From the NCBI RefSeq assembly GCF_024138145.1, contig NZ_CP099997.1:2046001-2110000 (forward strand): a DNA stretch of 64,000 bases, given 5' to 3'. How positions within the stretch are numbered: position 1 is the stretch's first letter; each line of letters begins with the position of its first letter. This document shows, piece by piece, positions 1-64,000 of this stretch. The notes beneath the pieces were generated by a model. The model was given only the letters and a program-made list of their open reading frames with translations, was not told the DNA's origin and searched no databases. The stretch is from Natronosalvus halobius (GTDB lineage Archaea > Halobacteriota > Halobacteria > Halobacteriales > Natrialbaceae). A program made the translations under genes and the position numbers.

Positions 1-192
1 CTGTCGACGGAACCGTCTGCCGGAGCGTGGGGACACACCGGCTGCGCAGTTCGGCGTCGGTGTCGGTCGACGGGAGTGGCGGCCCACGTGAACATGTACG
101 TTCGTTACTGAGACGAGTCTGATAGGCGTTTTCCTCCGCACAGTCCGTGGTAACACCCGACAGTGTACGCTCGACCGTCGTCGATCCGTTGC

Positions 193-597
193 TCAGAGCG
201 TGACCAGCCACCACGCCAGCCAGATCCCGCCTATCGAGGCGAGCAGATTCGACCCGGCCGCGATGGCTGCCGGGCGACGGTCGCCGCGCTCGAGCAACTG
301 AACGGTCTCCACCGAGAACGTCGAGAACGTCGTGAACGCGCCGCAGATTCCCGTCCCGACGAACTGGGCGGTCGCTGGTCCCGGATTGGCGAAGGTAACC
401 ACGCCCAGCAGGAAACTCCCCAGCACGTTGACCGCGAGGGTCGCGACCGGGAACGAGTCCCAGGAGAGGCGCTGGTACACCCAGTGACGAGCGAGTGCTC
501 CCACGGCACCACCGACGCCGACGAGGTGGGCTGGCTCGAGACCGTCCGCGAGTCGAGCCAGCTCGCTCGCGAACGAGAGCGAGAGGTCGGCGCTCAC
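193..597 (-). CDS. crcB: Fluoride channel subunit CrcB/FluC (first of a pair)
   Basis: A 134-aa membrane protein with the Fluc family signatures: GGAVGALARHW near residue 30, NVLGSFLLG in the second helix, and GAFTTFSTFSVE in the third. Fluc proteins are small four-helix fluoride channels that export toxic fluoride and work as dual-topology dimers. Here the start overlaps the stop of the upstream paralogue by 4 nt, so the two subunits are translationally coupled and probably form a heterodimer. This copy keeps the canonical TTFSTF motif, which the partner lacks. A fluoride riboswitch precedes the pair, which supports the function independently of the protein sequence. Confidence 0.95.
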   Translation of the reverse strand: MSADLSLSFASELARLADGLEPAHLVGVGGAVGALARHWVYQRLSWDSFPVATLAVNVLGSFLLGVVTFANPGPATAQFVGTGICGAFTTFSTFSVETVQLLERGDRRPAAIAAGSNLLASIGGIWLAWWLVTL

Positions 598-980
598 GAG
601 CGATCACCGCCCGTCGCTCGAGCCAGCGACCGTCCGACGAAGACGCCGGCGAAGCCGAGCGCGTAGTTGCCGACGACGACGGCGCCGAATAGCAGCGGCC
701 CATTGGCGGTCCCCGCTTGCAACGCGAAGCCGCTGTAGGTCGTCAGCGATGAGAGAAAGCCCGTCGTCAGAAAGATCCGGGTCGCCGGATCGATCCGTCC
801 CCGGTACTGGGCCTCGTAGACCAGGAAGCCGAGGACGGCACTCCCGACGACGTTGACGGTGAGGAGGGCGAGTTCTTCGGGAAGCGCGCCGAACGCGTAG
901 AATCGGAGGTTCGACCCGACGAAGCCGCCGATGGCGATCAGGGCGAGCGTCTCGAGTCGAGTGAGTGCGGTGTCGGACAT
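594..980 (-). CDS. crcB: Fluoride channel subunit CrcB/FluC (second of a pair)
   Basis: A 128-aa CrcB paralogue with four predicted helices and the signatures GGFVGSNLRFY, NVVGSAVLGFL and TTGFLSSLTTYSGF. The third motif differs from the usual TTFSTF, as expected when one member of a heterodimeric pair has diverged. It is the first gene of a two-gene operon, and the second crcB begins inside its stop codon. The start is the ATG immediately downstream of the fluoride aptamer, only about 5 nt from its 3-prime strand, so ligand binding could directly affect translation initiation. Confidence 0.95.
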   Translation of the reverse strand: MSDTALTRLETLALIAIGGFVGSNLRFYAFGALPEELALLTVNVVGSAVLGFLVYEAQYRGRIDPATRIFLTTGFLSSLTTYSGFALQAGTANGPLLFGAVVVGNYALGFAGVFVGRSLARATGGDRS

Positions 981-984
981 GCTG

Positions 985-1058
985 GCTGATCCAGGGACCG
1001 TCAGCCGACCGCCGTCGAGGTGGCGGTCGGCGGTTGGATCAGGCGGGCCCCATCGCCC
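985..1058 (-). ncRNA. Fluoride riboswitch (crcB motif)
   Basis: Read on the minus strand, the leader begins GGGCGATGGGGCCCGCC and, after a hairpin, continues GGCTGACGGTCCC. This matches the layout of the well-known Thermotoga petrophila aptamer (GGGCGAUG, then a purine-rich segment, GCCC, a hairpin, GGCUGAUGG and its pairing strand). The central hairpin is a perfect 10-bp stem (GCCGACCGCC with GGCGGTCGGC) and is longer than in bacterial examples. A separate 6-bp complement, TGATCC near the 5-prime part with GGATCA just before the crcB ATG, could serve as an expression platform. It sits directly upstream of two crcB genes. Confidence 0.88.
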
Positions 1059-1178
1059 AACTACGCCGTGATTTGGATGCGGGTCCTATGAGCGTGTCGA
1101 AACACGTGGATTCGAACGTATCGCGGCGTCCCGAACTCGAGTGACAACGTTGAAGGATAGACTCACTCTAAATCGGGT

Positions 1179-2084
1179 ATGAGCGAGGGCGTACACCGAC
1201 ACCGGCGCGACTTCCGGCGCGCAGCCTGGGTGAACGTCATCGGCAACGCCGCCAAAATCGCCGTCGAAGGGGCCGCAGGTCTCGCCTTTGGCAGTTTCTC
1301 GCTGCTCGCCGACGCCGCCCACTCCCTGGCCGACCTCGTCGCCAGCGTCGTCGTCCTCGTCTGGGGAACGAGCAGTTACGACGAACCCGACGACACCCAC
1401 CCCCACGGCCACGACCGAATCGAACCCCTGACGGCGCTGTTCGTCGGCGCGGTCATCGCCTTGCTCGGCCTCTCCCTGCTCAACCAGTCGGTTCGGGGCC
1501 TCCTCTATAGCACCGACGTCACCTTCAGTCCCCTCCTGCTCGGCGCGCTGGCGTTCGCGATCGTCGACATGTACCTCGTCTACCGGTACACCCAGGCGAT
1601 CAACCGCGAGATTGGCTCGACCGCGCTCGACGCCCTCGCGGTCGACTGCCTGAACGACATCTACACCTCCCTCGCGGCAGTGATCGGCGTCACCGGCGTC
1701 GTCTTCGGCGTTCCAGAACTCGACGCCGTCGCCGGCGGCCTCGTGAGCCTGATCGTCGTCTCTCAGGGCGTCTCCATCGCCCGCGAGAACGTCGATTACC
1801 TCGTCGGTGCCGCCCCCTCGAGCGAGAAGCGCGAGGCCATCTCCAGGACGCTCCGGGACCATCCGGGCGTGCAGGGAATTCACGACCTCACCGTCTACTA
1901 CGACGGGACGGTCCTCGAGGTCGAGGTCCACGTGGAGGTCGACGGCGAGATGCCCCTGCGGGACGCCCACGACCTCGAGACGGCGCTCGTGACGGCCCTG
2001 CGCGAACAGGACGACGTCGGGGACGCCCACGTCCATCTCGATCCCTCGGGGATCGGCGAGTGGAAGGATCACGTCGAGTCCTGA
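1179..2084 (+). CDS. Cation diffusion facilitator (CDF) family metal transporter
   Basis: A 301-aa membrane protein of the CDF family, which exchanges divalent metal ions for protons across the cytoplasmic membrane. Helix 2 carries LLADAAHSLADLV, giving an H-x3-D pair, and helix 5 carries DCLND, giving a D-x3-D pair. Between helices 2 and 3 there is a histidine-rich cytosolic loop (THPHGHDRIEP). The last ~90 residues form the usual soluble ferredoxin-like dimerisation domain (GVQGIHDLTVYYDG onward), ending in HVHLDP. Which metal is carried (Zn, Mn, Fe or Co) cannot be decided from these residues. The gene is divergent from the riboswitch-crcB operon and stands alone. Confidence 0.93.
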   Translation: MSEGVHRHRRDFRRAAWVNVIGNAAKIAVEGAAGLAFGSFSLLADAAHSLADLVASVVVLVWGTSSYDEPDDTHPHGHDRIEPLTALFVGAVIALLGLSLLNQSVRGLLYSTDVTFSPLLLGALAFAIVDMYLVYRYTQAINREIGSTALDALAVDCLNDIYTSLAAVIGVTGVVFGVPELDAVAGGLVSLIVVSQGVSIARENVDYLVGAAPSSEKREAISRTLRDHPGVQGIHDLTVYYDGTVLEVEVHVEVDGEMPLRDAHDLETALVTALREQDDVGDAHVHLDPSGIGEWKDHVES

Positions 2085-2184
2085 CCGGGCTCGCCTCCGG
2101 AACCTGGCCCGCAACCGCGAATCTCTTTCGTCCCCTCTCGAGGGAAGCGAGAACGAGGAGGACGATTTTCGAACGCATCGTTAC

Positions 2185-2201
2185 ACTATAGAAAGTATAG
2201 T
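2185..2201. promoter_or_regulatory. Palindromic TATAGAAAGTATAG motif upstream of the M24 gene
   Basis: ACTATA-GAAAG-TATAGT is an inverted repeat with a 5-nt centre, lying 60 nt before the start of the M24-family gene. The same core recurs at 21952-21968 and 31748-31764. This copy and the 31748 copy also share a TATAGTAATTCC flank in the direction of the downstream gene. I infer an operator or promoter element. Confidence 0.45.
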
Positions 2202-2260
2202 AATTCCCACGCCGTCCGCGTGTCGATAGGTTTCTTAGGGATCGTTCGTGACCTACGAGT

Positions 2261-3529
2261 ATGTACCAGCGGGACTTCATGGAGGGAACGCGCGGGACCC
2301 AGGCCGTCGACTGGGAGGAGCGCATCGACGTCAAGCGGATGCGCCGCGAGCGAAAGGAGCGCGCCCTCGAGCGCCTCCAGGAGACCGAACTCGGCGCCAT
2401 GCTCCTCGTCTCGGACCCGAACATCCGCTACGTCACCGGCCTGGCGATGACCGGCGGCAGCGGAGCCGACCACTACACAGTCCTCACCGAGGAAGGCGAC
2501 GTGATCCACTGGGACACCGCCGACCACGCGAGCAACCAGCGCTTCAACTGCCCGTGGCTCCAGGACATCCGGTACGCCTGCCCTGGACTCGGCAACGTCC
2601 CCCGCGCCTCCGGGCGGGACTCCGCACGTGACTTCCTCAAGGCAAAGATGGCCGACACCGTGGCGACGGCTCTCGAGGAGTACGGCGTCGACGACGAGGT
2701 TCTGGGCATCGACGTCGGAAACGCCGGCCTGGTAAGCGCCTTCGAGGACCGCGGAATCGAGGTCGACACCGGGACCGTCCCATCGGTGATGGAGGACGCC
2801 CGCAAGGTCAAGACCCGCGACGAGATCGAGTGTCTCCGCCAGGTCGCGGCCATCTGCGAGGCCGGATTCCAGCGGATCACCGAGACCGCCCGTCCAGGAG
2901 CCAGCGAGACCGACCTCTGGGGGGCCGCCGCGGAGGAACTCTGGAAGCAGGGGGCGTTCGTCGGCGGCGGCTACGTCACCTCCGGGCCGAACACCTGGCC
3001 GAAACACCAGGCGAACACCACCGATCGGATGATCCGGCCCGGCGACCTCGTCTACGCCGACTTCTACAACATCGGCTACCTGGGCTACCGCTCGTGTTAC
3101 TACCGCACCTTCAGCATGGGCGAGCCGACCCAGGCCCAAAAAGACGCCTACGAGATCGCCCGCGATAACCTCTACGACGTGCTTGAGCGCATCGAACCCG
3201 GTGCGACGACCGACGAGATCTGCAAGGGCTTCCCAGACATGGAAGGCGAGCATGCCGACTTCTACGACGCGGACGAACACTGGCAGATGACGACCAACCA
3301 CTGGGGCCACGGTCTCGGGCTTCAGCTGTACGAGGTGCCCCTGATCTGGCGGGGGCTCTCCTCCGAGCACCCCATCGAGATCGAGGAGGGGATGACGATG
3401 GCCGTCGAGACCCAGGAGCCCGCGGAGAACCAGGGCGTGCGCGTCGAGGAGATGGTCGTCGTCCGCGAGAACGGCGTCGAAATCCTGAGCCGGTGGCCAG
3501 TCGAGGAGATCACGCGAATCGACTACTGA
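2261..3529 (+). CDS. M24-family (creatinase/prolidase fold) metallohydrolase with altered metal ligands
   Basis: A 422-aa protein with an N-terminal creatinase-type domain (LLVSDPNIRYVTGL near residue 50) and a C-terminal pita-bread domain. The metal-site signatures are partly present: VYADF supplies the first aspartate, GHGLGLQLYEVP the histidine, and AVETQEP and VRVEEM the two glutamates. The second aspartate, normally in an SD-x-TRTF motif, is replaced by cysteine (SCYYRTF), and the usual HE-P is YE-P. It may therefore not be a standard aminopeptidase. M24 relatives include DMSP lyase DddP and creatinase. The N-terminal extension and the DPNIRYVTG motif are reminiscent of that group, but substrate cannot be assigned. 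Confidence 0.85.
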   Translation: MYQRDFMEGTRGTQAVDWEERIDVKRMRRERKERALERLQETELGAMLLVSDPNIRYVTGLAMTGGSGADHYTVLTEEGDVIHWDTADHASNQRFNCPWLQDIRYACPGLGNVPRASGRDSARDFLKAKMADTVATALEEYGVDDEVLGIDVGNAGLVSAFEDRGIEVDTGTVPSVMEDARKVKTRDEIECLRQVAAICEAGFQRITETARPGASETDLWGAAAEELWKQGAFVGGGYVTSGPNTWPKHQANTTDRMIRPGDLVYADFYNIGYLGYRSCYYRTFSMGEPTQAQKDAYEIARDNLYDVLERIEPGATTDEICKGFPDMEGEHADFYDADEHWQMTTNHWGHGLGLQLYEVPLIWRGLSSEHPIEIEEGMTMAVETQEPAENQGVRVEEMVVVRENGVEILSRWPVEEITRIDY

Positions 3530-3639
3530 GCGCTCTGTTCGAGGGTGTTTTCGGGGGCCGAGACGGCGTGAGGCGAAAGTGGCGAACCCGTGAACGGGAT
3601 CCGCCCGAGTTTTTTCACGATACCGATCGTACCGCGAGT

Positions 3640-4146
3640 ATGGACTTCGACGTCATCCAGGGCGACATCGCGGTCCAGTCCGCCGACGCCCTCGTCAACG
3701 CTGCCGGAACCAGCCTCCGGATGGGGTCGGGCGTCGCCGGCGCACTTCGGCGCGGGGCCGGCCCGGAGATCAACGAGGAGGCGATGGCGAACGGACCGGT
3801 CGACCTCGGCGAAGTCGCCGTCACGGACGCCTACGACCTCGAGGCCGAGTACGTCGTCCACGCGGCGGCGATGCCCCACTACGGCGACGGGAAGGCCACT
3901 GAAGAGAGCATCCGCGACGCCACCCGGAACGCCCTCGAGCGCGCCGACGACCTGGGCTGTCAGTCGCTCGTGATCCCGGCCCTCGGCTGTGGCGTCGCCG
4001 GCTTCGACCTCGCCGAGGGCGCCGAGATCATCGCTCGAGAGCTTCAGGCCTACGAACCAAGCACGCTGGAGGACGTGCGATTCATCGCCTACGACGAGCG
4101 GGAGTTCGAGACGGTTCGACGTGCCGTACGAAGACGTCAAGATTGA
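3640..4146 (+). CDS. Macro-domain protein, probable ADP-ribosyl/O-acetyl-ADP-ribose hydrolase
   Basis: A 168-aa single macro domain. It starts with the characteristic FDVIQGDIAVQSADALVNAA, in which the asparagine of VNAA is in the ADP-ribose pocket. The phosphate-binding glycine segment follows (GSGVAGALRRGAG), and later VIPALGCGVAGF. MacroD-type enzymes remove ADP-ribose from proteins or deacetylate O-acetyl-ADP-ribose. The start is the ATG at 3640, because the reading frame upstream has no family similarity. It is separated from the M24 gene by ~110 bp and probably has its own promoter. Confidence 0.92.
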   Translation: MDFDVIQGDIAVQSADALVNAAGTSLRMGSGVAGALRRGAGPEINEEAMANGPVDLGEVAVTDAYDLEAEYVVHAAAMPHYGDGKATEESIRDATRNALERADDLGCQSLVIPALGCGVAGFDLAEGAEIIARELQAYEPSTLEDVRFIAYDEREFETVRRAVRRRQD

Positions 4147-4224
4147 ACTGGAGCCAGCGATTTCGTGACTGAACTGGAGCTAACGACTCCGGGACTGGTC
4201 CGGAGTCAGCGACGACGATCTCAA

Positions 4225-4677
4225 CTAATCGTGAATCGCTCGTTCGTCGAGCCAGCGGTACGTCTCCCCCTCGAGCGGGAGGTGGCCCGCGACGAACGCG
4301 CCGCTCTGCGGATTGGGTTCGATGCGGTCCCGGTCGACCCGCCGGGTGATGCCGACGTCGTCGACCAGCCACCCGTAGTAGGCGCCGGCGTCGTCGGTGA
4401 CGCCGAACACGAGGAGCATGGGATCGCTCGAGCGATCGATCGACGCCGTCGGTGCCGTGAACACGCGAGCGAGGTCGACGACTCGGATCCGCTCGCCACC
4501 GACGTCGATTTCGCCCGCGTTCCAGGGATCCTCAGCGGCGTCGACGACGCCGGTGTCACCGACGCCCAGCACCGACGAGACTCGATCGGATTCGACGCAG
4601 TAGCCGTCCGACTGCAGTTCGAACGTCAGCATCGAGACGCGGTCGGTTGACTCGCTCGAACTACCAGTCTCCGTCAT
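4225..4677 (-). CDS. CheW-domain chemotaxis-like protein
   Basis: A 150-aa protein with a CheW-like fold: an N-terminal strand segment (VSMLTFELQSDGYCVESDRVSSVLG), a central GEIDVGGERIRVVDLARVF segment matching the family's G-x-I-x(3)G-x(2)I-x-V-x-D-L core, then FGVTDDAGAYYGWLVDDVG. CheW couples chemoreceptors to the CheA kinase. It lies 100 nt downstream of a response-regulator gene on the same strand, so the pair may be functionally linked, though no cheA or receptor gene is adjacent. It is more divergent than a housekeeping CheW and may be an accessory copy. Confidence 0.8.
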   Translation of the reverse strand: MTETGSSSESTDRVSMLTFELQSDGYCVESDRVSSVLGVGDTGVVDAAEDPWNAGEIDVGGERIRVVDLARVFTAPTASIDRSSDPMLLVFGVTDDAGAYYGWLVDDVGITRRVDRDRIEPNPQSGAFVAGHLPLEGETYRWLDERAIHD

Positions 4678-4741
4678 TCAGTTCAGACGGAAACGTCGGT
4701 AGAAAATAACTGTTGCGACAACCCATCGGGTCGCATTCGCC

Positions 4742-4773
<32 letters not shown>

Positions 4774-4777
4774 CCCG

Positions 4778-5362
4778 CTACTCGGTCGCAACCGGCGTTC
4801 TGGAGATGTCTTCACAGAGGCGGCGATAGACGTCCCGCTCCAGCAATTCCATCATGGTGTCGTCGACGGTCGCCCGCAATACCGCCAGGCGGTCCTCGAG
4901 AACGGCGTACTCCTGGCTGGCCCGTCGCTCGGCGACCGTTTTCTGGCCGTCCAGGAGTGCCTTCTTCGACGCGAGTGCGAAGAATTTCTGGAGTTGGTCG
5001 TCGTAGCTCGAGCGCAACAGCAACTGGTCGATCAGCGAGGTGAGCTCGGCCTTCGAGACCGGTTTGACGAGGTAGTCGTCGAATCCCAGGCCGATGATGT
5101 CGAAGTCCGGTTCGACTGCCGTCACCATGGCTACGCGACAGTCGAGGTCGCGTTGCCGGATGGTCTCGAGGACGGTGTCGCCCGGAAGACCCGGCATTCG
5201 GCGGTCGAGAAGCACGATATCGACCGTTTCGTCGATGGCATCGAGGGCGTCCGTGCCGTCGTAAGCAGTCTCGACGGACACCTCGTCCTCGAGCCAGGCG
5301 CTGTAGAGCGTCGCCAGGTCGGGTTCGTCTTCGACGATCAGGACGTGGGGTTCGGTTGGCAT
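4778..5362 (-). CDS. Response regulator with HalX domain
   Basis: A 194-aa protein. Residues 1-~120 form a receiver domain, with the acidic pocket in VEDEPD, the phospho-acceptor aspartate in IVLLDRRMPG and the conserved lysine in DDYLVKPVS. Residues ~130-185 match the HalX domain, an alpha-helical haloarchaeal output module of unknown effect (FFALASKKALLDGQKT onward). It is presumably phosphorylated by a histidine kinase encoded elsewhere. The cheW-like gene follows on the same strand. Confidence 0.93.
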   Translation of the reverse strand: MPTEPHVLIVEDEPDLATLYSAWLEDEVSVETAYDGTDALDAIDETVDIVLLDRRMPGLPGDTVLETIRQRDLDCRVAMVTAVEPDFDIIGLGFDDYLVKPVSKAELTSLIDQLLLRSSYDDQLQKFFALASKKALLDGQKTVAERRASQEYAVLEDRLAVLRATVDDTMMELLERDVYRRLCEDISRTPVATE

Positions 5363-5496
5363 CGGGATAGTCTCCAGTATCGGCTGACAATCGACAAACT
5401 TCTCACGGAGCTATATGAATATATCGGGCGATTGAACCTGGAAAACGCCCCTGAACTGAATAAACGGTTCGAACGCAGCCGAAACCGGCCGGGTCG

Positions 5497-7695
5497 CTAC
5501 TCGAGTTCCGTCTCCAACACAGTACGAAGAGCGGCGATGCCGGCCGCCGTTCGATCCAGGACGGTCGTCTCGTTTCCGTCCTCCGTCGCGACCGTAATCG
5601 ACAGCGTCCCGTCCGCCGTCGGCGAGCCGAGTTCGACGACGGGCGCGACGCCATCGAACGCCTCGACCACGGCATCGGGGTCGGTCGTCTGGACCACTGC
5701 CCGTCCGGGGAGTTCGTGAAACAGGCCCGCCGCCAGGTCGTCGGTCGGCAGCGCCACCTCGAGGCCGACGTCCGCGGTCACCATCTCCGCGAGTGTCACC
5801 GCCAGACCGCCGTGGCTCACGTCGTGGGTCGCGAGCGTCGAGTCGGCGTTCGCGACGGTAGCGAGCGTCTCGAGCCGTTCTGTAGGCGACTCGGGGAGGT
5901 CGGGGAACTGATCGCTCCCGCCGAACTGCGCCAGGAGTTCGGAGCCGCCGAGGGCGAAGGAATCGCGCTCGAGGGCGTCGTCGCCGACCAGGAGAAGCGA
6001 CGACTCCTCGGAACGCGCCCCGAGGCCCGGCGCGTCGTAGCCCGCCTTCGTGCCGACCATCGCGATCGTTGGCGTCGGTGGGATGGGGCCGCTCACCGAG
6101 TCGTTGTACAGGGAGACGTTGCCGCCGACGACCGGTACCGAGAGGTCGGCACACATCTCCGCCAGGCCGTCGACGATGGCCTTGAACCCGCCGTAGACGT
6201 CGGCCTTCTCGGGGTTGCCGCCGTTGAGACAGTCCACCGCGGCGAGCGGCGTCGCGCCCTTGACGGCGAGGTTGGTCGCGTTCTCGAGGGCGACCGCGCG
6301 CGCTCCGTTTCTCGGGTTCGCACTCGTCCAGTTCGGAGCAGCGCCTGCGGAGATGGCCAGTCCAGTTCCGGTTCCCGCGTCGATTCCGGTATCGGTCTCT
6401 CGAACGGCGACGATCGCCGCGTCGTCACCCGGCGGAACGCTCGTCCGGATCCCCACCTCGTGGTCGTACTGGCGGTAGACCCACCGTTTAGAGGCGGTGT
6501 TGGGCGAGCCGACGACGGCATCGAAGGCGTCCTCGAGGTCGGTGTCAGGGAGATCGGTCTCGGGTTCGGTCGGCTCCTCCCACGGTAGGTCGTTCATCGG
6601 CGCTCCGTCCCCGAGGAACTTGGCGTCGACGTCGACGACGGTCTCTCCGTCGAAGGTACAGACGTAGTTGCCGGCCGTGATATCGCCGATGACCGAACAG
6701 CCCAGGTCGAAGCGTTCGGCGATCTCGCGAACCCGCTCGACGTTCTCGGGGGCGACCTCGTAGCACATTCGCTCCTGGGACTCTGCGAGCAGGATCTCGA
6801 GTGCGGTCATGTTCGGCTCGCGCTGGTGGACCGTCTCGAGGTCGATTTCGGCGCCGAGGCCGCCCTTGGCGACGAGTTCGCTCGAGGCCCCGCCCAATCC
6901 AGCGGCGCCGAGGTCGCGGGCCGATTCGAGCAACCCCTCGTCGATCATGACCTCGTTGGCCTCGATCAGCAGTTTCTCGGCGTATGGATCGCCGACCTGG
7001 ACCGCGGGACGGTCCTCCGTTTCGGCGTCCTCAGCCAGGTCCTCGCTCGCGAAACTCGCGCCGCCGAGGCCGTCGCGGCCGGTGGCGTTGCCCACGAGCA
7101 CGAGTTTGTTCCCCGGCTCCTGGGCGATGGCCGTCACGAGGCGGTCCTCGGTGAGGAGGCCGACGCAGGCGACGTTCACCAGCGGGTTCCCCTCGTAGTC
7201 GGGGTGGAAGTCGACGCTGCCGCCGACGGTGGGGACGCCGATACAGTTGCCGTAGTGGCTGATCCCTTCGACGACGCCCTCGAGGAGGTACCGGGAGTGT
7301 TCGTTCTCGAACGGGCCGAAGTAGAGGCTGTCGGTGAGCGCGATTGGGTAGGCGCCCATCGAGAGGGTATCCCGGACGATGCCGCCAACGCCCGTGGCGG
7401 CGCCGTCGAAGGGGTCGACGTAGGAGGGGTGATTGTGGCTCTCGATACCGAGGGTGATGTAGACGTCCTGCTCTCCATTTCTCCCGCCAGAGGGCAGCGC
7501 GACGACCGCCGCGTCGTCGCCCGGCCCCACGACGACCTGCTCGCCCTCGCTCTCGAACGCCGACAGTAGCGGTCTCGAGGATCGGTAGGCGCAGTGTTCG
7601 CTCCAGAGGTTCTCGAACAGCGCCGCCTCCGCTGGGGTTGGCTCTCGGCCCAGTTCGGCGACGATCAGTTCGTGGTCCGAATCGGCTTCGCTCAT
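5497..7695 (-). CDS. purL: Phosphoribosylformylglycinamidine synthase subunit PurL
   Basis: A 732-aa small-type PurL, the expected length for archaea. It catalyses the ATP-dependent conversion of FGAR to FGAM in purine synthesis, with PurQ and PurS supplying ammonia. Seen directly are the N-terminal [13 protein letters not shown] motif, the ATP/Mg site segment ESHNHPS, the glycine-rich [16 protein letters not shown], and two AIRS-type halves, the second beginning near residue 400 with the internal repeat [12 protein letters not shown]. The gene is monocistronic in this window, with a convergent-to-divergent setting between a HalX regulator and a small frameshifted gene. Confidence 0.97.
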
Positions 7696-7835
7696 TCACC
7701 TAGGTGGTGAAAGTCGGACAGTAAAGGGGTTTCCATATCCACGTTCGTGCATCATATCGAATCGTTCGATTTTTTATTCTCCCACAACTGGTTAGAATCA
7801 GTATACTTTTGCCGGGTCGTCCTGGAGTCCCTCGT

Positions 7836-8047
7836 ATGAGCACCTCCAATACCCAGCAGGCGAACCCGTTCGAGAATCCGATGGTCCGCTACGCGCTTGG
7901 CCTCTCCGGGGCGGCGATCATCGCCTCGTCGCCATCGTCTACCTCGAGGGCTTCGTTCGCTACCTCGCGCTGGGACTCGCGGTCCTCGACGCCGTCCTGA
8001 TGCCGAAGTTCCTCGAGTACGCGCTCGAGGCGGAGGAGACTGCCTGA
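7836..8047 (+). pseudogene. Small membrane-protein gene with a single-base frameshift
   Basis: The frame from ATG 7836 reads a plausible N-terminus (MSTSNTQQANPFENPMVRYA, then LGLSGAAIIA). It then turns into a serine/arginine-rich shadow sequence around 7925. Shifting the frame there restores a hydrophobic helix and acidic tail (LVAIVYLEGFVRYLALG, LDAVLMPKFLEYALEAEE) that ends at 8047. One missing C in the GCCTCGTC segment explains everything. The repaired product is 70 aa with two membrane helices, a type common in haloarchaea. It is either a real inactivating mutation or a sequencing error in a GC-rich run. Confidence 0.75.
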
Positions 8048-8095
8048 ACGACGGGTGTCCGACGGTTTTTGTACGAGAGCGCCGAATGCGATGGC

Positions 8096-9322
8096 ATGAA
8101 AACCATCAAGGACAGCGTTCACGACCACATCGTGGTCGACGGCGTGGCGCGGGACCTCCTCGACACCCCCGCCGTCCAGCGTCTGCGGAACATCACCCAA
8201 CTCGGCACCGTCTCGCTCGTCTACCCCTCCGCGAACCACACCCGCTTCGAGCACAGCCTCGGCGTCTACCACCTCGCCTGCGAGGCCCTCGAGCACCTCG
8301 GCATCGAGGGTCGCGAGGCCGAGCGCGTCCAGGCCGCCGCAATCCTCCACGACGTCGGTCACGGCCCGTTCAGCCACAACCTCGAGGAGCTGACCCACCG
8401 AAAGACCGGCCGGTACCACGACGACGTCCACGACCTGCTGGCCGCGGGCGAGATTGGCGACGTCCTCCGCGAGCACGACCTCGAGCCCGACGCCGTCGCG
8501 GACCTGGTCGCCGGAAACGGCCGCTTCGGGCAGATCGTCTCCGGGGAACTGGACGTCGACCGGATGGACTACCTCGTGCGCGACGCCCACCACACGGGGG
8601 TTCCCTACGGGACGATCGACCACGGACGGCTGGTTCGCGAGCTTCGCTTCGCCGATGGCGAACTCGTCCTCGCGGCGGGGAACGTCCAGACCGCCGAGAG
8701 CCTCCTGGTCGCTCGCGCGCTGATGAATCCGACCGTCTACAGCCACAGCGTCGCCCGCATCAGCAAGGCGATGCTCCGTCGCGCGGGCGAACAGTTGCTC
8801 GAGGCCGAGGAAACGGACGCCCACACCCTCCAGCGGATGGACGACCACGACCTGATCGTCGCGTTGCGCTCGAGCAGGGCGACCGAAGAATTTTCCCGGC
8901 GCCTCGACCACCGTGACCTGTACAAACGAGCCGTCTGGGCCGAGATCGACGACGTCCCGGGCGGAATCATCGAGGCTGACCACGAGGCGATTCGAGAGTT
9001 CGAGCGCGAGATCGCCGACCTGGCGAACGTCGACCCGGAGACGGTTATCATTGACGTCCCGTCTCGCCCGTCGATGAAGGAGTCCACGACGCGCGTCCTG
9101 GTCAACGGCGACGTCCGCCAGCTGGGTCGTCAGTCCCCGCTCGTGGACGCGCTCCGTGCCGCTCAGTACTCCCAGTGGCGACTCGGCGTCTACTCGCCCG
9201 ACGAGATGCGCGAACCCGTCGGTCGGGCCGCCGTCGACGTGCTAGGCCTCGACATCGACGGCCCGCTGGTCACCGAAGTGCGCGACGGACTGTACGCCAC
9301 GCTCGATCAGTTCGTGGAGTGA
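8096..9322 (+). CDS. HD-domain phosphohydrolase (dNTPase/SAMHD1-like)
   Basis: A 408-aa HD-superfamily protein. The metal-binding histidines are in TRFEHSLGVYHLA and the HD pair in ILHDVGHGPFSH. Further family positions are GELDVDRMDYLVRDA and the HTGVPYG segment that follows. This arrangement is typical of archaeal relatives of dGTPase and SAMHD1, which hydrolyse dNTPs or nucleotides. The start at 8096 is chosen because MKTIKDSVHDHI is the usual N-terminus and the upstream codons show no similarity. It begins 48 bp after the frameshifted small gene. Confidence 0.92.
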   Translation: MKTIKDSVHDHIVVDGVARDLLDTPAVQRLRNITQLGTVSLVYPSANHTRFEHSLGVYHLACEALEHLGIEGREAERVQAAAILHDVGHGPFSHNLEELTHRKTGRYHDDVHDLLAAGEIGDVLREHDLEPDAVADLVAGNGRFGQIVSGELDVDRMDYLVRDAHHTGVPYGTIDHGRLVRELRFADGELVLAAGNVQTAESLLVARALMNPTVYSHSVARISKAMLRRAGEQLLEAEETDAHTLQRMDDHDLIVALRSSRATEEFSRRLDHRDLYKRAVWAEIDDVPGGIIEADHEAIREFEREIADLANVDPETVIIDVPSRPSMKESTTRVLVNGDVRQLGRQSPLVDALRAAQYSQWRLGVYSPDEMREPVGRAAVDVLGLDIDGPLVTEVRDGLYATLDQFVE

Positions 9323-9486
9323 GGCCGCCCGAGTGCTCACAAACCCCCTCTAACGTCTCGAGGTGAAATCTAGGCTAGATTCGAGTGGCGACGAAAACGA
9401 ACCGAATCGAAATCCAGCAAAATGCTCGACGACCCGAGACGCGTCGAAACGGAACCGTTGAAGGCGCCCGAACCGAACCGACGGGT

Positions 9487-10509
9487 ATGGAACTCACCGG
9501 AACGATTCTTCGGGGAGCGGACCTCGAGCCAGTCGAGGGCCGACTGGTCGTCGGCGACGACGGCAGAATCGAGGCCATCGAGGAGGAAGCAGTCGAGAGC
9601 GACGACGTCGTGCTCCCGGCATTTATCAACGCTCACACGCACATCGGCGACTCCATCGCGAAGGAGGCCGGCGGCGGGCTCACCCTCGAGGAACTCGTCG
9701 CGCCGCCGGACGGCCTCAAACATCGCCTCCTCCGGGACGCAAGTCGCGAGGAACTCGTCTCGGCTGTCCGAACCTCGCTCGAGTACATGGAACGCGGCGG
9801 CACGGCGGCCTGCTTCGACTTTCGGGAGGGCGGCGTCGCAGGCGTGGAGGTGCTTCGCGAGGCCGCCTCGGGCCAGGCGATCGACGCCTACGCGTTCGCC
9901 CGCGGGTCGCTCGAGGCGATGGAGGCGGGCGACGGCTTTGGGGCCAGCGGGGCCAACGACGACACTTTCGGCCACGAGCGCGAGGCGACCCGTGAGGCCG
10001 GCAAGCCCTTCGCCATCCACGCGGGCGAGGCCGACCCCAGCGACCTCCACCCGGCGATGGACCTCGAACCGGAGTTCCTGGTCCACGTCGTCCACCCCGA
10101 GGACGACCACCTCGAACGAATCGCAAGCGAGGAGATTCCCGTCGTGGTCTGTCCGCGCTCGAACATCGTCACCGGGGTCGGCCTCCCGCCCGTCGAGGAG
10201 CTAATCGACCGAACGACGCTCGCGCTGGGCACCGACAACGTGATGCTCAACTCGCCGTCGATGTTCCGGGAGATGGAGTTCCTCGCCAAACTCTCGGACC
10301 TCCCTGCCCGCGACATTCTGCGGATGGCGACGGTCAACGGGGCCTCCCTGCTGGATCTAGAATACGGCTCGCTCGAGGCCGGAAAGGTCGCCCGCGTGCT
10401 AGTGCTCGACGGCGATTCGCCGAACATCGCGGGCGTTCGCGATCCCGTTCGGGCGGTTGTCCGGCGGGCAGGGGTCGCCGACGTGAAGCGAGTCGTCTAC
10501 GCCGAGTGA
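9487..10509 (+). CDS. Amidohydrolase-superfamily protein (cytosine deaminase/chlorohydrolase-like)
   Basis: A 340-aa metal-dependent hydrolase. The HxH metal site is in FINAHTHIGDS, a histidine and the deaminase-type HxGE are in AIHAGEA, another histidine is in HVVHPED, and the catalytic aspartate is in LGTDNVMLN. The C-terminus returns to the small beta-sandwich (ARVLVLDGDSPNIAG). These features suit aminohydrolases such as atrazine chlorohydrolase, guanine deaminase or SAH deaminase relatives. The substrate is not deducible. The start is at ATG 9487, where MELTGTILRGADL begins the conserved beta-sandwich. Confidence 0.9.
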   Translation: MELTGTILRGADLEPVEGRLVVGDDGRIEAIEEEAVESDDVVLPAFINAHTHIGDSIAKEAGGGLTLEELVAPPDGLKHRLLRDASREELVSAVRTSLEYMERGGTAACFDFREGGVAGVEVLREAASGQAIDAYAFARGSLEAMEAGDGFGASGANDDTFGHEREATREAGKPFAIHAGEADPSDLHPAMDLEPEFLVHVVHPEDDHLERIASEEIPVVVCPRSNIVTGVGLPPVEELIDRTTLALGTDNVMLNSPSMFREMEFLAKLSDLPARDILRMATVNGASLLDLEYGSLEAGKVARVLVLDGDSPNIAGVRDPVRAVVRRAGVADVKRVVYAE

Positions 10510-10646
10510 ACGCCGACGGACTCGACCGCGCTCGCGCGAACGTACCGCTCGACGGAGACGTTCAGTACGATAGAATCCGTCTCGAGTGACGAGACGGGAC
10601 AGCGGGGACCAAGCCGCACCTACCGCTGCGGTACGTTACCGGCCAG

Positions 10647-10790
10647 TTATTCGATCGGCATCGCCGTGTTTCGATAGGCGACCCCACACGTGGGGCAGGT
10701 TCCGGGGTTCGTGGTCGCGGTGACCGTGTCCCCGCACTCGAGGCACTCGTAGGTCGATTCGGCCGCTGGGTCGTATGGAGCGTCCTTCAT
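10647..10790 (-). CDS. Rubrerythrin-like zinc-ribbon mini-protein
   Basis: A 47-aa protein with two knuckles, YECLECGD and GTCPTCGVAYRN, forming a rubredoxin-like zinc ribbon. Haloarchaea encode many such microproteins, and most have unknown partners. Its ATG is set by the end of the cysteine-ribbon family length. It lies just downstream (same strand) of the large Bat-type regulator, separated by ~105 nt on the opposite side. Confidence 0.85.
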   Translation of the reverse strand: MKDAPYDPAAESTYECLECGDTVTATTNPGTCPTCGVAYRNTAMPIE

Positions 10791-10896
10791 GGGTAGCCGG
10801 CCACGCGACGGTCGGTGGCCACGTAGTGCAATATTTGCCCGACACCGATGGGCGTAGTGGTTCAGTTCTAAACCCCTCTCAGTCACCCCGGGTTTA

Positions 10897-13830
10897 CTAT
10901 TGAACCCTCGTCGCGTACGAGTCTTCGAACAGGATCGAAAAGAGCGTTCGCTCGACCGCCCTGACGTGGTTCGAGAAGGCCGTCGAAGAGATGCCCAGCG
11001 AGTCGGCGACGGCCGAACCGGTCTGGGCTCGCGGCGTTGCGAAGAATCCGGCGTGATAGGCCGTCCGAACCACCTCGAGCTGGCGGTCAGTGAGCGACTC
11101 CAGGACCGCGGATTCGAGGCGGTCGCCGGTCGTCGGGGGCCCGGTACGTTCTCGGCGCGTCGCGAGCGAGGCCTCGGGATAGGTCGACCGGACAAGGTCG
11201 TCGATCGACGCGGTTTCGACCGGGCTTGGCACGTCCACCGAGAGCGTCGTTCCGTCGGGGTCGGCGGTGAGCCGACGGACGACGCCACCGTGTTCGGCCA
11301 GGCGGGTCGCGAGCGCCAGTTCGGAGAGCGTGAGCCGAACGAGGCCTCCGTCCGCGCTTGCACTCGCACTCGCGCTGACGACGTGTGCGTCCTGGACGCC
11401 GGTCAGGGACGAGGCCCGGTCGACGACCGCCTCGGGCGAGCAGCCGGTGACGGTGACGAACGTCAACACGCCCGATTCCAGGCGCTGGATGCCGCCCTCG
11501 AGGTCGAGCCGGCACTCGAGGATTCGGGCGAGGCGATCGATCGCCGTCCCCGTGTTCTCGACGTCGACCTCGTAGGTGAGTTCGGCCACGCGGCCGCCCA
11601 GCAAGGCGTGGGTTCGTTCGACCGACCCGATCGCCGAGGCGATGGTCTCACCGAGTTCCCGGAGCACTTCCCGCGCGGTCTCGTCGAAGGCGTCGGGTCT
11701 GTCGGCGTAGACCGTCAGCGCTCCGTAGCTGAACTCGTCGTACGCGAGGGGGACGCTGGCGACGGATTGAAACCCGCGGGTCAACGCCGGCGAACGCCAC
11801 TCGCCAGCCCGCAGATCGCTCGCGACGTTCTCGACGACCGTCGGCGACCGGGTCTCGAGCGTGCGCGAGGTTGGCTCCGACTCCGTCGAATCGGCCGCGA
11901 GCGTCTCGAGTGCGTCGAGGTAGCCCTGGCCGTCGCCGGCCCAGGCGCGAGGTGTGACCTCGTCGGTTCGCGGGTCGAGCGACCCGATCCAGGCGAACGC
12001 GAATCGGTCGGCGTCGGTGAGGCGACCGCAGACGGCGTCCTCGATGTCGTCGCGGGTATCCGCTCGAACCAGGTCCCGCCCGATCTCGCGGATAATTTCG
12101 TTGATGCGATCGAGCGCGCTCAGGCGCTGGTTCTGCCGTTTGAGTTCCCGATCTCGTGCCCTGAGCCGCGAGTCCCGTTCGACCCGGTCGAGGGCGGCCT
12201 CGGCGGTCGCCGCCAGCAGGTCCGCGACCTCGATCGTGACGTCGTCGAGCGTAACGGGATCGGCGGTCCCGGCCAGGAAGACGCCGTGGTCGGCGAGCGG
12301 GACGATGACGCCGCTTCGAAGCCCGTCGACGGGCGAATCGGACGGGTCGAGCTCCTCGAAGACGTGCGTGTCCTCCTCGACGAACGCGTTCGCAACCGCG
12401 TCGTCTGCCCCCAGCGGGATCGCCTCGAGTCGGTCGCCGTCGCCGATACCGGCACGGGCTGCCGCTTCGAGCGCGTTCGCCGCCGTGTCGAAGCGATAGA
12501 CCGCCGCCGACGGGAGCGAGAGGACCGCCTCGACGTCGTCGACGACGCGCTGGACGATTTCGGCCTCCGACTCGGCGTACAGGAGAGCGCGAGCCGTCTC
12601 GTGGAGCGACGTGAGCGCGCGTTCGCGCTGCTTGCGCGTGGTCACGTCGCGACAGCTAAACAGCCGACGACCGTCCTGGATCGAGACCTCGCGGACGTTC
12701 ACGAGCAGCGCGTGCTCGTCGCCGTCCCGGTCGGTCGCCGTGCACTCGACGTTCGTGAGGACGCCTCGTTCGGCGAGCGCCGCTTCGTCGTAGAAGTCTC
12801 CCAGCAGGGCGTCGATGGTTCCCAGTTCGTGGATTTCCGCGGCGGTGTAGCCGAAGATGAAGTGGACGTTCGGGCAGACGTAGGTGAAGCGCCCCTCCTC
12901 GTCGGTGAGCAACACCGTGTCGGTCATGTGCGCGAGCGTCACCCGGTGGAGTTCCTCCGAGCGTCGGAGTTCGCGAATCGTTTCGACGCGTTCGGTGACG
13001 TCGCGACCGAGGACCACCACCCCCTGGTCGCCCGACTCGATAGGGTGAAACGAGAGCGCGAGCGTTCGTTCCTCGTCGTTCGGAAGCGTTCGTTTCTCAG
13101 CGTTCGGACGCGAGAGCGCCACCTCTCGCTCCGCGTACGCGCCCGACCGGGCGGCCTCGAGCCCCGACTCGAGCGGGCTGACCGCCTCGAGCGCCCAGTA
13201 GCGGCGATCAACGAACGATCGGCCGGTCGGATCGGGGCCCGTCTCGAGGCCCTCGCGGACGGCCGGGTTGGTCTCGGCAATAGTGCCGTCGGCCTCGAGC
13301 ACCCAGAGGTACGGTCCGACGTCCAGCACGTCACCGTGGTCGCCGCTCACCGGGACATCGGCGACAGCGTCGAACTGGCGGGCCCGCCGACGAGCGTCGG
13401 ACGCTGACCGTCGCTCCCCGGTTTCGTCTCGGTCCTCGAGGACCGTGTCGAGCACCTCCTGGAGGAGCGACTCCCGGTCGTCGAACGGCACGTAGCCGTT
13501 CGCGCCCGCCGCGAGATGCTGGCTGGCGAGGCGTTCATCGCCGTCGACCGGAACGCTCACCACCGGACGGGACGGCCAGCGCGCTCGCACGCGCTCGAGG
13601 AACGACCGGCTGTCATCCGACGACGTCATCGCGTCGACGATGACGACCATCGGCGTGCCGCCATCCCAGGTCGCGAGCGGCTCGTCCGAATCGGCCGTCG
13701 AAACCGCCACAGGCTCGAGTTTCGGGACCGTCGCCTCGAGGGTCGCGCGCACCGCCTCGATCCAGTCCGGGGCGCCGATCAGCAACGCCGTGTTCGGTGC
13801 GGGTTCGTCGATGCCGGTACCGCGTTCCAT
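10897..13830 (-). CDS. Bat-type multidomain regulator (receiver-like, PAS, GAF, HTH_10)
   Basis: A 977-aa cytoplasmic regulator. Residues ~15-135 look like a receiver-type domain. Two PAS domains follow (~165-300 and ~300-430; the second has FTYVCPNVHFIFGYTAAEI), then two GAF domains (~440-570 and ~600-745). After these comes the haloarchaeal Bat-associated domain, and at the extreme C-terminus is an HTH_10 DNA-binding domain (ESLTDRQLEVVRTAYHAGFF and DSLGISSTAFSNHVRAVE). Proteins of this layout are relatives of bacterio-opsin activator and sense small ligands, redox state or light. The start at 13830 (MERGTG) is preferred because upstream codons lack similarity. No obvious target gene is adjacent. 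Confidence 0.92.
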   Translation of the reverse strand: MERGTGIDEPAPNTALLIGAPDWIEAVRATLEATVPKLEPVAVSTADSDEPLATWDGGTPMVVIVDAMTSSDDSRSFLERVRARWPSRPVVSVPVDGDERLASQHLAAGANGYVPFDDRESLLQEVLDTVLEDRDETGERRSASDARRRARQFDAVADVPVSGDHGDVLDVGPYLWVLEADGTIAETNPAVREGLETGPDPTGRSFVDRRYWALEAVSPLESGLEAARSGAYAEREVALSRPNAEKRTLPNDEERTLALSFHPIESGDQGVVVLGRDVTERVETIRELRRSEELHRVTLAHMTDTVLLTDEEGRFTYVCPNVHFIFGYTAAEIHELGTIDALLGDFYDEAALAERGVLTNVECTATDRDGDEHALLVNVREVSIQDGRRLFSCRDVTTRKQRERALTSLHETARALLYAESEAEIVQRVVDDVEAVLSLPSAAVYRFDTAANALEAAARAGIGDGDRLEAIPLGADDAVANAFVEEDTHVFEELDPSDSPVDGLRSGVIVPLADHGVFLAGTADPVTLDDVTIEVADLLAATAEAALDRVERDSRLRARDRELKRQNQRLSALDRINEIIREIGRDLVRADTRDDIEDAVCGRLTDADRFAFAWIGSLDPRTDEVTPRAWAGDGQGYLDALETLAADSTESEPTSRTLETRSPTVVENVASDLRAGEWRSPALTRGFQSVASVPLAYDEFSYGALTVYADRPDAFDETAREVLRELGETIASAIGSVERTHALLGGRVAELTYEVDVENTGTAIDRLARILECRLDLEGGIQRLESGVLTFVTVTGCSPEAVVDRASSLTGVQDAHVVSASASASADGGLVRLTLSELALATRLAEHGGVVRRLTADPDGTTLSVDVPSPVETASIDDLVRSTYPEASLATRRERTGPPTTGDRLESAVLESLTDRQLEVVRTAYHAGFFATPRAQTGSAVADSLGISSTAFSNHVRAVERTLFSILFEDSYATRVQ

Positions 13831-13902
13831 CGGTGGCCCTTCTCGTCGAGTCACTATAGTAGTCCGCGTGACGGTCGTTCCTGGAGGCGCCTCGAGGGCA
13901 GG

Positions 13903-13908
13903 TTTTAT
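13903..13908 (+). promoter_or_regulatory. TATA box of the 13933 gene
   Basis: TTTTAT is centred about 27 nt before ATG 13933, the spacing of a leaderless haloarchaeal transcript. Confidence 0.55.
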
Positions 13909-13932
13909 CGCCCGCGACCTCGCCGTCTCCGT

Positions 13933-14871
13933 ATGGGTATGGACACCGACATCGGAGCCGTCCGCGAGGTCGACGCCGGCGACTGCGCCGACCTCTACTT
14001 CGTCGATACCGGTATGTACGACACGAGCGAGTACGGCGCGGCGTACATCCTCGACGCCGAACGTCCCGCCGTCGTCGAGACGGGCATCGGGACCAAACAC
14101 GAACGCATCCTGGAGGCACTCGACACCATCGGAATCGATCGATCGGACCTCGAAGCCGTCGTCGTCACCCACATCCACTTGGACCACGCCGGCGGCGCCG
14201 GCTTCCTCGCCGAGGCCTGCCCGAACGCCGACGTCTACGCCCACCACGTCGGCGCCCCCCACCTGATCGATCCCGAGCGCCTCGTCGCCGGGACGAAAGC
14301 TGCCGTCGGCGACCAGTGGGAGTTCTACGTCGACCCCGAGCCCGTCCCCGAAGAACAGGTGGTTGAATTCGAAGACGGCGACGTCATCGACCTCGGGAAC
14401 TACTCGCTGATCGCCCACGACGCGCCAGGCCACGCGCCCCATCAGGCCATCTTCGAGGTCCCCGAGATGGACGCCGTCTTCACCGGCGACGCCGCCGGCA
14501 TCTGGGTCCCCTCGCTCGAGACGATCCGCGAGACATCCCCGCCCGCACAGTTCGATCTCGAGGGCTGCCTGGACGACCTCGAGACGATCCGCGAGATCGA
14601 TCCGTCGGTCCTCCTCTACACCCACTTCGGCCCGCGCGAGGTCGACAACCTGGGGGCCGCCCTGGAAACGTACGGCGACGTCCTGGAGTCGTGGGTCGGT
14701 CGTGTGGAACGAACGCGAGCGGAACTCGAAGACGACGAGGCCGTGGTCGACGCACTCGCTACGGAGGCCGACGAGCGATTCGTCGACGTCTGGGGCGAGC
14801 GAAAGACGCATGCCGAGACCGCGATGAACGCCCGGGGCGTGCTGGGCTATCTCGACTGGACGGACACGTGA
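13933..14871 (+). CDS. Metallo-beta-lactamase-fold hydrolase
   Basis: A 312-aa MBL-fold protein. The metal ligands are in VVTHIHLDHAGG (HxHxDH), HDAPGHAPHQ, FTGDAAG and THFGPRE. This set matches glyoxalase-II-like hydrolases. The N-terminus (MGMDTDIGAVREVDAGDCAD) is set by ATG 13933, 27 nt downstream of a TATA box. It is divergent from the Bat-type regulator with a 102-nt shared intergenic region, so the regulator could control it; this is inference from position only. Confidence 0.92.
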   Translation: MGMDTDIGAVREVDAGDCADLYFVDTGMYDTSEYGAAYILDAERPAVVETGIGTKHERILEALDTIGIDRSDLEAVVVTHIHLDHAGGAGFLAEACPNADVYAHHVGAPHLIDPERLVAGTKAAVGDQWEFYVDPEPVPEEQVVEFEDGDVIDLGNYSLIAHDAPGHAPHQAIFEVPEMDAVFTGDAAGIWVPSLETIRETSPPAQFDLEGCLDDLETIREIDPSVLLYTHFGPREVDNLGAALETYGDVLESWVGRVERTRAELEDDEAVVDALATEADERFVDVWGERKTHAETAMNARGVLGYLDWTDT

Positions 14872-14919
14872 GGTCGCCTCGGAGAACGGTTCCGGCGACA
14901 ACGACTCAGGCGACTCTCG

Positions 14920-15840
14920 CTAGCTCGAATCCGACTCCGCCTCGGTGATCGCACTCGAAACGTCGTCGTGGGAGGCTGCCCGGCTCGATTCGGCGTCCTT
15001 GTCCGACGACCTGGACGACGAGGACGACGAGGACGACGAGGACGAGGCGGGCTGTGAGGGCGGATCTGGCGTCGTCGATTCGTCGGATTTGGCGTCTTCG
15101 TCCGACGCGTCCTCCGGGACGCTGGGCGGTTCGATGCCGGCGAGATCCGCGGCGAGCCGGCAATAAGCGACCGCAGCCGGGCTCTCCGGGTCGTGTACGA
15201 CGAGGGGCGTTCCCGCGTACACGCTCTCGCGAACGAGCGGATCGTCCGGAATCGTCCCGAGGAGCGCCACGTCGAGTCGGTCGGCGATCTCTTCGTAGGA
15301 GACGTCGCCAGCCGGGCGCGTCCGGGTGACGATCAGCCCGGCCGTCGAGCCGCCCGCTCGTTCGGTCAACTCGATGGTCTTTTTGACGTCGTGAACCGAG
15401 GCCGGCTCCGGAGTGGAGACGAGAAAGACAGCGTCGGCGAGGCCGAGCGGGAGGACGGTCTCGTGGCTTACGCCGGCACCGACGTCGAGCAGGACGTACT
15501 CGAATTGGTCGCGAAGCGTCTCGACGACCTCGCGAAGACCTTTTGGGCTCGTTTCGGCGTAGTCGTCGAGCCCCGTCCCGCTCGGGATCGCGACGATGTT
15601 CTCGGCGAGGTTGTACGTAGCGTCTTCGATCGACGCGTCGGACGCCAGCACGTCGTGGAGCGTCGTCGATTCGGGGGTCAGGCTCACGAACCCGGCCAGG
15701 TTCGCCATGCCGAGGTCGACGTCGACGATGGCGACGCGTTTGCCCGCCTGGGCGAGGGCCGTCCCGAGATTCACCGTCGTCGTCGTCTTCCCGACACCGC
15801 CTTTGCCACTCGCGATGGCGTATACCGTCTCCTGGGACAT
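14920..15840 (-). CDS. MinD/ParA-family ATPase with a poly-serine acidic tail
   Basis: A 306-aa protein. The deviant Walker A is ASGKGGVGKTTTT at residues 10-22, switch I follows at IVDVDLGMANL and the switch II/Walker B region at YVLLDVGAGVS. Haloarchaea carry several MinD paralogues that place motility and surface structures rather than the division ring. The unusual part is the C-terminus after residue ~235: it becomes acidic/serine-rich with a run of 12 serines, and lacks an evident amphipathic membrane-targeting helix. It may be polymorphic because the coding DNA there is repetitive. Confidence 0.92.
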   Translation of the reverse strand: MSQETVYAIASGKGGVGKTTTTVNLGTALAQAGKRVAIVDVDLGMANLAGFVSLTPESTTLHDVLASDASIEDATYNLAENIVAIPSGTGLDDYAETSPKGLREVVETLRDQFEYVLLDVGAGVSHETVLPLGLADAVFLVSTPEPASVHDVKKTIELTERAGGSTAGLIVTRTRPAGDVSYEEIADRLDVALLGTIPDDPLVRESVYAGTPLVVHDPESPAAVAYCRLAADLAGIEPPSVPEDASDEDAKSDESTTPDPPSQPASSSSSSSSSSSRSSDKDAESSRAASHDDVSSAITEAESDSS

Positions 15841-15946
15841 ACTCGATTACTAGCTGGACAGTGTAGCGGGAGAACCTTAAATCGTGAGCACACCGCCTCG
15901 AGTCGTGTCAGTGCAACTGAGTACGAGTTCCCTGTTGCGCTCGACG

Positions 15947-16050
15947 CAGGAAGCGGGAAGCGGGAAGCAGGAAGCAGTAGTCGAGAACGCGAGACGATTC
16001 GCAGGGAGCGAGCGTCGAAGGGATGCGAGCGTCGAAGGGATGCGAGCGTC
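15947..16050. repeat. Two short tandem repeats between minD-like and HTH genes
   Basis: Around 15947-15977 a GGAAGC unit recurs about four times. From 16008 the 17-bp unit GCGAGCGTCGAAGGGAT is repeated twice perfectly (16008-16024 and 16025-16041), with a partial third copy that runs into the stop codon of the HTH gene at 16049. Nothing else is visible in the 208-bp gap between the two genes. Confidence 0.85.
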
Positions 16051-17389
16051 AATCGAGTTCGGTCGGATCGATTTCGGGTAGCGTAATGAGGTTCTCTCGA
16101 CCGATGCGGAGTTTCTCGATCTCGTCGTCGTCGTCCATCTTCGAGAGCAACTGAGAGACCTTGGCGTTCGACCAGCCGGTTTCCTTGACGATCGACGCCT
16201 GTTTCATCCGACCGCCGTTGCCCCGCAGGAGTCGGAGCACCCGCTCTTCGTCGCTGAGCAGGTCGGGATCGATCCCGCCCCCGTCGTCGGGTTCCTCGAC
16301 GGGGTCGTCCGGTGGGACAGTGACGGGCGGGGCATTCGAGTCTCGCACGTCCGGTTCGTCGTCCTCGAACCGGTCGCGAACGGGGGCCGGGAGCCAGGCG
16401 AGAGTCGCACCCGAACCCGAACCCGAACCCGAACCCGAACCCGAACTCGAGCGCTGAGTCACGAGGTAACCCCCGACGACAGCGACAGTGAGCAACGCGA
16501 GAGCAGCACCGCCGAGGAGGACGCTCGTCGAGGCCCACGATTCCGGGTCCTCGGGTGGCGGCGTCTCGCCGCCGGTCCCGCCGGGCCCGTCGCTGCTGCC
16601 ACCAGATGATTCTCCTCGCAACAACACGAATTCACGTTTGTCGTCGCCGTCCTCGACGAACTCGACCGGACCGTCCCAGACGAGTGCGCCATCGTCCCGT
16701 CTCGAGAAATCATCGGGAAACGAATGGAACCCGTAGTTAGACGGGATCTCCACGACGAGTTGCTGGTCGGCGTTCAGCGCCGGGAACCAGGAGCCGTCCC
16801 CGTCCGGCGTCTCGAACGCGTCACCGACGTGGACCTCACTCTCCTCGGTCGTCGCGAACGACTCCCACGTGAACGAGTAGGCGACGACCCCGACGCGATC
16901 GGTCGACTGCTCTCCCATCGGACCGGTTCGGTTCACCTCCTCGATTCGCGGCTCGTCGTACCCGGCATCCACGAGTGCCATCTCGCGGCCGGTCGCCTCC
17001 GAGGCCGCGTCCACGTACTGCTCGTACGTCGATACGTCGTAGCCGGCGTCGCGCTCGCCGTTGGCGACCGAGGCTGCGTACGACTGGAACGCCTCCTCGT
17101 CCTCGGCGTCCTCGAGGAGGAATCGACTCTCGATCGTCCACCGGGCGTCGCCGCTGTCCGTGACGTTGATCTGAATTACCTGTTTCGGGTCCGCTGGCTG
17201 GAGCTGACCGCCATCGCCGTCGCCGTCGCTGTCGTCGTCCTGGAGGACGAGTGGCGACTGCTCGAGCGTCGGTTGCTCGGGAGCCGAGTGGTCGGAGGGG
17301 GAGGGCGCGGTCGCGGCCACGACGCCGACACTGACGGCGGCTACGAGGAGGACCGTGAGGGCAACGACACTCGCGCGGGGAAACCGCAT
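16049..17389 (-). CDS. Membrane-anchored winged-helix regulator with exported N-terminal domain
   Basis: A 446-aa protein. An N-terminal signal sequence (ASVVALTVLLVAAVSVGVVA) is followed by an extracellular domain of ~220 residues, a transmembrane helix near residue 290 (LLGGAALALLTVAVVGGYLV), a flexible GSGSGSGSGSG linker, and a cytoplasmic wHTH near the C-terminus (RVLRLLRGNGGRMKQASIVK, GWSNAKVSQLLSKM). This is the haloarchaeal family in which a membrane sensor carries its own DNA-binding domain. The linker is encoded by a CCCGAA tandem repeat near 16410-16446. The start is ATG 17389, giving a clean signal peptide. It is divergent from an exported coiled-coil gene, a likely functional partner. 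Confidence 0.88.
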   Translation of the reverse strand: MRFPRASVVALTVLLVAAVSVGVVAATAPSPSDHSAPEQPTLEQSPLVLQDDDSDGDGDGGQLQPADPKQVIQINVTDSGDARWTIESRFLLEDAEDEEAFQSYAASVANGERDAGYDVSTYEQYVDAASEATGREMALVDAGYDEPRIEEVNRTGPMGEQSTDRVGVVAYSFTWESFATTEESEVHVGDAFETPDGDGSWFPALNADQQLVVEIPSNYGFHSFPDDFSRRDDGALVWDGPVEFVEDGDDKREFVLLRGESSGGSSDGPGGTGGETPPPEDPESWASTSVLLGGAALALLTVAVVGGYLVTQRSSSGSGSGSGSGSGATLAWLPAPVRDRFEDDEPDVRDSNAPPVTVPPDDPVEEPDDGGGIDPDLLSDEERVLRLLRGNGGRMKQASIVKETGWSNAKVSQLLSKMDDDDEIEKLRIGRENLITLPEIDPTELD

Positions 17390-17571
17390 ACGTCTCAACG
17401 GGTATCTCCCAGGGCAAAAAACCCTTTCCATCCCCAATAAAACGTTATTCCCGCTTCTAAACCGTCTCCGACGCTCTCGAGGCGTTTCGTAACGTGGTTT
17501 TACCTGTCGCTATGGCAGACCGATTCGGAGACGGGCGGGTTTTTGTACCAGGGGTTCTATAGCAGTGGCTA

Positions 17572-18792
17572 ATGACCAAGGCGTCCCCCGCCCTCCTGGC
17601 GTTGTTACTGGTCTGTGCGCTTCCGGCGGTGACGCTGGTCGCTGCCGCCCCCGGGTCGTCGACCGGAGCCGAGCCGCAATCGACGGTCCTGACGACGCCG
17701 CACGACTCGACCGGCCCCTTCCTCGAACTCGAGAACACGGCGAATCGACTCACCGTGCCCGAGGAGAGTAAGCGCACGTATACCTCGCCAACGCGCGATT
17801 TCGGAACGGCTGTCGCGTCGGCCGACGACGAGGTTCGCGCCGACGCCGACCACTTCGCGTTCGAGCAAGCGTTCGATGAGACGACCGATTCGAACGAACG
17901 CGCCGACCTGATCGACGCCTCGCGCGACAGGATGGAAACGCGCGTGCAGGCCCTCGAGGAACGCGAACGACAGGCCGTCCAGGCGTACGCGAACGGCACC
18001 ATCACCGAACAGGAGTTCACGCAAATGGTGTTGCGCAACTACAACGAGGCGAACGAACTGGAACGGCAGTACCGCGACCTCTACGAGTACGTCGACCGGG
18101 TTCCTGGATACAGACGCAGTCGAATCAACCCTACGGCGGGAGCCATCGCAACCCACCAGAGCCAGGCGCGCGCCGTAATCGCCGCCGCCTCGACGGCGGA
18201 CCGATCGCCGATGGTGACCGTCGAGACGAGCGCCGAAGGGTATCGGCTCTCGCTGGTTTCGGGAGGCCAGTTTTACCAGGAGGTGACCCGACTCGATCTT
18301 CGTGACCGAAACGGCGAGTCCCAGTTCGGCTCGTTCTCCGAGGCAGAGAGCCATGCGGCCGAACGCTACCCGTGGGCGCTGGACAACGCGAACTCCTACC
18401 AGTTCTCCGCGACGGCCAGCCCTCACCTCTACCTGACCGAAATCTCCCACCCCCACGGCGAACTGTACAGCTACATCGACGGGGCGACCGAAGCCGTCAC
18501 CCGCGAGCACCAGTCGCTCGTCGTCTCTCGACTCCCGATCGAACACCAGAACACCTGGGAACGAGACACCGTCGCGATCACCCTGAACCGAACCCCCGGA
18601 GACGGTCCCGCGGAGGTCCGCGTGACCGACCTCGAGACCGGCGAACCGGTCGAAGCGATCATCCGCCTCGACGGCGTCGCCGTCGGGGAAACGGGCGACG
18701 ACGGACACCTCTGGCTCGCGACGCCAGCGGGCGACTACGAGATCGAAGTGGAGACGGCAGACGAGACGGTGACGATTGCGCCGTCCACCTGA
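17572..18792 (+). CDS. Exported coiled-coil protein of unknown function
   Basis: A 406-aa secreted protein. It has an N-terminal signal peptide (LLALLLVCALPAVTLVAAA) and a helical region at residues ~90-190 rich in heptad-like E/R patterns (MQTRVQALEER type, then YNEANELERQYRDLYEYVD). A mixed domain follows, and then a C-terminal beta-sandwich resembling a carboxypeptidase-regulatory domain (AIIRLDGVAVGETGDDGHLW). There is no C-terminal membrane anchor. It is paired head-to-head with the membrane-anchored wHTH regulator, an arrangement I have seen in haloarchaea. I do not recognise a defined function. Confidence 0.85.
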   Translation: MTKASPALLALLLVCALPAVTLVAAAPGSSTGAEPQSTVLTTPHDSTGPFLELENTANRLTVPEESKRTYTSPTRDFGTAVASADDEVRADADHFAFEQAFDETTDSNERADLIDASRDRMETRVQALEERERQAVQAYANGTITEQEFTQMVLRNYNEANELERQYRDLYEYVDRVPGYRRSRINPTAGAIATHQSQARAVIAAASTADRSPMVTVETSAEGYRLSLVSGGQFYQEVTRLDLRDRNGESQFGSFSEAESHAAERYPWALDNANSYQFSATASPHLYLTEISHPHGELYSYIDGATEAVTREHQSLVVSRLPIEHQNTWERDTVAITLNRTPGDGPAEVRVTDLETGEPVEAIIRLDGVAVGETGDDGHLWLATPAGDYEIEVETADETVTIAPST

Positions 18793-18978
18793 CACCCCGT
18801 CGCGACAGCCTTTCGTCGATCCAATACCTCGAAAAACCGTCCGACAGCCCGTCGTTCGTCCAGGACTCCGAGAAAATCCATCTCACAGCAGGCTAGTACC
18901 ACCGGGAGTCGGCGCGAGCGACACCCCACAACTCGCCGCTTCGCCGTACCGATCTCTCCTGGAACAGTCGTCCGTCCA

Positions 18979-18985
18979 TTTATAT
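18979..18985 (+). promoter_or_regulatory. TATA box of the pilin gene
   Basis: TTTATAT lies 28 nt upstream of the GTG at 19010. This supports a leaderless transcript and decides the GTG as start, because no ATG in frame is nearby. Confidence 0.65.
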
Positions 18986-19009
18986 CCAATAGCGCGGCCA
19001 GGATGGCCC

Positions 19010-19540
19010 GTGTCCACGCCCCGATCCGTACCGGACGCTCGATCGGCTCCCCCGGCCCAGCCGGAAAGCGGCGGCGAGCGAGCCGTCAGCCCGCTCGTCG
19101 AAACGATCTTGCTCGTTGCGATCACGGTCCTGCTGGCGGCAACCGTCGCATCGACAATGGGGTCGCTCTCGGTCGAGTCGGGATCGAGCGCCACCGCAGC
19201 CATCGAGTTCGAGGTCGACGCCGACCGGAACGAACTCGTCTTCGTACACGCAGGCGGCGACGCGCTCGACGTCCGCGACCTGACGCTCGAGGTGACCGTC
19301 GACGGCGAACCGCTCGCTCACCAGCCATCGGTGCCGTTCGTCGGGGCGACGGGATTTCGCGGCTCTCCCTCGGGACCATTCAACGCCGCCAGCGATCCGT
19401 CCTGGACCGTCGGGGAGCGCGCGAGGATTCGCCTCGCCGCGACGAACTCGCCAGCGCTCGCCGAGGGGGACGTCGTGCGGGTTCGACTCAGCGATGCAGA
19501 CGGGACGGTCGCGCGGGTCGTGGCCGAGGTCTGCCGATGA
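19010..19540 (+). CDS. Archaeal type IV pilin-like protein
   Basis: A 176-aa protein with a class III signal: a basic segment ESGGERAVSP, then the hydrophobic helix LVETILLVAITVLLAATVAS. This is the archaeal pilin N-terminal domain (DUF1628), which prepilin peptidase cleaves ahead of the helix so the pilin can assemble. The remainder is a beta-rich head (VTVDGEPLAHQP onward). The start codon is GTG at 19010, chosen because of the TATA box 28 nt upstream. No assembly ATPase or platform gene is adjacent, so this is an orphan pilin. Confidence 0.87.
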   Translation: MSTPRSVPDARSAPPAQPESGGERAVSPLVETILLVAITVLLAATVASTMGSLSVESGSSATAAIEFEVDADRNELVFVHAGGDALDVRDLTLEVTVDGEPLAHQPSVPFVGATGFRGSPSGPFNAASDPSWTVGERARIRLAATNSPALAEGDVVRVRLSDADGTVARVVAEVCR

Positions 19541-19618
19541 CCGCCGCGAGCCAGCAAAGGACTCACAGCCCGGAGAGTCAGCAAAAGACCCATAGCCCCA
19601 ACGGTCATCGAAGCAAGT

Positions 19619-20137
19619 ATGACTGAACCGACTCCGGCCGGAGGCAGGAGTGACGGGATCGACGGGACCGACGGGGCCGACGGGACCGACGGAGCCGACG
19701 GGACCGGCCTCGAGGAGCGGATCGACGTGGACTTCGGCGACGATGGCCTCGTGCCCGCCGTCGCCCAGGACGCCGACTCCGGGGCGGTGCTAATGCTCGC
19801 GTACGTCTCGCCTGCGGCGCTCGAGGCGACCCTCGAAACGGGCACGGCTCACTACTACTCGCGGAGCCGCGAGGAGCTGTGGGAGAAAGGGGCGACGAGC
19901 GGCCACACCCAGTCCGTCGAGGCGGTGCGCGTCGACTGCGACGCCGACGCCCTGCTGTACCTCGTCGACCAGACCGGTGGTGCCTGTCACACCGGCCACC
20001 GGTCGTGTTTTTACCGGACAATCGAAGGCGAGCACGTCGGCGAGCGGGTGTTCGAGCCGGATGCGGTCTACGACAGCGAGGACGGCAACGAGAACGTCAC
20101 CGAAGACGGCAACGGGGACGACAGCGAGGACGACTGA
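19619..20137 (+). CDS. hisI: Phosphoribosyl-AMP cyclohydrolase HisI
   Basis: A 172-aa protein that opens the adenine ring of phosphoribosyl-AMP in histidine synthesis. The core spans residues ~35-145: [20 protein letters not shown], the [20 protein letters not shown] active segment, the metal-binding [20 protein letters not shown] and the following HRSCFYR. Both ends are low-complexity: an N-terminal GTDGAD repeat (encoded by a 9- to 12-bp repeated tract) and a C-terminal Asp/Glu/Asn tail. It is 6 nt upstream of the next gene, so the two are likely co-transcribed. Confidence 0.97.
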
Positions 20138-20143
20138 CGAACG

Positions 20144-21313
20144 ATGCCAGATACCGCTCACGATCCGACGACGGACGACGGATCGGACCCAGGAGCCGAC
20201 GCCGACGCGGCGATGGAGCGCCTCGAACGCGCCAGCGAGCGCCTCGAGGACGCGAAGACGGCGATCGACGAGGCCGGCGGCCGTGAGACCGTCGAGACGG
20301 GAGCCGACGCCTACCGATCCGCCGCGAGCCTCCTCGACCGGTACGTCGACCTGGCGACCGGCACGGGACGGGAGACGTTCAAACACTACATCAACCTCGA
20401 GGGCGAGTACTCGACGCTCGTCGAGGACTTACCCGCAGACCTCCCCCACCGCGAGGCGTTCGAGGCGTCGTTCGAAGCCGTCGACAAGCGTCGACTGCAC
20501 GAGTCGGACTTCGAGAGTGCGGAAGCGGCGCTCGAACCGGCCGAACGCTTCGTCGACCTCCTCCAGGAGGAGGCGGCCGCCGAGGAGGAACTGACGCTCG
20601 CGCGAAAGGCGGCGACCGACCAGGTCGACGCGCTCCAGGACGAACTCTCGAATCTGCAGCGACTGCGCTCGCTCGCCGACGCCGACCTCGAGGCGCCGGT
20701 GGACCGTCTTCGAGACCCCATCGAAGCCTACAACGAGTCGGTTCGGGAGGCCTTCGAGTCGTTCCTGTACGAGCGGTCTGCGCGGGCGGTGTTCGACCTG
20801 CTCGAGCGGAGCCAGCTCCGGCCGTTCGTCGACTTCGAGTCGCCGCCGCCGGAGCTGCGCGAGTACGTCGAGGACAACGACGCGGGCACCTACTCGATTC
20901 CGGAACTCCTCGAGTACGCCGAGTACTCCCGGTCGAAACTGGATCACTACGTCGACGACCCCGACGAACTCAAGCGACGGATCGCCACCCGGAAGACGTT
21001 CCTGGAGCGAATCGACGCGACGCCGCTGACGCTGTCGTGGCCGCCCGCGGACGCGACGACCCTGCGGTACGCGATTCGCGATCGACGGCCGCTGGTCGAA
21101 CGTGTCGGCGGGCAGGAACTCGTCGAAACCCTGCTTGCGGTTCGAGAGCGGACGTTCGACGACGACTACGAGCGACTGCAGACCGCCGCGAGTGCGCTCG
21201 ACCAGCTCTCGGCGGCCGAACGCGAGCGCCTCCAGCGTCGGGACATCGACGCGGAACTCCAGGGGATTCGAGACGCGCGCGAGGAACTCGAGGCTGCGCT
21301 CGCGGACGGGTAG
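20144..21313 (+). CDS. Conserved coiled-coil protein of unknown function
   Basis: A 389-aa acidic, mostly helical cytoplasmic protein with no signal peptide or membrane segment. Coiled-coil-like stretches lie at residues ~25-45 (MERLERASERLEDAKTAIDE) and ~150-190 (EEELTLARKAATDQVDALQD). It follows hisI by 6 nt, and haloarchaea often place this family beside hisI, but no biochemical link is known to me. The rest of the protein is helical with no recognisable catalytic motif. Confidence 0.82.
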   Translation: MPDTAHDPTTDDGSDPGADADAAMERLERASERLEDAKTAIDEAGGRETVETGADAYRSAASLLDRYVDLATGTGRETFKHYINLEGEYSTLVEDLPADLPHREAFEASFEAVDKRRLHESDFESAEAALEPAERFVDLLQEEAAAEEELTLARKAATDQVDALQDELSNLQRLRSLADADLEAPVDRLRDPIEAYNESVREAFESFLYERSARAVFDLLERSQLRPFVDFESPPPELREYVEDNDAGTYSIPELLEYAEYSRSKLDHYVDDPDELKRRIATRKTFLERIDATPLTLSWPPADATTLRYAIRDRRPLVERVGGQELVETLLAVRERTFDDDYERLQTAASALDQLSAAERERLQRRDIDAELQGIRDAREELEAALADG

Positions 21314-21471
21314 CGTTCACAGATGGGCAGTGCTCGAGAGTGGCGGTTGCGGATGGGTACTGCTGGCAGACGGGTAGCGTTCGTAGACCGGGAGCCCTCC
21401 AGGACGGCGACCGTCGCGACGATACCAGGAGCCTGCAAGGATTTTTGGCCGCGGCACTCGACGGTTCAGAC

Positions 21472-21876
21472 GTGAGTCGACACCTCCTCGTCGCCATGGA
21501 CGACTCCGAGCCGGCCAGAACGGCCCTCGAGTACGCGCTCTCGACGTTTCCCGAGTCGAAAGTCACGGTGGTCCACGTCGTCGACGACCTGGAGGCGGGC
21601 TACGGCGGCGGGCCGACCGCCGAGGCGGCCCGCGACCAGGACGAACCCGCGTTCTTCGCTGACGTCCGCCGGCTCGCCGAGGGCCACGCGGGCGACATCG
21701 CGCTCGAGGTGCTCGAGGGGACCCCCGTCGACGCCATTCTCGAGTACGTGCGTTCGAGCGACGTCGACGGCGTCGTCGTCGGAAGTGAAGGCCGTTCCGG
21801 CGTCTCACGGATGCTGCTGGGGAGCGTCGCCGAGGGGGTCGCCCGGCGTGTCGAGGTTCCGGTGACGATCATCTGA
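21472..21876 (+). CDS. Universal stress protein (UspA family)
   Basis: A 134-aa single USP domain. It opens with SRHLLVAMDDSEPARTALEY, has the central VTVVHVVDDLEA strand, and ends with the ATP-binding G-x2-G-x9-G-(S/T) motif in VVVGSEGRSGVSRMLLGSVA. The start is taken as GTG 21472 because it restores the first beta strand that the ATG at 21496 would cut off. It lies 158 nt after the coiled-coil gene in a gap holding degenerate GGGTA-type repeats. Confidence 0.92.
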   Translation: MSRHLLVAMDDSEPARTALEYALSTFPESKVTVVHVVDDLEAGYGGGPTAEAARDQDEPAFFADVRRLAEGHAGDIALEVLEGTPVDAILEYVRSSDVDGVVVGSEGRSGVSRMLLGSVAEGVARRVEVPVTII

Positions 21877-21951
21877 CTCGAGGCCGGGATCGGACTCGTC
21901 GTCTACCCTCGAGTCGTTCCGATACAGTCGGTTTTCGAGCGCGGGTATAAA

Positions 21952-21968
21952 AATATAGAAAGTATAGT
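21952..21968. promoter_or_regulatory. Second copy of the TATAGAAAGTATAG palindrome
   Basis: AATATA-GAAAG-TATAGT, ~65 nt upstream of the HPP gene start. The core is the same as at 2185 and 31748; the left arm here has lost one pair. Confidence 0.45.
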
Positions 21969-22033
21969 GATATCGGTCTCGAGCGGAGGGTGAAACCGGC
22001 GTTCCTTTTTATCCGGGTCCGAAATAGCGGGTG

Positions 22034-22510
22034 ATGGACGACCGCGTGGGGACGACGCTTCACACCGGCCTGTTACTCGCCGTGACCGGCGCGCTCGCGT
22101 GGCTCTCCGGCCTCCCCCTCCTCTTTCCGAGCCTGGGCCCCTCGGCATTCGTCCTCGCGCTCTTCGAACGTAGCGAGGCAACCCGCCCGCGGCGCGTCGT
22201 CGGCGGCCACCTCATCGGCGTCGTCGCTGGACTGCTTGCCTACCACGTCGTTGCCGGCGACTCCGCCATGACCGTCGCCTACGAGCCTGGCTCGCTCGAG
22301 GCACTGCGCCTGGCGACCAGCGGCGTGCTCGCGACGACGGCCACCGCGGGCGGGATGCTCGCGACGGACACCCGCCACCCGCCTGCGTGCGCGACCACGC
22401 TGATCGTCTCACTGGGGCTGCTTTCGACGGTCCTGGAGGGGGCGTTTATCGTGCTCGCAGTAGCGGTGCTGGTCGGAGTCCATCGGCTACTGTTGGCGGT
22501 CACGAACTGA
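22034..22510 (+). CDS. HPP-family membrane protein
   Basis: A 158-aa integral membrane protein with four or five helices. It carries the two family signatures: FPSLGPSAFVLALF near residue 35 and DTRHPPACATTLIV near 115, the HPP motif. Bacterial and plastid relatives have been linked to nitrite transport; the archaeal role is unknown. The start is ATG 22034, 26 nt from a TTTTTAT box at 22006; a GTG directly in front at 22031 is also possible. Confidence 0.88.
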   Translation: MDDRVGTTLHTGLLLAVTGALAWLSGLPLLFPSLGPSAFVLALFERSEATRPRRVVGGHLIGVVAGLLAYHVVAGDSAMTVAYEPGSLEALRLATSGVLATTATAGGMLATDTRHPPACATTLIVSLGLLSTVLEGAFIVLAVAVLVGVHRLLLAVTN

Positions 22511-22528
22511 CTCGATCGAAGGGGAACG

Positions 22529-23461
22529 TCACCACTCCTCGAGCAGCGGGTACGCCGCGTGCTGGGCCGCCGAGAGCAGGACCCGATCCTTCTCGTAGCC
22601 GTGGGCGATCGACTCGACCATCCCGTCGCTGTCGGTCAGGGGCACCTGGCGGACGGTCGTGCCCCGTTCGTCGACCTCGAGGACGAGCAGGGCGTGGGGA
22701 AACGAGGAGACGGCCGGAACGGTAAGTTCCCGAACGCCACCGCTCGATTCGATCGCCGGAAAGTGGAGGTGACCGGTGACGACCAGTCCGACATCGTGGT
22801 CGGCGAGCACCTCGAGCAGGGGTTCGGGATTCGAGAAGCCGGGAACGCGTCCGTCGACGGGCAACTCGTCGCGCCAGCGCTCGTAAAGTCGGCCGGTCGC
22901 GGGGAGGTTGTGGTGGATGGCGACAATCGTGGCGTCGACGGGCGTCGTCTCGAGCGTCTCGTCGAGCCACATCAGCGTCTCGGCGTCGACGCGTCCGTCC
23001 CAGGTCTCGGCGGGCGAGTCGGGTTCGGCGGCGTGGCTGTCGAGACCGATCACCTCGAGACCGCCCACGCGAACCCGAAACGGGAGGCCGCCGGGCGTGT
23101 ATCGGCCCTCGAAGGCGTCGATCGGTAGCGACTCGCGCTCGTCGAAAGTCGTCGGCTCGTCGTGGTTTCCCGGAATCGCGACCGTCGGCGGGTCGAACGT
23201 CGCGAGTCCGTCGAAGCGGTCGAACTCCGCGCGCGTCCCGTTTCGCGTCAGGTCGCCCGCGAGGAGGACGCCGTCGACGTCACGCTCGTTGACGCACCGG
23301 ACGGCGGCCCGAAGGTGGCGCTCCGTCCGGTGAAAGACCTTCCACGTGCCCGTCGCGTCGGTCGCCAGGTGTACGTCCGAACCCACCGCGAGCGTGGTCG
23401 GCTCCGGGGTTCGCGGGCGCTCGAGGCGAGCCAACAGTTGGCCGGTGTGGAGGCGAGCCAT
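22529..23461 (-). CDS. Calcineurin-like metallophosphoesterase
   Basis: A 310-aa phosphoesterase with the complete two-metal motif set: GSDVHLA (DxH), LLAGDLTRNG (GD), IPGNHDEP (GNHD), AIHHNLP (H) and VTGHLHFPA (GHxH). The most similar functional group is the cAMP phosphodiesterase/Icc-like branch. The start is placed at ATG 23461 (MARLHTGQLL), since the upstream extension in frame has random basic composition. It is divergent from the PQQ-repeat protein, with a 98-nt promoter region. Confidence 0.93.
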   Translation of the reverse strand: MARLHTGQLLARLERPRTPEPTTLAVGSDVHLATDATGTWKVFHRTERHLRAAVRCVNERDVDGVLLAGDLTRNGTRAEFDRFDGLATFDPPTVAIPGNHDEPTTFDERESLPIDAFEGRYTPGGLPFRVRVGGLEVIGLDSHAAEPDSPAETWDGRVDAETLMWLDETLETTPVDATIVAIHHNLPATGRLYERWRDELPVDGRVPGFSNPEPLLEVLADHDVGLVVTGHLHFPAIESSGGVRELTVPAVSSFPHALLVLEVDERGTTVRQVPLTDSDGMVESIAHGYEKDRVLLSAAQHAAYPLLEEW

Positions 23462-23559
23462 CGTGCTGGCGAACCACGAGGAGCGGGATAACGCTTCGCG
23501 CAGGGGCGCCCATTCAAGTAGCCTCGAGCGTTCCGTCGGTCTTATCGTCCCCGCCTCAC

Positions 23560-24681
23560 ATGCATCGAGCAGTGACCGAGTGGAACCAGTACCGCGGCGA
23601 CGAGCGCAAGACGGCTCGACTCGAGGTGGGCGCGAATCTCGGGAGACCTCGTCGAAGACCTGCCGAGCACTGGACGGCCGACCTCCGGGATCCGGTCGGC
23701 TGTCCGCCCGTCGTCGGCCGGGACGGCGTCTACGTCGGAACAACCGGTGGAGACCTCTACGCGCTCGACTTCCAGGGCCGACGGCGCTGGGTGTACGAAA
23801 CCGACACCTCGACCACGCTCACTCCCGGCGTGAGCGCGGAGTTCGTCTACTGCTGTCTCGAGGACGCGCTGATCGCGATCGAGACGAAGACGGGCGACCC
23901 CGCCTGGACACGCGAGGCGACGGGGCTCTACACGACGCCGCCGACGCTCACGGACGGTCTGCTGCTGGTGGGAGACGCCGAAGGTATCACCGCAATCCGC
24001 ACAGAGACGAGCGAAGCGATCTGGGCGAGCAACCTCGAGGCCCCGCCGGTCGGCGCCATCGCCGTCGACGACGAACGAGTATACGTCGCGGTCCAGGACG
24101 AGTCGGTCGCCGCGATGGACCGCGACTCGGGCGAGGAGGTCTGGCGCGCTCCGGCCGACGGAGTCGTCGTCGGCGGCCCCACGCTTGCGGACGACCGTGC
24201 CTACGTCGCCGACGAGGGCGGGACGGTCCTCGCGCTCGATGCAGAGACGGGCCAGACCTGGTTCACCTACAAAATCGACGGAGCGTTCACCTCGTCGCCG
24301 ACCGTCCTCGAGGGCGCGGACACGCTCTTCGTCGCCGCCGACGACGACACCCTCCACGTGACCGACACGACGTTCGGCAATCGCAAACTCCGCGGACTCC
24401 TGTTCTCGAAGCCCGGCCTCCCACTCGACGATGCGCCCGCCACCGATCCGATCGTGGTCGGCGACACAGTCCTGGTCGGCGACCGATCGGGCGGCCTCTA
24501 CGGCGTGGACGCCGACGATCCGGACTTTCGCTGGCACCTCCCGCTCGAGGCGAAAATCGCGAGCACGCCCGCGCCCGCGTTCGAGGTGGACTCGTTCGAC
24601 GACGAACCGTCGAGCGTCCGCCTGTTCGTCGGGAACGAGTCGGGTCGGCTTCGTTGTCTCGCGTGGGACGACAATCGGTGA
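23560..24681 (+). CDS. PQQ-like beta-propeller repeat protein
   Basis: A 373-aa protein built of repeated blades with the motif G-x-L-Y-A-L-D-x(3)G-x(2)-W (for example GGDLYALDFQGRRRW, DAEGITAIRTETSEAIW and GGTVLALDAETGQTWF). There is no signal peptide, so it is cytoplasmic. The family ranges from BamB-like scaffold proteins to quinoprotein dehydrogenases. Calcium and quinone ligands are not evident here, so a scaffold or interaction role is more likely. Confidence 0.88.
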   Translation: MHRAVTEWNQYRGDERKTARLEVGANLGRPRRRPAEHWTADLRDPVGCPPVVGRDGVYVGTTGGDLYALDFQGRRRWVYETDTSTTLTPGVSAEFVYCCLEDALIAIETKTGDPAWTREATGLYTTPPTLTDGLLLVGDAEGITAIRTETSEAIWASNLEAPPVGAIAVDDERVYVAVQDESVAAMDRDSGEEVWRAPADGVVVGGPTLADDRAYVADEGGTVLALDAETGQTWFTYKIDGAFTSSPTVLEGADTLFVAADDDTLHVTDTTFGNRKLRGLLFSKPGLPLDDAPATDPIVVGDTVLVGDRSGGLYGVDADDPDFRWHLPLEAKIASTPAPAFEVDSFDDEPSSVRLFVGNESGRLRCLAWDDNR

Positions 24682-24811
24682 GCGCTCATCAGAATCTCGG
24701 CGTTCGCTCACGTCCGTCGGCGCGCGTCTTCGTATAGAAACCCTCACCTTCGCTTCGACCGTGGCCCACTCTCGCCCGCCACTTTCACTTCCACTCTACT
24801 GTTAACGAGGG

Positions 24812-24817
24812 TTTATA
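24812..24817 (+). promoter_or_regulatory. TATA box of radA
   Basis: TTTATA, centred 27-28 nt before the radA ATG, indicates leaderless transcription. Confidence 0.65.
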
Positions 24818-24841
24818 CCCCATCCGGCACAACGACCGGGT

Positions 24842-25873
24842 ATGGCAGACGTAGACCTCGAATCCCTTCCCGGCGTTGGACCGGCAACCGCAGACAAACT
24901 CACCGAAGCCGGCTACGACTCCTACCAGAGTCTGGCCGTCGCCTCACCCTCCGAACTGTCGAACACCGCCGACGTCGGCGAGTCCACCGCGGGTGACATC
25001 GTCCGCGCGGCCCGCGACGCTGCGGACATCGGTGGCTTCGAAACTGGGTCGACCGTCCTCGAGCGCCGAAACCAGATCGGCAAACTCACCTGGAACATCG
25101 ACGAGGTCGACGACCTCCTCGGCGGTGGCATCGAAACCCAGTCGATCACCGAGGTGTACGGCGAGTTCGGTGCCGGCAAGTCCCAGGTCACCCACCAGAT
25201 GGCCGTCAACGTCCAGCTCCCCAAGGAGGTCGGCGGCCTCCACGGGAGCGTCATCTTCATCGACTCCGAGGACACCTTCCGGCCCGAGCGAATCGACGAC
25301 ATGGTCCGCGGGCTCCCCGATGAAGCCATCGACGCCGCCCTCGAGGATCGCGAGATCGAGGGATCGGCGGGCGACGAAGAAGCAGTCGACGAACTCGTCG
25401 CGGACATGCTCGAGAAGATCCACGTCGCGAAGGCATTCAACTCCAACCACCAGATGCTGCTGGCCGAGAAGGCCAAAGAGATCGCCGGTGAGCACGAGGA
25501 CTCGGAGTTCCCCGTTCGCCTGCTCTGTGTCGACTCACTGACCGCCCACTTCCGCGCGGAGTACGTCGGCCGTGGCAACCTCGCGAACCGCCAGCAGAAG
25601 CTCAACAAACACCTCCACGACATCGACAAGGTCGGCAACCTCTACAACGCCGCCGTCATCGTCACGAACCAGGTCACCTCCAACCCTGACGCGTTCTTCG
25701 GTGACCCGACCAAACCCATCGGTGGCAACATCCTCGGCCACAAGTCCACCTTCCGTATGTACCTCCGCAAGTCCAAGGGCGACAAGCGGATCGTCAAGCT
25801 GGTCGACGCGCCGAACCTCGCCGACGGTGAGGCCGTGATGCGCGTCCAGGACGGCGGACTGATGCCCGAGTAA
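24842..25873 (+). CDS. radA: DNA repair and recombination ATPase RadA
   Basis: The archaeal RecA/Rad51 orthologue, 343 aa, which forms filaments on single-stranded DNA and drives strand exchange. The N-terminal helix-hairpin-helix domain ([20 protein letters not shown]) is followed by Walker A at GEFGAGKSQ (residues ~103-111) and Walker B at LLCVDSLTA. The DNA-binding loop and the ATP-cap region lie toward the C-terminus ([19 protein letters not shown]). The gene carries no intein, unlike many haloarchaeal radA genes. Confidence 0.98.
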
Positions 25874-25949
25874 TCACGGCTACAGCTCTCTTCGAACCAG
25901 CGCCCAGCATTTTTCCAGTTGGCGGAATTATACCTAATCGAAATTCCCG

Positions 25950-26147
25950 ATGGAAAACACCAGAGGTGCAGGACTGATCCTCGTTGTGGCGGGCAGCCTG
26001 ATGCTCCTCGCTGGCCCTCTCGCGTCCAAAGCTGGCTTCGAGAGCGGAACGTTCTGGCCGCTGTCTCTCTTCGGTGCCGTGCTAGCGATTCTGGCAGGGT
26101 TGTATCTGTTGTCAGAAGCCTATCGTCGCCGTTCGATTGATTCGTAA
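25950..26147 (+). CDS. Small two-helix membrane protein
   Basis: A 65-aa protein consisting of two hydrophobic helices (GLILVVAGSLMLLAG and PLSLFGAVLAILAGLYLL) joined by a short loop and ending in a basic tail (SEAYRRRSIDS). TTATAC at 25928 could be its TATA box. I do not recognise a family. Confidence 0.7.
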   Translation: MENTRGAGLILVVAGSLMLLAGPLASKAGFESGTFWPLSLFGAVLAILAGLYLLSEAYRRRSIDS

Positions 26148-26203
26148 CGTCTCAAACGGGCAGCGGGCGCCTGCAGGTCGAACTCGAGTAAAAACGTGCG
26201 TGC

Positions 26204-26623
26204 TCAGTCTTCGGTCGTCGTCCTGTCCTTATCGAGTTCGCCACGATAGATCTCGGCGCCGTCCTGGGCGACCTTCTCGGCTAACACCGCGCACTTGATC
26301 CGCATCGGCGAGATTTCGACGCCGAGCATGTCGACGATATCGTCGCGGTTCATCTCGAGCAGTTCGTCGATCGTGGTGCCCGGCAGTTCCGTCGAGAGCA
26401 TACTCGCCGACGCCTGGCTGATCGCACAGCCGTCGCCGGAGAAGGCGACCCGCTCGATCGTCTCGCTGTCGTCGGCGAGGACGACGTCCATACGAATCTC
26501 GTCGCCGCACATCGGGTTCTCCCCGACGTGGGTGAACGTGGGGTCCTCGAGTTCCCCGTAGTTGCGGGGGCTCTTGTAGTGATCGAGGATCTGCTGCCGG
26601 TACATATCGGAGCCGAGTCCCAT
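26204..26623 (-). CDS. sufU: Fe-S cluster assembly scaffold SufU/IscU-like
   Basis: A 139-aa protein with the three scaffold cysteines in conserved settings: NPMCGDEI, GDGCAISQAS and RIKCAVLAEK. The insert between the first and second cysteine fits the SufU group. It accepts or mobilises sulfur from SufS during iron-sulfur cluster assembly. sufS lies ~570 nt away on the same strand, with a membrane-protein gene in between. Confidence 0.95.
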   Translation of the reverse strand: MGLGSDMYRQQILDHYKSPRNYGELEDPTFTHVGENPMCGDEIRMDVVLADDSETIERVAFSGDGCAISQASASMLSTELPGTTIDELLEMNRDDIVDMLGVEISPMRIKCAVLAEKVAQDGAEIYRGELDKDRTTTED

Positions 26624-27021
26624 TTGCCGAGACGTAGGTCGGTGGCGTGGAAAAGGGTTCCGGGGGCGCTCGGGAGCGAACGGCCCGGAGATGGTTCGCG
26701 GGCCGGTGGGGTTTCAGACGAGCGGTCGTAATCGTGGTCGTGGTCGCGGTCGCCAACTCGCGCGTTCGTCTCGGGCGGACGTACGTAACACGAGTCGGCG
26801 ATGGCGAGGAGGCCGACAGTCGAGGCCGCCGCTAGCGACTGGAGAACTGACAACGCGGTCGGAATCGTCGCGGCGAGCGCGGACACGTAGGCCAACGGGA
26901 TGATCCCGAGCGTGAGGTCGTGCCTCGAGAGGAGTGAACCGCCATTAGCGGCGGTCTCGAGGGTTGCAACGATGCGACTGCCGACCGGTCGCTCGCGAGT
27001 CGTCTCTATCATCGTACTCAC
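26350..27021 (-). CDS. Membrane protein with an anomalous C-terminal overlap into sufU
   Basis: The first ~75 residues (MSTMIETTRERPVGSRIVA, then two hydrophobic helices within SRHDLTLGIIPLAYVSALAA and SLAAASTVGLLAIAD) look like a small haloarchaeal membrane protein. After a histidine/aspartate patch the frame fails to stop and runs on through the sufU coding region in another frame to 26350, ending in low-quality arginine-rich sequence. A frameshift near 26730-26745 into the next frame would give a short C-terminus and a stop near 26714. I regard only ~26720-27021 as genuine. Confidence 0.45.
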   Translation of the reverse strand: MSTMIETTRERPVGSRIVATLETAANGGSLLSRHDLTLGIIPLAYVSALAATIPTALSVLQSLAAASTVGLLAIADSCYVRPPETNARVGDRDHDHDYDRSSETPPAREPSPGRSLPSAPGTLFHATDLRLGKWDSAPICTGSRSSITTRAPATTGNSRTPRSPTSGRTRCAATRFVWTSSSPTTARRSSGSPSPATAVRSARRRRVCSRRNCRAPRSTNCSR

Positions 27022-27189
27022 TTCGGCACCCGACCTACCGTCGCTCGAGGGAAAAGCCGAATCGTTGCATTGTTTCTCGGCACGTCACTCGTTCTCAGGC
27101 GGCGTGACATCTCTACCCACCCGATCGGGAGTGACGAACGGCACCGCTTACGGAAGTGAGAAAGAGAGCGTTCGAGACGAAAACGCGGA

Positions 27190-28446
27190 TCAGGCGAACA
27201 ACTCGCGCGCCCCGTCGATCGCCTCGACCAGCGCGTCGACCTCCTCGCGCGTATTGTAGACGTAGAAGGACGCGCGAGCGGAGGCGGCGACGCCGAGTTT
27301 GTCGTGCAGCGGCTGGGTGCAGTGGTCGCCCGCGCGGATGGCGACCGCGTGGTCGTTCATGATCGAGGCCAGGTCGTGGGCGTGGACGGACTCGAGGTTG
27401 AAACTCACGAGGCCGCCACGGTCGGGGCCGGGTTCGGGACCGTACACCTCGATGTCGTCGAACTCGGTCAGCCGGTCGTAGGCGTACCCCGCCAGTTCCT
27501 CCTCGTGAGCGCGGACGCGGTCCATACCGATCCCCTCGAGGTAGTCGATCGCCGCCTCGAGGCCGACGGCTTCGGCGATGGGCGGGGTGCCGGGTTCGAA
27601 CTTCCAGGGGAGGTCGGCCCAGGTCGAGTCCTCGAAGGTGACCTTCTCGATCATGCCGCCGCCGTAGAGGTAGGGCTCGAGGTCCTCGAGCAACTCCCGC
27701 TTCCCGTAGAGGACGCCGATCCCGGTGGGGCCGGCCATCTTGTGGCCCGAGAAGGCGTAGAAGTCGGCGTCGATGGCCTGCACGTCCACCGGTCGGGTGG
27801 GGACGGCCTGGGCGCCGTCGATGAACGCGTAGGCGCCGTGGTCGTGGGCGAGATTCGCCAGTTCAGAGACGGGATTGACGGTCCCAAGAGTGTTCGAGAC
27901 GTGGACGGCCGAAACGATTGCGGTATCGTCGGTGACGAGGTCGCGAGCGTGGTCCATGTCCAGGCGGCCGTCGTCCGAAATCTGAATGTACTTCACGTCG
28001 GCACCGGTGCGCCTGGCGATCTGCTGCCAGGTGACCAGCGAGGCGTGGTGTTCCATCTCCGTGAGGACGACCTCGTCGCCGGGGCCGAGTTCGGTCAGCC
28101 CCCAGGCGTACGCGAGCAGGTTCTCGCTCTCGGTCGTGTTCTTCGTGAAGACGATCTCCTCTCGGCCCTCCGCCCCGATGAACTCGGCGACCCGGTCGTG
28201 GGCCTCCTCGTAGAGAATGGAGGCCTCCTGGCTGAGGTGGTGAATGCCCCGGTGGACGTTCGCGTTCGATTCGCGGTAGTAGTCACTCATGGCGTCGACG
28301 ACCTGATCCGGGGTCTGGGTCGTCGCCGCGTTGTCGAGGTAGACGAGACGACTTCCGTCGAACTCCCGTTCGAGGATGGGGTAGTCCTCGCGGAGAGAGG
28401 CGACGTCGAGGGAGTCGACGCCTTCGCGCTGGTGCTGGTGGCTCAT
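27190..28446 (-). CDS. sufS: Cysteine desulfurase SufS
   Basis: A 418-aa PLP enzyme that removes sulfur from cysteine for Fe-S cluster assembly. The PLP lysine is in AFSGHKMAGPTG and the N-terminal segment is the typical YLDNAATTQTPDQVV. The catalytic cysteine sits in IRAGDHCTQPLH, the group II type. SufU, encoded nearby, is the expected partner. The start is ATG 28446 (MSHQHQREGVDSL), which gives the usual group II length. Confidence 0.96.
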   Translation of the reverse strand: MSHQHQREGVDSLDVASLREDYPILEREFDGSRLVYLDNAATTQTPDQVVDAMSDYYRESNANVHRGIHHLSQEASILYEEAHDRVAEFIGAEGREEIVFTKNTTESENLLAYAWGLTELGPGDEVVLTEMEHHASLVTWQQIARRTGADVKYIQISDDGRLDMDHARDLVTDDTAIVSAVHVSNTLGTVNPVSELANLAHDHGAYAFIDGAQAVPTRPVDVQAIDADFYAFSGHKMAGPTGIGVLYGKRELLEDLEPYLYGGGMIEKVTFEDSTWADLPWKFEPGTPPIAEAVGLEAAIDYLEGIGMDRVRAHEEELAGYAYDRLTEFDDIEVYGPEPGPDRGGLVSFNLESVHAHDLASIMNDHAVAIRAGDHCTQPLHDKLGVAASARASFYVYNTREEVDALVEAIDGARELFA

Positions 28447-28546
28447 TACGCGAATACAGGCGCCGGAGACAAAACACTCCTTCGGTCGGTTGCAGGTTCG
28501 CCGCGATCTGGGACGGGGACCGGTACGGCTTCGAGCCGGTCCGAGA

Positions 28547-29410
28547 TCAGGCGTCGACCTCGAGCAACCGCGCCTCGCAGTCGTCGCAGGTGATGGCGTA
28601 GACCTCGTAGGAGCGACAGCACGACTCGACGGTCTCGGCGTCGATCGAGATGGCCCCGCCACACGCCGGACAGGTGTCGATAAACGCGCGCAGCCCGCTC
28701 GCGAGCTGGCTCCGCTGGTCGGCCGGCAGGGACTCCCACCCCGGCACGCGCTCGGCGAGGACCTCGATCCCGGCGAGGTCGGCGACGAGGGCGGCGTCAG
28801 ACTCCCAGCGGGCGGCGACGTAGCCGTCGACGCGGACGACGACCGGATCGTCCGGGCGCTCGCCGCTGACTTCGATCTCCTCGGGGTCGGCCTCGAGCAG
28901 GGGGCCAAGCTGTTGGGTTCGGTCGTCGTCCCGAACCGCGTCCATGCGCTCGTGCCACTCGCGTCGGACGTCCTCGCGGAGACACAGGTCGTCCTCGTCG
29001 ACGCAGGGTTCGACAACGTTCGCCTCGAGCAGCGTCTCCTCCGGAGTGAGACGCGTTTCGCGTTCGTGGATCGGATCGGGGCCGTGGCCTGCCGTCGTGT
29101 CGGCGTCGGGGTCGGAGTCAGTCTCGAGCCCGTACCCCGCCGGCGCCTTGTCGAACTTCGCCAGGAGCCAGTCGGGGAAGTACCGTTTCGTCAGCGCGGG
29201 CGTACCGGGCACGAGGTAGCCGCGGACGTAGATCGTGAACGCGGACGCAACGAACACCGCGATGCCCGCGAGCGGGACGACCACGCCGACGGCGACCGCG
29301 AGGACGCCGGCGATGACGACGTTGACGGCGGTACACGGCGTGCACCGATTCTCGCCCGTGTACTCGGGCTGGCGCAGCCGGTCGATCGTTCGAGAGAGGC
29401 CTGCAGACAT
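28547..29410 (-). CDS. Membrane protein with C-terminal zinc-ribbon domain
   Basis: A 287-aa protein. An N-terminal CxxC pair (NRCTPCTAVNVV) precedes two membrane helices (VIAGVLAVAVGVVVPLAGI and an adjoining segment). The middle is an acidic soluble domain of ~170 residues. The C-terminus is a zinc-finger module with DTCPACGGAI, ESCCRSYEVYA and TCDDCEARLL. The start is ATG 29410. It is 100 nt upstream of sufS on the same strand. Function is not recognised. Confidence 0.85.
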   Translation of the reverse strand: MSAGLSRTIDRLRQPEYTGENRCTPCTAVNVVIAGVLAVAVGVVVPLAGIAVFVASAFTIYVRGYLVPGTPALTKRYFPDWLLAKFDKAPAGYGLETDSDPDADTTAGHGPDPIHERETRLTPEETLLEANVVEPCVDEDDLCLREDVRREWHERMDAVRDDDRTQQLGPLLEADPEEIEVSGERPDDPVVVRVDGYVAARWESDAALVADLAGIEVLAERVPGWESLPADQRSQLASGLRAFIDTCPACGGAISIDAETVESCCRSYEVYAITCDDCEARLLEVDA

Positions 29411-29532
29411 GTTCGTCACGTCGATTGGTGGGATAAAAAGTACGTCGGTGGTACAATAGGGTACAGTAGTGCAGATCAGATCGCGCTCCGCGCCCGTCTG
29501 GGCGGCCACGAGTCACAGTTACGGATCGCCGA

Positions 29533-30153
29533 TCACGAATCGAACAATCCCTCGACGTCCCGCCGCTTCGCTCGGCGGTGCCCGACATGAGCCGAGAGCC
29601 GATCGTACACTAGCGCACGGTTGGCCGGCTCGCGGACGAAGTCCTGGACCAGCGCCAGGAAGCGACTGGTCGCCCGTTCGGCCTCGAGGTCCGCCCGGGC
29701 GAACGCGATCGCGTCCTGGATGATCGGCTCGTCGTAGCCGAACTCCTCGGCCAGGACGCCCGCTGCCAGGAACGTCGCCTCGAGGTCGAGATCCGCCAGT
29801 TCGAGCGCCGCACCGGCGTGCTCGAGGGACGGGGGACGACGACGCTCGATTACCTCCGGATCGCTCGCGAGGGTCCGAAGGGAGCGGCGGACGGCGGCCA
29901 CGTCGACCCCGCGGTAGTTCGCCGGAAGGCCCTCGAGGTACTCGTGGGCGCTCGCGGCCAGCCCCGTCGCCCCCGCCCAGTTGCGGTTCCGTGCGTGGTA
30001 GATCGCCGCGGTGAACTGGATCAGCCCGTGGAGCAGGCGCTCGTCGTCGGTGCCCGCCTCGAGGTCGAGCCAGTGGGCCTCCCAGGCGTCGTGGGCGGCG
30101 TGGTAGTACCCGTCGTTGTAGATGGCGATGCCGGCCCGGAGCGCGTTGCGCAT
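29533..30153 (-). CDS. DUF309-family protein
   Basis: A 206-aa helical protein with the DUF309 core at residues 1-~65, YNDGYYHAAHDAWEAHW and HGLIQFTAAIYHARNRNW. The C-terminal helices are less conserved and end in an Arg/Lys-rich tail. DUF309 is widespread in bacteria and archaea without an assigned activity. The start is fixed by a TATA box 27 nt upstream. Confidence 0.87.
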   Translation of the reverse strand: MRNALRAGIAIYNDGYYHAAHDAWEAHWLDLEAGTDDERLLHGLIQFTAAIYHARNRNWAGATGLAASAHEYLEGLPANYRGVDVAAVRRSLRTLASDPEVIERRRPPSLEHAGAALELADLDLEATFLAAGVLAEEFGYDEPIIQDAIAFARADLEAERATSRFLALVQDFVREPANRALVYDRLSAHVGHRRAKRRDVEGLFDS

Positions 30154-30566
30154 AGCCGTGCATATCGTGTCGAGCGTATAAAAAGCCGGATACGTGCCGC
30201 CTCCGGCGGGGCGGGCAGGTCAGCGATGTGGGGACGAGCAACCCACCGTCCGTATCGACTGATCGACTGTTCTGGCCGTCGGCCGCCTCGAGGCGGCTCG
30301 AGCGCGCCGACGGCCACCGCCGCCGATCGAGCGGTGAGGAAATCGACGAGGACGCACCACAAGAGTATGCAGTCGTTTGCGGATGGTAGGGGCCGCCCAA
30401 CCGTGCGTCTGCCGGTCGGCCTCGAGCGTCTCGCTCGTACCCACCGTCTCACTCTCGCTTCGCGACTCGTTCGCAAAAGCTGGATCAAAAGTACCTGCTC
30501 AGGCCTCGAACTCGCGCTCCTCACGGGTCGTTCCTCCCCGTTCGGATTTCCGAGACCTTCGTTCCC
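30154..30566. other. Gene-free gap with a large inverted repeat
   Basis: About 410 nt between two minus-strand genes with no supportable coding frame. It holds the DUF309 TATA box (30177-30184). It also holds a 10-bp perfect inverted repeat, GGCCGTCGGC at 30274-30283 and GCCGACGGCC at 30306-30315. The loop of that repeat contains the palindrome CGCCTCGAGGCG. Nothing else is evident. Confidence 0.6.
30177..30184 (-). promoter_or_regulatory. TATA box of the DUF309 gene
   Basis: TTTTTATA on the minus strand, centred 27-28 nt before ATG 30153; the transcript is likely leaderless. Confidence 0.65.
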
Positions 30567-31658
30567 TCACGTCTCGCGTTCCCACCTGAACGTCCCGTTT
30601 CGCTGTACAACTTCTCCGTCCACTTCGAGGCGAGATTCCTCGCTCATGTCCGTAATCATGTCAGTGTGGACGGCCGACTCGTTGCCCGTCTGGCCCTCCG
30701 GCAGGCACGCGTCGTAGGCTCGACCGACCGCCAGGTGGACGGCGTCGCCCATCTTCTCGTCGAAGAGAATGCTGTCGGTAAAGCGGTCGATGCCGCGATT
30801 CATGCCGATTCCGAGTTCCCCCAGGCGCCGGGCACCCTCGTCGGTCTCGAGAATCTCCGTCAGGACGTCCTCGCCCTGGACAGCCTCGTGGGCGACCACC
30901 TCGCCAGCTTCGAATTCGAGGCGGACGTCCCGAACGGCCTCGCCGTCGATAGTCATCGGGACGTCGAACGTGACGGTCCCCTCCGTGTCGTAGGGTGCCG
31001 TAAAGACCTCGCCGCTGGGGAGATTGTGCGAGTCGTAAGCCACGGACGCGGCGCTGTTGACCGCCGTCCGGCCCTCGATCGACATGGTGAGGTCGGTTCC
31101 CTCCTTGACCAGTCGAACCTCCGATCCGGCGTCCAGGACGTCCTTCATCTTCGCCATCTCCTCGGCCAGGGACTCCCAGTCCCGGAGGATGGCGTCGTAG
31201 GCGAAGTCCTGGTACTCCTCGTAAGCCATCCCGGCTTGCTGAGCGAGCGAGCGCGTCGGGTGGACCGTCGAGACCCAGCGGGTGTCGTAGCGCGCCTCGC
31301 GGACCCCCGAACGCGCCGTGCGGTAGGCCTGTCGGGTCTCGCTCGGCACGTCGGCCATCGCCGCGGTGTTTCGCCCGCCGCCGATGGAGAGCACGACGTC
31401 AGCTGCCTCGTAGAGACGGCGTTCGTACTCGGGATCCTCGTCGAAGTCGCCGTCGTGCGCCTGGAGGTACGCTCGACTCACCTCCCCGGAGCCGTAGGTC
31501 GTGAGCAGGTTCGCCCCTCGCTCACCGAGTTCGACGGCGACGGCAACCGCCAGTTCGTGGGCCTCGGGGCCGACGGAGAGTACCACGTCGTCGCCCGCCT
31601 CAATCCGGGCGCTCCAGTCGACCAGCACCGATGCGTGTTCGCGAACGCGTTCGTCCAT
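30567..31658 (-). CDS. M29-family aminopeptidase
   Basis: A 363-aa cytoplasmic metalloprotease related to thermophilic aminopeptidase T. The active-site region is recognisable: NLPSGEVFTAPYDTEGTVTF (the first glutamate), FEAGEVVAHEA, ELGIGMNRGID and the C-terminal IGxGxx-like DAVHLAVGRAYDACLPEG in place of the usual HIAxG histidine segment. The two-metal centre uses Glu and His residues in these motifs. A TATAGAAAGTATAG palindrome lies ~90 nt upstream of its start. Confidence 0.92.
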   Translation of the reverse strand: MDERVREHASVLVDWSARIEAGDDVVLSVGPEAHELAVAVAVELGERGANLLTTYGSGEVSRAYLQAHDGDFDEDPEYERRLYEAADVVLSIGGGRNTAAMADVPSETRQAYRTARSGVREARYDTRWVSTVHPTRSLAQQAGMAYEEYQDFAYDAILRDWESLAEEMAKMKDVLDAGSEVRLVKEGTDLTMSIEGRTAVNSAASVAYDSHNLPSGEVFTAPYDTEGTVTFDVPMTIDGEAVRDVRLEFEAGEVVAHEAVQGEDVLTEILETDEGARRLGELGIGMNRGIDRFTDSILFDEKMGDAVHLAVGRAYDACLPEGQTGNESAVHTDMITDMSEESRLEVDGEVVQRNGTFRWERET

Positions 31659-31747
31659 ACCTCACCTGACTCGGGTCGGACACTAAACCTCCGGCGGTTC
31701 GCCTCGAACGTCAGCGTTCGTATCGACACTACCCGCCGTCCGGAATT

Positions 31748-31764
31748 ACTATAGAAAGTATAGC
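31748..31764. promoter_or_regulatory. Third copy of the TATAGAAAGTATAG palindrome
   Basis: ACTATA-GAAAG-TATAGC, between the M29 aminopeptidase (starting ~90 nt away on the minus strand) and the queuosine-precursor transporter. Read toward the aminopeptidase it continues TATAGTAATTCC, the same flank seen before the M24 gene at 2201. Confidence 0.45.
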
Positions 31765-31810
31765 TTCGTCGAATCCGTCGCGGGCTCGAAATCAGCCTCG
31801 AGCGTACCGT

Positions 31811-32530
31811 TCAGACGGGCGTCGACTGCGAATGCGAGTCCCGCGAGCGAACGAACCCGACGACGGCGTAGACGACGGGCGTGTCGAGGAGGGCGATCAG
31901 CAGTTTGAGGAGGTACTGACCGACGATCAGGGCGGCGAGGTCTCCAGCCGGAAGGACGGGACCGACGCCGAGCACCGTCGGCGCGAGCGCGAATGCGATC
32001 GAGACGAAGATTACGGTATCGATAGCCTGGCTGCTCGCCGTCGAGGCGATGTTGCGCAGCCAGAGGGCGTCCCCGTCGGTGTACTCGCGGATCTCGTGGA
32101 ACACCCAGACGTCCCAGTTCTGGCTGATGAGGTACGCGAGAAGGCTTCCGGCGACGATGTTCGTCGATGCGCCGAGGACCGATTCGAAGGTCCCCGGATC
32201 GATGCTCGTCGGCGCGGCGGGGGCCGCGATGGTCGACCAGACGAGCGCCAGCAGGAGGAAGTTCATCGCGAACGCGACGTTGACCACGACCTGGGCGGCC
32301 TTCCGTCCGTACAGTTCTGAGTAGCAATCGCTCGCCAGGAAGGTGAGCGCGTACGCGAGGGCGGCCCCCGGCAGGAAGAGTTCATTGCCCGCTATCGGGA
32401 GCGCCACGGGTAGTTCGAACGCGAGCACCTTCGCCGCCGTCACCTGGGCCGTCACCAGCGCCGTGACGAACACGGCAATGAGCGAGACCTGGACGGTCGT
32501 TGGCCCGGATCGAGGCTGTGACTGCGTCAT
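31811..32530 (-). CDS. Queuosine-precursor transporter (VUT/YhhQ family)
   Basis: A 239-aa membrane protein with about six helices. Family signatures are TAAKVLAFELPVALPIAGNE near residue 35 and FLASDCYSELYGRKAAQVVV near 65, followed by a late helix pair (LLKLLIALLDTPVVYAVVGF). YhhQ-type proteins import 7-deazaguanine precursors, which archaea use for archaeosine in tRNA. The start is ATG 32530; a GTG six bases earlier is an alternative. Confidence 0.93.
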   Translation of the reverse strand: MTQSQPRSGPTTVQVSLIAVFVTALVTAQVTAAKVLAFELPVALPIAGNELFLPGAALAYALTFLASDCYSELYGRKAAQVVVNVAFAMNFLLLALVWSTIAAPAAPTSIDPGTFESVLGASTNIVAGSLLAYLISQNWDVWVFHEIREYTDGDALWLRNIASTASSQAIDTVIFVSIAFALAPTVLGVGPVLPAGDLAALIVGQYLLKLLIALLDTPVVYAVVGFVRSRDSHSQSTPV

Positions 32531-32799
32531 ACCCACTTCTCACGAGTACACGGATAAAGTCGTAGCGAAAAGCATCCCCGAGTGTGATTCAGGGAATATC
32601 GAGAGCAGATTTTGCCTACCAGAGCGATTATTTCCGCGTACGTCGGCAGAACGTTTGTATTTGAGTTCCTGAACGCGCTACGTTCCGAATCGGTCACAAC
32701 GGATAGAGATTCCGATGGTATCGGGTTTTTTGCGTCGAGTCCCGAGTGAACGGGACCCACGCAAGTCTTATCCGTCTATCGGCGTTGTGTTTAGAAGCA

Positions 32800-32994
32800 A
32801 TGGCGAAAGGAAACGTTGATTTCTTCAACGACACAGGCGGCTACGGTTTCATTTCGACGGACGACGCAGACGATGACGTATTCTTCCACATGGAAGACGT
32901 CGGCGGCCCGGACCTCGAAGAAGGCACAGACATCGAATTCGACATCGAACAGGCCCCCAAAGGCCCCCGCGCGACGAACGTCACCCGCCTGTAA
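32800..32994 (+). CDS. cspA: Cold-shock domain protein (copy 1)
   Basis: A 64-aa single cold-shock domain with RNP1 GYGFIS and RNP2 DVFFHME. It binds single-stranded nucleic acid and acts as an RNA chaperone. It is ~80 percent identical by eye to the copy at 42868, and both use an MAKG start. Its own promoter is suggested by TCTTAT ~30 nt upstream. Cold-shock proteins of this type are short, and this is full length. Confidence 0.95.
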   Translation: MAKGNVDFFNDTGGYGFISTDDADDDVFFHMEDVGGPDLEEGTDIEFDIEQAPKGPRATNVTRL

Positions 32995-33271
32995 CACGGC
33001 TTTTCGTTCCGACGCCCGGATTTCACATTTTACCATTTTTGACCGGCGAGCGACGCGTCCGTAGGTTCGAAGGGACGCAGTTACGCAGTTGCTGAAAGGA
33101 CTCGAGCGACCGGTAGCCACCACGTACGGTCACGTATCGAGTCCGTACGGTCAGGTACGCGTGATATACCCAAACCGGTGACTGTCGTGGGCTGATCCAC
33201 GTTCGTCGCCTCGAGGCCCGCTTGCTCGCGCTCGCGGGAGTCTCGAGCGGCGACGAGTCAGAATCACGCTC

Positions 33272-34393
33272 ATGTCGCACACGCTACCCGATCGCTGGAA
33301 AGTCGTATCGCTCGCCGGCCTCACCCTCTTGCTCGCCGGCCTCACCGTCGGCGCCCTCGTTGGCGCGGGATTGCTCGCACCCGCTACTGGTCCCGTCGAT
33401 CCAGGTCCGGAGAACGTCAGCGAGCCGGCCGCCGAGGAACCGGTGCCCGAACGTGGGGACCCCTGGTTCGAGGCGGCCGCCGCTGACGGGAGCTGGATCA
33501 GTTACGTCAACCCGCGCGACGAGTACCGGACTCCGTATCTCGGAGACGGTTCCTCGAAAGTCTGTACCACGCTGGTCAACGAGGCGGGCGACCCTATCAT
33601 GGGCAAAACGGTTGCGAACACGACCGTCACAGTCCCGATGGGCGACTCCGTCGCGTGGCACTCCCACGCCGACCCGTTCGTCACTCAGTATCCGCTCACC
33701 GACCACTACGAACGCCCGCTGGACGCCGACCAGTTCGGTGTCTCCGACCTGCCACAGGGTGACGGCTACCTGGACAGCCACTGCATCGAGATCCACGGCC
33801 TCTCCGAGGAAGGTGACAGCGTCGAGTACGGCGAGGCCGTCGTCGAGGGCGAGCACGCCGACCGCATCGAGGTCGTCGGCTACATCCAGCAGGAACCCGC
33901 CGGCACCGGCTGGGACTCGAGCGTCGACCCCGTCGCGGACGCGGTCTCTTACGAGGAAGCCGGCGGCGGCTGGACGTTCACGCCCGATTCCTCGCACGGG
34001 CAGGTGACGGTCGTCTTGCAACTCGTCGACGACACGGCTGATGATGACGAAGGCGATGGAGACGGCGGGTACGACGAAGGGTCCGAAAACGGAACGGACG
34101 ACTCGAGTTCGGATTCGGACGGAGACGACGGGGATGGATCCGACGGCGACGGCGAGGAGACGAAGAGAGACGGCGACAATAACGGCGACGCCGACGATAC
34201 CGAAACGGACGGCGACGGTACCGGGGCAGACGACCGCTCCGGCGACGGCTCCGTCCTGGAAGACGACCCCGAGGACGACGAGACCGCCGGCGCGAGCGAC
34301 GACGCTCAGCCGGGCTTCGGTGCAGGTGTAGCCGGGTTCGCGATTATATCGCTGGTGGTCGCAGTTATCGGGCGGCGTCGTGCCTCGTCGTAA
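33272..34393 (+). CDS. Exported PGF-CTERM surface protein
   Basis: A 373-aa protein. It has an N-terminal hydrophobic signal/anchor (VVSLAGLTLLLAGLTVGALV), a globular domain at residues ~60-250 with two conserved cysteines (SKVCTTLVNEAG and LDSHCIEIHG), and a very acidic Asp/Ser/Gly linker. The C-terminus is a PGF-CTERM signal (QPGFGAGVAGFAIISLVVAV plus RRR). Archaeosortase ArtA recognises this signal, removes it and attaches the protein to lipid at the cell surface. The linker is typical of a wall-spanning, O-glycosylated segment. The substrate or ligand is unknown. Confidence 0.9.
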   Translation: MSHTLPDRWKVVSLAGLTLLLAGLTVGALVGAGLLAPATGPVDPGPENVSEPAAEEPVPERGDPWFEAAAADGSWISYVNPRDEYRTPYLGDGSSKVCTTLVNEAGDPIMGKTVANTTVTVPMGDSVAWHSHADPFVTQYPLTDHYERPLDADQFGVSDLPQGDGYLDSHCIEIHGLSEEGDSVEYGEAVVEGEHADRIEVVGYIQQEPAGTGWDSSVDPVADAVSYEEAGGGWTFTPDSSHGQVTVVLQLVDDTADDDEGDGDGGYDEGSENGTDDSSSDSDGDDGDGSDGDGEETKRDGDNNGDADDTETDGDGTGADDRSGDGSVLEDDPEDDETAGASDDAQPGFGAGVAGFAIISLVVAVIGRRRASS

Positions 34394-34422
34394 ATCGTCA
34401 AGTGCCTCGTCGTAAATCGTGA
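34379..34422. repeat. 22-bp tandem duplication spanning a stop codon
   Basis: GTGCCTCGTCGTAAATCGT is present twice, 22 nt apart, with the first copy encoding the last residues and TAA stop of the PGF-CTERM gene. The second copy is downstream and non-coding. Confidence 0.9.
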
Positions 34423-34525
34423 ATCCCGAATCGCGCGCATCCAGGCGCGCGCTCGGCGCCGACGGTGGCCGATACCGCCGCAACAGGTTCGTTCAAGTGT
34501 GACACGCCCCTGGGACGAGATAGCC

Positions 34526-34696
34526 ATGCGCACGTGTCGAACTGACGGCGGAACGACCGACGGGCACGACTGTCGGATGTGTGGGGAGTCCCTCGCCGAC
34601 ACACCGGATCAGCGGGTACTCACCGCCGTCGAAGACGGAACGGTGGTCCACCGGTACTTCTGTAGCGACGAGTGCCTCGAGCGCTGGTCCGCGTAG
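34526..34696 (+). CDS. Small zinc-finger protein
   Basis: A 56-aa protein with DCRMCGESL and [12 protein letters not shown], giving a CxxC...CxxxC treble-clef-like finger. This is a recurring haloarchaeal microprotein type. It ends 71 nt before engB. Partner and role are unknown. Confidence 0.82.
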
Positions 34697-34737
34697 CACC
34701 GACGTCGAACCAGTCTCGCTGGCCCGCTCTCGTCGCG

Positions 34738-34743
34738 TTTATA
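34738..34743 (+). promoter_or_regulatory. TATA box of engB
   Basis: TTTATA, centred 27-28 nt before ATG 34768, so engB is probably transcribed separately from the small zinc-finger gene and is leaderless. Confidence 0.65.
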
Positions 34744-34767
34744 CCCGCCCCGCCCGATGGCGAGTAC

Positions 34768-35391
34768 ATGAATCCCTTCGAGACGCGACCCGATCGTGAC
34801 GCCGAGGTCGTCCTGGTCGGCCGGTCGAATGTCGGCAAGTCGACGCTGATGCGGGAGCTTACGGGTCACAAATTCGACACCGGCGGCAAGCCCGGCGTCA
34901 CCCGGACGCCCAACCACTACGACTGGACGGCCGAGGACTTCGTCATCACGGACCTTCCCGGATTCGGCTTCATGAGCGGCGTCGAAGCGGATCGCCAGGA
35001 CCAGATCAAGACGGACATCGTTCGGTATCTCGAGGCCCACGCCGATTCGATCCTCGTCGGCATCCTCGTCGTCGACGGCAAGAGCGTCGTCGACATCATC
35101 GACCGCCACTCCGGCGACGACGAGATTCCCTACGACGTCGAGATGTTTCACTTCCTCCGGGAACTCGACGTGCCGACGGTGGTCGCCGTCAACAAGATGG
35201 ACAAGGTCGACGACCAGGACGAGCGACTCGATGAACTGTGTGACCGACTGGGTCTGCTCCCGCCGTGGAAGCAGTGGCAGGACACGATCGCTCCCATCAC
35301 GGCCAAACGCGGGCAGATCGACGCGCTCGAGGAGGCGGTTCGCACGCACCTGCACGAGCAAAAACGGGACGATCTATTCCGATTCTTCTGA
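34768..35391 (+). CDS. engB: Ribosome-biogenesis-type GTPase EngB
   Basis: A 207-aa TrmE-Era-EngA-EngB-Septin family GTPase. G1 is [13 protein letters not shown]2 is the threonine in [12 protein letters not shown]3 is [10 protein letters not shown] and G4 is [12 protein letters not shown], with G5 near ITAKRGQ. Bacterial EngB/YsxC assists large-subunit ribosome assembly. Its last 18 nt overlap the convergent lipoprotein gene. Confidence 0.95.
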
Positions 35392-35916
35392 CGACGAGTC
35401 GTCGCCGATTGCATCGACGGTAAACTCGAGTTCGGCGTCCTCCTCGAGCGTCAGTTCCTGTTCCTGGGGCTCGAAGTCGTTTTCGCTGTACTCGTCTGCT
35501 TCCACGGTGACGACGTACTCGCCCCCCTCGAGGGTCGCTTCGGCTACCCCTTCGGAGATGTCGGTATCGTAGATCTGTTGTTTGCCGAACGAACCGTCTG
35601 CCGGTTCGATGGTCACGATGATGCCCTCGGAGACCGTCTGGCCGTCCTCGTTTTCGATCGTAATGGACAACGTGTACTCTTCGGTGTCGTCAGTCTCGTC
35701 GGCCGAATTATCGTCTGATTCGTTTCCACTCCCGTCGGAGTCGTTGTCGTTGTCGGTGTCGGTGTCGGTGTTATCGTCGTCACCGTTGTCGCTGTTATTG
35801 TTACCGTCATCGTTTCCGTCCTGGTCGTCGTCATCGCTCGTGCAGCCGGCGAGTGGGAGGGCGACCGCGGTCGCGAGACCGATACCAACTGTTCGGCGGG
35901 ATACCTTTCGTACCAT
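35374..35916 (-). CDS. Tat-exported lipoprotein with a regulatory-domain-like beta sandwich
   Basis: A 180-aa protein. The signal contains a twin-arginine motif ([10 protein letters not shown]) ending in LPLAGC, a lipobox whose cysteine would be lipid-modified. It is followed by an Asp/Asn-rich linker of ~50 residues and a C-terminal ~90-residue domain similar to carboxypeptidase-regulatory/PEGA-type domains ([19 protein letters not shown]). Tat-dependent lipoproteins are common in haloarchaea. Its 3-prime end overlaps engB on the opposite strand by 18 nt. Confidence 0.88.
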
Positions 35917-35979
35917 ATCGAATCGAAATATCAGAGTGTAAATAAGTCTTTATATTCATCTAGGAGGGATGGCCTCCCC

Positions 35980-36468
35980 TCACTCGATACCGGGCGATTG
36001 GTCAACCAACTTTTCCATCCGCAAGCACTCCAGGACGACCGCGCCGGTCGACTCGTGGTCGACCCACTCGAGTCCCTGCCAGCCGTGGCGTTCGTAGAAG
36101 CCGACCGCGTTTTTCGACGCCAACAGCGTCAGACGGTCGAGTCCGACCGCGCGAGCCGTTTCTTCGAGGTGGTCGAGGAGCGCTCGCCCCACCCCCGTCC
36201 GCGCGTGGTCGGGGTGGACGTAGACGGCCTGGACCTCGTCCACGCCGAACTCGAAGTGGCCGAAGCCGACGACCGCGCCGTTTCGGGTGGCGACGACGAA
36301 GTGTGCGGTATCCACGTCGACGGGGTAGCCGTCGGGTGATTTGTTGGCCGCCCAGGCGTCGACCTGCGCCGATTCGTAGGCGGCAGCCCCGAGTTCGCGG
36401 ACGGCGGCGATGTGGACCGACACGAGGGCCTCGCCGTCGGTCACTCGAGCGGGGCGAATTTCGACCAT
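35980..36468 (-). CDS. GNAT-family N-acetyltransferase
   Basis: A 162-aa acetyltransferase. The acetyl-CoA loop is VYVHPDHARTGVGRALLDHL at residues ~83-102, giving the R/Q-x2-G-x-G/A motif, followed by LTLLASKNAVGFYERHGW, motif B. The N-terminal RPARVTDGEALVSVH is also typical. The start is ATG 36468 (MVEIRPARV); the codons further upstream fall into a repeat and are not conserved. Substrate unknown. Confidence 0.92.
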   Translation of the reverse strand: MVEIRPARVTDGEALVSVHIAAVRELGAAAYESAQVDAWAANKSPDGYPVDVDTAHFVVATRNGAVVGFGHFEFGVDEVQAVYVHPDHARTGVGRALLDHLEETARAVGLDRLTLLASKNAVGFYERHGWQGLEWVDHESTGAVVLECLRMEKLVDQSPGIE

Positions 36469-36543
36469 ACCGATCGGTACGAGTCGGGGGCCACTGTGCC
36501 TGTCGGTCAGGCAGATTCGGCTGTCATCGTCGTCGATACCGTC

Positions 36544-36611
36544 GCCGTCGGCATCTCGCCGCCGTCGGCATCTCGCCACCGTCGGCATCCTGTCACCGTC
36601 AACGCCCCGTC
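36544..36611. repeat. 17-bp tandem repeat, about four units
   Basis: GCCGTCGGCATCTCGCC occurs twice perfectly (36544-36560 and 36561-36577), then in two decayed copies to 36611, where it meets the stop of the dehydrogenase gene. It fills most of the gap upstream of the acetyltransferase. Confidence 0.85.
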
Positions 36612-37554
36612 ACACGACCCGGTTCGTGAACGCCTCACCCACCTCGAGTCGACGGACGTTCTCCTGGACGAGGCCGGCGATGTCCCGATAGTAATCGACA
36701 GTGAACGCCGCGCTGTGGGGCGTGACGATCACGTCGTTCATCGCCCAGAGGGGCGAGTCGGACGGGAGGGGTTCGGTCTCGAACACGTCGAGGGCCGCAC
36801 CCGCGACCTCGCCTGCCTCGAGCGCCTCGATCAGGGCCGCCTCGTCGACGACTGGTCCACGGCCGACGTTGATAACGTAGGCACCCTCGTCCATCGCCTC
36901 GAAGACGGCGACGTCGAACAGGCCGCGCGTCTCGTCGGTCAGTGGGAGCGTCGAGACGACGAAGTCGACGCCGGAAACGGCCTCGAGCAGGTCGTCGCTC
37001 GTATAGATGTCGTCGAATCCGGGGACGTCTTCGGGGGTGCGACGGACGCCGCGCATCGAGACACCCAGGGAGCCGGCGACCTCGGCGACGCCTCGGCCGA
37101 GGGTGCCGGTGCCGACGACGCAGGCCGTCGTTCCAGGAAGGGTGAACGCCTCGTCCCAGTCGGGTTGGATCCACTCCCGGCGCTGCTGATTGGCCACGTG
37201 GCGGTGGAACCGCCGGGAGAACGCCAGCAGGTAGCCGGCCACCGTCTCGCCGACCGTTCGGTCGTGGATGCCGGTGCTGTTGGTGAGGATCACGCCCTCG
37301 CGTTCGAAGGTGTCCATCGGAAAGCGGTCGACGCCCGCCTGGACCGAGTGGACCCACTCGAGATCGGCGAACCACGCCCGGTGCTCGAAGGTGACGACGG
37401 CTTCGCAGTCGACATCGTCGCGGTCCTCGACGAGCGATACCGTCACGGGGAGGTCGTCGAGCGTTTCGATCAGTTCCTCTGGCGGGAACAACGCCGAAAT
37501 GGACGCGTGAATGCCGAGGTGTTCGAGATCGAACGAGGGATTGGAAGCAGCCAT
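36610..37554 (-). CDS. D-2-hydroxyacid dehydrogenase
   Basis: A 314-aa NAD(P)-dependent dehydrogenase. The nucleotide-binding motif is VVGTGTLGRGVAEVA. The catalytic set includes arginine in INVGRGPVVDEAALI, glutamate in the FETEPLP region and histidine in VIVTPHSAA. The typical dimer signature GxETVAGY appears as TVGETVAGYLLAFSR. The enzyme interconverts 2-hydroxy and 2-oxo acids; the exact substrate is not clear. The start is taken at ATG 37554, since codons further upstream are not family-like. Confidence 0.93.
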   Translation of the reverse strand: MAASNPSFDLEHLGIHASISALFPPEELIETLDDLPVTVSLVEDRDDVDCEAVVTFEHRAWFADLEWVHSVQAGVDRFPMDTFEREGVILTNSTGIHDRTVGETVAGYLLAFSRRFHRHVANQQRREWIQPDWDEAFTLPGTTACVVGTGTLGRGVAEVAGSLGVSMRGVRRTPEDVPGFDDIYTSDDLLEAVSGVDFVVSTLPLTDETRGLFDVAVFEAMDEGAYVINVGRGPVVDEAALIEALEAGEVAGAALDVFETEPLPSDSPLWAMNDVIVTPHSAAFTVDYYRDIAGLVQENVRRLEVGEAFTNRVV

Positions 37555-37705
37555 AGCCGTCGGTACGGACGACTGGTAGTTCAACGTTCCTGCGACATAG
37601 AGGTGTGGGCGGCTCAGGATAGCATCCCTCGTCACACGGGGCTCGGTGGGGGTAACTCCTCGTCACCGCCGCCCGTTCGTCGGTACGAACCGGGCGGGTT
37701 TCGGT

Positions 37706-39181
37706 CTATCGTTTCTCCCGCCAGGCCGCGAGTTCGCGCGCCTCCTCGACGAGGGCTGAGACGTCGTCGGACTCCAGGACGCCACGTTCGGTGACGACAT
37801 CGGTCACGCACTCGGCGGGCGTGACGTCGAAGGTCGGATTCGCGACGTCGATGGCAGCGTCGCCGCCGTAGACCGCATTCCTGGAGCCGGACTCGAGAGG
37901 GATGTCCTCGCGGGTCGAAATCTTGTCGCTCGCGGCGACGACCGTCACGGGAATCCTCTCGTGGACGGCCGCGAGCGTCATCCCCCTGGTGCCGGCCTTG
38001 TTGACGACGGCCCCATCGGGACGGATCGTATCGGCGCCGACGACCACCCGGTCGATCGATTCCCGCGAGAGGAGCGACGCCGCCGACGCGTCGGTGTGGA
38101 GCGTCACAGGGCGCTCGTCGGCCAGTGACTCGGCGACTCCGACGCCCTCTCGTCCAGGACGGGATTCGGCGACGTAGATGCGACGCGCGTCGCTCGCTCG
38201 AATCGCTTCGAGCACGGTACCCGATCGCGAGAGCGTCATCACGGTTCCCTCGAGGCGCCCGCTCGCCCGCCGTGCGGCCTCGTCGTCGACGGTCACGGCA
38301 CGTTCGAGGACGGTCGTCGTCGCCTCGAGCACTGCGGCGGCGTCCGGGACGGGAGTTTCGTCCTCGCTCGCCGCGTCACCCTCGATACCGTCGTCGTTCG
38401 CCGCATCGCCGTCGTCGCCTTCGTACACGCTTTCACGTTCGACTTCGCTTCCGTCCATCCCGCCAGCTGCCTCGAGCGCCGTCCCCATCGCCCGATCGAT
38501 CCGATTCCGGAGGACGGCCATCGACGGCCGGGCCTCGAGCAGTCGGTCGGCGAGGGTGGCGAGTTCGTCCCACTCGACTTCGGCGTCCCCCGTTTTTCCG
38601 TTGGCGCCGCCCCCGGGTTCGGTCCCCTCGAACGGCTGTCCCTCGCCCTCGCCCTCGCGCTCGGCGACGAGCAGTCCTGCTCGATCCCGCAGGACCTCGA
38701 GGCCCCGGATCGAGAGCCACGCGGCACCGTGGTCCGCGTCCGCGGTGATCGAGCGCACAGTCGGCGCCACTCGCTCGTAGGCCGCCCAGAGGCCGGGAAC
38801 GGTGTCGTACTCACCCGTGGGGATCGCCGTCGGGTGGACCCACTCGAGCGCGTCGTGTTCCTCGCTCAGGTCGACATCGCGGTCGTCGCAGTCGAACAGG
38901 TAGGGGTGGACGACCCACCCCCGACCGGTGTCGGCGTCGGTCACCTCGAGCGGCCGACCCGATCGAACGAGCGTGCAGACGTCCTCGATACCAGTTTCCT
39001 CGGCGATTTCGCGACGAACCTGCGCGTCGGGGTCTCCCTCCGCGAAACCGGAGACGGCCCCCCAGGTTCCGGTGGAGGTGCCGACGGCGTCGCTCCGACG
39101 CGCCAGCAGGATCTCGCCGGCGTTGCGGAGGAAGGCGGTGACGACGTGAGTCGGTCCGTCGTCGTTCGGCGAATCGGTCAT
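37706..39181 (-). CDS. NUDIX hydrolase fused to an eIF2B-alpha/RbcX-like isomerase domain
   Basis: A 491-aa two-part protein. Residues ~1-140 form a NUDIX domain whose box is degenerate before the REIAEETGIED helix (GFAEGDPDAQVR). Residues ~200-491 match the eIF2B-related superfamily that includes ribose-1,5-bisphosphate isomerase and methylthioribose-1-phosphate isomerase (VVVGADTIRPDGAVVNKAGT, then VVAASDKIS). An acidic, low-complexity linker joins them. In haloarchaea such fusions are known; the isomerase part may act on a sugar phosphate released by the NUDIX domain. This is inference. Confidence 0.88.
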   Translation of the reverse strand: MTDSPNDDGPTHVVTAFLRNAGEILLARRSDAVGTSTGTWGAVSGFAEGDPDAQVRREIAEETGIEDVCTLVRSGRPLEVTDADTGRGWVVHPYLFDCDDRDVDLSEEHDALEWVHPTAIPTGEYDTVPGLWAAYERVAPTVRSITADADHGAAWLSIRGLEVLRDRAGLLVAEREGEGEGQPFEGTEPGGGANGKTGDAEVEWDELATLADRLLEARPSMAVLRNRIDRAMGTALEAAGGMDGSEVERESVYEGDDGDAANDDGIEGDAASEDETPVPDAAAVLEATTTVLERAVTVDDEAARRASGRLEGTVMTLSRSGTVLEAIRASDARRIYVAESRPGREGVGVAESLADERPVTLHTDASAASLLSRESIDRVVVGADTIRPDGAVVNKAGTRGMTLAAVHERIPVTVVAASDKISTREDIPLESGSRNAVYGGDAAIDVANPTFDVTPAECVTDVVTERGVLESDDVSALVEEARELAAWREKR

Positions 39182-39250
39182 GCGAAAAACGAGGCGCGCT
39201 CGCGGGGTAGCGTTTTCGGAGGCCGATATCTGCGCCCGTCACCCGCCCCT

Positions 39251-39817
39251 TCAGTTGCCGTCGCCGTACTCGTACTCCTCGGGATCCTCGACGCCCTCGG
39301 TTCGCGAGCCAACCCAGGCCCCCAGCGAGAGCCCGTACACCAGGTGGCCGGCGTGAAACAGCGCGAGTTCGTCGGACTCGAGACGAATGTCGAGCACCTC
39401 CTTCAGCATGACCTGCGAGCCAAACGCCGACAGCGCCATGCCGTACACCGCACCCCAGACGAGGCCGCGCTGCTCGGGCTCGATGGCCCGGTCGGCGTCG
39501 TACAGTGAGAACAGCGCACCGAAGATTGCGCCCGCCTGGATTCCGTAGACGAAGTGCAAGACGAGGCCGGCGACCGGGTGGTCGCTCGGATCGTCGCCGG
39601 TCACGTACTGCGCCCAGAAGTTCGCCGACGGCGGCAACGAGCGCAGGATCGGCAGGCGGAAGGCGGTCATGATCAGCGTCGCGACGAAGCCGGCCTGGAC
39701 GCCTCGAGCGACGGCGTCGGCGACGTGATACTCGCGCGGGCGGTCGTCCGCCTCGCTCGAACGACCCTCGGTCCCGGCGATCGAACGCAGGCGTCGGAGG
39801 TGGTCAGCCACAGCCAT
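39251..39817 (-). CDS. Conserved membrane protein
   Basis: A 188-aa protein with four membrane helices after a ~45-residue charged N-terminus. The first helix region contains QAGFVATLIMTAFRLPIL, and later helices are LVLHFVYGIQAGAIFGALFS and VYGMALSAFGSQVML, ending in an acidic tail. It resembles haloarchaeal proteins annotated only as membrane proteins. The start is ATG 39817; a GTG 9 nt upstream is possible. No function recognised. Confidence 0.8.
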   Translation of the reverse strand: MAVADHLRRLRSIAGTEGRSSEADDRPREYHVADAVARGVQAGFVATLIMTAFRLPILRSLPPSANFWAQYVTGDDPSDHPVAGLVLHFVYGIQAGAIFGALFSLYDADRAIEPEQRGLVWGAVYGMALSAFGSQVMLKEVLDIRLESDELALFHAGHLVYGLSLGAWVGSRTEGVEDPEEYEYGDGN

Positions 39818-39982
39818 ATTGGTCACGATTGGGACCTACCACGGACATCGACTTAATCGCGAGGCGTGCACCTTCCGACACCGGCGGCATCCCTCCAGCT
39901 TTGCAACCAGTCAGGCACCGGTGGCACCGGCCGCCGTCTCCGGTGACGGTGCGTTTTTCACCCTCCTGACCCACCCTCGAGT

Positions 39983-40753
39983 ATGGAACTCAATGCGGTG
40001 CCGGACCTCCCCGAGATTCGCCCCGGCGACGACCTCGCGGAACTCGTCGCCGAGCGGACGGCTCTCGAGGCCGGCGACGTGCTGACGGTGGCGAGCACGG
40101 TCGTCTCCAAAGCGGAGGACCGAGCGGCGGACCTCGAGGACTTCCCGGCGGGCCCGCGCGCCCGAGAGATCGCAACGCGACTGGAGGGAATCGCCGGCGA
40201 GGAGAAAGATCCCCGATTCGCTCAGGCGGTCCTCGAGGAGAGCACGGAACTCGTGATGGAGGCGCCCTTCCTGCTGACTGAGACCCGCTTCGGCCACGTC
40301 TGCGTGAACGCGGGAATCGATCGCTCGAACGTCCCGGATCACGACCTGCTCCTGCTACCAAAGCGACCAGCGGGGAGCGCCGAGCGCATTCGGAACGGGT
40401 TGCTCGAACGCGGGATCGAGGACGTCGCCGTGATCGTCACCGACACCTGCGGGCGGCCGTTTCGTCACGGCCAGCGCGGCGTCGCCCTCGGCTGGGCCGG
40501 GATCCCGGCGAGTCGCGACTGGCGGGGCGAACGCGACCGCGACGGCCGCGAACTGGGCGTCACCGTCCAGTCGGTCGTCGACGAACTCGCCTCGGCCGCG
40601 AACCTGGTGACCGGCGAGGGCGCGGGCGGGACGCCCGCCGTGGTCGTCCGCGACTGGGACTTCGGCGATCACGGGGGAAGCGACGCGCTCTTTCGCGATC
40701 TCGAGGGTGACTTCGTTCGACAGGCGCTCCGGGACTGGAGGTACGAAGGCTGA
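39983..40753 (+). CDS. cofE: Coenzyme F420-0:L-glutamate ligase CofE
   Basis: A 256-aa enzyme that adds glutamates to F420-0 with GTP. It has the N-terminal IRPGDDLAELVAE segment, the active region NAGIDRSNVPDHDLLLLPKR, and TDTCGRPFRHGQRGVALGWA. Its stop overlaps the start of the next gene (TGATG), so it is translationally coupled with an F420-dependent enzyme. The pairing makes biological sense: cofactor maturation next to a cofactor user. Confidence 0.95.
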   Translation: MELNAVPDLPEIRPGDDLAELVAERTALEAGDVLTVASTVVSKAEDRAADLEDFPAGPRAREIATRLEGIAGEEKDPRFAQAVLEESTELVMEAPFLLTETRFGHVCVNAGIDRSNVPDHDLLLLPKRPAGSAERIRNGLLERGIEDVAVIVTDTCGRPFRHGQRGVALGWAGIPASRDWRGERDRDGRELGVTVQSVVDELASAANLVTGEGAGGTPAVVVRDWDFGDHGGSDALFRDLEGDFVRQALRDWRYEG

Positions 40754-41832
40754 TGACGGCCGAGAACTCCGGCTCGAGCGATGCGACCGACGCGAACGAT
40801 TCGTGCGACTCGACTGACTCGACCGGCGCGAGCGACGCGAGTAGCTCGAGTCCCACCTGGGGAATCGAGCTCACCCCCGAACACCCGCCGGACCGGATCG
40901 CCGACCTCGCGGCCCTCGCCGAAACCGAGGGCTTCGACGTCGCATTCTCGAGCAGCCACTACTTCAACCGGGATCCGTTCGTGACGCTCTCGCGGATGGC
41001 CGAGCGAACCGACTCGATCGCCCTCGGTCCCGGCGTCGTCAACCCGTTCCAGGATCACCCGGTGACGCTCGCGACCCGAATAGCGACGATCGACGAAATT
41101 TCGGGGGGTCGTGGCGTGTACGGCATCGGTGCCGGGGACCGCTCGGCGCTGTCGAACCTCGGCATCGAACACGACCGCCCCCTCCGGCGGGTCCTCGAGG
41201 CGTTCTCGGTGGCACGAGACCTCTGGGCCGGCGAGACCGTCACCCACGACGGGACGTTCACCGTCCAGGATGCCTCCCTTAATTTAGAGCCGACCGAGAT
41301 CCCAGTCTACGTCGGTGCTCAGGGCCCCCACATGCTCCGCATGAGCGCGAAACACGCCGACGGCGTGCTCGTCAACGCCTCTCACCCGCGAGACCTCGAG
41401 TGGGCCGCCGACCAGCTCGAGATCGGCCTCACGGACCGCCCTGACGACCGCGGCTCGTTCGAGGCGCTCGCCTTCTCGAGTGTGAGCGTCGCCGACGAGG
41501 AGGCCGCGGCGCGGGAGGCCGCCCGGCCGCCGGTCGCGTTCATCGCTGGCGGGGCTGCCCCGCCCGTGATCGAGCGCCACGGACTCGACGAGGCAGCGGT
41601 GGAGGCGGTCGGTCGGCACCTCGAGGCTGGCGACCTCTCGGCGGCGTTCGAGGTCGTCACCCCCGCGATGATCGACGCGTTCGCCGTCGCCGGCACCCCG
41701 GAGACGGTCGCCAAACGGTTCGAGTCGATCCTCGAGTTCGTCGACGGCATCGTCGTCGGGTCGCCGCTGGGGCCGGACCTCGAGGGAGCGGTCGAACAGG
41801 CGGCGCGGGCGCTCGAGCAGGCGCAGGGGTGA
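40753..41832 (+). CDS. mer: F420-dependent methylene-H4MPT reductase-like oxidoreductase (Mer/LLM family)
   Basis: A 359-aa flavin-type TIM-barrel (luciferase-like monooxygenase superfamily). After a ~35-residue Ser/Asp-rich leader the conserved fold begins WGIELTPEHPPDRIADLAAL. It includes GPGVVNPFQDHPVTLATRIA and GVYGIGAGDRSALSNLGI, positions typical of methylenetetrahydromethanopterin reductase. Haloarchaea that lack methanogenesis still carry mer-like genes for C1/folate metabolism. It overlaps cofE by 1 nt. Confidence 0.88.
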   Translation: MTAENSGSSDATDANDSCDSTDSTGASDASSSSPTWGIELTPEHPPDRIADLAALAETEGFDVAFSSSHYFNRDPFVTLSRMAERTDSIALGPGVVNPFQDHPVTLATRIATIDEISGGRGVYGIGAGDRSALSNLGIEHDRPLRRVLEAFSVARDLWAGETVTHDGTFTVQDASLNLEPTEIPVYVGAQGPHMLRMSAKHADGVLVNASHPRDLEWAADQLEIGLTDRPDDRGSFEALAFSSVSVADEEAAAREAARPPVAFIAGGAAPPVIERHGLDEAAVEAVGRHLEAGDLSAAFEVVTPAMIDAFAVAGTPETVAKRFESILEFVDGIVVGSPLGPDLEGAVEQAARALEQAQG

Positions 41833-41886
41833 GGCGAGGCGGCCCGGGGCGACCCGGGGCGACCGAGCGATTGGGCGAGGAAACGC

Positions 41887-42081
41887 CTAGTCGAGCGAGA
41901 AGAGACTGCCCAATCCGCCGAGGGCGAGCACGCCGAATACGCCCATGCTGAAGGCGACCAGGATCGCCCCGACCAGCAACAGGAGGGGAGCGAACCCATC
42001 GCCGGTAGCGACGTTCGAGAACTGGGTGATCATTTCGACCAGGTTGCTGACGATCGGGTCGAGGAGCGGAACGGAAGCCAT
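41887..42081 (-). CDS. Small membrane protein
   Basis: A 64-aa protein with an N-terminal amphipathic region (LLDPIVSNLVEMITQF) and two hydrophobic segments (APLLLLVGAILVAFSM and GVFGVLALGGLGSLF). It has no signal-peptide charge pattern. It resembles small haloarchaeal membrane proteins without a known role. Confidence 0.7.
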   Translation of the reverse strand: MASVPLLDPIVSNLVEMITQFSNVATGDGFAPLLLLVGAILVAFSMGVFGVLALGGLGSLFSLD

Positions 42082-42292
42082 GTGCGACGATTGTCAGCGA
42101 TGGTACTTGGCGATATCGGTCTGGTCGACGGTCGTTCGGACCTGATCGATCGGCGCCGCTCGAGGAGCGCCGTCTATCGCCGCCTCTGGCCAGGATGCTG
42201 ATTCAGACCCGACTCCAGGACAGCACTCGCCGGCTCGGGTCACGAGTATCGAAACGATGGTCTGGGAACGGCGATTCGGCCTCGACAAACAG

Positions 42293-42298
42293 TATAAA
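42293..42298 (+). promoter_or_regulatory. TATA box of the 42323 gene
   Basis: TATAAA, 27 nt upstream of GTG 42323, supports GTG as a leaderless start and excludes the upstream ATG at 42257. Confidence 0.6.
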
Positions 42299-42322
42299 CC
42301 TCGGGCGTTCGTATCGCCACGC

Positions 42323-42733
42323 GTGACCGAGGACAGACGACTCACCGACTACGTCCAGGACGAGGGGTCGTCCGCGTCGGTGACGGATACCGAGGAAGCT
42401 GATGCTGAGAAAGCGGATGCCGCGGAATCGGATACCACGAAAGCAGATTCCGAGGAAGCGAGTACCGAAGAAGCTGATTCCGGGGAAACGAGTGCCGAAG
42501 AAGCTAATTCCGAGGAAGCATCCGCCGCCGTGTCGTCGGGCGAAACGACTGCCTCGAGTACCCAGAACACGGACGACGCGGACGAATCCGACCCGTCCTC
42601 GTCGAGCGACACCGACGCCGGCCGCTCGACGTACGCCTGGGGGACTTACACCTGTGATCGCTGTGACTCGAGCGTCGACCGAGTCTGGCGAGACGACGGC
42701 GTACTGGTGTGTCCGTCGTGTAAGGAGTGGTGA
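42323..42733 (+). CDS. Acidic low-complexity protein with C-terminal zinc ribbon
   Basis: A 136-aa protein starting at GTG (MTEDRRLTDYVQDEG). The middle 75 residues are an Ala/Glu/Asp/Ser/Thr tract encoded by imperfect tandem repeats (GAGGAAGCTGATTCC-like units). The C-terminus is a zinc ribbon, TYTCDRCDSSVDRVW and LVCPSCKEW. The TATA box fixes the start. Likely a nucleic-acid or protein adaptor; function unknown. Confidence 0.8.
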   Translation: MTEDRRLTDYVQDEGSSASVTDTEEADAEKADAAESDTTKADSEEASTEEADSGETSAEEANSEEASAAVSSGETTASSTQNTDDADESDPSSSSDTDAGRSTYAWGTYTCDRCDSSVDRVWRDDGVLVCPSCKEW

Positions 42734-42867
42734 CCGGTGCGACAATTGTGACTCTACGGTCCTTTCGAGGCCAGTTTCACGCGATAATCGGTGACGAACG
42801 GGTTCGGCAGCGGCCGGGTGTCACCTCCAGAAGCTTTATGCTTCCGTCGTTACTTAGTACGAACGCA

Positions 42868-43062
42868 ATGGCGAAAGGTACGGTCGCATTCTTCAACGAC
42901 ACTGGCGGATACGGATTCATCGAAACTGACGACGCAGACGACGACGTGTTCTTCCACATGGAAGACATCGGCGGTCCTGACCTCGAGGAGGGCCAGGAAG
43001 TCGAGTTCGACATCGAGCAGGCCGACAAAGGCCCGCGCGCGACGAATCTCGAACGACTCTGA
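42868..43062 (+). CDS. cspA: Cold-shock domain protein (copy 2)
   Basis: A 64-aa paralogue of the 32800 gene, with the same RNP1 GYGFIE and RNP2 DVFFHME. A TTTATG box ~33 nt upstream sits in the same position as in copy 1. Two copies in one window 10 kb apart suggest differential regulation. Confidence 0.95.
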   Translation: MAKGTVAFFNDTGGYGFIETDDADDDVFFHMEDIGGPDLEEGQEVEFDIEQADKGPRATNLERL

Positions 43063-43347
43063 GTCAGTCGAGCCAGACGGAGGTATCGTTTTCTGATCGT
43101 TACAACGTGAGTGCCAACAGCGTCGTCGGTCGGACACGGGCGGGTACAACTATTTCCCGCTGGCAATCCGAGAGTCTATCACTCCCATCCCGCCGTCCAG
43201 GCGTCGCGGCGCATCGTCGAGCGCCTGTCGACGGACCGAGCCTTACCTGAAAGACACAAAACATATGTCGATCAATTGCACAAGAAGCACTATCGACCGT
43301 GTATCCAGGGTATACCCGCTACGCTGGCCTCCAGACACGCAACCACC

Positions 43348-44337
43348 ATGACCGACGCCAATCCTTCATCCCAGCCGGAGACGACGAATCAGCTCGGAAC
43401 CATCGATCCACTCCCCATCTCAGCCGTCGCGGACGTCGTCGAGACGGTTCGCGAGAACGTGACGCGCGTGATCGTCGGTCACGACGACGAAGTCGACCAC
43501 GTCATCACCACCATCCTCTCTCGTGGTCACGTGCTCCTCGACGACGTCCCCGGCGTCGGCAAGACGATGCTCGCCCGCTCTATCGCACGCTCGATCGACT
43601 GTAGCTTCCGACGGGTCCAGTTCACGCCCGACCTCCTCCCCTCCGACATCACCGGCGTCAACGTCTTCAACCAGAAGACCCGCGAGTTCGAGTTCCAGCA
43701 CGGCCCCGTCTTCGCGAACGTAGTGCTCGGCGACGAGATCAACCGCGCCCCGCCGAAGACCCAGTCGGCCCTGCTCGAGGCCATGGAGGAACGCCAGGTG
43801 ACCGTCGACGGCGACACCCGCCCGCTGCCGAACCCGTTCGTCGTCATCGCCACCCAGAACGCCATCGAACCGAACCGGACCTACGAACTCCCGTTCGCGG
43901 AAGTCGATCGCTTCATGAAGAAACTCTCGCTCGGCTACCCGAACACCGACGAGGAAGCCGAGATGCTCGGTCGTACGGTCGGTCACCACCCCATCGAGGG
44001 GCTCGAGCCAGTCACCGACCTCGAGTCTATCGTACGTGCACGCGAGACGGTGGCTAACGTCGCCGTCGAGCCCCCCGTCCGGGAGTACGCGAGCGAACTG
44101 GCCGGCTACACCCGCGAGCACGCCCACATCGGCGCGAGTCCACGCGGCACCATTGCCCTCCTGCGGGCCGCCCAGGCGAGGGCCGTGCTCGACGAGCGGG
44201 AGTACGTCATCCCGGACGACATCCAGCACGAGGCGCCGTACGTCTTCGCCCACCGGATCAAGACGAACGCGAACGGCCGCGAGACCGACGGTGCGGCCAT
44301 CGTCCAGGACGCCCTCGAACACGTCCGCGTGCCATGA
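43348..44337 (+). CDS. MoxR-family AAA+ ATPase
   Basis: A 329-aa AAA+ ATPase. Walker A is LLDDVPGVGKTMLARS at residues ~65-80, Walker B is VVLGDEINRAPPKTQSALLE at ~130-149, sensor I is VIATQNAIEPNRTY. The lid domain ends in arginine-rich helices. MoxR proteins act as chaperones for partner proteins encoded next to them. It is the first gene of a three-gene operon, and its stop overlaps the DUF58 start. The start is ATG 43348. Confidence 0.95.
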   Translation: MTDANPSSQPETTNQLGTIDPLPISAVADVVETVRENVTRVIVGHDDEVDHVITTILSRGHVLLDDVPGVGKTMLARSIARSIDCSFRRVQFTPDLLPSDITGVNVFNQKTREFEFQHGPVFANVVLGDEINRAPPKTQSALLEAMEERQVTVDGDTRPLPNPFVVIATQNAIEPNRTYELPFAEVDRFMKKLSLGYPNTDEEAEMLGRTVGHHPIEGLEPVTDLESIVRARETVANVAVEPPVREYASELAGYTREHAHIGASPRGTIALLRAAQARAVLDEREYVIPDDIQHEAPYVFAHRIKTNANGRETDGAAIVQDALEHVRVP

Positions 44338-45485
44338 GACTCACGCGACGCGGCTGGGGGACCGTCGCCGTCGTCGGCTTCTGTCTCTGGATGGCTGCCA
44401 GCTTCGGCTCGCGAGCGCTCAACGCGGTCGTGGCGCCGCTAGCGTTCGTCCTCGTCGCCGGCGTGATCACGGCCGTGCGGGTCGACCGCCCGCGACTCCG
44501 ACGGGTTCCGACCGGAGAAGGGTATCCAGGTGAGCGACGAACGGTCGAACTCACCGTCGACGTCGAGTCGCCGTTGTCGGCCACCGTCCGAGACAACCTC
44601 CCCGACGGCGTGTCCGCAGTCGACGACGGCAACGTTCGGGAGACGACCCTCGTCGACGGCAAATCGCTCACCTACGAGATCGACCTCGAGGGCCGCGGCA
44701 TCCACGAACTCGGCCCGGTCACGGTCGTCGTCAGCGACGTCTTCGGGCTCATCGAGCAGCGGTTCGAGTACGACCGGACCGACGAGGTGCTGGTCTATCC
44801 CCGAGTTCACGACCTCCGGGGCGGCGCGAAACACGACCTGCAGCTGCTTCACGACGCCGTCGGCGCCTACGACCGCGAGGAGTTCGACCACCTCCGCGAG
44901 TACACCCGTGGCGATTCTCTTCGAGACATTCACTGGAAGTCCGCCGCCAAACGAGCCGACGACGAACTCGTCGTCAAGGAGTTCGTCGCCGACGGTCGCG
45001 TTGGCTCGGTCGACCTCGTCGGCGAGTGCATTCCTGGACGCGACGACGACCTCGCCGCCGCCATCGCCAGCGTGGCGACGTATCTGCTCAGGGAAGACGT
45101 CGCCGTCGGCGTCTCGACCGCCGAGGGCACTCTCGAGGCCGACGCGGGCGAACGTCACCACCTCGAGGTGTTGCGACAGCTCGCTGTGGCCGGTCCCGGC
45201 GAGCTCGACGACCGCGCTCGACGGGAGGCGGACGTCCTCATCCAGGCGGACGCGTCGGGTGTCCTGGTGCTCGTCGACGGGCACGAAATTCCGTTCGACC
45301 GGCTTCGCGGATGTCGCAGGCGTCGCGAACGTCGCGGCGGCGCCGTCGACGAGTCCTCGACCGGATCGACGGCGATAGCCACCGACGGGTCCGGTGGCTC
45401 GAGCGCCGACGGGTCTGGCGGGTTCAGTTCCTCCAGTACCTCCGGTGACGATCTCGAGGAGCCTGGTACGGGGGTGTCGGTATGA
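44334..45485 (+). CDS. DUF58-domain protein
   Basis: A 383-aa protein with two N-terminal membrane helices (TVAVVGFCLWMAASFGS and APLAFVLVAGVITAV) followed by a soluble domain. The DUF58 signature lies near residue 185: FDHLREYTRGDSLRDIHWKS, then KRADDELVVKEF. The last ~60 residues are low-complexity Ser/Gly. It overlaps moxR by 4 nt and the transglutaminase gene by 4 nt, so the three are coupled. DUF58 proteins are typical MoxR clients. Confidence 0.93.
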   Translation: MRLTRRGWGTVAVVGFCLWMAASFGSRALNAVVAPLAFVLVAGVITAVRVDRPRLRRVPTGEGYPGERRTVELTVDVESPLSATVRDNLPDGVSAVDDGNVRETTLVDGKSLTYEIDLEGRGIHELGPVTVVVSDVFGLIEQRFEYDRTDEVLVYPRVHDLRGGAKHDLQLLHDAVGAYDREEFDHLREYTRGDSLRDIHWKSAAKRADDELVVKEFVADGRVGSVDLVGECIPGRDDDLAAAIASVATYLLREDVAVGVSTAEGTLEADAGERHHLEVLRQLAVAGPGELDDRARREADVLIQADASGVLVLVDGHEIPFDRLRGCRRRRERRGGAVDESSTGSTAIATDGSGGSSADGSGGFSSSSTSGDDLEEPGTGVSV

Positions 45486-47797
45486 GCACGCGAACCGTTC
45501 CGAACTCGATCGCCACGTCGCTCGAGGGATCGACGACGACGCTCTTTCGAACCCTCGCGCTGGCGGGCGTGCTCGTCCTCCTCGCGGCCATCGTCTTCAC
45601 GCTGAGTGAGATCACGCGAACCGTCGGCGGCACGCAGTCGCTGTACCTCCTCGTGCTCACGATGGTGATCGCAGCGACGATTCTCGCCCACGCGATCCGA
45701 CCGCGGACGGCTCTCGCAATCGGCCTGGGCGCGACGGCGATTGGCTTCCTGTACTACCTCGAGGCCGCTGGCTACAATCCGGGAGCCGCAGCCGCTCAGG
45801 CCGACAAGTTCATCTCGGACACGATCACGCTCGCGACCGGAATGCCACTGATTCAGATGCTCGAGGCGGGCATCTGGACGCTGGGTTTTGCGCCCGCGCC
45901 GGTCTTTCTCACGTGGTACCTCGCGATGCGCGAGCGGTACGTCCTGAGCGTCGTTCCTGGTGGAGTAGCTCTCCTGTTTCTCGTATTGACGACGGACGCT
46001 GGCATCGGCGTGACTCTCGTGGGCGTCGTCGGCGGCATCGCCGCGGTCGGGTTCGGCGAACTCGACCGACACGAGGGGTCGATCGCTCAGGCCGACGTCC
46101 TGGCGATCATGTTCGCGATCATCGTCTTCCTCTCGATGACCATTACGTTCGTCCCCGGCGGGGCCGCCAGCCCCACGTTCTTGCTCGAGAGCGAGCCGGG
46201 CACGCTCGACGGCGCCGTCGACAGCGACCCCGATCGGTCGACAATTACCGGCAGCGTCGACCTCTCGCCGGAGGTTCACTTCACCGTCGTGACGGAGGAG
46301 CCGTCTTACTGGCGAACGGGGGTGTACGACCGCTACACGGGTGATTCGTGGGTCAGGAGCGGCCCGGACGCACCCTACGACGACGTCGGCCTTCCCGAAC
46401 CGGACGGGGAGTACGAGACGGCCAAACACACGATTACCATCGAGCGCCAGTTCGGGGTGATGCCGGTCGCCACTAATCCGACCGCACTCGATGGCGACGT
46501 GACGGCACACACGCGCGTGTCCGACCACGGCCAGCCGATGCCCGACGGTCCGCTCATCGCCGGCGACACGTACAACGTCGAGAGCGCGGTCCTCGAGGCC
46601 GACCCCACTACCCTCAACGAGGCCGGGACGGAGTATCCCGAGCCGATCACGGAGTACTACCTCCAGATGCCCGAGAGTCGTTCGGACGAGTTCGCCGCGC
46701 GAACCGACGAGATCATCGCCGAATCCGACGCGGAGACGCCCTACGAGAAGGCCGCCGCTATCGAACGGTACTTCCAGGACGGCTACGACTACACCCTCGA
46801 GGTCGACCGGCCCGGTGGCAACGCCGCCGAGGAATTCCTGCTCGAGATGGACGAGGGCTACTGCGTCTACTTCGCGACGACGATGACCCAGATGCTGCGC
46901 TCGGAGGGAATCCCCGCCAGGTACGCCACCGGCTACACCACGGGCCAGCAAGTCGACGACAACGAGTACGTCGTCCGTGGTCTCGATGCCCACGCCTGGG
47001 TCGAGGTCTACTTCCCCGACCAGGGCTGGGTCGTCTTCGAGCCGACGCCCTCCTCGTCCCGGGACGCCACTCACCAGGAGCGACTCGAGCAGGCCCGCGA
47101 GGACAACGAATCAGGCGTCGACACGGACCAGAGCGAGGACGTTCCCGTCGACGGTCCGGAAGAGAACGAGTCGGTGCCCGACGTCGATGGCGACATCGAC
47201 GATTTGCTCGATCCGAACGACACCAGCGACGACCCGTCGGGGAACGAGACGAACGACACCAACGACACCAACGATACCCCCGGCGGACCAGGCGGGCCCC
47301 AGGATCCGCTCCAGCCCGGCAACCCGTCTGAAGACGGCACGGGCGGCACCGGCGGCGTCGATTCGACCGACGAGGACGAGGAGGACCTGATCCCGTTCGC
47401 GCCCGGCGACCTCCTCGTCGGCGTCGCACTCCTGATCGGTCTCGCCGCCGGGGGCCATCGAGCGGGAGTCGGCTCGCTCGTGAGCCGCGAAGTCAGCCGC
47501 TACTGGCACGGCTTCCGCAGCGATCCCACCGAGGACACCGTCCGGGCCTACGAGCGTCTCGAACTCGTCCTCGCGCGTCGCTTCCGGCCCCGCAAACGCG
47601 GGGAATCGCGACGCCAGTACGTCGATTCGCTCGAGCGGGTCGGCCTGACAGACCCGCGTGCGAGACGCGTGTTGGAGTGTTACGAGCGGGCTCACTACGG
47701 CGGTGGGGTCGACGAAGCCACGGCCGACGAGGCCGTCTCGCTGGTCACGGCACTCGCCCGCGAACGGGCGCCGCTCGTCGGTCGGCTGTGGCGCTAG
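45482..47797 (+). CDS. Membrane transglutaminase-like protein (TgpA family)
   Basis: A 771-aa protein. It has about six N-terminal helices to residue ~230, then an extracellular region with the transglutaminase core: cysteine in MDEGYCVYFATTMTQML, histidine in GLDAHAWVEVYFPDQGWV, and the following aspartate. An Asp/Asn linker and a second membrane helix (LLVGVALLIGLAAGG) are followed by a C-terminal DUF4129-like domain (DTVRAYERLELVLARRFRPR). It completes the MoxR-DUF58-transglutaminase set, in which the enzyme may process or crosslink surface proteins. Confidence 0.93.
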   Translation: MSTRTVPNSIATSLEGSTTTLFRTLALAGVLVLLAAIVFTLSEITRTVGGTQSLYLLVLTMVIAATILAHAIRPRTALAIGLGATAIGFLYYLEAAGYNPGAAAAQADKFISDTITLATGMPLIQMLEAGIWTLGFAPAPVFLTWYLAMRERYVLSVVPGGVALLFLVLTTDAGIGVTLVGVVGGIAAVGFGELDRHEGSIAQADVLAIMFAIIVFLSMTITFVPGGAASPTFLLESEPGTLDGAVDSDPDRSTITGSVDLSPEVHFTVVTEEPSYWRTGVYDRYTGDSWVRSGPDAPYDDVGLPEPDGEYETAKHTITIERQFGVMPVATNPTALDGDVTAHTRVSDHGQPMPDGPLIAGDTYNVESAVLEADPTTLNEAGTEYPEPITEYYLQMPESRSDEFAARTDEIIAESDAETPYEKAAAIERYFQDGYDYTLEVDRPGGNAAEEFLLEMDEGYCVYFATTMTQMLRSEGIPARYATGYTTGQQVDDNEYVVRGLDAHAWVEVYFPDQGWVVFEPTPSSSRDATHQERLEQAREDNESGVDTDQSEDVPVDGPEENESVPDVDGDIDDLLDPNDTSDDPSGNETNDTNDTNDTPGGPGGPQDPLQPGNPSEDGTGGTGGVDSTDEDEEDLIPFAPGDLLVGVALLIGLAAGGHRAGVGSLVSREVSRYWHGFRSDPTEDTVRAYERLELVLARRFRPRKRGESRRQYVDSLERVGLTDPRARRVLECYERAHYGGGVDEATADEAVSLVTALARERAPLVGRLWR

Positions 47798-47901
47798 TGG
47801 CGTTCCAGGCCCGAACTGATGGGTGAAACCGATAGCGTTCGTCCGGCTTTACTCGTCAGTCGACGCCTGGAAGGGTAATGGATGGTCGAGCCTGGAGAAG
47901 A

Positions 47902-48029
47902 GACGAACCGACACCTCGTATCTGAAGTGATGAGACGAACCGTTATCTCGTATCCGAAGTGATGAGACGAACCGTTATCTCGTATCCGAAGTGATGAGAC
48001 GGATCGATACCTCGTATTCAGTTCGTCCC
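47902..48029. repeat. 32-bp tandem repeat, 3-4 units
   Basis: Units of GACGAACCGTTATCTCGTATCCGAAGTGATGA start at 47902, 47934 and 47966. The second and third are identical, the first differs at a few positions, and a fourth decayed unit begins at 47998. It occupies most of the 278-bp gap after the transglutaminase gene. There are no spacers, so this is not a CRISPR array. Confidence 0.92.
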
Positions 48030-48075
48030 ATCCATCCGATCGATCAACGCCTCCTGGAACACTCGTTCGTCGTGA

Positions 48076-48234
48076 TTACCAGAGCTGAACCCGCGGCATC
48101 CCACACTCTTCACAACAGACCGCGCTGTTGCCCTTGTACTCGGTTCGAACGAGCGAGCCAGCCCGACAGGACGGACAGGGTTCTCCCTCGAGAGCGACCA
48201 GTAACTGCCGCCCGTCGTCGATGCGTGTTGCCAT
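48076..48234 (-). CDS. HVO_A0556-type zinc-finger mini-protein
   Basis: A 52-aa protein with EGEPCPSCRAGSLVRTEY and AVCCEECGMPRVQLW, that is two CxxC knuckles and the family's characteristic MPRVQLW-like end. Haloarchaeal proteins of this type are named after HVO_A0556. It is convergent with nothing, and lies just upstream of the MBL gene on the opposite strand. Confidence 0.88.
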   Translation of the reverse strand: MATRIDDGRQLLVALEGEPCPSCRAGSLVRTEYKGNSAVCCEECGMPRVQLW

Positions 48235-48345
48235 AACGTGGGGGTCGCCTCCGCCGAGAGAAACGATTGGGCTTGCCAGTGCAGTCTCCTCACCGCCCCG
48301 CCGTGGATCAAAACAGGGTAACCCCTCGAGTCCAAACCTCAGCCG

Positions 48346-49389
48346 ATGACGTTTCATCGGATTTCCCTCGGGAACACCGTCTTCGAGGGAGCCAACAACG
48401 CGTATCTGTTCGACGGCGAGGCGACCGTCCTGCTCGATACGGGCGTCGCCGTCCTGGACACCCGGGCCGAACTCGAGACGGGGCTTCGCGAGCAGGCGGT
48501 CGAGTTCACGGATCTCGACGCAATCGTCCTCACTCACTATCACGCCGACCACGCCGGACTCGCCGGCGAGATTCAGGCCGAAAGCGGGGCGACCGTCCAC
48601 GCTCACGCCGCCGACGCACCGCTGATCGCCCACGACCAGGACGCCTGGACCGACCTCGAAACCCGCCAGCGACGACTGTTTGCGGACTGGGGTATGCCGA
48701 GTGACGCGCGCGAGGAACTCCTCGAATTTCTCGATACCGGCGAGGGGATGGGGATCTACGGCGAATCCGTCGACGTGACACCGTTCGAGGACGGTGACCA
48801 CCTCTCGTTCGGCGACCTGGCGCTCGAGGTTCGCCACGCGCCTGGACACACGGCCGGCCTGAGCTGTTTCGTCCCCGCCGACGCACCCGACGAGGTCTAC
48901 ACCGGCGACGCCCTCCTCCCCGAGTACACCCCGAACGTCGGCGGCGCGGACGTCCGCCTCGAGGGAGCACTCTCGGCGTACGTGGAGACGCTCGAGGCGC
49001 TGATCGAGGCCGACTACTCGTGCGCCTGGCCAGGTCACCGCGATCCGATCGACGACCCCGCAGGACGTGCTCGCTACATCCTGACTCACCACGAAGAACG
49101 CGCCTACCGGGTCGCGAACGTGCTGGCCGACACCGGTCCCGCTGACGCCTGGACGATCAGCGCCCGTCTCTTCGGCGACCTCACCGACATCCACATCCTC
49201 CACGGACCCGGCGAGGCGTACGCCCACCTCGAGCACTTGCGTGAACACGGCGCCGTAACTGCCGACCGCGAGACGGGCGGGGCTGACAGCGATGCCGCGA
49301 GCATCCACTACCGACTCACCGACGACGGGCGAGCCCAACTCGAATCCCCGACCGACGACCGCTGGCCCCTCTCGGACGCCGTCCGCTGA
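48346..49389 (+). CDS. Metallo-beta-lactamase-fold hydrolase with C-terminal winged-helix
   Basis: A 347-aa protein. The metal ligands are LTHYHADHAG (HxHxDH), APGHTAG, YTGDALLP and CAWPGHRDP. A helical C-terminus of ~110 residues (TIARLFGDLTDIHILHG-like and AYAHLEHLREHGAV) resembles the winged-helix extension of glyoxalase-II-like enzymes (LACTB2 type). Its substrate is uncertain. The start is ATG 48346. Confidence 0.92.
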   Translation: MTFHRISLGNTVFEGANNAYLFDGEATVLLDTGVAVLDTRAELETGLREQAVEFTDLDAIVLTHYHADHAGLAGEIQAESGATVHAHAADAPLIAHDQDAWTDLETRQRRLFADWGMPSDAREELLEFLDTGEGMGIYGESVDVTPFEDGDHLSFGDLALEVRHAPGHTAGLSCFVPADAPDEVYTGDALLPEYTPNVGGADVRLEGALSAYVETLEALIEADYSCAWPGHRDPIDDPAGRARYILTHHEERAYRVANVLADTGPADAWTISARLFGDLTDIHILHGPGEAYAHLEHLREHGAVTADRETGGADSDAASIHYRLTDDGRAQLESPTDDRWPLSDAVR

Positions 49390-49538
49390 TCTCACATCTC
49401 GCCCCGTCCTGGACGAGCCGCTCGACGCGTGACTGTGTTCGAACTGGTCGCGTCAGTCCTCGGTGTAGATTAGTACGGGCCGGCCAGAGCCGTCGCTCAC
49501 CGGTTAGCGCTCGATAAAATGAAAGTCAGTGGCGTCCC

Positions 49539-49706
49539 TTACAGGTCGCGGGGCTGGACCGTCTTCCGGTCGTTGTCTTCGGCACGTCGGGCAGCATCCT
49601 CGAGCAGCTCGGACACTTCCTCGTCGAGTGCTTCGTAGAAGTCCGAAGCGACGTTTTTGTCATCGAGTGCTTCCTTTACGGCGGCTTTGACGATAAGGTC
49701 TGCCAT
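49539..49706 (-). CDS. DUF1931 histone-fold-like protein
   Basis: A 55-aa protein MADLIVKAAVKEALDDKN... ending DRKTVQPRDL. DUF1931 proteins have a histone-type fold and are abundant in haloarchaea, though their role (DNA compaction or another) is unsettled. The start is set by the short MADLIVKAAVKE N-terminus; a TATA box is centred 30 nt upstream. Confidence 0.92.
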   Translation of the reverse strand: MADLIVKAAVKEALDDKNVASDFYEALDEEVSELLEDAARRAEDNDRKTVQPRDL

Positions 49707-50264
49707 ACAGAATACCCGTTCCCGTTTCCCTACTATAAAGGTTCTGTTTGTGAGCGGCGAATTCGGGCTCGAGCGGCCCGATAGAGCGTCTTTACGCACA
49801 CTACCCACCAGAAAGTATATGTCGAATGAAGTTCCGGGGACCGTCGGACCCCCTCGAATCGGCCCAAACTGCCCTCGAACGCGCTCGCGCGCGCTCTCGA
49901 GACGGCCTACCGCCATCCCGGCTGAAGAACGGCGGCCCCGTTCACGGCGTTCGTGGATGTTGGACGACCTCACTGTGGAGGACGACCTCACCGTGGAGGA
50001 CGACTGCACCGATGGGACCATTCGATCGCGATGGACGTTTCATCTCGTATAACCGCCTGATCTGGTCAGCGATATCACTGAGACGGTTCCGATTCGAACG
50101 ACCGACGAACCGCTCGTAGTACGGGACAGTGGCTATCAGGACTGGGAGAGACTGGCCGAAGGAGAAACTCACTCGTACACGAAGTACCAACGTGAGAAGA
50201 GCCTAGGCCGGGACATATACGAAAGGTTCAATGTCCCACTTATTAAAGATACCCCAATCAACAC
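49707..50264. other. Gap before the integrase, no supported gene
   Basis: Contains the DUF1931 promoter and a GAAAGTATATG segment at 49811. There is an 18-bp repeat of the type CTCACCGTGGAGGACGAC near 49970-50005. A plus-strand reading frame from 50053 encodes sequence that looks protein-like (LVVRDSGYQDWERLAEGETH) and may be the 3-prime remnant of a lost gene. The integrase promoter is near 50240. No tRNA is seen here. Confidence 0.4.
49734..49739 (-). promoter_or_regulatory. TATA box of the DUF1931 gene
   Basis: TATAAA on the plus strand (TTTATA on the minus strand), ~30 nt before ATG 49706, implying a very short leader. Confidence 0.55.
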
Positions 50265-51509
50265 ATGCCGGACATCCGAAAGCAGATCACGAACTTGCAC
50301 GAAAGGATCCAGGAATCTAATGACATCAGTGAGAAAGATAAGGAACTTCTCATTGCGTTCAGCGACGAACTCGACCTCCTCAAATCCAAATATTCTGACC
50401 ATCGTCACAACAAACTCCTCCGCCACTGCACCATCATGGCTGAAGAAGCCGGGGAGCTTACCGCGGCACTCGAGGACGAAGACGCCGCGAAAGATATCGT
50501 CCGCTGGATCAACCGGACGTACGACAACGAGTACACGAATCACGACTACCGAACGGCCCTTCGCGTCTTCGGCAAACGCGTCACCGAAGGCGGAGACTAT
50601 CCATCGAGTATCGAGTGGGTTCCGTCCGGGACCTCGAGCAGCCACGATCCTGTTCCCGACCCGGCAGACATGCTCGAGTGGGAAGCAGATATCATACCGA
50701 TGGTTGACGCAGCGAGAAACTCCCGAGATGCCGCACTCATCACCGTCGCCTTCGACGCGGGGCCTCGAGCGGACGAGCTTCGTAATCTCTCGGTCGGCGA
50801 CGTGAGTGATGGCGAACACGGACTCCGGATCTGGGTCGACGGGAAGACCGGACAGCGCTCGGTCGATCTCATACCCAGTGTACCGTATCTCAAGCGTTGG
50901 CTTAGTGACCATCCAGCACCGGAAGATAGTACAGCGCCACTCTGGTCGAAGCTGAACACCGCTGATGGAATCAGCTATCGGCAGTTCCTGAACTGTTTCA
51001 AAGACGCCGCTAAACGAGCCGGCGTCACCAAATCGGTCACCCCGACCAATTTCAGAAAGTCCAACGCGACCTACCTCGCGCGCAAAAGCATGAATCAGGC
51101 GTTCATCGAGGATCGCCAAGGACGAAAGCGTGGGAGCGACGCCACTGCTCACTACGTCGCTCGCTTCGGAACCGATAGCGAAGCCGAGTACGCCCGACTC
51201 CACGGTCTCGAGGTCGACGAAGAGGAACCCGAGCCGATCGGCCCAGTCGAATGTCCTCGGTGTACCAAGGAAAACCCCCCTCACGAGAGTAAGTGTGTCT
51301 GGTGTGGCCAGGTGCTCGAGTACGATGCGGTCGATTCGATCGAAGAGGCACAACGAGACGTCCGGGACGTTGTCCTCCGTCTTGCTAGTGATGACCCCGA
51401 AATCCTCACTGACTTCCAACGGAACCGTGAGTTGATGGATCTCTTCGAAAGTGATCCCGATCTCTACGAAGAAGCACAGGAGTTCGTCGAGAGTCTGCCC
51501 GACGAATAA
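50265..51509 (+). CDS. Tyrosine recombinase with C-terminal zinc ribbon
   Basis: A 414-aa integrase-family recombinase. An N-terminal SAM-like domain (residues 1-~120) precedes the catalytic domain. Arginine I lies in DAGPRADELRNL, lysine in VDGKTGQRS, arginine II in TPTNFRKSNATY, and the tyrosine in ATAHYVARF. The usual histidine of the HxxR motif is not present (TPTNFRKS instead of HxxFRHS), an unusual change. The last ~90 residues contain a zinc ribbon (VECPRCTKE and CVWCGQVLE) and an acidic tail, the layout of haloarchaeal mobile-element integrases. TTATTAAA ~25 nt upstream gives a leaderless start. Confidence 0.9.
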   Translation: MPDIRKQITNLHERIQESNDISEKDKELLIAFSDELDLLKSKYSDHRHNKLLRHCTIMAEEAGELTAALEDEDAAKDIVRWINRTYDNEYTNHDYRTALRVFGKRVTEGGDYPSSIEWVPSGTSSSHDPVPDPADMLEWEADIIPMVDAARNSRDAALITVAFDAGPRADELRNLSVGDVSDGEHGLRIWVDGKTGQRSVDLIPSVPYLKRWLSDHPAPEDSTAPLWSKLNTADGISYRQFLNCFKDAAKRAGVTKSVTPTNFRKSNATYLARKSMNQAFIEDRQGRKRGSDATAHYVARFGTDSEAEYARLHGLEVDEEEPEPIGPVECPRCTKENPPHESKCVWCGQVLEYDAVDSIEEAQRDVRDVVLRLASDDPEILTDFQRNRELMDLFESDPDLYEEAQEFVESLPDE

Positions 51510-51511
51510 CG

Positions 51512-51694
51512 TCATTCGAGGTCGCGCTTTATTCGGTCTAGTTCCGCTTGCACCCGATCGATGGTCTCGACGTTCCCGCTGTTCGCTAGAACCGTTAGTG
51601 CGTACGCGCGTGACTCGGAATCTCCGTACGCCAGGAGCCGGCTCAGGAGATCAGTATTCGATTCCGCATAGCGGCGGATTTCGGCGTTACTCAT
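51512..51694 (-). CDS. Small hypothetical protein convergent to the integrase
   Basis: A 60-aa helical protein (MSNAEIRRYAESNTDLLSRL, with VETIDRVQAELDRIKRDLE at the end), ending 2 nt from the integrase stop on the opposite strand. A strong Shine-Dalgarno (GGTGA) precedes ATG 51694, which decides the start against a longer reading frame to 51841. Many haloarchaeal integrases are followed by a small convergent gene, and this fits. Function unknown. Confidence 0.6.
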   Translation of the reverse strand: MSNAEIRRYAESNTDLLSRLLAYGDSESRAYALTVLANSGNVETIDRVQAELDRIKRDLE

Positions 51695-52221
51695 CGGATC
51701 ACCGCCGTGGTGGGTGGTGTAGTCAGTATGCGGTTCTGCAGTCCCTGAATGCGAGGTGTGTTCGTTGGCATTCTGTTGAGTCTGATTTTCGTATGGTGGT
51801 GTGTGGCTGATCTCGAGAGGGTAGAGAGTCTTGCCAGTCACTGACTGGTAGTGATACTCTCGGCCCGATCGAGCGGTCGGTATTGGTCAGAGCCAGAATG
51901 GCTCTGTTCAACCGTCTCCGTTCTATCTTCCTGCAACCCAGTGTTGCGGACTTGTACAGGTAGATCGACTCGGACAGACGTATTAAATTCTCACTTCTTG
52001 TGGAGGGTGTACTTTCCCCTCAAAAAGCGATAGACTGCATCGCCTAGTTGGTCAATTTGCATAATAATCCAATCCAGATATAATAGGGTGAATTAGCAAC
52101 TATTCAGATTGAATATTCGCGATCAAAATTGGTGCGCGCGAGGAATTGGTTCTGGCGAATGCTATCCAGTAAGTCCGAATAGGGGTTATCTAACAATATA
52201 TCTATCACAAGGAGTGACTAT
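51695..52221. other. AT-rich non-coding stretch in the acquired region
   Basis: About 530 nt in which GC content falls sharply after ~52010. No coding frame can be supported. The final 20 nt contain AAGGAG, the ribosome-binding site of the 52222 gene, about 7 nt before its ATG. Confidence 0.5.
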
Positions 52222-52671
52222 ATGAGCGAGGCTCGCCAACTCTTTTGGAAAGAACTCAACAATTCGATTAGACGAAGACCCAATACCCCACTTCGTGAAA
52301 CGACTCGAGCTGATTCAGAGAACGACAACTGGAGACCACAACGTCATTTGACGGATTCGGTTGGCTACAGTTTCAATCTCCCAATGCGAGACAATGAGAT
52401 CATGGTGTACCTCGTAGCCCGAAGAACACGGAATAGGGAAGCTATTTTTGAACATCTCAGTGAATACCAGGAAGAAATTGCGGGGGCATTCGAGGAACCG
52501 TTAGAATGGAGACCGTCTGATGGAATCTACAAGCTCATTCTCAGGCGGAAAGCCGATCTTGAAAATAGAAGAGATGAATGGGAGAATTACTGTGACTGGT
52601 TGATCGATCGGGCCGAAAGGCTCTATTTTGCTACTGGCCCCTACCTCGCCGGTTTCGATGCGAAGAAGTGA
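52222..52671 (+). CDS. DUF4268-like protein
   Basis: A 149-aa protein similar to the DUF4268 C-terminal domain. It has an N-terminal ARQLFWKELNNSI, a beta segment YSFNLPMRDNEIMVYLVARR, then EHLSEYQEEIAGAFEEPLEW and RRKADLENRRDEWENYCDWL. DUF4268 is usually the C-terminal half of larger proteins linked to restriction or phage-defence loci; here it stands alone, so it may be a truncated remnant or a stand-alone form. The AAGGAG site upstream decides the ATG. Confidence 0.72.
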   Translation: MSEARQLFWKELNNSIRRRPNTPLRETTRADSENDNWRPQRHLTDSVGYSFNLPMRDNEIMVYLVARRTRNREAIFEHLSEYQEEIAGAFEEPLEWRPSDGIYKLILRRKADLENRRDEWENYCDWLIDRAERLYFATGPYLAGFDAKK

Positions 52672-52895
52672 GTGTTGCTAAAATTACCAACTCCACCAAC
52701 TTCACCAACTCCTCGTAATGGTCAACGGATGGTTTGCAATCGGGCAGCATCGAACTCTATGCCAGGATGGAATGATCTCCCTGGCCCCAATGTTATTCGA
52801 CCTCGTACTGGGATCCGTTAAATCGCGAAAAGACGCATCTGAGTCGCCTGAGGTGCATGAAATTACAGTCTAATGGGGGAGAGTCAAGTGATGAT

Positions 52896-53330
52896 AGCCG
52901 ACTAGCGGTAGTCGGGATTCTTCGATCACATTACCGTTCTCCCAGTTCGAAGGTTGAATGGTCGTTGAGAAGGGCCATATTGACTTTACAACCCGACTAG
53001 GAGGAGTCGGGTCTGGAGTTAGCGTTCTATCGCGAAAACAGACACCTCAGTCGATCGAAATAGTCGTATTCGAATTTACGACGACGACAACAAAAATCTC
53101 CCGGCTCGACACGAGTCTAAGTACCGATCTTATCGACTATATCGACTCGGGTAACGAGATGTACTCCCTCGGAGACGTTATGGTGTAATCTAGCGGGAGC
53201 AATATCGACTACAGGTAGTCGGGTTCTGAGTTCCCCGCTTTATCGCGAAAACCAGTATTTCGGTCGGTCCAAATAGCCATATTCGGATCTACGAGGATCC
53301 CAAGAAATAGCCATTATGTGCCCCGGTACG
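52896..53330 (+). repeat. Decayed tandem copies of a hairpin-plus-leader unit
   Basis: Three similar hairpins lie in a row: CCGACTA/TAGTCGG at 52898-52915, ACCCGACT/AGTCGGGT at 52991-53012 and CGACTAC/GTAGTCG at 53206-53221. The second and third are each followed by ATCGCGAAAAC, then TATTCGAATTTACG or TATTCGGATCTACG, and then the start of a short reading frame. A further ATCGCGAAAA at ~52829 hints at an older copy. The second and third copies are ~215-220 bp apart. The first is truncated at ~94 bp. Confidence 0.7.
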
Positions 53331-53342
53331 TTACCGATTCTA

Positions 53343-53573
53343 ATGACCGACCTCGTCTACTACCATCATCCCGACGACGAGTAATATTCACTCGCGTACG
53401 TGACGCTCGACCGCGACGAGATCGACCCCGACGATGGGAAGGTCGAAAGCTACCAACTCGAGGAAACGGTGCATGTCCTCTACACTAACTCCGGGGCGAG
53501 TGGGACAGTCAACGATCCTACCGGAATAGTTCTAAGACCACCCTCTACCCTATACTATCGCCGTGTTGGTTAG
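53343..53573 (+). pseudogene. Broken small gene, in-frame stop at codon 14
   Basis: Starting at ATG 53343, the frame reads MTDLVYYHHPDDE, then TAA at 53382-53384, then YSLAYVTLDRDEIDPDDGKV and onward to TAG at 53571. The downstream part uses GC-rich haloarchaeal codons and acidic residues, so it was once coding. The remnant at ~53123 (TDLIDYIDSGNEMYSLGDVM) matches its start, residue for residue at about half of positions, so the gene was duplicated. The end overlaps the convergent nuclease-like gene by 4 nt. Confidence 0.7.
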
Positions 53574-54427
53574 GCGGGGTTCAGCATCCGATCAAGCATC
53601 TTTCGCCCGTGGCTTTTGTCGGAGTAGAGGGTATCGAAAACCTCTTCGACAGCGATGTAATCTATGCTGTCCTTAGTTTTCGGTTCGTATTCAGCAGGTC
53701 CAAATAACACCAACCGAGCGTTCTCATCAGCGTAATTCCGTAGCCTTTGGATCTTCGATTCCAGTTTATTCGTATCTGACTCTTGGGTTACTTGAGCAAG
53801 AATACGTTCGCTCGCTGTACCGCCGACAATATCCACGTCACGGAGGGTTCGACCGACGGGAAGCGTCGGGAAATACCCCTCAAATTGCACCCGTAGGAAT
53901 TCGTTGCAGGCAACCTCTAACTGCTCAGAGGAAAGTGATCCGACTTCTGCTGGGAGTTGTCCCTCTCGGACTACGGCCCGTACCTGGTCTTCTGCAGCCT
54001 TCCACCGGCAGAGAGAGTGACCTTGTGGGCGCACTGCAGAAAGAACAGGATGGTCTTTAAACGATACAACGTGTATCATCTCATCATCCATCGAGAGGGT
54101 TTTGAATATGCTATCGCCAACGTCTTCCCCAACTGGCTTTGAACCCGGAGGAACGACACCGATCAACATCTCATCTGAGTGAATATCGTAGTCGTTGCCG
54201 TAGTAAGCAGCTATAATAACACCTCTTTCACCGAAATCGTTTAACCGCTGAATTTCACTTTGAGCGGTCGAGTTGTCATAATCCGAGGGGTCGGTACTGT
54301 ATTTTTCACCCCAATGCAAGCCTACCTTCCGTTGGTTCCATAACTTTCTAACGTCCTCTTCAGGTCTTGTTCCGCTAAATTTGTGCCTGAAAAACGCAAC
54401 GTTCAGGTCAGCAATATTGTAACTCAT
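53570..54427 (-). CDS. Hypothetical protein with a PD-(D/E)XK-like core
   Basis: A 285-aa protein I do not recognise as a named family. The N-terminal third has a pattern (KLWNQRKVGLHWG near residue 29) reminiscent of PUA/EVE-like modules. Residues ~165-232 look like a restriction-nuclease core: a helix SSEQLEVACNEFLR, then RDVDIVGG (D197, D199), then a strand RILAQVTQ in which a lysine would be expected, then LRNYADENARLVLFGP. The catalytic lysine is absent (T/Q instead), so it may be inactive or non-canonical. AT-richer codon use suggests recent acquisition. Confidence 0.65.
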   Translation of the reverse strand: MSYNIADLNVAFFRHKFSGTRPEEDVRKLWNQRKVGLHWGEKYSTDPSDYDNSTAQSEIQRLNDFGERGVIIAAYYGNDYDIHSDEMLIGVVPPGSKPVGEDVGDSIFKTLSMDDEMIHVVSFKDHPVLSAVRPQGHSLCRWKAAEDQVRAVVREGQLPAEVGSLSSEQLEVACNEFLRVQFEGYFPTLPVGRTLRDVDIVGGTASERILAQVTQESDTNKLESKIQRLRNYADENARLVLFGPAEYEPKTKDSIDYIAVEEVFDTLYSDKSHGRKMLDRMLNPA

Positions 54428-54654
54428 AGTTACAAATCTGACAGTGGTATATTAAATATATTTGCATTAGCAGAACTGAACATTGGCACGGCTCGGCACA
54501 CTTTGAGCCTCCCTGCAGTAACACGAATGAACTCAGTCTGAATAAGTCAATTCCTGTGCTCAAACACTCACACTATATAGTAGTTATCACAGAATACCTG
54601 GCTACATCGGATATTGGCAAAAACATATATTACCAACATGTACCTTGTCGAAGT

Positions 54655-56085
54655 ATGATTGATCCCGATATTGAGCGCGCACAAATACTCGCCAGACAAG
54701 CGAAACACGAGGCAGTCACAGCGGAACGCTTGACTAAAACTAAAATCGGGATCATACGCTATCGACTACACGACGATCCGGTATACCGGCTCCTTCGGTC
54801 TGATGAACAGCCTCATTTTTTATTCCACTCAAGTCGCCATACACCCGCGTTCAATGGCCCTTCAGCCCCAAAGAAGATTGAGCGATCGCGTCGGTTTCGG
54901 GTGCTTCACCTCATCACTGACTCGAGGTGGGTAATGATCGCTGGAAACCGACGGGGTGATCAGAAACACGAGATCAGACTGGACGAAATCAAAGCCACGA
55001 ACTACGAAACCGGCAATTCGCTTCGATCGAGAATTTCGAGAAACCTGTTTGCTTTGGAAACTGAAGGCGCTCACTACACAATTCCCCTCTCTAATGACTA
55101 TGGGGTAACCGCACTCGAAGAGTTGACCGTCTACCTTCAGGAGACTCATGGGGCGATTGCTGGTGGCGTCGCAGTTGATTCGGATGAAGCAGGGTACACA
55201 ATTGCAGGGAATGATTCGATCGAGTACAGCGAAGCCGATGTCCGCTCGAGGCTCGATCGAGTTCCAGACGCGGCTATGGACGAAGCCAATGAATTACTGG
55301 CAAAAACAAACGACCCCGAGACTCTCGTCCCTCAGTTAAACAGGCTCATCGAACGAGAAGAACAATCGAGTCGATCACTGGACGAGATGGTAAGCGAGGC
55401 GTCATCAGTTGAAGAACTCCGTCGAGAGCTCGAGACACCGGCAGAACGTGCCCAACGGCGAGCAAAAGAGCGGGCCGAAAAAGGGTTTGAACAGGCCCGT
55501 GAGACGTTCAAACAGTCTGACCCGGAAGAAGTCGGGAAATGGGGCGTAAGCGTCGGGCAAGCAGCTCTTCCACTAGCCAGAGTAGCGCCCGGTTCAACAC
55601 CTTTGTGGCTGGCCGCGTATTTCGTTCTTGGTGGTGCTGCTGGCGTTCACGCTAGCGGGAGTAAAGCGTCACCATTAGCTGAGATAGATCCAGAGGCGCT
55701 CGCTGCCCACGTGACCGCGCTAGCACAGGCAGGCAAAGGCCTCGAAAATATCGATGGGGAAGTGACCGGTACGTTACTCGGTGCGTTCACACACCTTGGA
55801 ACCCAGCTTGCCCCCGAGGAATACGCAAAATGGATCGTCGCCGCCGATCCGGAAGCAATTCTCGCAGGAGCCGAAGCAGGTGCAGAATTCGCAATGAGTG
55901 ACGATGTCACCGGTAGTCGAAGACAAGGAGCGGTTGCAGGAGCAGGGCTAGGTGCTCTCGGGAGTTATACTACGAATAGCGATTCAGATGCTTTTCGTGA
56001 GATACTCGATGCAGACCTCTACGAGCAATATCTGAAAGAGATCGCCAGCGAGAACACTCGAGCGCTCGAGACGTCAACAGAATAA
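54655..56085 (+). CDS. PH-like and coiled-coil protein, candidate BREX-adjacent accessory
   Basis: A 476-aa protein. Residues ~40-165 resemble a bacterial PH domain (YRLLRSDEQPHFLFHSSRHT, VLHLITDSRWVMIAGNRRGD, GAHYTIPLSNDYG). A charged helical segment follows at ~240-300 (ELRRELETPAERAQRRAKER). Then there is a Gly/Ala-rich stretch with two possible hydrophobic segments (GSTPLWLAAYFVLGGAAGV and ARRQGAVAGAGLGALGSY-like). It ends 68 nt before the BREX operon on the same strand. The start is ATG 54655. No function assigned. Confidence 0.75.
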   Translation: MIDPDIERAQILARQAKHEAVTAERLTKTKIGIIRYRLHDDPVYRLLRSDEQPHFLFHSSRHTPAFNGPSAPKKIERSRRFRVLHLITDSRWVMIAGNRRGDQKHEIRLDEIKATNYETGNSLRSRISRNLFALETEGAHYTIPLSNDYGVTALEELTVYLQETHGAIAGGVAVDSDEAGYTIAGNDSIEYSEADVRSRLDRVPDAAMDEANELLAKTNDPETLVPQLNRLIEREEQSSRSLDEMVSEASSVEELRRELETPAERAQRRAKERAEKGFEQARETFKQSDPEEVGKWGVSVGQAALPLARVAPGSTPLWLAAYFVLGGAAGVHASGSKASPLAEIDPEALAAHVTALAQAGKGLENIDGEVTGTLLGAFTHLGTQLAPEEYAKWIVAADPEAILAGAEAGAEFAMSDDVTGSRRQGAVAGAGLGALGSYTTNSDSDAFREILDADLYEQYLKEIASENTRALETSTE

Positions 56086-56118
56086 TTAGATCGATACTGT
56101 TCGTGGAACCAAGACACG

Positions 56119-56128
56119 TGAATACTAT
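56119..56128 (+). promoter_or_regulatory. Likely TATA box of the BREX operon
   Basis: AATACTATAG is centred ~30 nt before ATG 56154, the first gene of the brxEABC run. Confidence 0.45.
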
Positions 56129-56153
56129 AGGGACGGTCACCAATCGGTACAGT

Positions 56154-56759
56154 ATGTCAACCGGATCACTCGAGGAAACTCTCACAACTGTTCAAGACGA
56201 GTTAGGATCACTTGGCGTAGAGGATGCGTTAGCGCGTGAAGTGCTCTCGTATCGACTCCTCATCGAACGATTAGGAGAAGATGGCAACAACGACTGGTGG
56301 GATTCTATTGTATTGACCGAAACCGGACGTGACCGGCTCGAAGAGGTAACGCCCAAGACGGCAACGAGGTCTCGTATTGAACTTGCACAGCGCATCGGTC
56401 GAAAGGTGGAGCAAGAGCACGTTCCCGAAGATTCACTTTCTCTCTTCTATCTCGGGCCGACAGCCGAATCACAGATCGACGCCGAGCTCGAGAGCGTAGT
56501 AGATGAAGAGGAGTCCTTCCAGGTACTCGAATCACTCTCGAAGACGATTGAAGAGCCAGGCTGGTCTGAGCGTCTCGCCAGTGACGCTGAACCCGTTTCG
56601 TCGACGACAGACTCGACGATACTGCTCGGCGAGGTTAACGATGAAACAGACCTGAAATCACGAAACACGCTCCGGGACGTTGCCCGTCGGTGTGTACTCG
56701 CGTATGGTCAGTCGACTTCAGCCACCCTCCGAGTGCCCTATTACACCATCGACCGATGA
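56154..56759 (+). CDS. brxE: BrxE-like BREX protein
   Basis: A 201-aa protein. Its first ~120 residues match the BrxE fold: LSYRLLIERLGEDGNNDWWD, the RLLxxLGE...WW signature, then ARSRIELAQRIGRKVEQEH-like and LFYLGPTAESQIDAEL. BrxE is a conserved component of several BREX types with unknown biochemistry. The ATG of brxA begins inside its stop codon, so the two are coupled. It has no catalytic motif that I can identify. Start ATG 56154. Confidence 0.65.
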   Translation: MSTGSLEETLTTVQDELGSLGVEDALAREVLSYRLLIERLGEDGNNDWWDSIVLTETGRDRLEEVTPKTATRSRIELAQRIGRKVEQEHVPEDSLSLFYLGPTAESQIDAELESVVDEEESFQVLESLSKTIEEPGWSERLASDAEPVSSTTDSTILLGEVNDETDLKSRNTLRDVARRCVLAYGQSTSATLRVPYYTIDR

Positions 56760-57550
56760 TGAAACAACCAGTAGATCCGGACGACGTAGAGTACGATTCG
56801 TGGATAGCACACAACACGACGTACATTGAGGAGACAAAGCGCATTCTCGAGGAATATGTTGAGCACGAATCGTTCGATGTTGTCAAAGAACGTGTGATTG
56901 AGAAGAACATTCTGAACAAGGAGACCAACAAGTATCGAAGGCGCGTCTTTCGTGAGATTGCTCGTCGGTATATTCCTCGCGAAGACGAGTACGTCGAAAC
57001 CCCGTTGATGCGTGTACTCGCTTCAGACGTCGACGAGTCCGTCAAAGAGTGGATTCTTTATTACGAGTTTTCCCAGAATAGTCTGATCCATCGTGTGACA
57101 GTCGATTTCCTGTATCAGAAATATACGTCGGGAGCGCTCCTTATTCAAGCACCCGAAATCCGGGCGTACATCACTGAATTAGGGGAAGATCACCCCGAGA
57201 TACAGGACTGGTCGCAGAGTACGCTCGAAGAAGCGAGTACGAAGTATCTGAGTTCTCTTAAGAACTTTGGGCTGTTGAAGGGAGTACAGGAAAAAGAGTT
57301 TGCGGTGTTCTACGTGCCAGACGAAGCGATCGCGTACGTTTGCTATCGACTATACGGAAGCGATGCTGAAACTGTCGACGAGCTCGTTTCACATCCTGAT
57401 TGGCGGCTCTTTCTCTTTGACGAAGACGAGGTGCGACGACGACTGCAAGGAATCAGTCCACGGTACGTCCGATACGAAAAACGAGGCAGCACCGAACGGA
57501 TCGAACCGGTATTCGACGACATTAACGAGGTTATCGATGACTTCGAGTAA
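56756..57550 (+). CDS. brxA: BREX protein BrxA (DUF1819)
   Basis: A 264-aa protein of the BrxA/DUF1819 family, a helical NusB-like fold reported to bind DNA. The N-terminal part is ETKRILEEYVEHESFDVVKE, with VIEKNILNKETNKYRRRVFR following, and toward the end EEASTKYLSSLKNFGLLKGV. It starts at 56756 or, equally, 56759 (double ATG). Its last 14 nt overlap brxB. Part of the core set brxA-brxB-brxC-pglX that defines a BREX system. Confidence 0.88.
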   Translation: MMKQPVDPDDVEYDSWIAHNTTYIEETKRILEEYVEHESFDVVKERVIEKNILNKETNKYRRRVFREIARRYIPREDEYVETPLMRVLASDVDESVKEWILYYEFSQNSLIHRVTVDFLYQKYTSGALLIQAPEIRAYITELGEDHPEIQDWSQSTLEEASTKYLSSLKNFGLLKGVQEKEFAVFYVPDEAIAYVCYRLYGSDAETVDELVSHPDWRLFLFDEDEVRRRLQGISPRYVRYEKRGSTERIEPVFDDINEVIDDFE

Positions 57551-58100
57551 CGTACAATCGCGAATGGAGGAACTCGAGTCGCTTACGATAGACAACCGTG
57601 AACGGATTGGCCGACGGACAGGTGTGCCGTTCATTGTCTTCACGTACGACCCAAAAGATGAGCTCTCCGTCGAAGAGACAATTGATGCATACGTGAAAAA
57701 ACTCCGGAACCGGAGGCAATCAGTCGAGCTCATCGACATGCGCGATCTCGTCTTTTCCCTCCTCGAGGAGGAACGGATCCTCGATGCCGTGATTGAGAAA
57801 GAGCAGGCTGACGAAGGTGAGTTAAGCGAAGGACTCTCTTCTGTTCTTCTTGGCGGTCGAACGGATGAACAGGGACTCATCGCCGAAACGATCAAAAGCC
57901 GAATCGGTGATGTCGAGACCGCGGTCGTGTACCGAACCGGTATCTTGTATCCCTTCGCAGGGATTTCCTCGATTCTCATGCAGCTGGAGAACGAGATCGA
58001 GACGCCGTTCGTGGTATTCTATCCGGCGGTCAAGGATGACAAGAGTTTAAAATTCCTCGACAAAACAGAGGGAGCATACTACCGCGCTCGGGTGATCTAA
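57537..58100 (+). CDS. brxB: BREX protein BrxB (DUF1788)
   Basis: A 187-aa DUF1788 protein. Conserved positions are VPFIVFTYDPKDELSVEETI, LIDMRDLVFSLLEE and, near the end, YRTGILYPFAGISSILMQLE with FVVFYPAVKDD, the last being the P-loop-independent strand region of this family. BrxB works with BrxC and PglZ in phage exclusion. It overlaps brxA by 14 nt and precedes brxC by 1 nt, so all are co-translated. Confidence 0.9.
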   Translation: MTSSNVQSRMEELESLTIDNRERIGRRTGVPFIVFTYDPKDELSVEETIDAYVKKLRNRRQSVELIDMRDLVFSLLEEERILDAVIEKEQADEGELSEGLSSVLLGGRTDEQGLIAETIKSRIGDVETAVVYRTGILYPFAGISSILMQLENEIETPFVVFYPAVKDDKSLKFLDKTEGAYYRARVI

Positions 58101-58101
58101 T

Positions 58102-61100
58102 ATGAGTTCAAACACGATTACGACGATTGAGGACATCTTCTATCGGAAGATCGATCGACACATCAACCGCGTCGTCAAGGTCGAGCAAGACGATACGGAG
58201 ACGGTTAAACAGGAACTCGACGAGTACGTGCTGACCGGCTCTCTCGAGCAACACTATCTGAAGATTCTGGAAGCGATTCGGGAGACGGAACACAATCCAA
58301 CTGACGAGACGGGCGTTTGGATCTCCGGTTTCTTTGGGTCAGGGAAGAGCCACTTCATGAAGATCCTCGGCTACGTACTGGAGGATAAGACCCTTCCAGA
58401 CGGTCGATCGGCGTCAGATGCGTTCAAACCGCGAGCGCAAGACGAGACGCTAAAGGCGACCGTCGACGCCGTGAGCCGAACGTTCGATTCTGAAGTGCTG
58501 ATGTTCCAAATCGGGTCGCGAACGAGCAGGGCCGGGGAAGATTCGATCACCGACGTCATCAACCGCGAGTTCAATCGGAAACGTGGCTACGCAGAACTCC
58601 CGTGGGTCGCTCGACTCGAGGAGGATCTCGAAAACGAAGGGCGATACGAAGCGTTCAAGGAAGCAGTAGAGGCTGAGGACGGTCGAGAGTGGGAAGACGT
58701 TCGTCAAACCGCAGCGTTCGTCGAGCCGAAAATCGAACAGGGGCTTATCGATGCCGTTCCCGGCTTCGACGAACAGGACGCGAAAAATGCGATAACGAAC
58801 GTCAAAGAAGAGCCCGAGATCACTCCTGCTTCGCTGGCGGAACGAATTCTCAATTACGTCGAACAGAAAGAACGGAAGACGGACCAGGACGTGCGCTATT
58901 TCGTCTTTCTCGACGAAATTTCGCAGTTCATCGGCGACGACGAACAGATGCTCCTCGAGTTACAGAGCATCGCCGAAGAGTTCGGCCAGCAGGGTATGGG
59001 TAAACTGTGGCTCGGCGTCACGTCACAGGAGAAACTCGAGGAACTCGTTCCAGGTGTCCTCGCAAAAAACCTCGAGGAATCAAAGGTCGGGGACCGATTC
59101 CCACACCAAACTGACCTAATCTCCGACAACCTCGAGGACGTCGTCCGCGATCGAATTCTACAGAAGAAGGGAGAGGCAATCCCGTCGATCGAGTCGTTGT
59201 ACGACGAGAACGAGGGAAGGTTGAGTGCCAGGTACAAACTCCATTCGTCCCGTCAGATGGAGTCCATCGAGGAGGAATCCTTCGTAGAATGCTACCCGTT
59301 TCTGCCATATCAGCTAGAGATCCTCCCTCAGATCTTCGCCGCTCTTCGAGGAAGAGGGTCAGACGATCGGTTAACGGGACGAGAACGAACACTCATCGAC
59401 GTTACACAGAGCGTTTTCAACGAACCACACAACCTGCGAGATCGAGAGCTGGGTTCGCTCGCTACGCTCGATCTGGTGTACGAAGAGATCGTCGAGGACA
59501 TCGACGATGACGATCAGCGGACGATCGCCAACGCGGCCCCACAGGAAGTCGACGAGGAATTAGCACGTCGAGTACTGAAATCACTCTACCTGCTCCAGCG
59601 GCTCGACTGGATTCCGAATACGGCAGCGAACGTCGCGACGACACTATACGACGAAATCGGCGACATGAGTGCCCTCGAGAGTCAGATCGAGGAGGTACTC
59701 GAGCAGCTAGTCGAGGAGGGGTACGTCGGCCGAAGCGAGGAGGGGTATCGGTTCCTGCAAGAATCCGAACGAAAACTCGAAGACGAAATCGCCTCGGTCA
59801 ACGTAAACGAAGGCGAAATCCGCCGTCGATCAAAAGCGTTCGTCCGCGAGAGCCTGGACAACGCCGATACGGTTCGGTACCGAGAACAGGCGTTTTCCCT
59901 CTCGATTGAGGCTGATGGTGAGCAACTTTCGGACAAAGGGTACATTCATCTCCATGCGTACTCGCCCGTTCATCAGCAGTACGAGGAGGTCGATCCGCGG
60001 ACACTGAAGACCCAGAGTTTCGACCAGGGGGACACGATTTACTGGATCGCCGACGACAGCGATGCAGACGACATCAAGAGTCGAATCAAGCGCATTACCC
60101 AGATCGAGCAGATCGTTTCCGAGAAACGAGGCCAGCAAACCAGTGCCGAAGAGCAGGAAGCACTCGACCAGAAGAAGGAAGATCTCACACGGATGCGTCG
60201 AAGCGTCGAGCGAGACATTGATGCCGGTTTCCAGACGGGGACGCTGATCTATCACGGCACCGAGACGAATCTGGAGGAGTCTGGCACGCGACTTGATCGA
60301 ATCGTCCAGGATCCGGCTCGAGACGCGGTTGAACGTGTCTTCACCAAACTCGATGACGGGTTAGGAAGCGTAAGCAACCGGAATATCGAAGCTCTATTCG
60401 GTGATATCGAAGGGCGGTCGAACCCGGCAGTGTTCAAAGAACTGAATATCGTCATCAACGGCGAATTGAATCCGGAAGCTCGGATCGCAAGTGAGGTGGC
60501 CGACGAGATCGACGCTCGAGAGAAAACCGGTGACGTACCCACCGGGAAAGCGCTGATCGAACATTTCGAGGAACCACCGTATGGATGGAGTCGCGACGTG
60601 GTCAGGCTCGCGGCTGCCGTGCTGTTCCGGAACGGTTCGATCATGGCGATCTACAAGGAGCAAACGTTCGACAGTTACGTCGACGACGGTGCACAGGAGG
60701 TGTTCACACAGATTTCGAAGTTCCGGGATGCCTCCTTCAAGGAACGTGAGACGGTCGACCCCGAAGTTCGAAACGAAGCGAAACAGACCCTGGACATCCT
60801 GTTCGATAAAAAGGTCAAACAAACCGATCAAGAAGTCGCACAGGGGATTTCGGAGGTCTCGAGTGAGTGGATTGAGAAGTGCAAAGAGCGGCAGACGAAA
60901 CTCGACGACGCCTTCTTCCCGCTCCGCGATGAAGCAAAGCGGCTCGTTACCATACTCGAAGGGATCCGCGGTAAAGGTACGTCTGCCGCAAAGATCAACG
61001 CGTTCCTCGAGCACAAGGACGAACTGGAAGATCTAGTCGATACGGTGAAGAAAATCGTCCAGTTCGACCAGTCTGGCAAACTCGAGAAGTACGCCATCTA

Positions 61101-61722
61101 TCGTGAGTTCCTCGAAAACGAGTGGGAAGAGTTCAAAACGCTCGAACAGACGTCGTCGTTCGTCGAGATTAGCGACGACGTCCACGAGGCAGCTAGGCAA
61201 CTCGAGGGTGAGATCGATTCGACGGCGATCATGGAGAACTGGTCGAACGTCGAGACGGATTATCACACGATCGCTAACGCCTACGCTCGAACGTACGAGG
61301 ATCTCTACACGAAACGGTACGAGTTGTACTCCCGTGCAGCCGACGACGTCCGTGCTCTGGGTGCTGACCTCGACAACGACGACCTGGAGACCGCGGTCGA
61401 GCCGTTGACGAGCCGGATGGGGAATGCATCGATTTCCATCGATGTCGATGGACGTTCGCACCTGAACCTCAATCCGAGTCTCAAACAGTTGAGTGAGTAC
61501 CTCCAGACCGTCGACTCTTATCGCCGGACGGCTCGGGATCTCGTCGATAAACTTCGACCAGAAGACGAGAACGTCACCCACCACCGTGTCGAACTCGAGG
61601 AATTCTTTGGTGGGGTCGTCGTGAGTGAGGAATCCGACCTCGATGCGCCAATTGACCGGCTTCGGACGGAAGTGCTCGAATTACTCGAGGAGGAAGGAGA
61701 GGTCGAGGTACACTTCGAGTAA
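58102..61722 (+). CDS. brxC: BREX P-loop ATPase BrxC
   Basis: A 1206-aa ATPase, the usual BrxC/PglY size. Walker A is ISGFFGSGKSHFMKILGYVL (GSGKSH at residues ~79-84) and the Walker B-like motif is RYFVFLDEISQFIGDDEQML (~266-285). The N-terminus begins ITTIEDIFYRKIDRHINRVV, typical for BrxC. The remaining ~900 residues are helical and include long coiled-coil regions. It is essential in characterised BREX systems and probably couples ATP hydrolysis to phage-DNA sensing or blocking. It ends 130 nt before an unrecognised gene. Confidence 0.95.
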   Translation: MSSNTITTIEDIFYRKIDRHINRVVKVEQDDTETVKQELDEYVLTGSLEQHYLKILEAIRETEHNPTDETGVWISGFFGSGKSHFMKILGYVLEDKTLPDGRSASDAFKPRAQDETLKATVDAVSRTFDSEVLMFQIGSRTSRAGEDSITDVINREFNRKRGYAELPWVARLEEDLENEGRYEAFKEAVEAEDGREWEDVRQTAAFVEPKIEQGLIDAVPGFDEQDAKNAITNVKEEPEITPASLAERILNYVEQKERKTDQDVRYFVFLDEISQFIGDDEQMLLELQSIAEEFGQQGMGKLWLGVTSQEKLEELVPGVLAKNLEESKVGDRFPHQTDLISDNLEDVVRDRILQKKGEAIPSIESLYDENEGRLSARYKLHSSRQMESIEEESFVECYPFLPYQLEILPQIFAALRGRGSDDRLTGRERTLIDVTQSVFNEPHNLRDRELGSLATLDLVYEEIVEDIDDDDQRTIANAAPQEVDEELARRVLKSLYLLQRLDWIPNTAANVATTLYDEIGDMSALESQIEEVLEQLVEEGYVGRSEEGYRFLQESERKLEDEIASVNVNEGEIRRRSKAFVRESLDNADTVRYREQAFSLSIEADGEQLSDKGYIHLHAYSPVHQQYEEVDPRTLKTQSFDQGDTIYWIADDSDADDIKSRIKRITQIEQIVSEKRGQQTSAEEQEALDQKKEDLTRMRRSVERDIDAGFQTGTLIYHGTETNLEESGTRLDRIVQDPARDAVERVFTKLDDGLGSVSNRNIEALFGDIEGRSNPAVFKELNIVINGELNPEARIASEVADEIDAREKTGDVPTGKALIEHFEEPPYGWSRDVVRLAAAVLFRNGSIMAIYKEQTFDSYVDDGAQEVFTQISKFRDASFKERETVDPEVRNEAKQTLDILFDKKVKQTDQEVAQGISEVSSEWIEKCKERQTKLDDAFFPLRDEAKRLVTILEGIRGKGTSAAKINAFLEHKDELEDLVDTVKKIVQFDQSGKLEKYAIYREFLENEWEEFKTLEQTSSFVEISDDVHEAARQLEGEIDSTAIMENWSNVETDYHTIANAYARTYEDLYTKRYELYSRAADDVRALGADLDNDDLETAVEPLTSRMGNASISIDVDGRSHLNLNPSLKQLSEYLQTVDSYRRTARDLVDKLRPEDENVTHHRVELEEFFGGVVVSEESDLDAPIDRLRTEVLELLEEEGEVEVHFE

Positions 61723-61852
61723 TTAGAGTCCATTGTACGTTCTTCATTTCAGATTGTGTGTACCACTGTCGTCTTTCCGGCAGAGATTATGTGACGAATT
61801 TGAGGGTGTGGATGTATAGGTTTAATTCAACAAGAGATACAACTCCAATCTC

Positions 61853-62569
61853 ATGGTCGACGAGATCCCGGAGGAATTACGAAGTGATATCGAATCTTTC
61901 TTCGAAGAGTATGATCCATCGTTAAAAGATTTGATCTTTCTTCAGGTTGAAGTGCTTATTGAAGAAGCAGAGGACGAGTTTTTGGAAGAATGGGAAAAAT
62001 CCGACGAGGAGGCTAATATATACAGCAAACCGTATGAATCTGATGGCGCGATGATCTGGCGGCTTACCGAACAGATAGGGATTGACGCCGATTTTGTGAC
62101 CTGGTGGTTGGCAGCTATCTCCTTCAACGACGACGGCGGGCCTTTCTACTTGGTTCATGAACGATCTGACCAAATCAGGCTGAGCGGCGTTAAACTCGAG
62201 GATTTACCGAGGCTTGCGGAGGGCTTTCAGGCCGTTGAAAAGCATTGGTTAGAGGAAAGAGACCAACAGAAAGTAGAGGAAACCCGGCAAGAAGGAACGT
62301 CCCTTCCAGCAGTATCTGAGATCCCACCAGCAAAATTCACAGATGACGATTGGGAGTGGATTTTGGATTCCAAAGCAGCGAAAAGTGGGGGAGATACGTT
62401 AGCGATTAGGCGAGCCCCAGTACTCGATCAAGGTTCGCTCAGCACCTATGTTCTTGAACGGCGAAACGCTTCCAAAGATGACAGTTCAATTCCGATCGGG
62501 GCATTTTGGGGCCATCACGGTGGATTCTTTCAGAGCGCCATCGAAGAGGCATATGATCGGTTAATATAA
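61853..62569 (+). CDS. Unrecognised 238-aa gene inside the BREX locus
   Basis: An acidic cytoplasmic protein inserted between brxC and pglX. Residues 1-~60 are helical and strongly negative (EAEDEFLEEWEKSDEEANIY). A central segment FVTWWLAAISFNDDGGPFYL with LVHERSDQIRLSGV follows, then EGFQAVEKHWLEERDQQKVE. The C-terminus is IPIGAFWGHHGGFFQSAIEE. No signal peptide, membrane helix, nuclease or kinase motif is evident. Codon use is AT-richer than the BREX genes around it. Standard BREX operons do not have a gene here, so this may be an added accessory or cargo gene. Confidence 0.85.
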   Translation: MVDEIPEELRSDIESFFEEYDPSLKDLIFLQVEVLIEEAEDEFLEEWEKSDEEANIYSKPYESDGAMIWRLTEQIGIDADFVTWWLAAISFNDDGGPFYLVHERSDQIRLSGVKLEDLPRLAEGFQAVEKHWLEERDQQKVEETRQEGTSLPAVSEIPPAKFTDDDWEWILDSKAAKSGGDTLAIRRAPVLDQGSLSTYVLERRNASKDDSSIPIGAFWGHHGGFFQSAIEEAYDRLI

Positions 62570-62698
62570 TTTTGTATCCGGCAAGGTAGATAGTCAGGTC
62601 GGCGAAACACTAGATTGATACGGATGCTGTCTGTGTTAGGTATCATACTGTGTCGGGGATGACACCATCGTTCCCGAACCAACGGACATACATCTACT

Positions 62699-64000
62699 AT
62701 GGCAGCTACGACCCATCAGAACGGCCTCAGTGCGGACGATCGATCAGACATTCGAAGTACCATCCTGAGCGCGCGATCGACACTCGAGGAGGAGTTCGAA
62801 CGCCAACTCGAGCGCTACGGCATTTACGACGACGATCGTGTGCCGGTGAATTCGCTCTCACACCTCTCAGTGGAAGATATCGCGACCCGAAAGGAGATTG
62901 ACGCGGCGTTAGAACGCGAACTCGAGGCAACTGACGGACTCTACGGCCGAGCCTACCAGAACTACATCCGCGAGGCGACCAAGGAGTATCTCAACCGCTT
63001 CGTGGGGATGAAGACGATCGAGGCGCGGGAGCTGGTCACCGAAACCCTCCGTAGGCGACCGGAGTACGGTGGACGGTCGTACATGCACTACACCGTCGAC
63101 GAGATTGCAGGGGAGTTGACTGACGCAACCGACGACGGCCTCGGGGCTGCTCTGGATCTTGCCTACCAGGAGATCGGCTCGGAGATCCGAGTGTTATTCG
63201 ATGGCTCCGACTACACAGCCCTCGAGCCGGATTTCGCGATTCGACGGGAGATTCTTGAGGAACTCGACAAGCTCGGTGATGACGTATGGCAGTCAGACGA
63301 GGCGATGGGCTGGGTGTATCAGTTTTTCGGAGAGAACGAACGAGAGGAGATCGACCAGCGGATCAACGATGAGAACTACAAAGTGCAAGATACGGACGTA
63401 GCGACGAAGACCCAGTTGTTCACGCCGCGCTACATCGTCGAGTGGATGGTTGACAACTCGCTGGGACGATTGTGGCTCGAGATGCACGGCGACAAGACGA
63501 ATATTGACGACGAAGACAAGTGCTTCCACCTCGCGCCGCTCGAAAAGTCGTTGATCGACCGCGACGTGAAAGACGTGCGTGAGATCAAGGTGCTGGATCC
63601 AGCGTGTGGCAGCGGTCACATGCTGTTCTATGCTTTTGACGTATTATACGAGATGTATCTCGAGCAGAGTGATATCCCTGAAAGCCACATCCCGCGGGAG
63701 ATTTTGAAGCAAAATCTCTATGGGGTCGACATTGATGAAGGGGCGGCCCAGATCGCAGCCCTAGCTCTGTACGTGAAGGCGAAGAGCCACGCACCGGAGG
63801 TAGCTATCGAAGGGATGAATATCGTCTCGGCAAACGCGGTGCTCATTAACGGCGATAAGAAACGGCAAGTACTCGAAAGAGCGGATTCGGAACTCGAACG
63901 ACGTGTCCTCGAGCAGGTCTGGGCGAGTTTTGAACATATTCGCGAGTGGGGGAGTCTTGTCCGGATCGAGGAGCAGATCGAAGCGATCATCGAAGAAGAA
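62699..64000 (+). CDS. pglX: BREX adenine-specific DNA methyltransferase PglX (3-prime end missing)
   Basis: Partial, 434 aa to the window edge; the whole protein is normally ~1200 aa. It starts at ATG 62699, the first ATG after the in-frame stop at 62660. The N-terminal part (EEEFERQLERYGIYDDDRVP) is followed by a conserved helical region. The SAM-binding motif I is VLDPACGSGHMLFYAFDVLY (D300), followed by QNLYGVDIDEGAAQIAALAL. These are the PglX/type II N6-adenine methyltransferase signatures. The NPPY catalytic motif lies beyond the window. In BREX, PglX methylates host DNA at asymmetric sites so the host is spared, and is required for phage exclusion. Confidence 0.95.
   Translation, partial: MAATTHQNGLSADDRSDIRSTILSARSTLEEEFERQLERYGIYDDDRVPVNSLSHLSVEDIATRKEIDAALERELEATDGLYGRAYQNYIREATKEYLNRFVGMKTIEARELVTETLRRRPEYGGRSYMHYTVDEIAGELTDATDDGLGAALDLAYQEIGSEIRVLFDGSDYTALEPDFAIRREILEELDKLGDDVWQSDEAMGWVYQFFGENEREEIDQRINDENYKVQDTDVATKTQLFTPRYIVEWMVDNSLGRLWLEMHGDKTNIDDEDKCFHLAPLEKSLIDRDVKDVREIKVLDPACGSGHMLFYAFDVLYEMYLEQSDIPESHIPREILKQNLYGVDIDEGAAQIAALALYVKAKSHAPEVAIEGMNIVSANAVLINGDKKRQVLERADSELERRVLEQVWASFEHIREWGSLVRIEEQIEAIIEEE

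Follow-up and report, generated by a model that had tools for sequence, protein, structure and literature searches.

A 64,000-nucleotide stretch of the Natronosalvus halobius genome (the window, G000:C1:2046001-2110000) and the DNA to its right very probably hold a complete haloarchaeal-form type 1 BREX locus that includes brxE, encloses a putative type IV restriction gene of GmrSD-like kind, and sits on an integrative island in tRNA-Thr. We favor this reading because the six type 1 core genes and brxE lie in order and open, because their motifs are kept as in 19 relatives and their order recurs in nearly all haloarchaeal loci fetched, and because a sister species carries a closely similar core on a plasmid.

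An earlier note on the window had recognized brxE-like, brxA, brxB, brxC and pglX genes in that order and suggested that the window edge cuts the locus. Curated models matched all five genes, and the remaining genes were found to the right, in DNA designated L002. Extended coordinates there are the L002 position plus 61499, and those above 64000 lie outside the window. Read past the edge, the order is brxE-brxA-brxB-brxC-(orf238)-pglX-(orf310, GmrSD-like gene)-pglZ-brxL.

56154..56759, + strand: brxE, 201 aa (NCBIfam NF033447, 122 bits); possible in-frame GTG start upstream at 56103
56756..57550, + strand: brxA (Pfam BrxA 66.5 bits, cut-off 23); ATG at 56759 is a possible alternative start
57564..58100, + strand: brxB (Pfam BrxB 54.2 bits, cut-off 26.8); ATG upstream at 57540 is an alternative start
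58102..61722, + strand: brxC, 1206 aa (NCBIfam BrxC 840 bits, cut-off 400)
61853..62569, + strand: orf238, 238 aa, an orphan protein; the slot-1 insert separating brxC from pglX
62699-66412 (to L002:4913; window part 62699..64000), + strand: pglX, 1237 aa (NCBIfam BREX-1 PglX 722 bits)
66495-67427 (L002:4996-5928), + strand: orf310, outside the window
67801-69615 (L002:6302-8116), - strand: GmrSD/BrxU-like gene, outside the window
69808-72246 (L002:8309-10747), + strand: pglZ, outside the window; the PglZ domain passes Pfam
72243-74270 (L002:10744-12771), + strand: brxL, outside the window (NCBIfam BrxL 907 bits, cut-off 628)

The brxA and brxB starts are those of the annotated sister copy. 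pglZ, which the earlier note had wanted to see within ~20 kb, starts 3.4 kb beyond the end of pglX. Neither orf238, for which our search returned no convincing homologue, nor the island starting at 50200 is mentioned in the earlier note. The tight coupling previously described for the first four genes was borne out: brxE overlaps brxA by 4 nt, brxA and brxB are 13 nt apart, and brxB and brxC 1 nt apart, and given these gaps translational coupling of the four genes is likely. pglZ likewise overlaps brxL by 4 nt, and all core genes are open, with no frameshift or internal stop.

BrxC has a P-loop, GFFGSGKS, and a Walker B-like VFLDEI, and PglX has DPACGSGH within the window and NPPY (residue 520) past its edge. 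The GSGKSH of BrxC and the DPACGSGH of PglX pointed out from the letters alone are therefore both present, and so is the catalytic NPPY whose absence would have suggested decay. The BrxC P-loop, both PglX motifs, the PglZ motifs and the BrxL P-loop are intact, as in 19 relatives. The best curated model for PglZ is type A, with a score of 191 bits where 270 are required; because of this score, we class its sequence as divergent. We found no support for retained Lon protease activity in the Lon-like domain of BrxL: at the position of S580, which lines up with the catalytic serine of Lon, most relatives have Ala or Glu. This lack of a conserved in-register serine agrees with the published view of BrxL as a non-protease (PMC10164562). 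BrxE is mainly helical and acidic, its predicted pI being 4.3, and a conserved block runs from WW(D/E)S to EVxPKT. A BrxE structure predicted from 19 sequences for a fold search had a mean pLDDT of 55, and we set this model aside as too poor. The GmrSD-like gene product matches GmrSD_N above cut-off (106.9 bits) and GmrSD_C below it (14.6 bits, cut-off 23); DGQQR- and DHHIFP-like motifs, sought as marks of DUF262 and DUF1524/HNH domains, lie at 88 and 495.

A 26.05 kb island, flanked by a 14-bp direct repeat and inserted at the 3' end of tRNA-Thr(GGT), contains the locus. Apart from the BREX genes, the island has the following features.

50200..50213: left island end, the 14-bp repeat AGCCTAGGCCGGGA, an exact copy of the tRNA-Thr 3' end
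50265..51509, + strand: tyrosine integrase (Phage_integrase 53.8 bits), starting 51 bp inside the island end
52222-52671: DUF4268 gene; PADLOC candidate-defence family PDC-S11 also matched, at 52 bits, over the C-terminal part only
53570-54427, - strand: 285-aa gene; no Pfam or PADLOC family matched
54556-56085: orf509, 509 aa, directly upstream of brxE
74533-76158 (L002:13034-14659), - strand: DUF7845 gene, outside the window, between brxL and tRNA-Thr
76237-76308 (L002:14738-14809), - strand: tRNA-Thr(GGT), with the right repeat copy, outside the window

When the tRNA and its flanks were scanned as 12-mers against 81 kb, no other second copy turned up. GC content is about 52% between the repeats, compared with about 66% for the chromosome. 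The congener G277 matches the left flank at 97% identity as far as about 49905, has the tRNA within about 1.7 kb of that point, and lacks this island. We regard the island as integrative because of the repeat, the integrase, the GC step and this island-free site; an integrase, a repeat at a tRNA 3' end and a relative's site without the island are the features by which tRNA-targeting integrative elements are recognized. In a second congener, G175, the same tRNA-Thr holds a different ~30.6 kb element between its own repeats (G175:C1:175471-206100; L093, L094), the left end being marked by a 46-bp tRNA repeat, and the site is therefore an integration hot spot. The BREX locus rides on the island as cargo, with which it would be mobile, and offers an example of a defense system carried by a tRNA-targeting element. 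We considered orf509 as a further BREX gene and instead treat it as cargo because it also occurs in genomes where BrxE and BrxL were not found; a 70% identical copy lies upstream of BREX in G120. Left of the island, at 47800-47880, is a ~78-bp dispersed repeat with ten or so genomic copies that are 78-89% identical.

The same BREX core is present on a plasmid of the sister species Natronosalvus caseinilyticus (NZ_CP100395.1, 230191 bp), at 93-94% DNA identity (93.8% over 56095-61720 and 93.2% over 69716-74254). The match begins just upstream of brxE, stops at the end of brxL, and is interrupted at slot 1 (brxC-pglX), within pglX at 64377-65762, and at slot 2 (pglX-pglZ). Identity between the two PglX proteins is 82-100% in residues 1-500 and 88-100% in residues 1051-1237, falling to 18-68% in between. 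Thus, the N. caseinilyticus system differs from ours in being on a plasmid, in having different genes in both slots, and in a divergent PglX middle (target-recognition) region. With core identity broken at the slots and the PglX middle, the pattern is one of modular exchange, in which the target-recognition region and accessory genes appear to be swapped around a stable core. This closely related pair, one on a chromosomal island and the other on a sister plasmid, allows direct comparison of BREX specificity and accessory genes.

Two other explanations of the locus deserve weighing. An operon led by a BrxE family gene could belong to type 6, and a haloarchaeal host had hinted at type 5; a recent survey ranks both as type 1 subtypes and states that BrxE is exclusive to type 6 (PMC12839542). 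The choice among types 1, 5 and 6, previously left to the genes on the right, can now be made from them. Type 5 has a second brxC, and brxHII in place of brxL, whereas we found one brxC with brxL present, so the hint from the host does not hold. Type 6 combines brxE with brxD and brxHI, of which the locus shares only membership of the BrxE family: its BrxE scores 122 bits with the family model (cut-off 40) and 50 with the BREX-6 equivalog (cut-off 80). PglX reaches 722 bits with the BREX-1 model (NF033452, cut-off 500), compared with 375 for BREX-5 and 452 for BREX-6, both of which have a cut-off of 900. No second brxC, brxD, brxHI, brxHII or other helicase was found among the scanned island ORFs. 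Because brxL and a BREX-1-class PglX occur without these genes, and all six type 1 core genes (brxA, brxB, brxC, pglX, pglZ, brxL) are in one locus, we assign it from gene content to type 1 with brxE, and consider types 5 and 6 highly improbable.

The locus might instead be decayed or silent, hitch-hiking on the island, as its location and the divergence of PglZ from curated models would allow; the latter also weighs against a complete type 1 system. However, the core genes are free of frameshifts and internal stops, unlike the relative L071, in which brxC and pglX are each split into two ORFs; the catalytic motifs are kept; and between the sister species the core is far better conserved than the slots. 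We therefore think decay unlikely. Conserved genes alone do not establish activity in the N. halobius strain, and the locus is best described as intact-looking. (L071 is one of two BREX copies ~298 kb apart on the 363-kb contig G367:C3, the other being near 324902; the copy we read is the one with split genes.)

Placed among its relatives, this type 1 locus with brxE is ordinary. We detected BrxE in 26 and BrxL in 23 of 391 haloarchaeal genomes. None of the 23 lacked BrxE, which therefore seems to be a constant gene of type 1 BREX in haloarchaea. The order brxE-brxA-brxB-brxC-pglX-pglZ-brxL was present in 19 of 20 haloarchaeal loci fetched, counting L071 and also L073, where brxE lies just beyond the fetched stretch yet is listed in the BrxE genome scan; the twentieth, L072, shows neither pglZ nor brxL in the part that was read. 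Wherever both genes could be measured, brxE was tightly coupled to brxA. Our BrxE contig scan returned haloarchaea only, its patterns being drawn from haloarchaeal sequences and hence uninformative on bacteria. In loci of this kind the NCBI pipeline already annotates brxE as 'BrxE family protein', and the papers we found do not discuss its association with BrxL; the system is of a known kind, with a haloarchaeal gene content unstated in the papers searched. The statement that BrxE is exclusive to type 6 is thus qualified, as haloarchaeal BrxE accompanies BrxL. Four relatives also have a calcineurin-like phosphoesterase gene divergent from brxE (L060:15965-17290, L062:18049-19404, L063:17069-18349, L064:543-1865; identified by Pfam on L060, the others being 67-85% identical), which is absent from the N. 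halobius locus.

The slots vary in size across loci (0.1-1.2 kb for brxC-pglX, 0-3.5 kb for pglX-pglZ) and in gene content, and in relatives their genes include GmrSD, SMC/AAA ATPase, Mrr-type nuclease and TATA-binding proteins (TBPs). Seven TBP genes occupy slots in 6 of the 20 relatives.

L058:6366-6905: slot TBP gene
L065:10668-11216: slot TBP gene
L064:11605-12285: slot TBP gene
L069:6130-6774: slot TBP gene
L071:11487-12026: slot TBP gene, assigned because its product is 88% identical to that of L058
L074:6060-6608: slot TBP gene
L074:10620-11168: slot TBP gene

With an estimated 5 or so TBP genes in a 3.6 Mb genome, chance alone would place about 0.06 in the gaps, which total 43 kb. Our tree does not support one BREX-specific clade of slot TBPs, since it needs 4 changes; these TBPs appear to come from several separate recruitments. 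TBPs are known from two conflict systems, TOTE and TALON, and we found no published link between TBPs and BREX in the literature searched. We tentatively suggest, as an idea somewhat more doubtful than not, that haloarchaeal type 1 is a seven-gene form with obligate BrxE whose slots repeatedly recruit TBPs as dedicated controllers or sensors. The N. halobius locus has no TBP gene, and its slot 2 holds a winged-helix membrane protein.

By analogy with characterized type 1 systems, PglX, with BrxA, BrxB, BrxC and PglZ, would place N6-methyladenine at a non-palindromic site in host DNA, and incoming DNA without this mark would be stopped, with PglZ and BrxL acting in restriction. PglZ may be a metal-dependent nuclease, as it is in bacterial type 1 systems, and BrxL may form a DNA-loading AAA+ ring. 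The tight coupling of their genes suggests that BrxE, encoded first in the operon, most likely acts jointly with BrxA. The GmrSD-like protein may deal with virus DNA whose cytosines are modified, the role that BrxU has in E. fergusonii.

Compared with the type 1 systems of B. cereus, E. coli, Acinetobacter and Salmonella StySA, the N. halobius locus shares the order brxA-brxB-brxC-pglX-pglZ-brxL and a BREX-1 PglX, and its full-length BrxL aligns with the Acinetobacter BrxL structure 8EMC at 723 bits. It differs in having brxE where those systems have a leading WYL regulator gene, and in its divergent PglZ; BrxC shares only about 28% identity with the copies on enterobacterial plasmids. As in type 6, a BrxE family gene precedes brxA, although type 6 has brxD/brxHI where this locus has brxL, and the BrxE here does not reach the cut-off of the BREX-6 equivalog. 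Nucleases as accessory genes of BREX loci have been described (PMC12839542; BrxU, PMC8565348), and the pEFER BREX of E. fergusonii (PMC8565348) likewise embeds a GmrSD-family gene in a type 1 locus; its BrxU lies between brxC and pglX, whereas the GmrSD-like gene of N. halobius lies between pglX and pglZ, on the opposite strand.

Follow-up and report, generated by a model that had tools for sequence, protein, structure and literature searches.

Genes embedded among the core genes of BREX loci are a known source of additional defenses, as BrxU and PARIS illustrate. In E. fergusonii pEFER, the gene inserted between brxC and pglX encodes BrxU, a GmrSD-type IV restriction enzyme that defends alone (PMC8565348). 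Embedded genes, many of which encode nucleases, have been described as widespread auxiliary or backup effectors of BREX operons (PMC12839542), and in ~7000 of ~9000 genomes the gap between pglX and pglZ holds genes, most of them not recognized as defense (PMC11341690). The Salmonella BREX locus has a terminator between brxC and pglX (PMC9009780). The literature that we searched, main texts readable without subscription, yielded little on BREX in haloarchaea and no paper on the cargo of haloarchaeal BREX slots.

Here, we analyze a 64,000-nucleotide stretch (the window) of the haloarchaeon Natronosalvus halobius (NZ_CP099997.1) that contains the part from brxE into pglX of a type-I-like BREX locus; the locus as a whole has two foreign stretches, one on either side of pglX. 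The first stretch encodes an acidic 238-residue protein, orf238. orf238 shares with BrxU (PMC8565348) its non-core status and its exact place in a type I BREX locus, but BrxU carries DUF262 and DUF1524 domains and is a proven nuclease defense, whereas orf238 matches no family; the GmrSD gene of our locus lies between pglX and pglZ instead of in the brxC–pglX slot that brxU occupies in pEFER. Like the effectors of PMC12839542, it is an extra gene embedded in a BREX locus, although the catalog as presented there consists of known nuclease folds, none of which orf238 shows here. PARIS (ariA-ariB) is likewise an accessory beside pglX, but in the pglX–pglZ slot and made of other proteins (PMC11341690). 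By its non-core position between core genes, in a variable slot, orf238 is of a known kind, the BREX-embedded accessory gene exemplified by BrxU; its family is new.

On balance, orf238 is probably a stand-alone accessory gene, a cassette in a BREX cargo slot that is most likely antiviral on its own and dispensable for BREX. It would have been inserted downstream of the brxE-A-B-C operon and ahead of the pglX leader, would be expressed from its own promoter and act without BREX, and would not be needed for BREX methylation or restriction; as with BrxU in pEFER, its most likely contribution would be a separate antiviral activity alongside BREX. This reading builds on a conserved protein, a variable slot, absence from comparable loci, and a homologue outside BREX near relatives of other slot cargo. 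Mapping the slot to the base in haloarchaea, and recognizing it as a swap site that adjoins the specificity gene, makes each of its occupants, orf238 included, a candidate for a new antiviral gene, testable in isolation.

The BREX Locus and Its Island

The locus is ordered brxE-brxA-brxB-brxC-(orf238)-pglX-(wHTH/TM ORF, GmrSD)-pglZ-brxL. It opens with a BrxE-family gene (56103..56759, +), identified by tblastn and by the annotation of the homologous plasmid NZ_CP100395.1, which is kept upstream of brxA in most related loci (tblastn). It is followed by brxA (56690..57550, +; Pfam BrxA, E 4e-18), whose true start is probably internal, near 56756, by brxB (57510..58100, +; Pfam BrxB, E 2e-14), which probably starts near 57537, and by brxC (58102..61722, +; PADLOC PDLC02471, E 3e-184). 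The window ends within pglX, the 5' part of which spans 62699..64000 (+; PADLOC PDLC02527, E 3e-65); read further along the same chromosome (region L008), the gene continues to 66412. Between pglX and pglZ, a 310-aa ORF (66495-67427; L008:7496-8428) shows a helix-turn-helix and membrane segments by eye and matches nothing in Pfam; on the opposite strand lies a GmrSD-type gene (67801-69615; L008:8802-10616), the type to which BrxU belongs.

The last 14 nt of a tRNA-Thr gene, itself located outside the window at 76237-76308 (L008:17238-17309), recur at 50200..50213 (−) as a probable att site just before a tyrosine integrase gene (50265..51509, +; Pfam Phage_integrase, E 3e-14), and this repeat suggests that the BREX locus rides on an integrated island of ~26 kb between the integrase and the tRNA. 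A same-genus sister BREX locus is on a plasmid, whereas ours is on this apparent chromosomal island. Upstream of brxE lie ORFs of 509 aa (54556-56085) and, on the other strand, 285 aa (53570-54427), both with no Pfam match above cut-off and possibly further island cargo.

The orf238 Gene and Its Homologue

orf238 occupies 61853..62569 (+; 238 codons, ATG start), 130 nt from the brxC stop codon and 129 nt from the pglX ATG. Open reading frame analysis and PADLOC profiles confirm what an earlier note had reported, an acidic 238-aa ORF between brxC and pglX, in the same direction and with gaps of ~130 nt. Its orientation may allow co-expression by read-through or may reflect a BREX-related role. 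A weak TATA-box-like hexamer recognized by eye, TTTAAT (61821..61826, +), stands ~27-32 nt ahead of the ATG and would fit, if weakly, a promoter of its own and a leaderless transcript. The GC content of orf238 is 48.0% (GC3 49%), below that of brxC (55.1%), pglZ (57.1%), and the window overall (63.1%); low GC is common to the entire BREX island, and gmrSD is lower still at 44.6%.

Profile searches with orf238 found nothing in NCBIfam (E ≤ 0.1) or PADLOC (E ≤ 1) and nothing above cut-off in Pfam, and a sequence search against solved structures returned nothing significant. A PD-(D/E)XK, Mrr, GmrSD, or HEPN domain was not recognizable by the Pfam, NCBIfam, and PADLOC profiles, the fold models being of low confidence, and neither a catalytic motif nor a domain or motif tying the protein to antiviral activity was recognized. 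The best Pfam hit, DUF7615 (PF24590), was rejected as a family assignment at 13.6 bits and E 0.1 against a curated cut-off of 27 bits; the N-terminal part alone scores 14.7 bits, and the homologue described below has no DUF7615 match. A search of 61 relatives found no DUF7615 member, an absence that says little in a set where the controls likewise found none.

That orf238 is more than a chance ORF and, judged from sequence, a real gene is indicated by a homologue that is similar in length, aligns over the full protein, and comes from a genome in a different family. This homologue, a 233-aa protein (orf233) encoded in genome G202 of the same order, matches residues 2-234 at E 9e-51 with 42% identity (43% in the alignment, 41% by blastp), and the two proteins share the clusters IGIDxDFVxWWL, FQAxExHWLEE, TLAIRRA, TYVLE, and PIGxFWGHH. 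Real matches were confined to our gene and that of G202 across 391 genomes of the class, 392 of the order (overlapping draws), 125 of family f1, and 170 of f4. None of the 146 genomes of f3 has the family, the single marginal match there (G432) being a chance frame; three other marginal matches were also dropped as chance, one in a PQQ-propeller-like ORF (G016, by eye) and the others, like G432, in low-complexity or unrelated frames (G208, G364). No homologue was found in 50,697 phage records or 72,556 plasmids, nor in IMG/VR (pattern scan only) or GTDB contigs, the contig scans having used short conserved peptides with lower sensitivity. The best reading of these searches is that the family is new, very rare, and haloarchaeal.

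orf238 has a pI of 4.24 and carries a net charge of −0.139 per residue; among the 40 acidic ORFs in the window that reach 150 aa, it exceeds 37 in acidity, and all its neighbors are acidic as well. Its N-terminal part, at −0.185 per residue, could bring to mind an acidic anti-restriction protein, DNA-mimic-like and derived from a mobile element. Against this origin, the phage, plasmid, and IMG/VR searches (the last by pattern scan only) gave no homologue, acidic proteins are common in haloarchaea, and the gene is carried inside a restriction-type locus; we regard a DNA mimic as highly improbable.

The G202 gene lies outside BREX. G202 is absent from the BrxC-positive genomes of the class, and orf233 stands alone between divergent and convergent neighbors that encode a nucleotidyltransferase with a helix-turn-helix and a DUF4145 protein. 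At 11-19 kb from it lie relatives of three other BREX slot-cargo families: a PD-(D/E)XK-like relative of the L046 slot-1 cargo (E 5e-15), a 456-aa protein related at E 5e-11 to a slot-2 cargo protein of 172 aa, and an ORF recognized by eye as TBP-like; a methyltransferase is also nearby. Members of the PD-(D/E)XK-like family are present at 21 places in 20 of 145 genomes, and assuming a rough average of 3.6 Mb per genome, the chance of a copy in a 34-kb stretch is on the order of 0.001. We count this proximity as moderate evidence, spotted post hoc among many families compared, and with a single homologue the defense-island context of the orf238 family is drawn from two loci.

The brxC–pglX Interval Across Haloarchaeal BREX Loci

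A BrxC profile matched 82 of the 391 class genomes, and 25 regions surrounding its strongest same-type hits were retrieved. The brxC end and pglX start were readable in 24 of them (L064 was dropped, its contig ending before pglX), with two loci of one genome, G367 (L067 and L068), counted separately. The interval, hereafter slot 1, is empty in half of the 24 loci, with 183-194 nt from the brxC stop codon to pglX; in the other half it is filled with 631-1873 nt of other DNA, usually a single ORF in either orientation. The ORF was taken as real in 11 of the 12 filled slots; L052 was counted by gap length only, its 153-aa slot ORF (pI 10.6) being probably spurious. A Halomarina plasmid also has an empty slot 1, of 138 nt.

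No orf238 homologue was detected in any of the 24 loci (tblastn, E ≤ 1e-4), including one with a 98% identical BrxC; a type I BREX core gene would be expected in nearly all loci of the type. Given its absence from comparable loci and the location of the G202 copy outside BREX, orf238 appears not to be a BREX component. The same results weigh on the possibility that it regulates or modulates BREX in this one locus, acting, for example, on pglX expression or on the BrxC–PglX interaction: its place inside the locus, directly upstream of pglX and on the same strand, would suit such a role, but it is missing even beside the nearly identical BrxC, its homologue is found in a genome without a BrxC match, and it has no DNA-binding domain that we could find. 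We judge a locus-specific modulator unlikely. The system-specific accessory (inhibitor, regulator, or immunity factor) put forward in the earlier note does not fit these data, and the check proposed there, for homologues at the same position in other haloarchaeal BREX loci, came out negative in all 24. Homologues lying always elsewhere, which the note had named as evidence against its proposal, is largely the pattern seen, on the single homologue in G202.

The cargo of the filled slots is diverse. It includes genes with Mrr_cat (L053, Pfam) and NucS_C (L058, Pfam; L062, below the Pfam cut-off and 68% identical to L058), the candidate defense PDC-S50 (L056, PADLOC), a TBP (L051, Pfam), a transposase-like ORF (L057, by eye), and small or unknown-family ORFs (L047, L061, L065). 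A further family, present in L044, L046, and a Halomontanus plasmid, has conserved residues that are PD-(D/E)XK-like; its sequence search against solved structures gave nothing significant. Nuclease-like or candidate-defense genes thus occupy 6 of the 12 filled slots, and some cargo, namely the TBP and the transposase-like ORF, is not defense.

This mixture bears on whether orf238 is a neutral or selfish passenger, a metabolic or orphan gene gained by chance at a harmless transcription-unit boundary. The non-defense cargo, the lack of a recognized defense domain in orf238, and a low GC content, as in recently acquired DNA, would agree with a passenger; the share of nuclease-like and candidate-defense genes in the slot does not, nor does the position of the only homologue near relatives of other BREX-slot cargo, since random passengers are not expected to recur in this way. 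We consider it a fairly unlikely explanation. The earlier note's alternative of an unrelated passenger survives in that orf238 is optional cargo, but "unrelated" does not, since the slot repeatedly takes nucleases and other accessory genes.

The interval between pglX and pglZ is a second variable slot (slot 2), holding GmrSD, TBP, SMC/ABC-type, HAD, and unknown-family genes. TBP paralogues recur beside pglX, in slot 1 of L051 and in slot 2 of L045, L051, L054, L056, L059, L067, and L068; they were assigned by Pfam for L051 slot 1 and L045, and by blastp to these for the remaining loci. The two BREX loci of G367 have the same 189-nt brxC–pglX gap, and in one of them brxC and pglX are split over frames.

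Predicted Structure of orf238

The full-length model of orf238 (pLDDT 41) was set aside; a model of residues 152-238 reached pLDDT 64. The sequence and the low-confidence models suggest two parts: an acidic N-terminal one, largely helical, in which the core IGIDxDFVxWWL...DGxPxYLV is conserved, and a C-terminal domain of ~75 residues (TLAIRRA...TYVLE.R...PIGxFWGHH) that is modeled, at low confidence, as alpha-beta-beta-beta-alpha. Foldseek returned only weak matches to the C-terminal model (viral RNase III, E 0.11; ADAR1 dsRBD3, E 5.9), the best VIA-align 2 score was Z 5.5, to AcrIF24 entries, and nothing in the fold searches rose above noise. Double-stranded RNA-binding domains (dsRBDs) have a basic KKxAK motif; the C-terminal part fits their topology at pLDDT 64, with the weak Foldseek matches above, and lacks this motif. 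We weighed resemblances to AcrIF24 and to dsRBDs and claim neither, the fold matches being at noise level. As a guess, the C-terminal part would sense or bind, coupled to a helical effector or partner-binding part.

A predicted sensor would also suit a guard of BREX, which, like PARIS, would detect viral inhibitors of PglX or BREX and trigger an abortive response. There is precedent for PARIS within BREX (PMC11341690), the cargo adjoins the specificity gene, and the C-terminal alpha-beta-beta-beta-alpha domain could be the sensor; the profile searches, however, found no ATPase, Toprim, HEPN, or other effector signature in orf238, and its G202 homologue stands without BREX. A guard function seems to us quite improbable, and we retain the stand-alone accessory as the preferred reading.

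Cassette Borders and the pglX Region

A blastn comparison with the same-genus locus L044 resolves the borders of the insertion. The two loci are 93.8% identical over 56095-61723, where homology stops at the brxC stop codon, and none is seen until 62598, 101 bp before pglX. Because L044 homology breaks and restarts at these points, orf238 appears from the alignment to be an inserted cassette, with the brxC end on one side and the pglX leader on the other. Accessory slot 1 thus extends over 61723..62597 (no strand assigned), from the brxC stop codon to the conserved pglX upstream region, and its right border is this upstream region (62598..62698, +), which is conserved in our locus's own clade (L044, L046, L047).

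Beyond slot 1, identity to L044 is 82% over 62598-64377, absent to 65676, 86% over 65676-66412, absent again to 69716, and then 93.5%. Slot 1, the middle of pglX (64377-65676), which from its position is probably the target-recognition part, and slot 2 therefore all differ from L044, and the remaining pglX ends are less alike than the core. In comparisons with L046 and L047, which are more distant, identity is 74-83% for the main end pieces of pglX, about the same as for the core (79%). Because the pglX ends lag behind the core in the comparison with L044 but not in those with L046 and L047, the alignments suggest that everything from slot 1 through slot 2 was exchanged as a block; faster evolution of pglX is an alternative that would also accommodate the pattern. 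A bolder proposal, which we offer tentatively and would not ourselves expect to hold in full, is that orf238 is the founder of a new haloarchaeal family of single-gene antiviral systems, its C-terminal domain being nucleic-acid-sensing-like. The gene would reside in one of a pair of swap slots on either side of pglX, and pglX specificity and partner defenses would be swapped as one block between haloarchaeal plasmids and islands.

In 19 second-clade loci (L048-L063, L065-L067), the right border of the slot is a conserved TATA-like box and leader upstream of pglX, which places the cargo at a transcription-unit boundary. The pglX upstream region in these 19 loci is ~110 nt long and contains a hairpin with compensatory changes in 3 of 10 predicted pairs. 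A leader of ~110 nt is unusual in haloarchaea, and this one may control PglX dosage.
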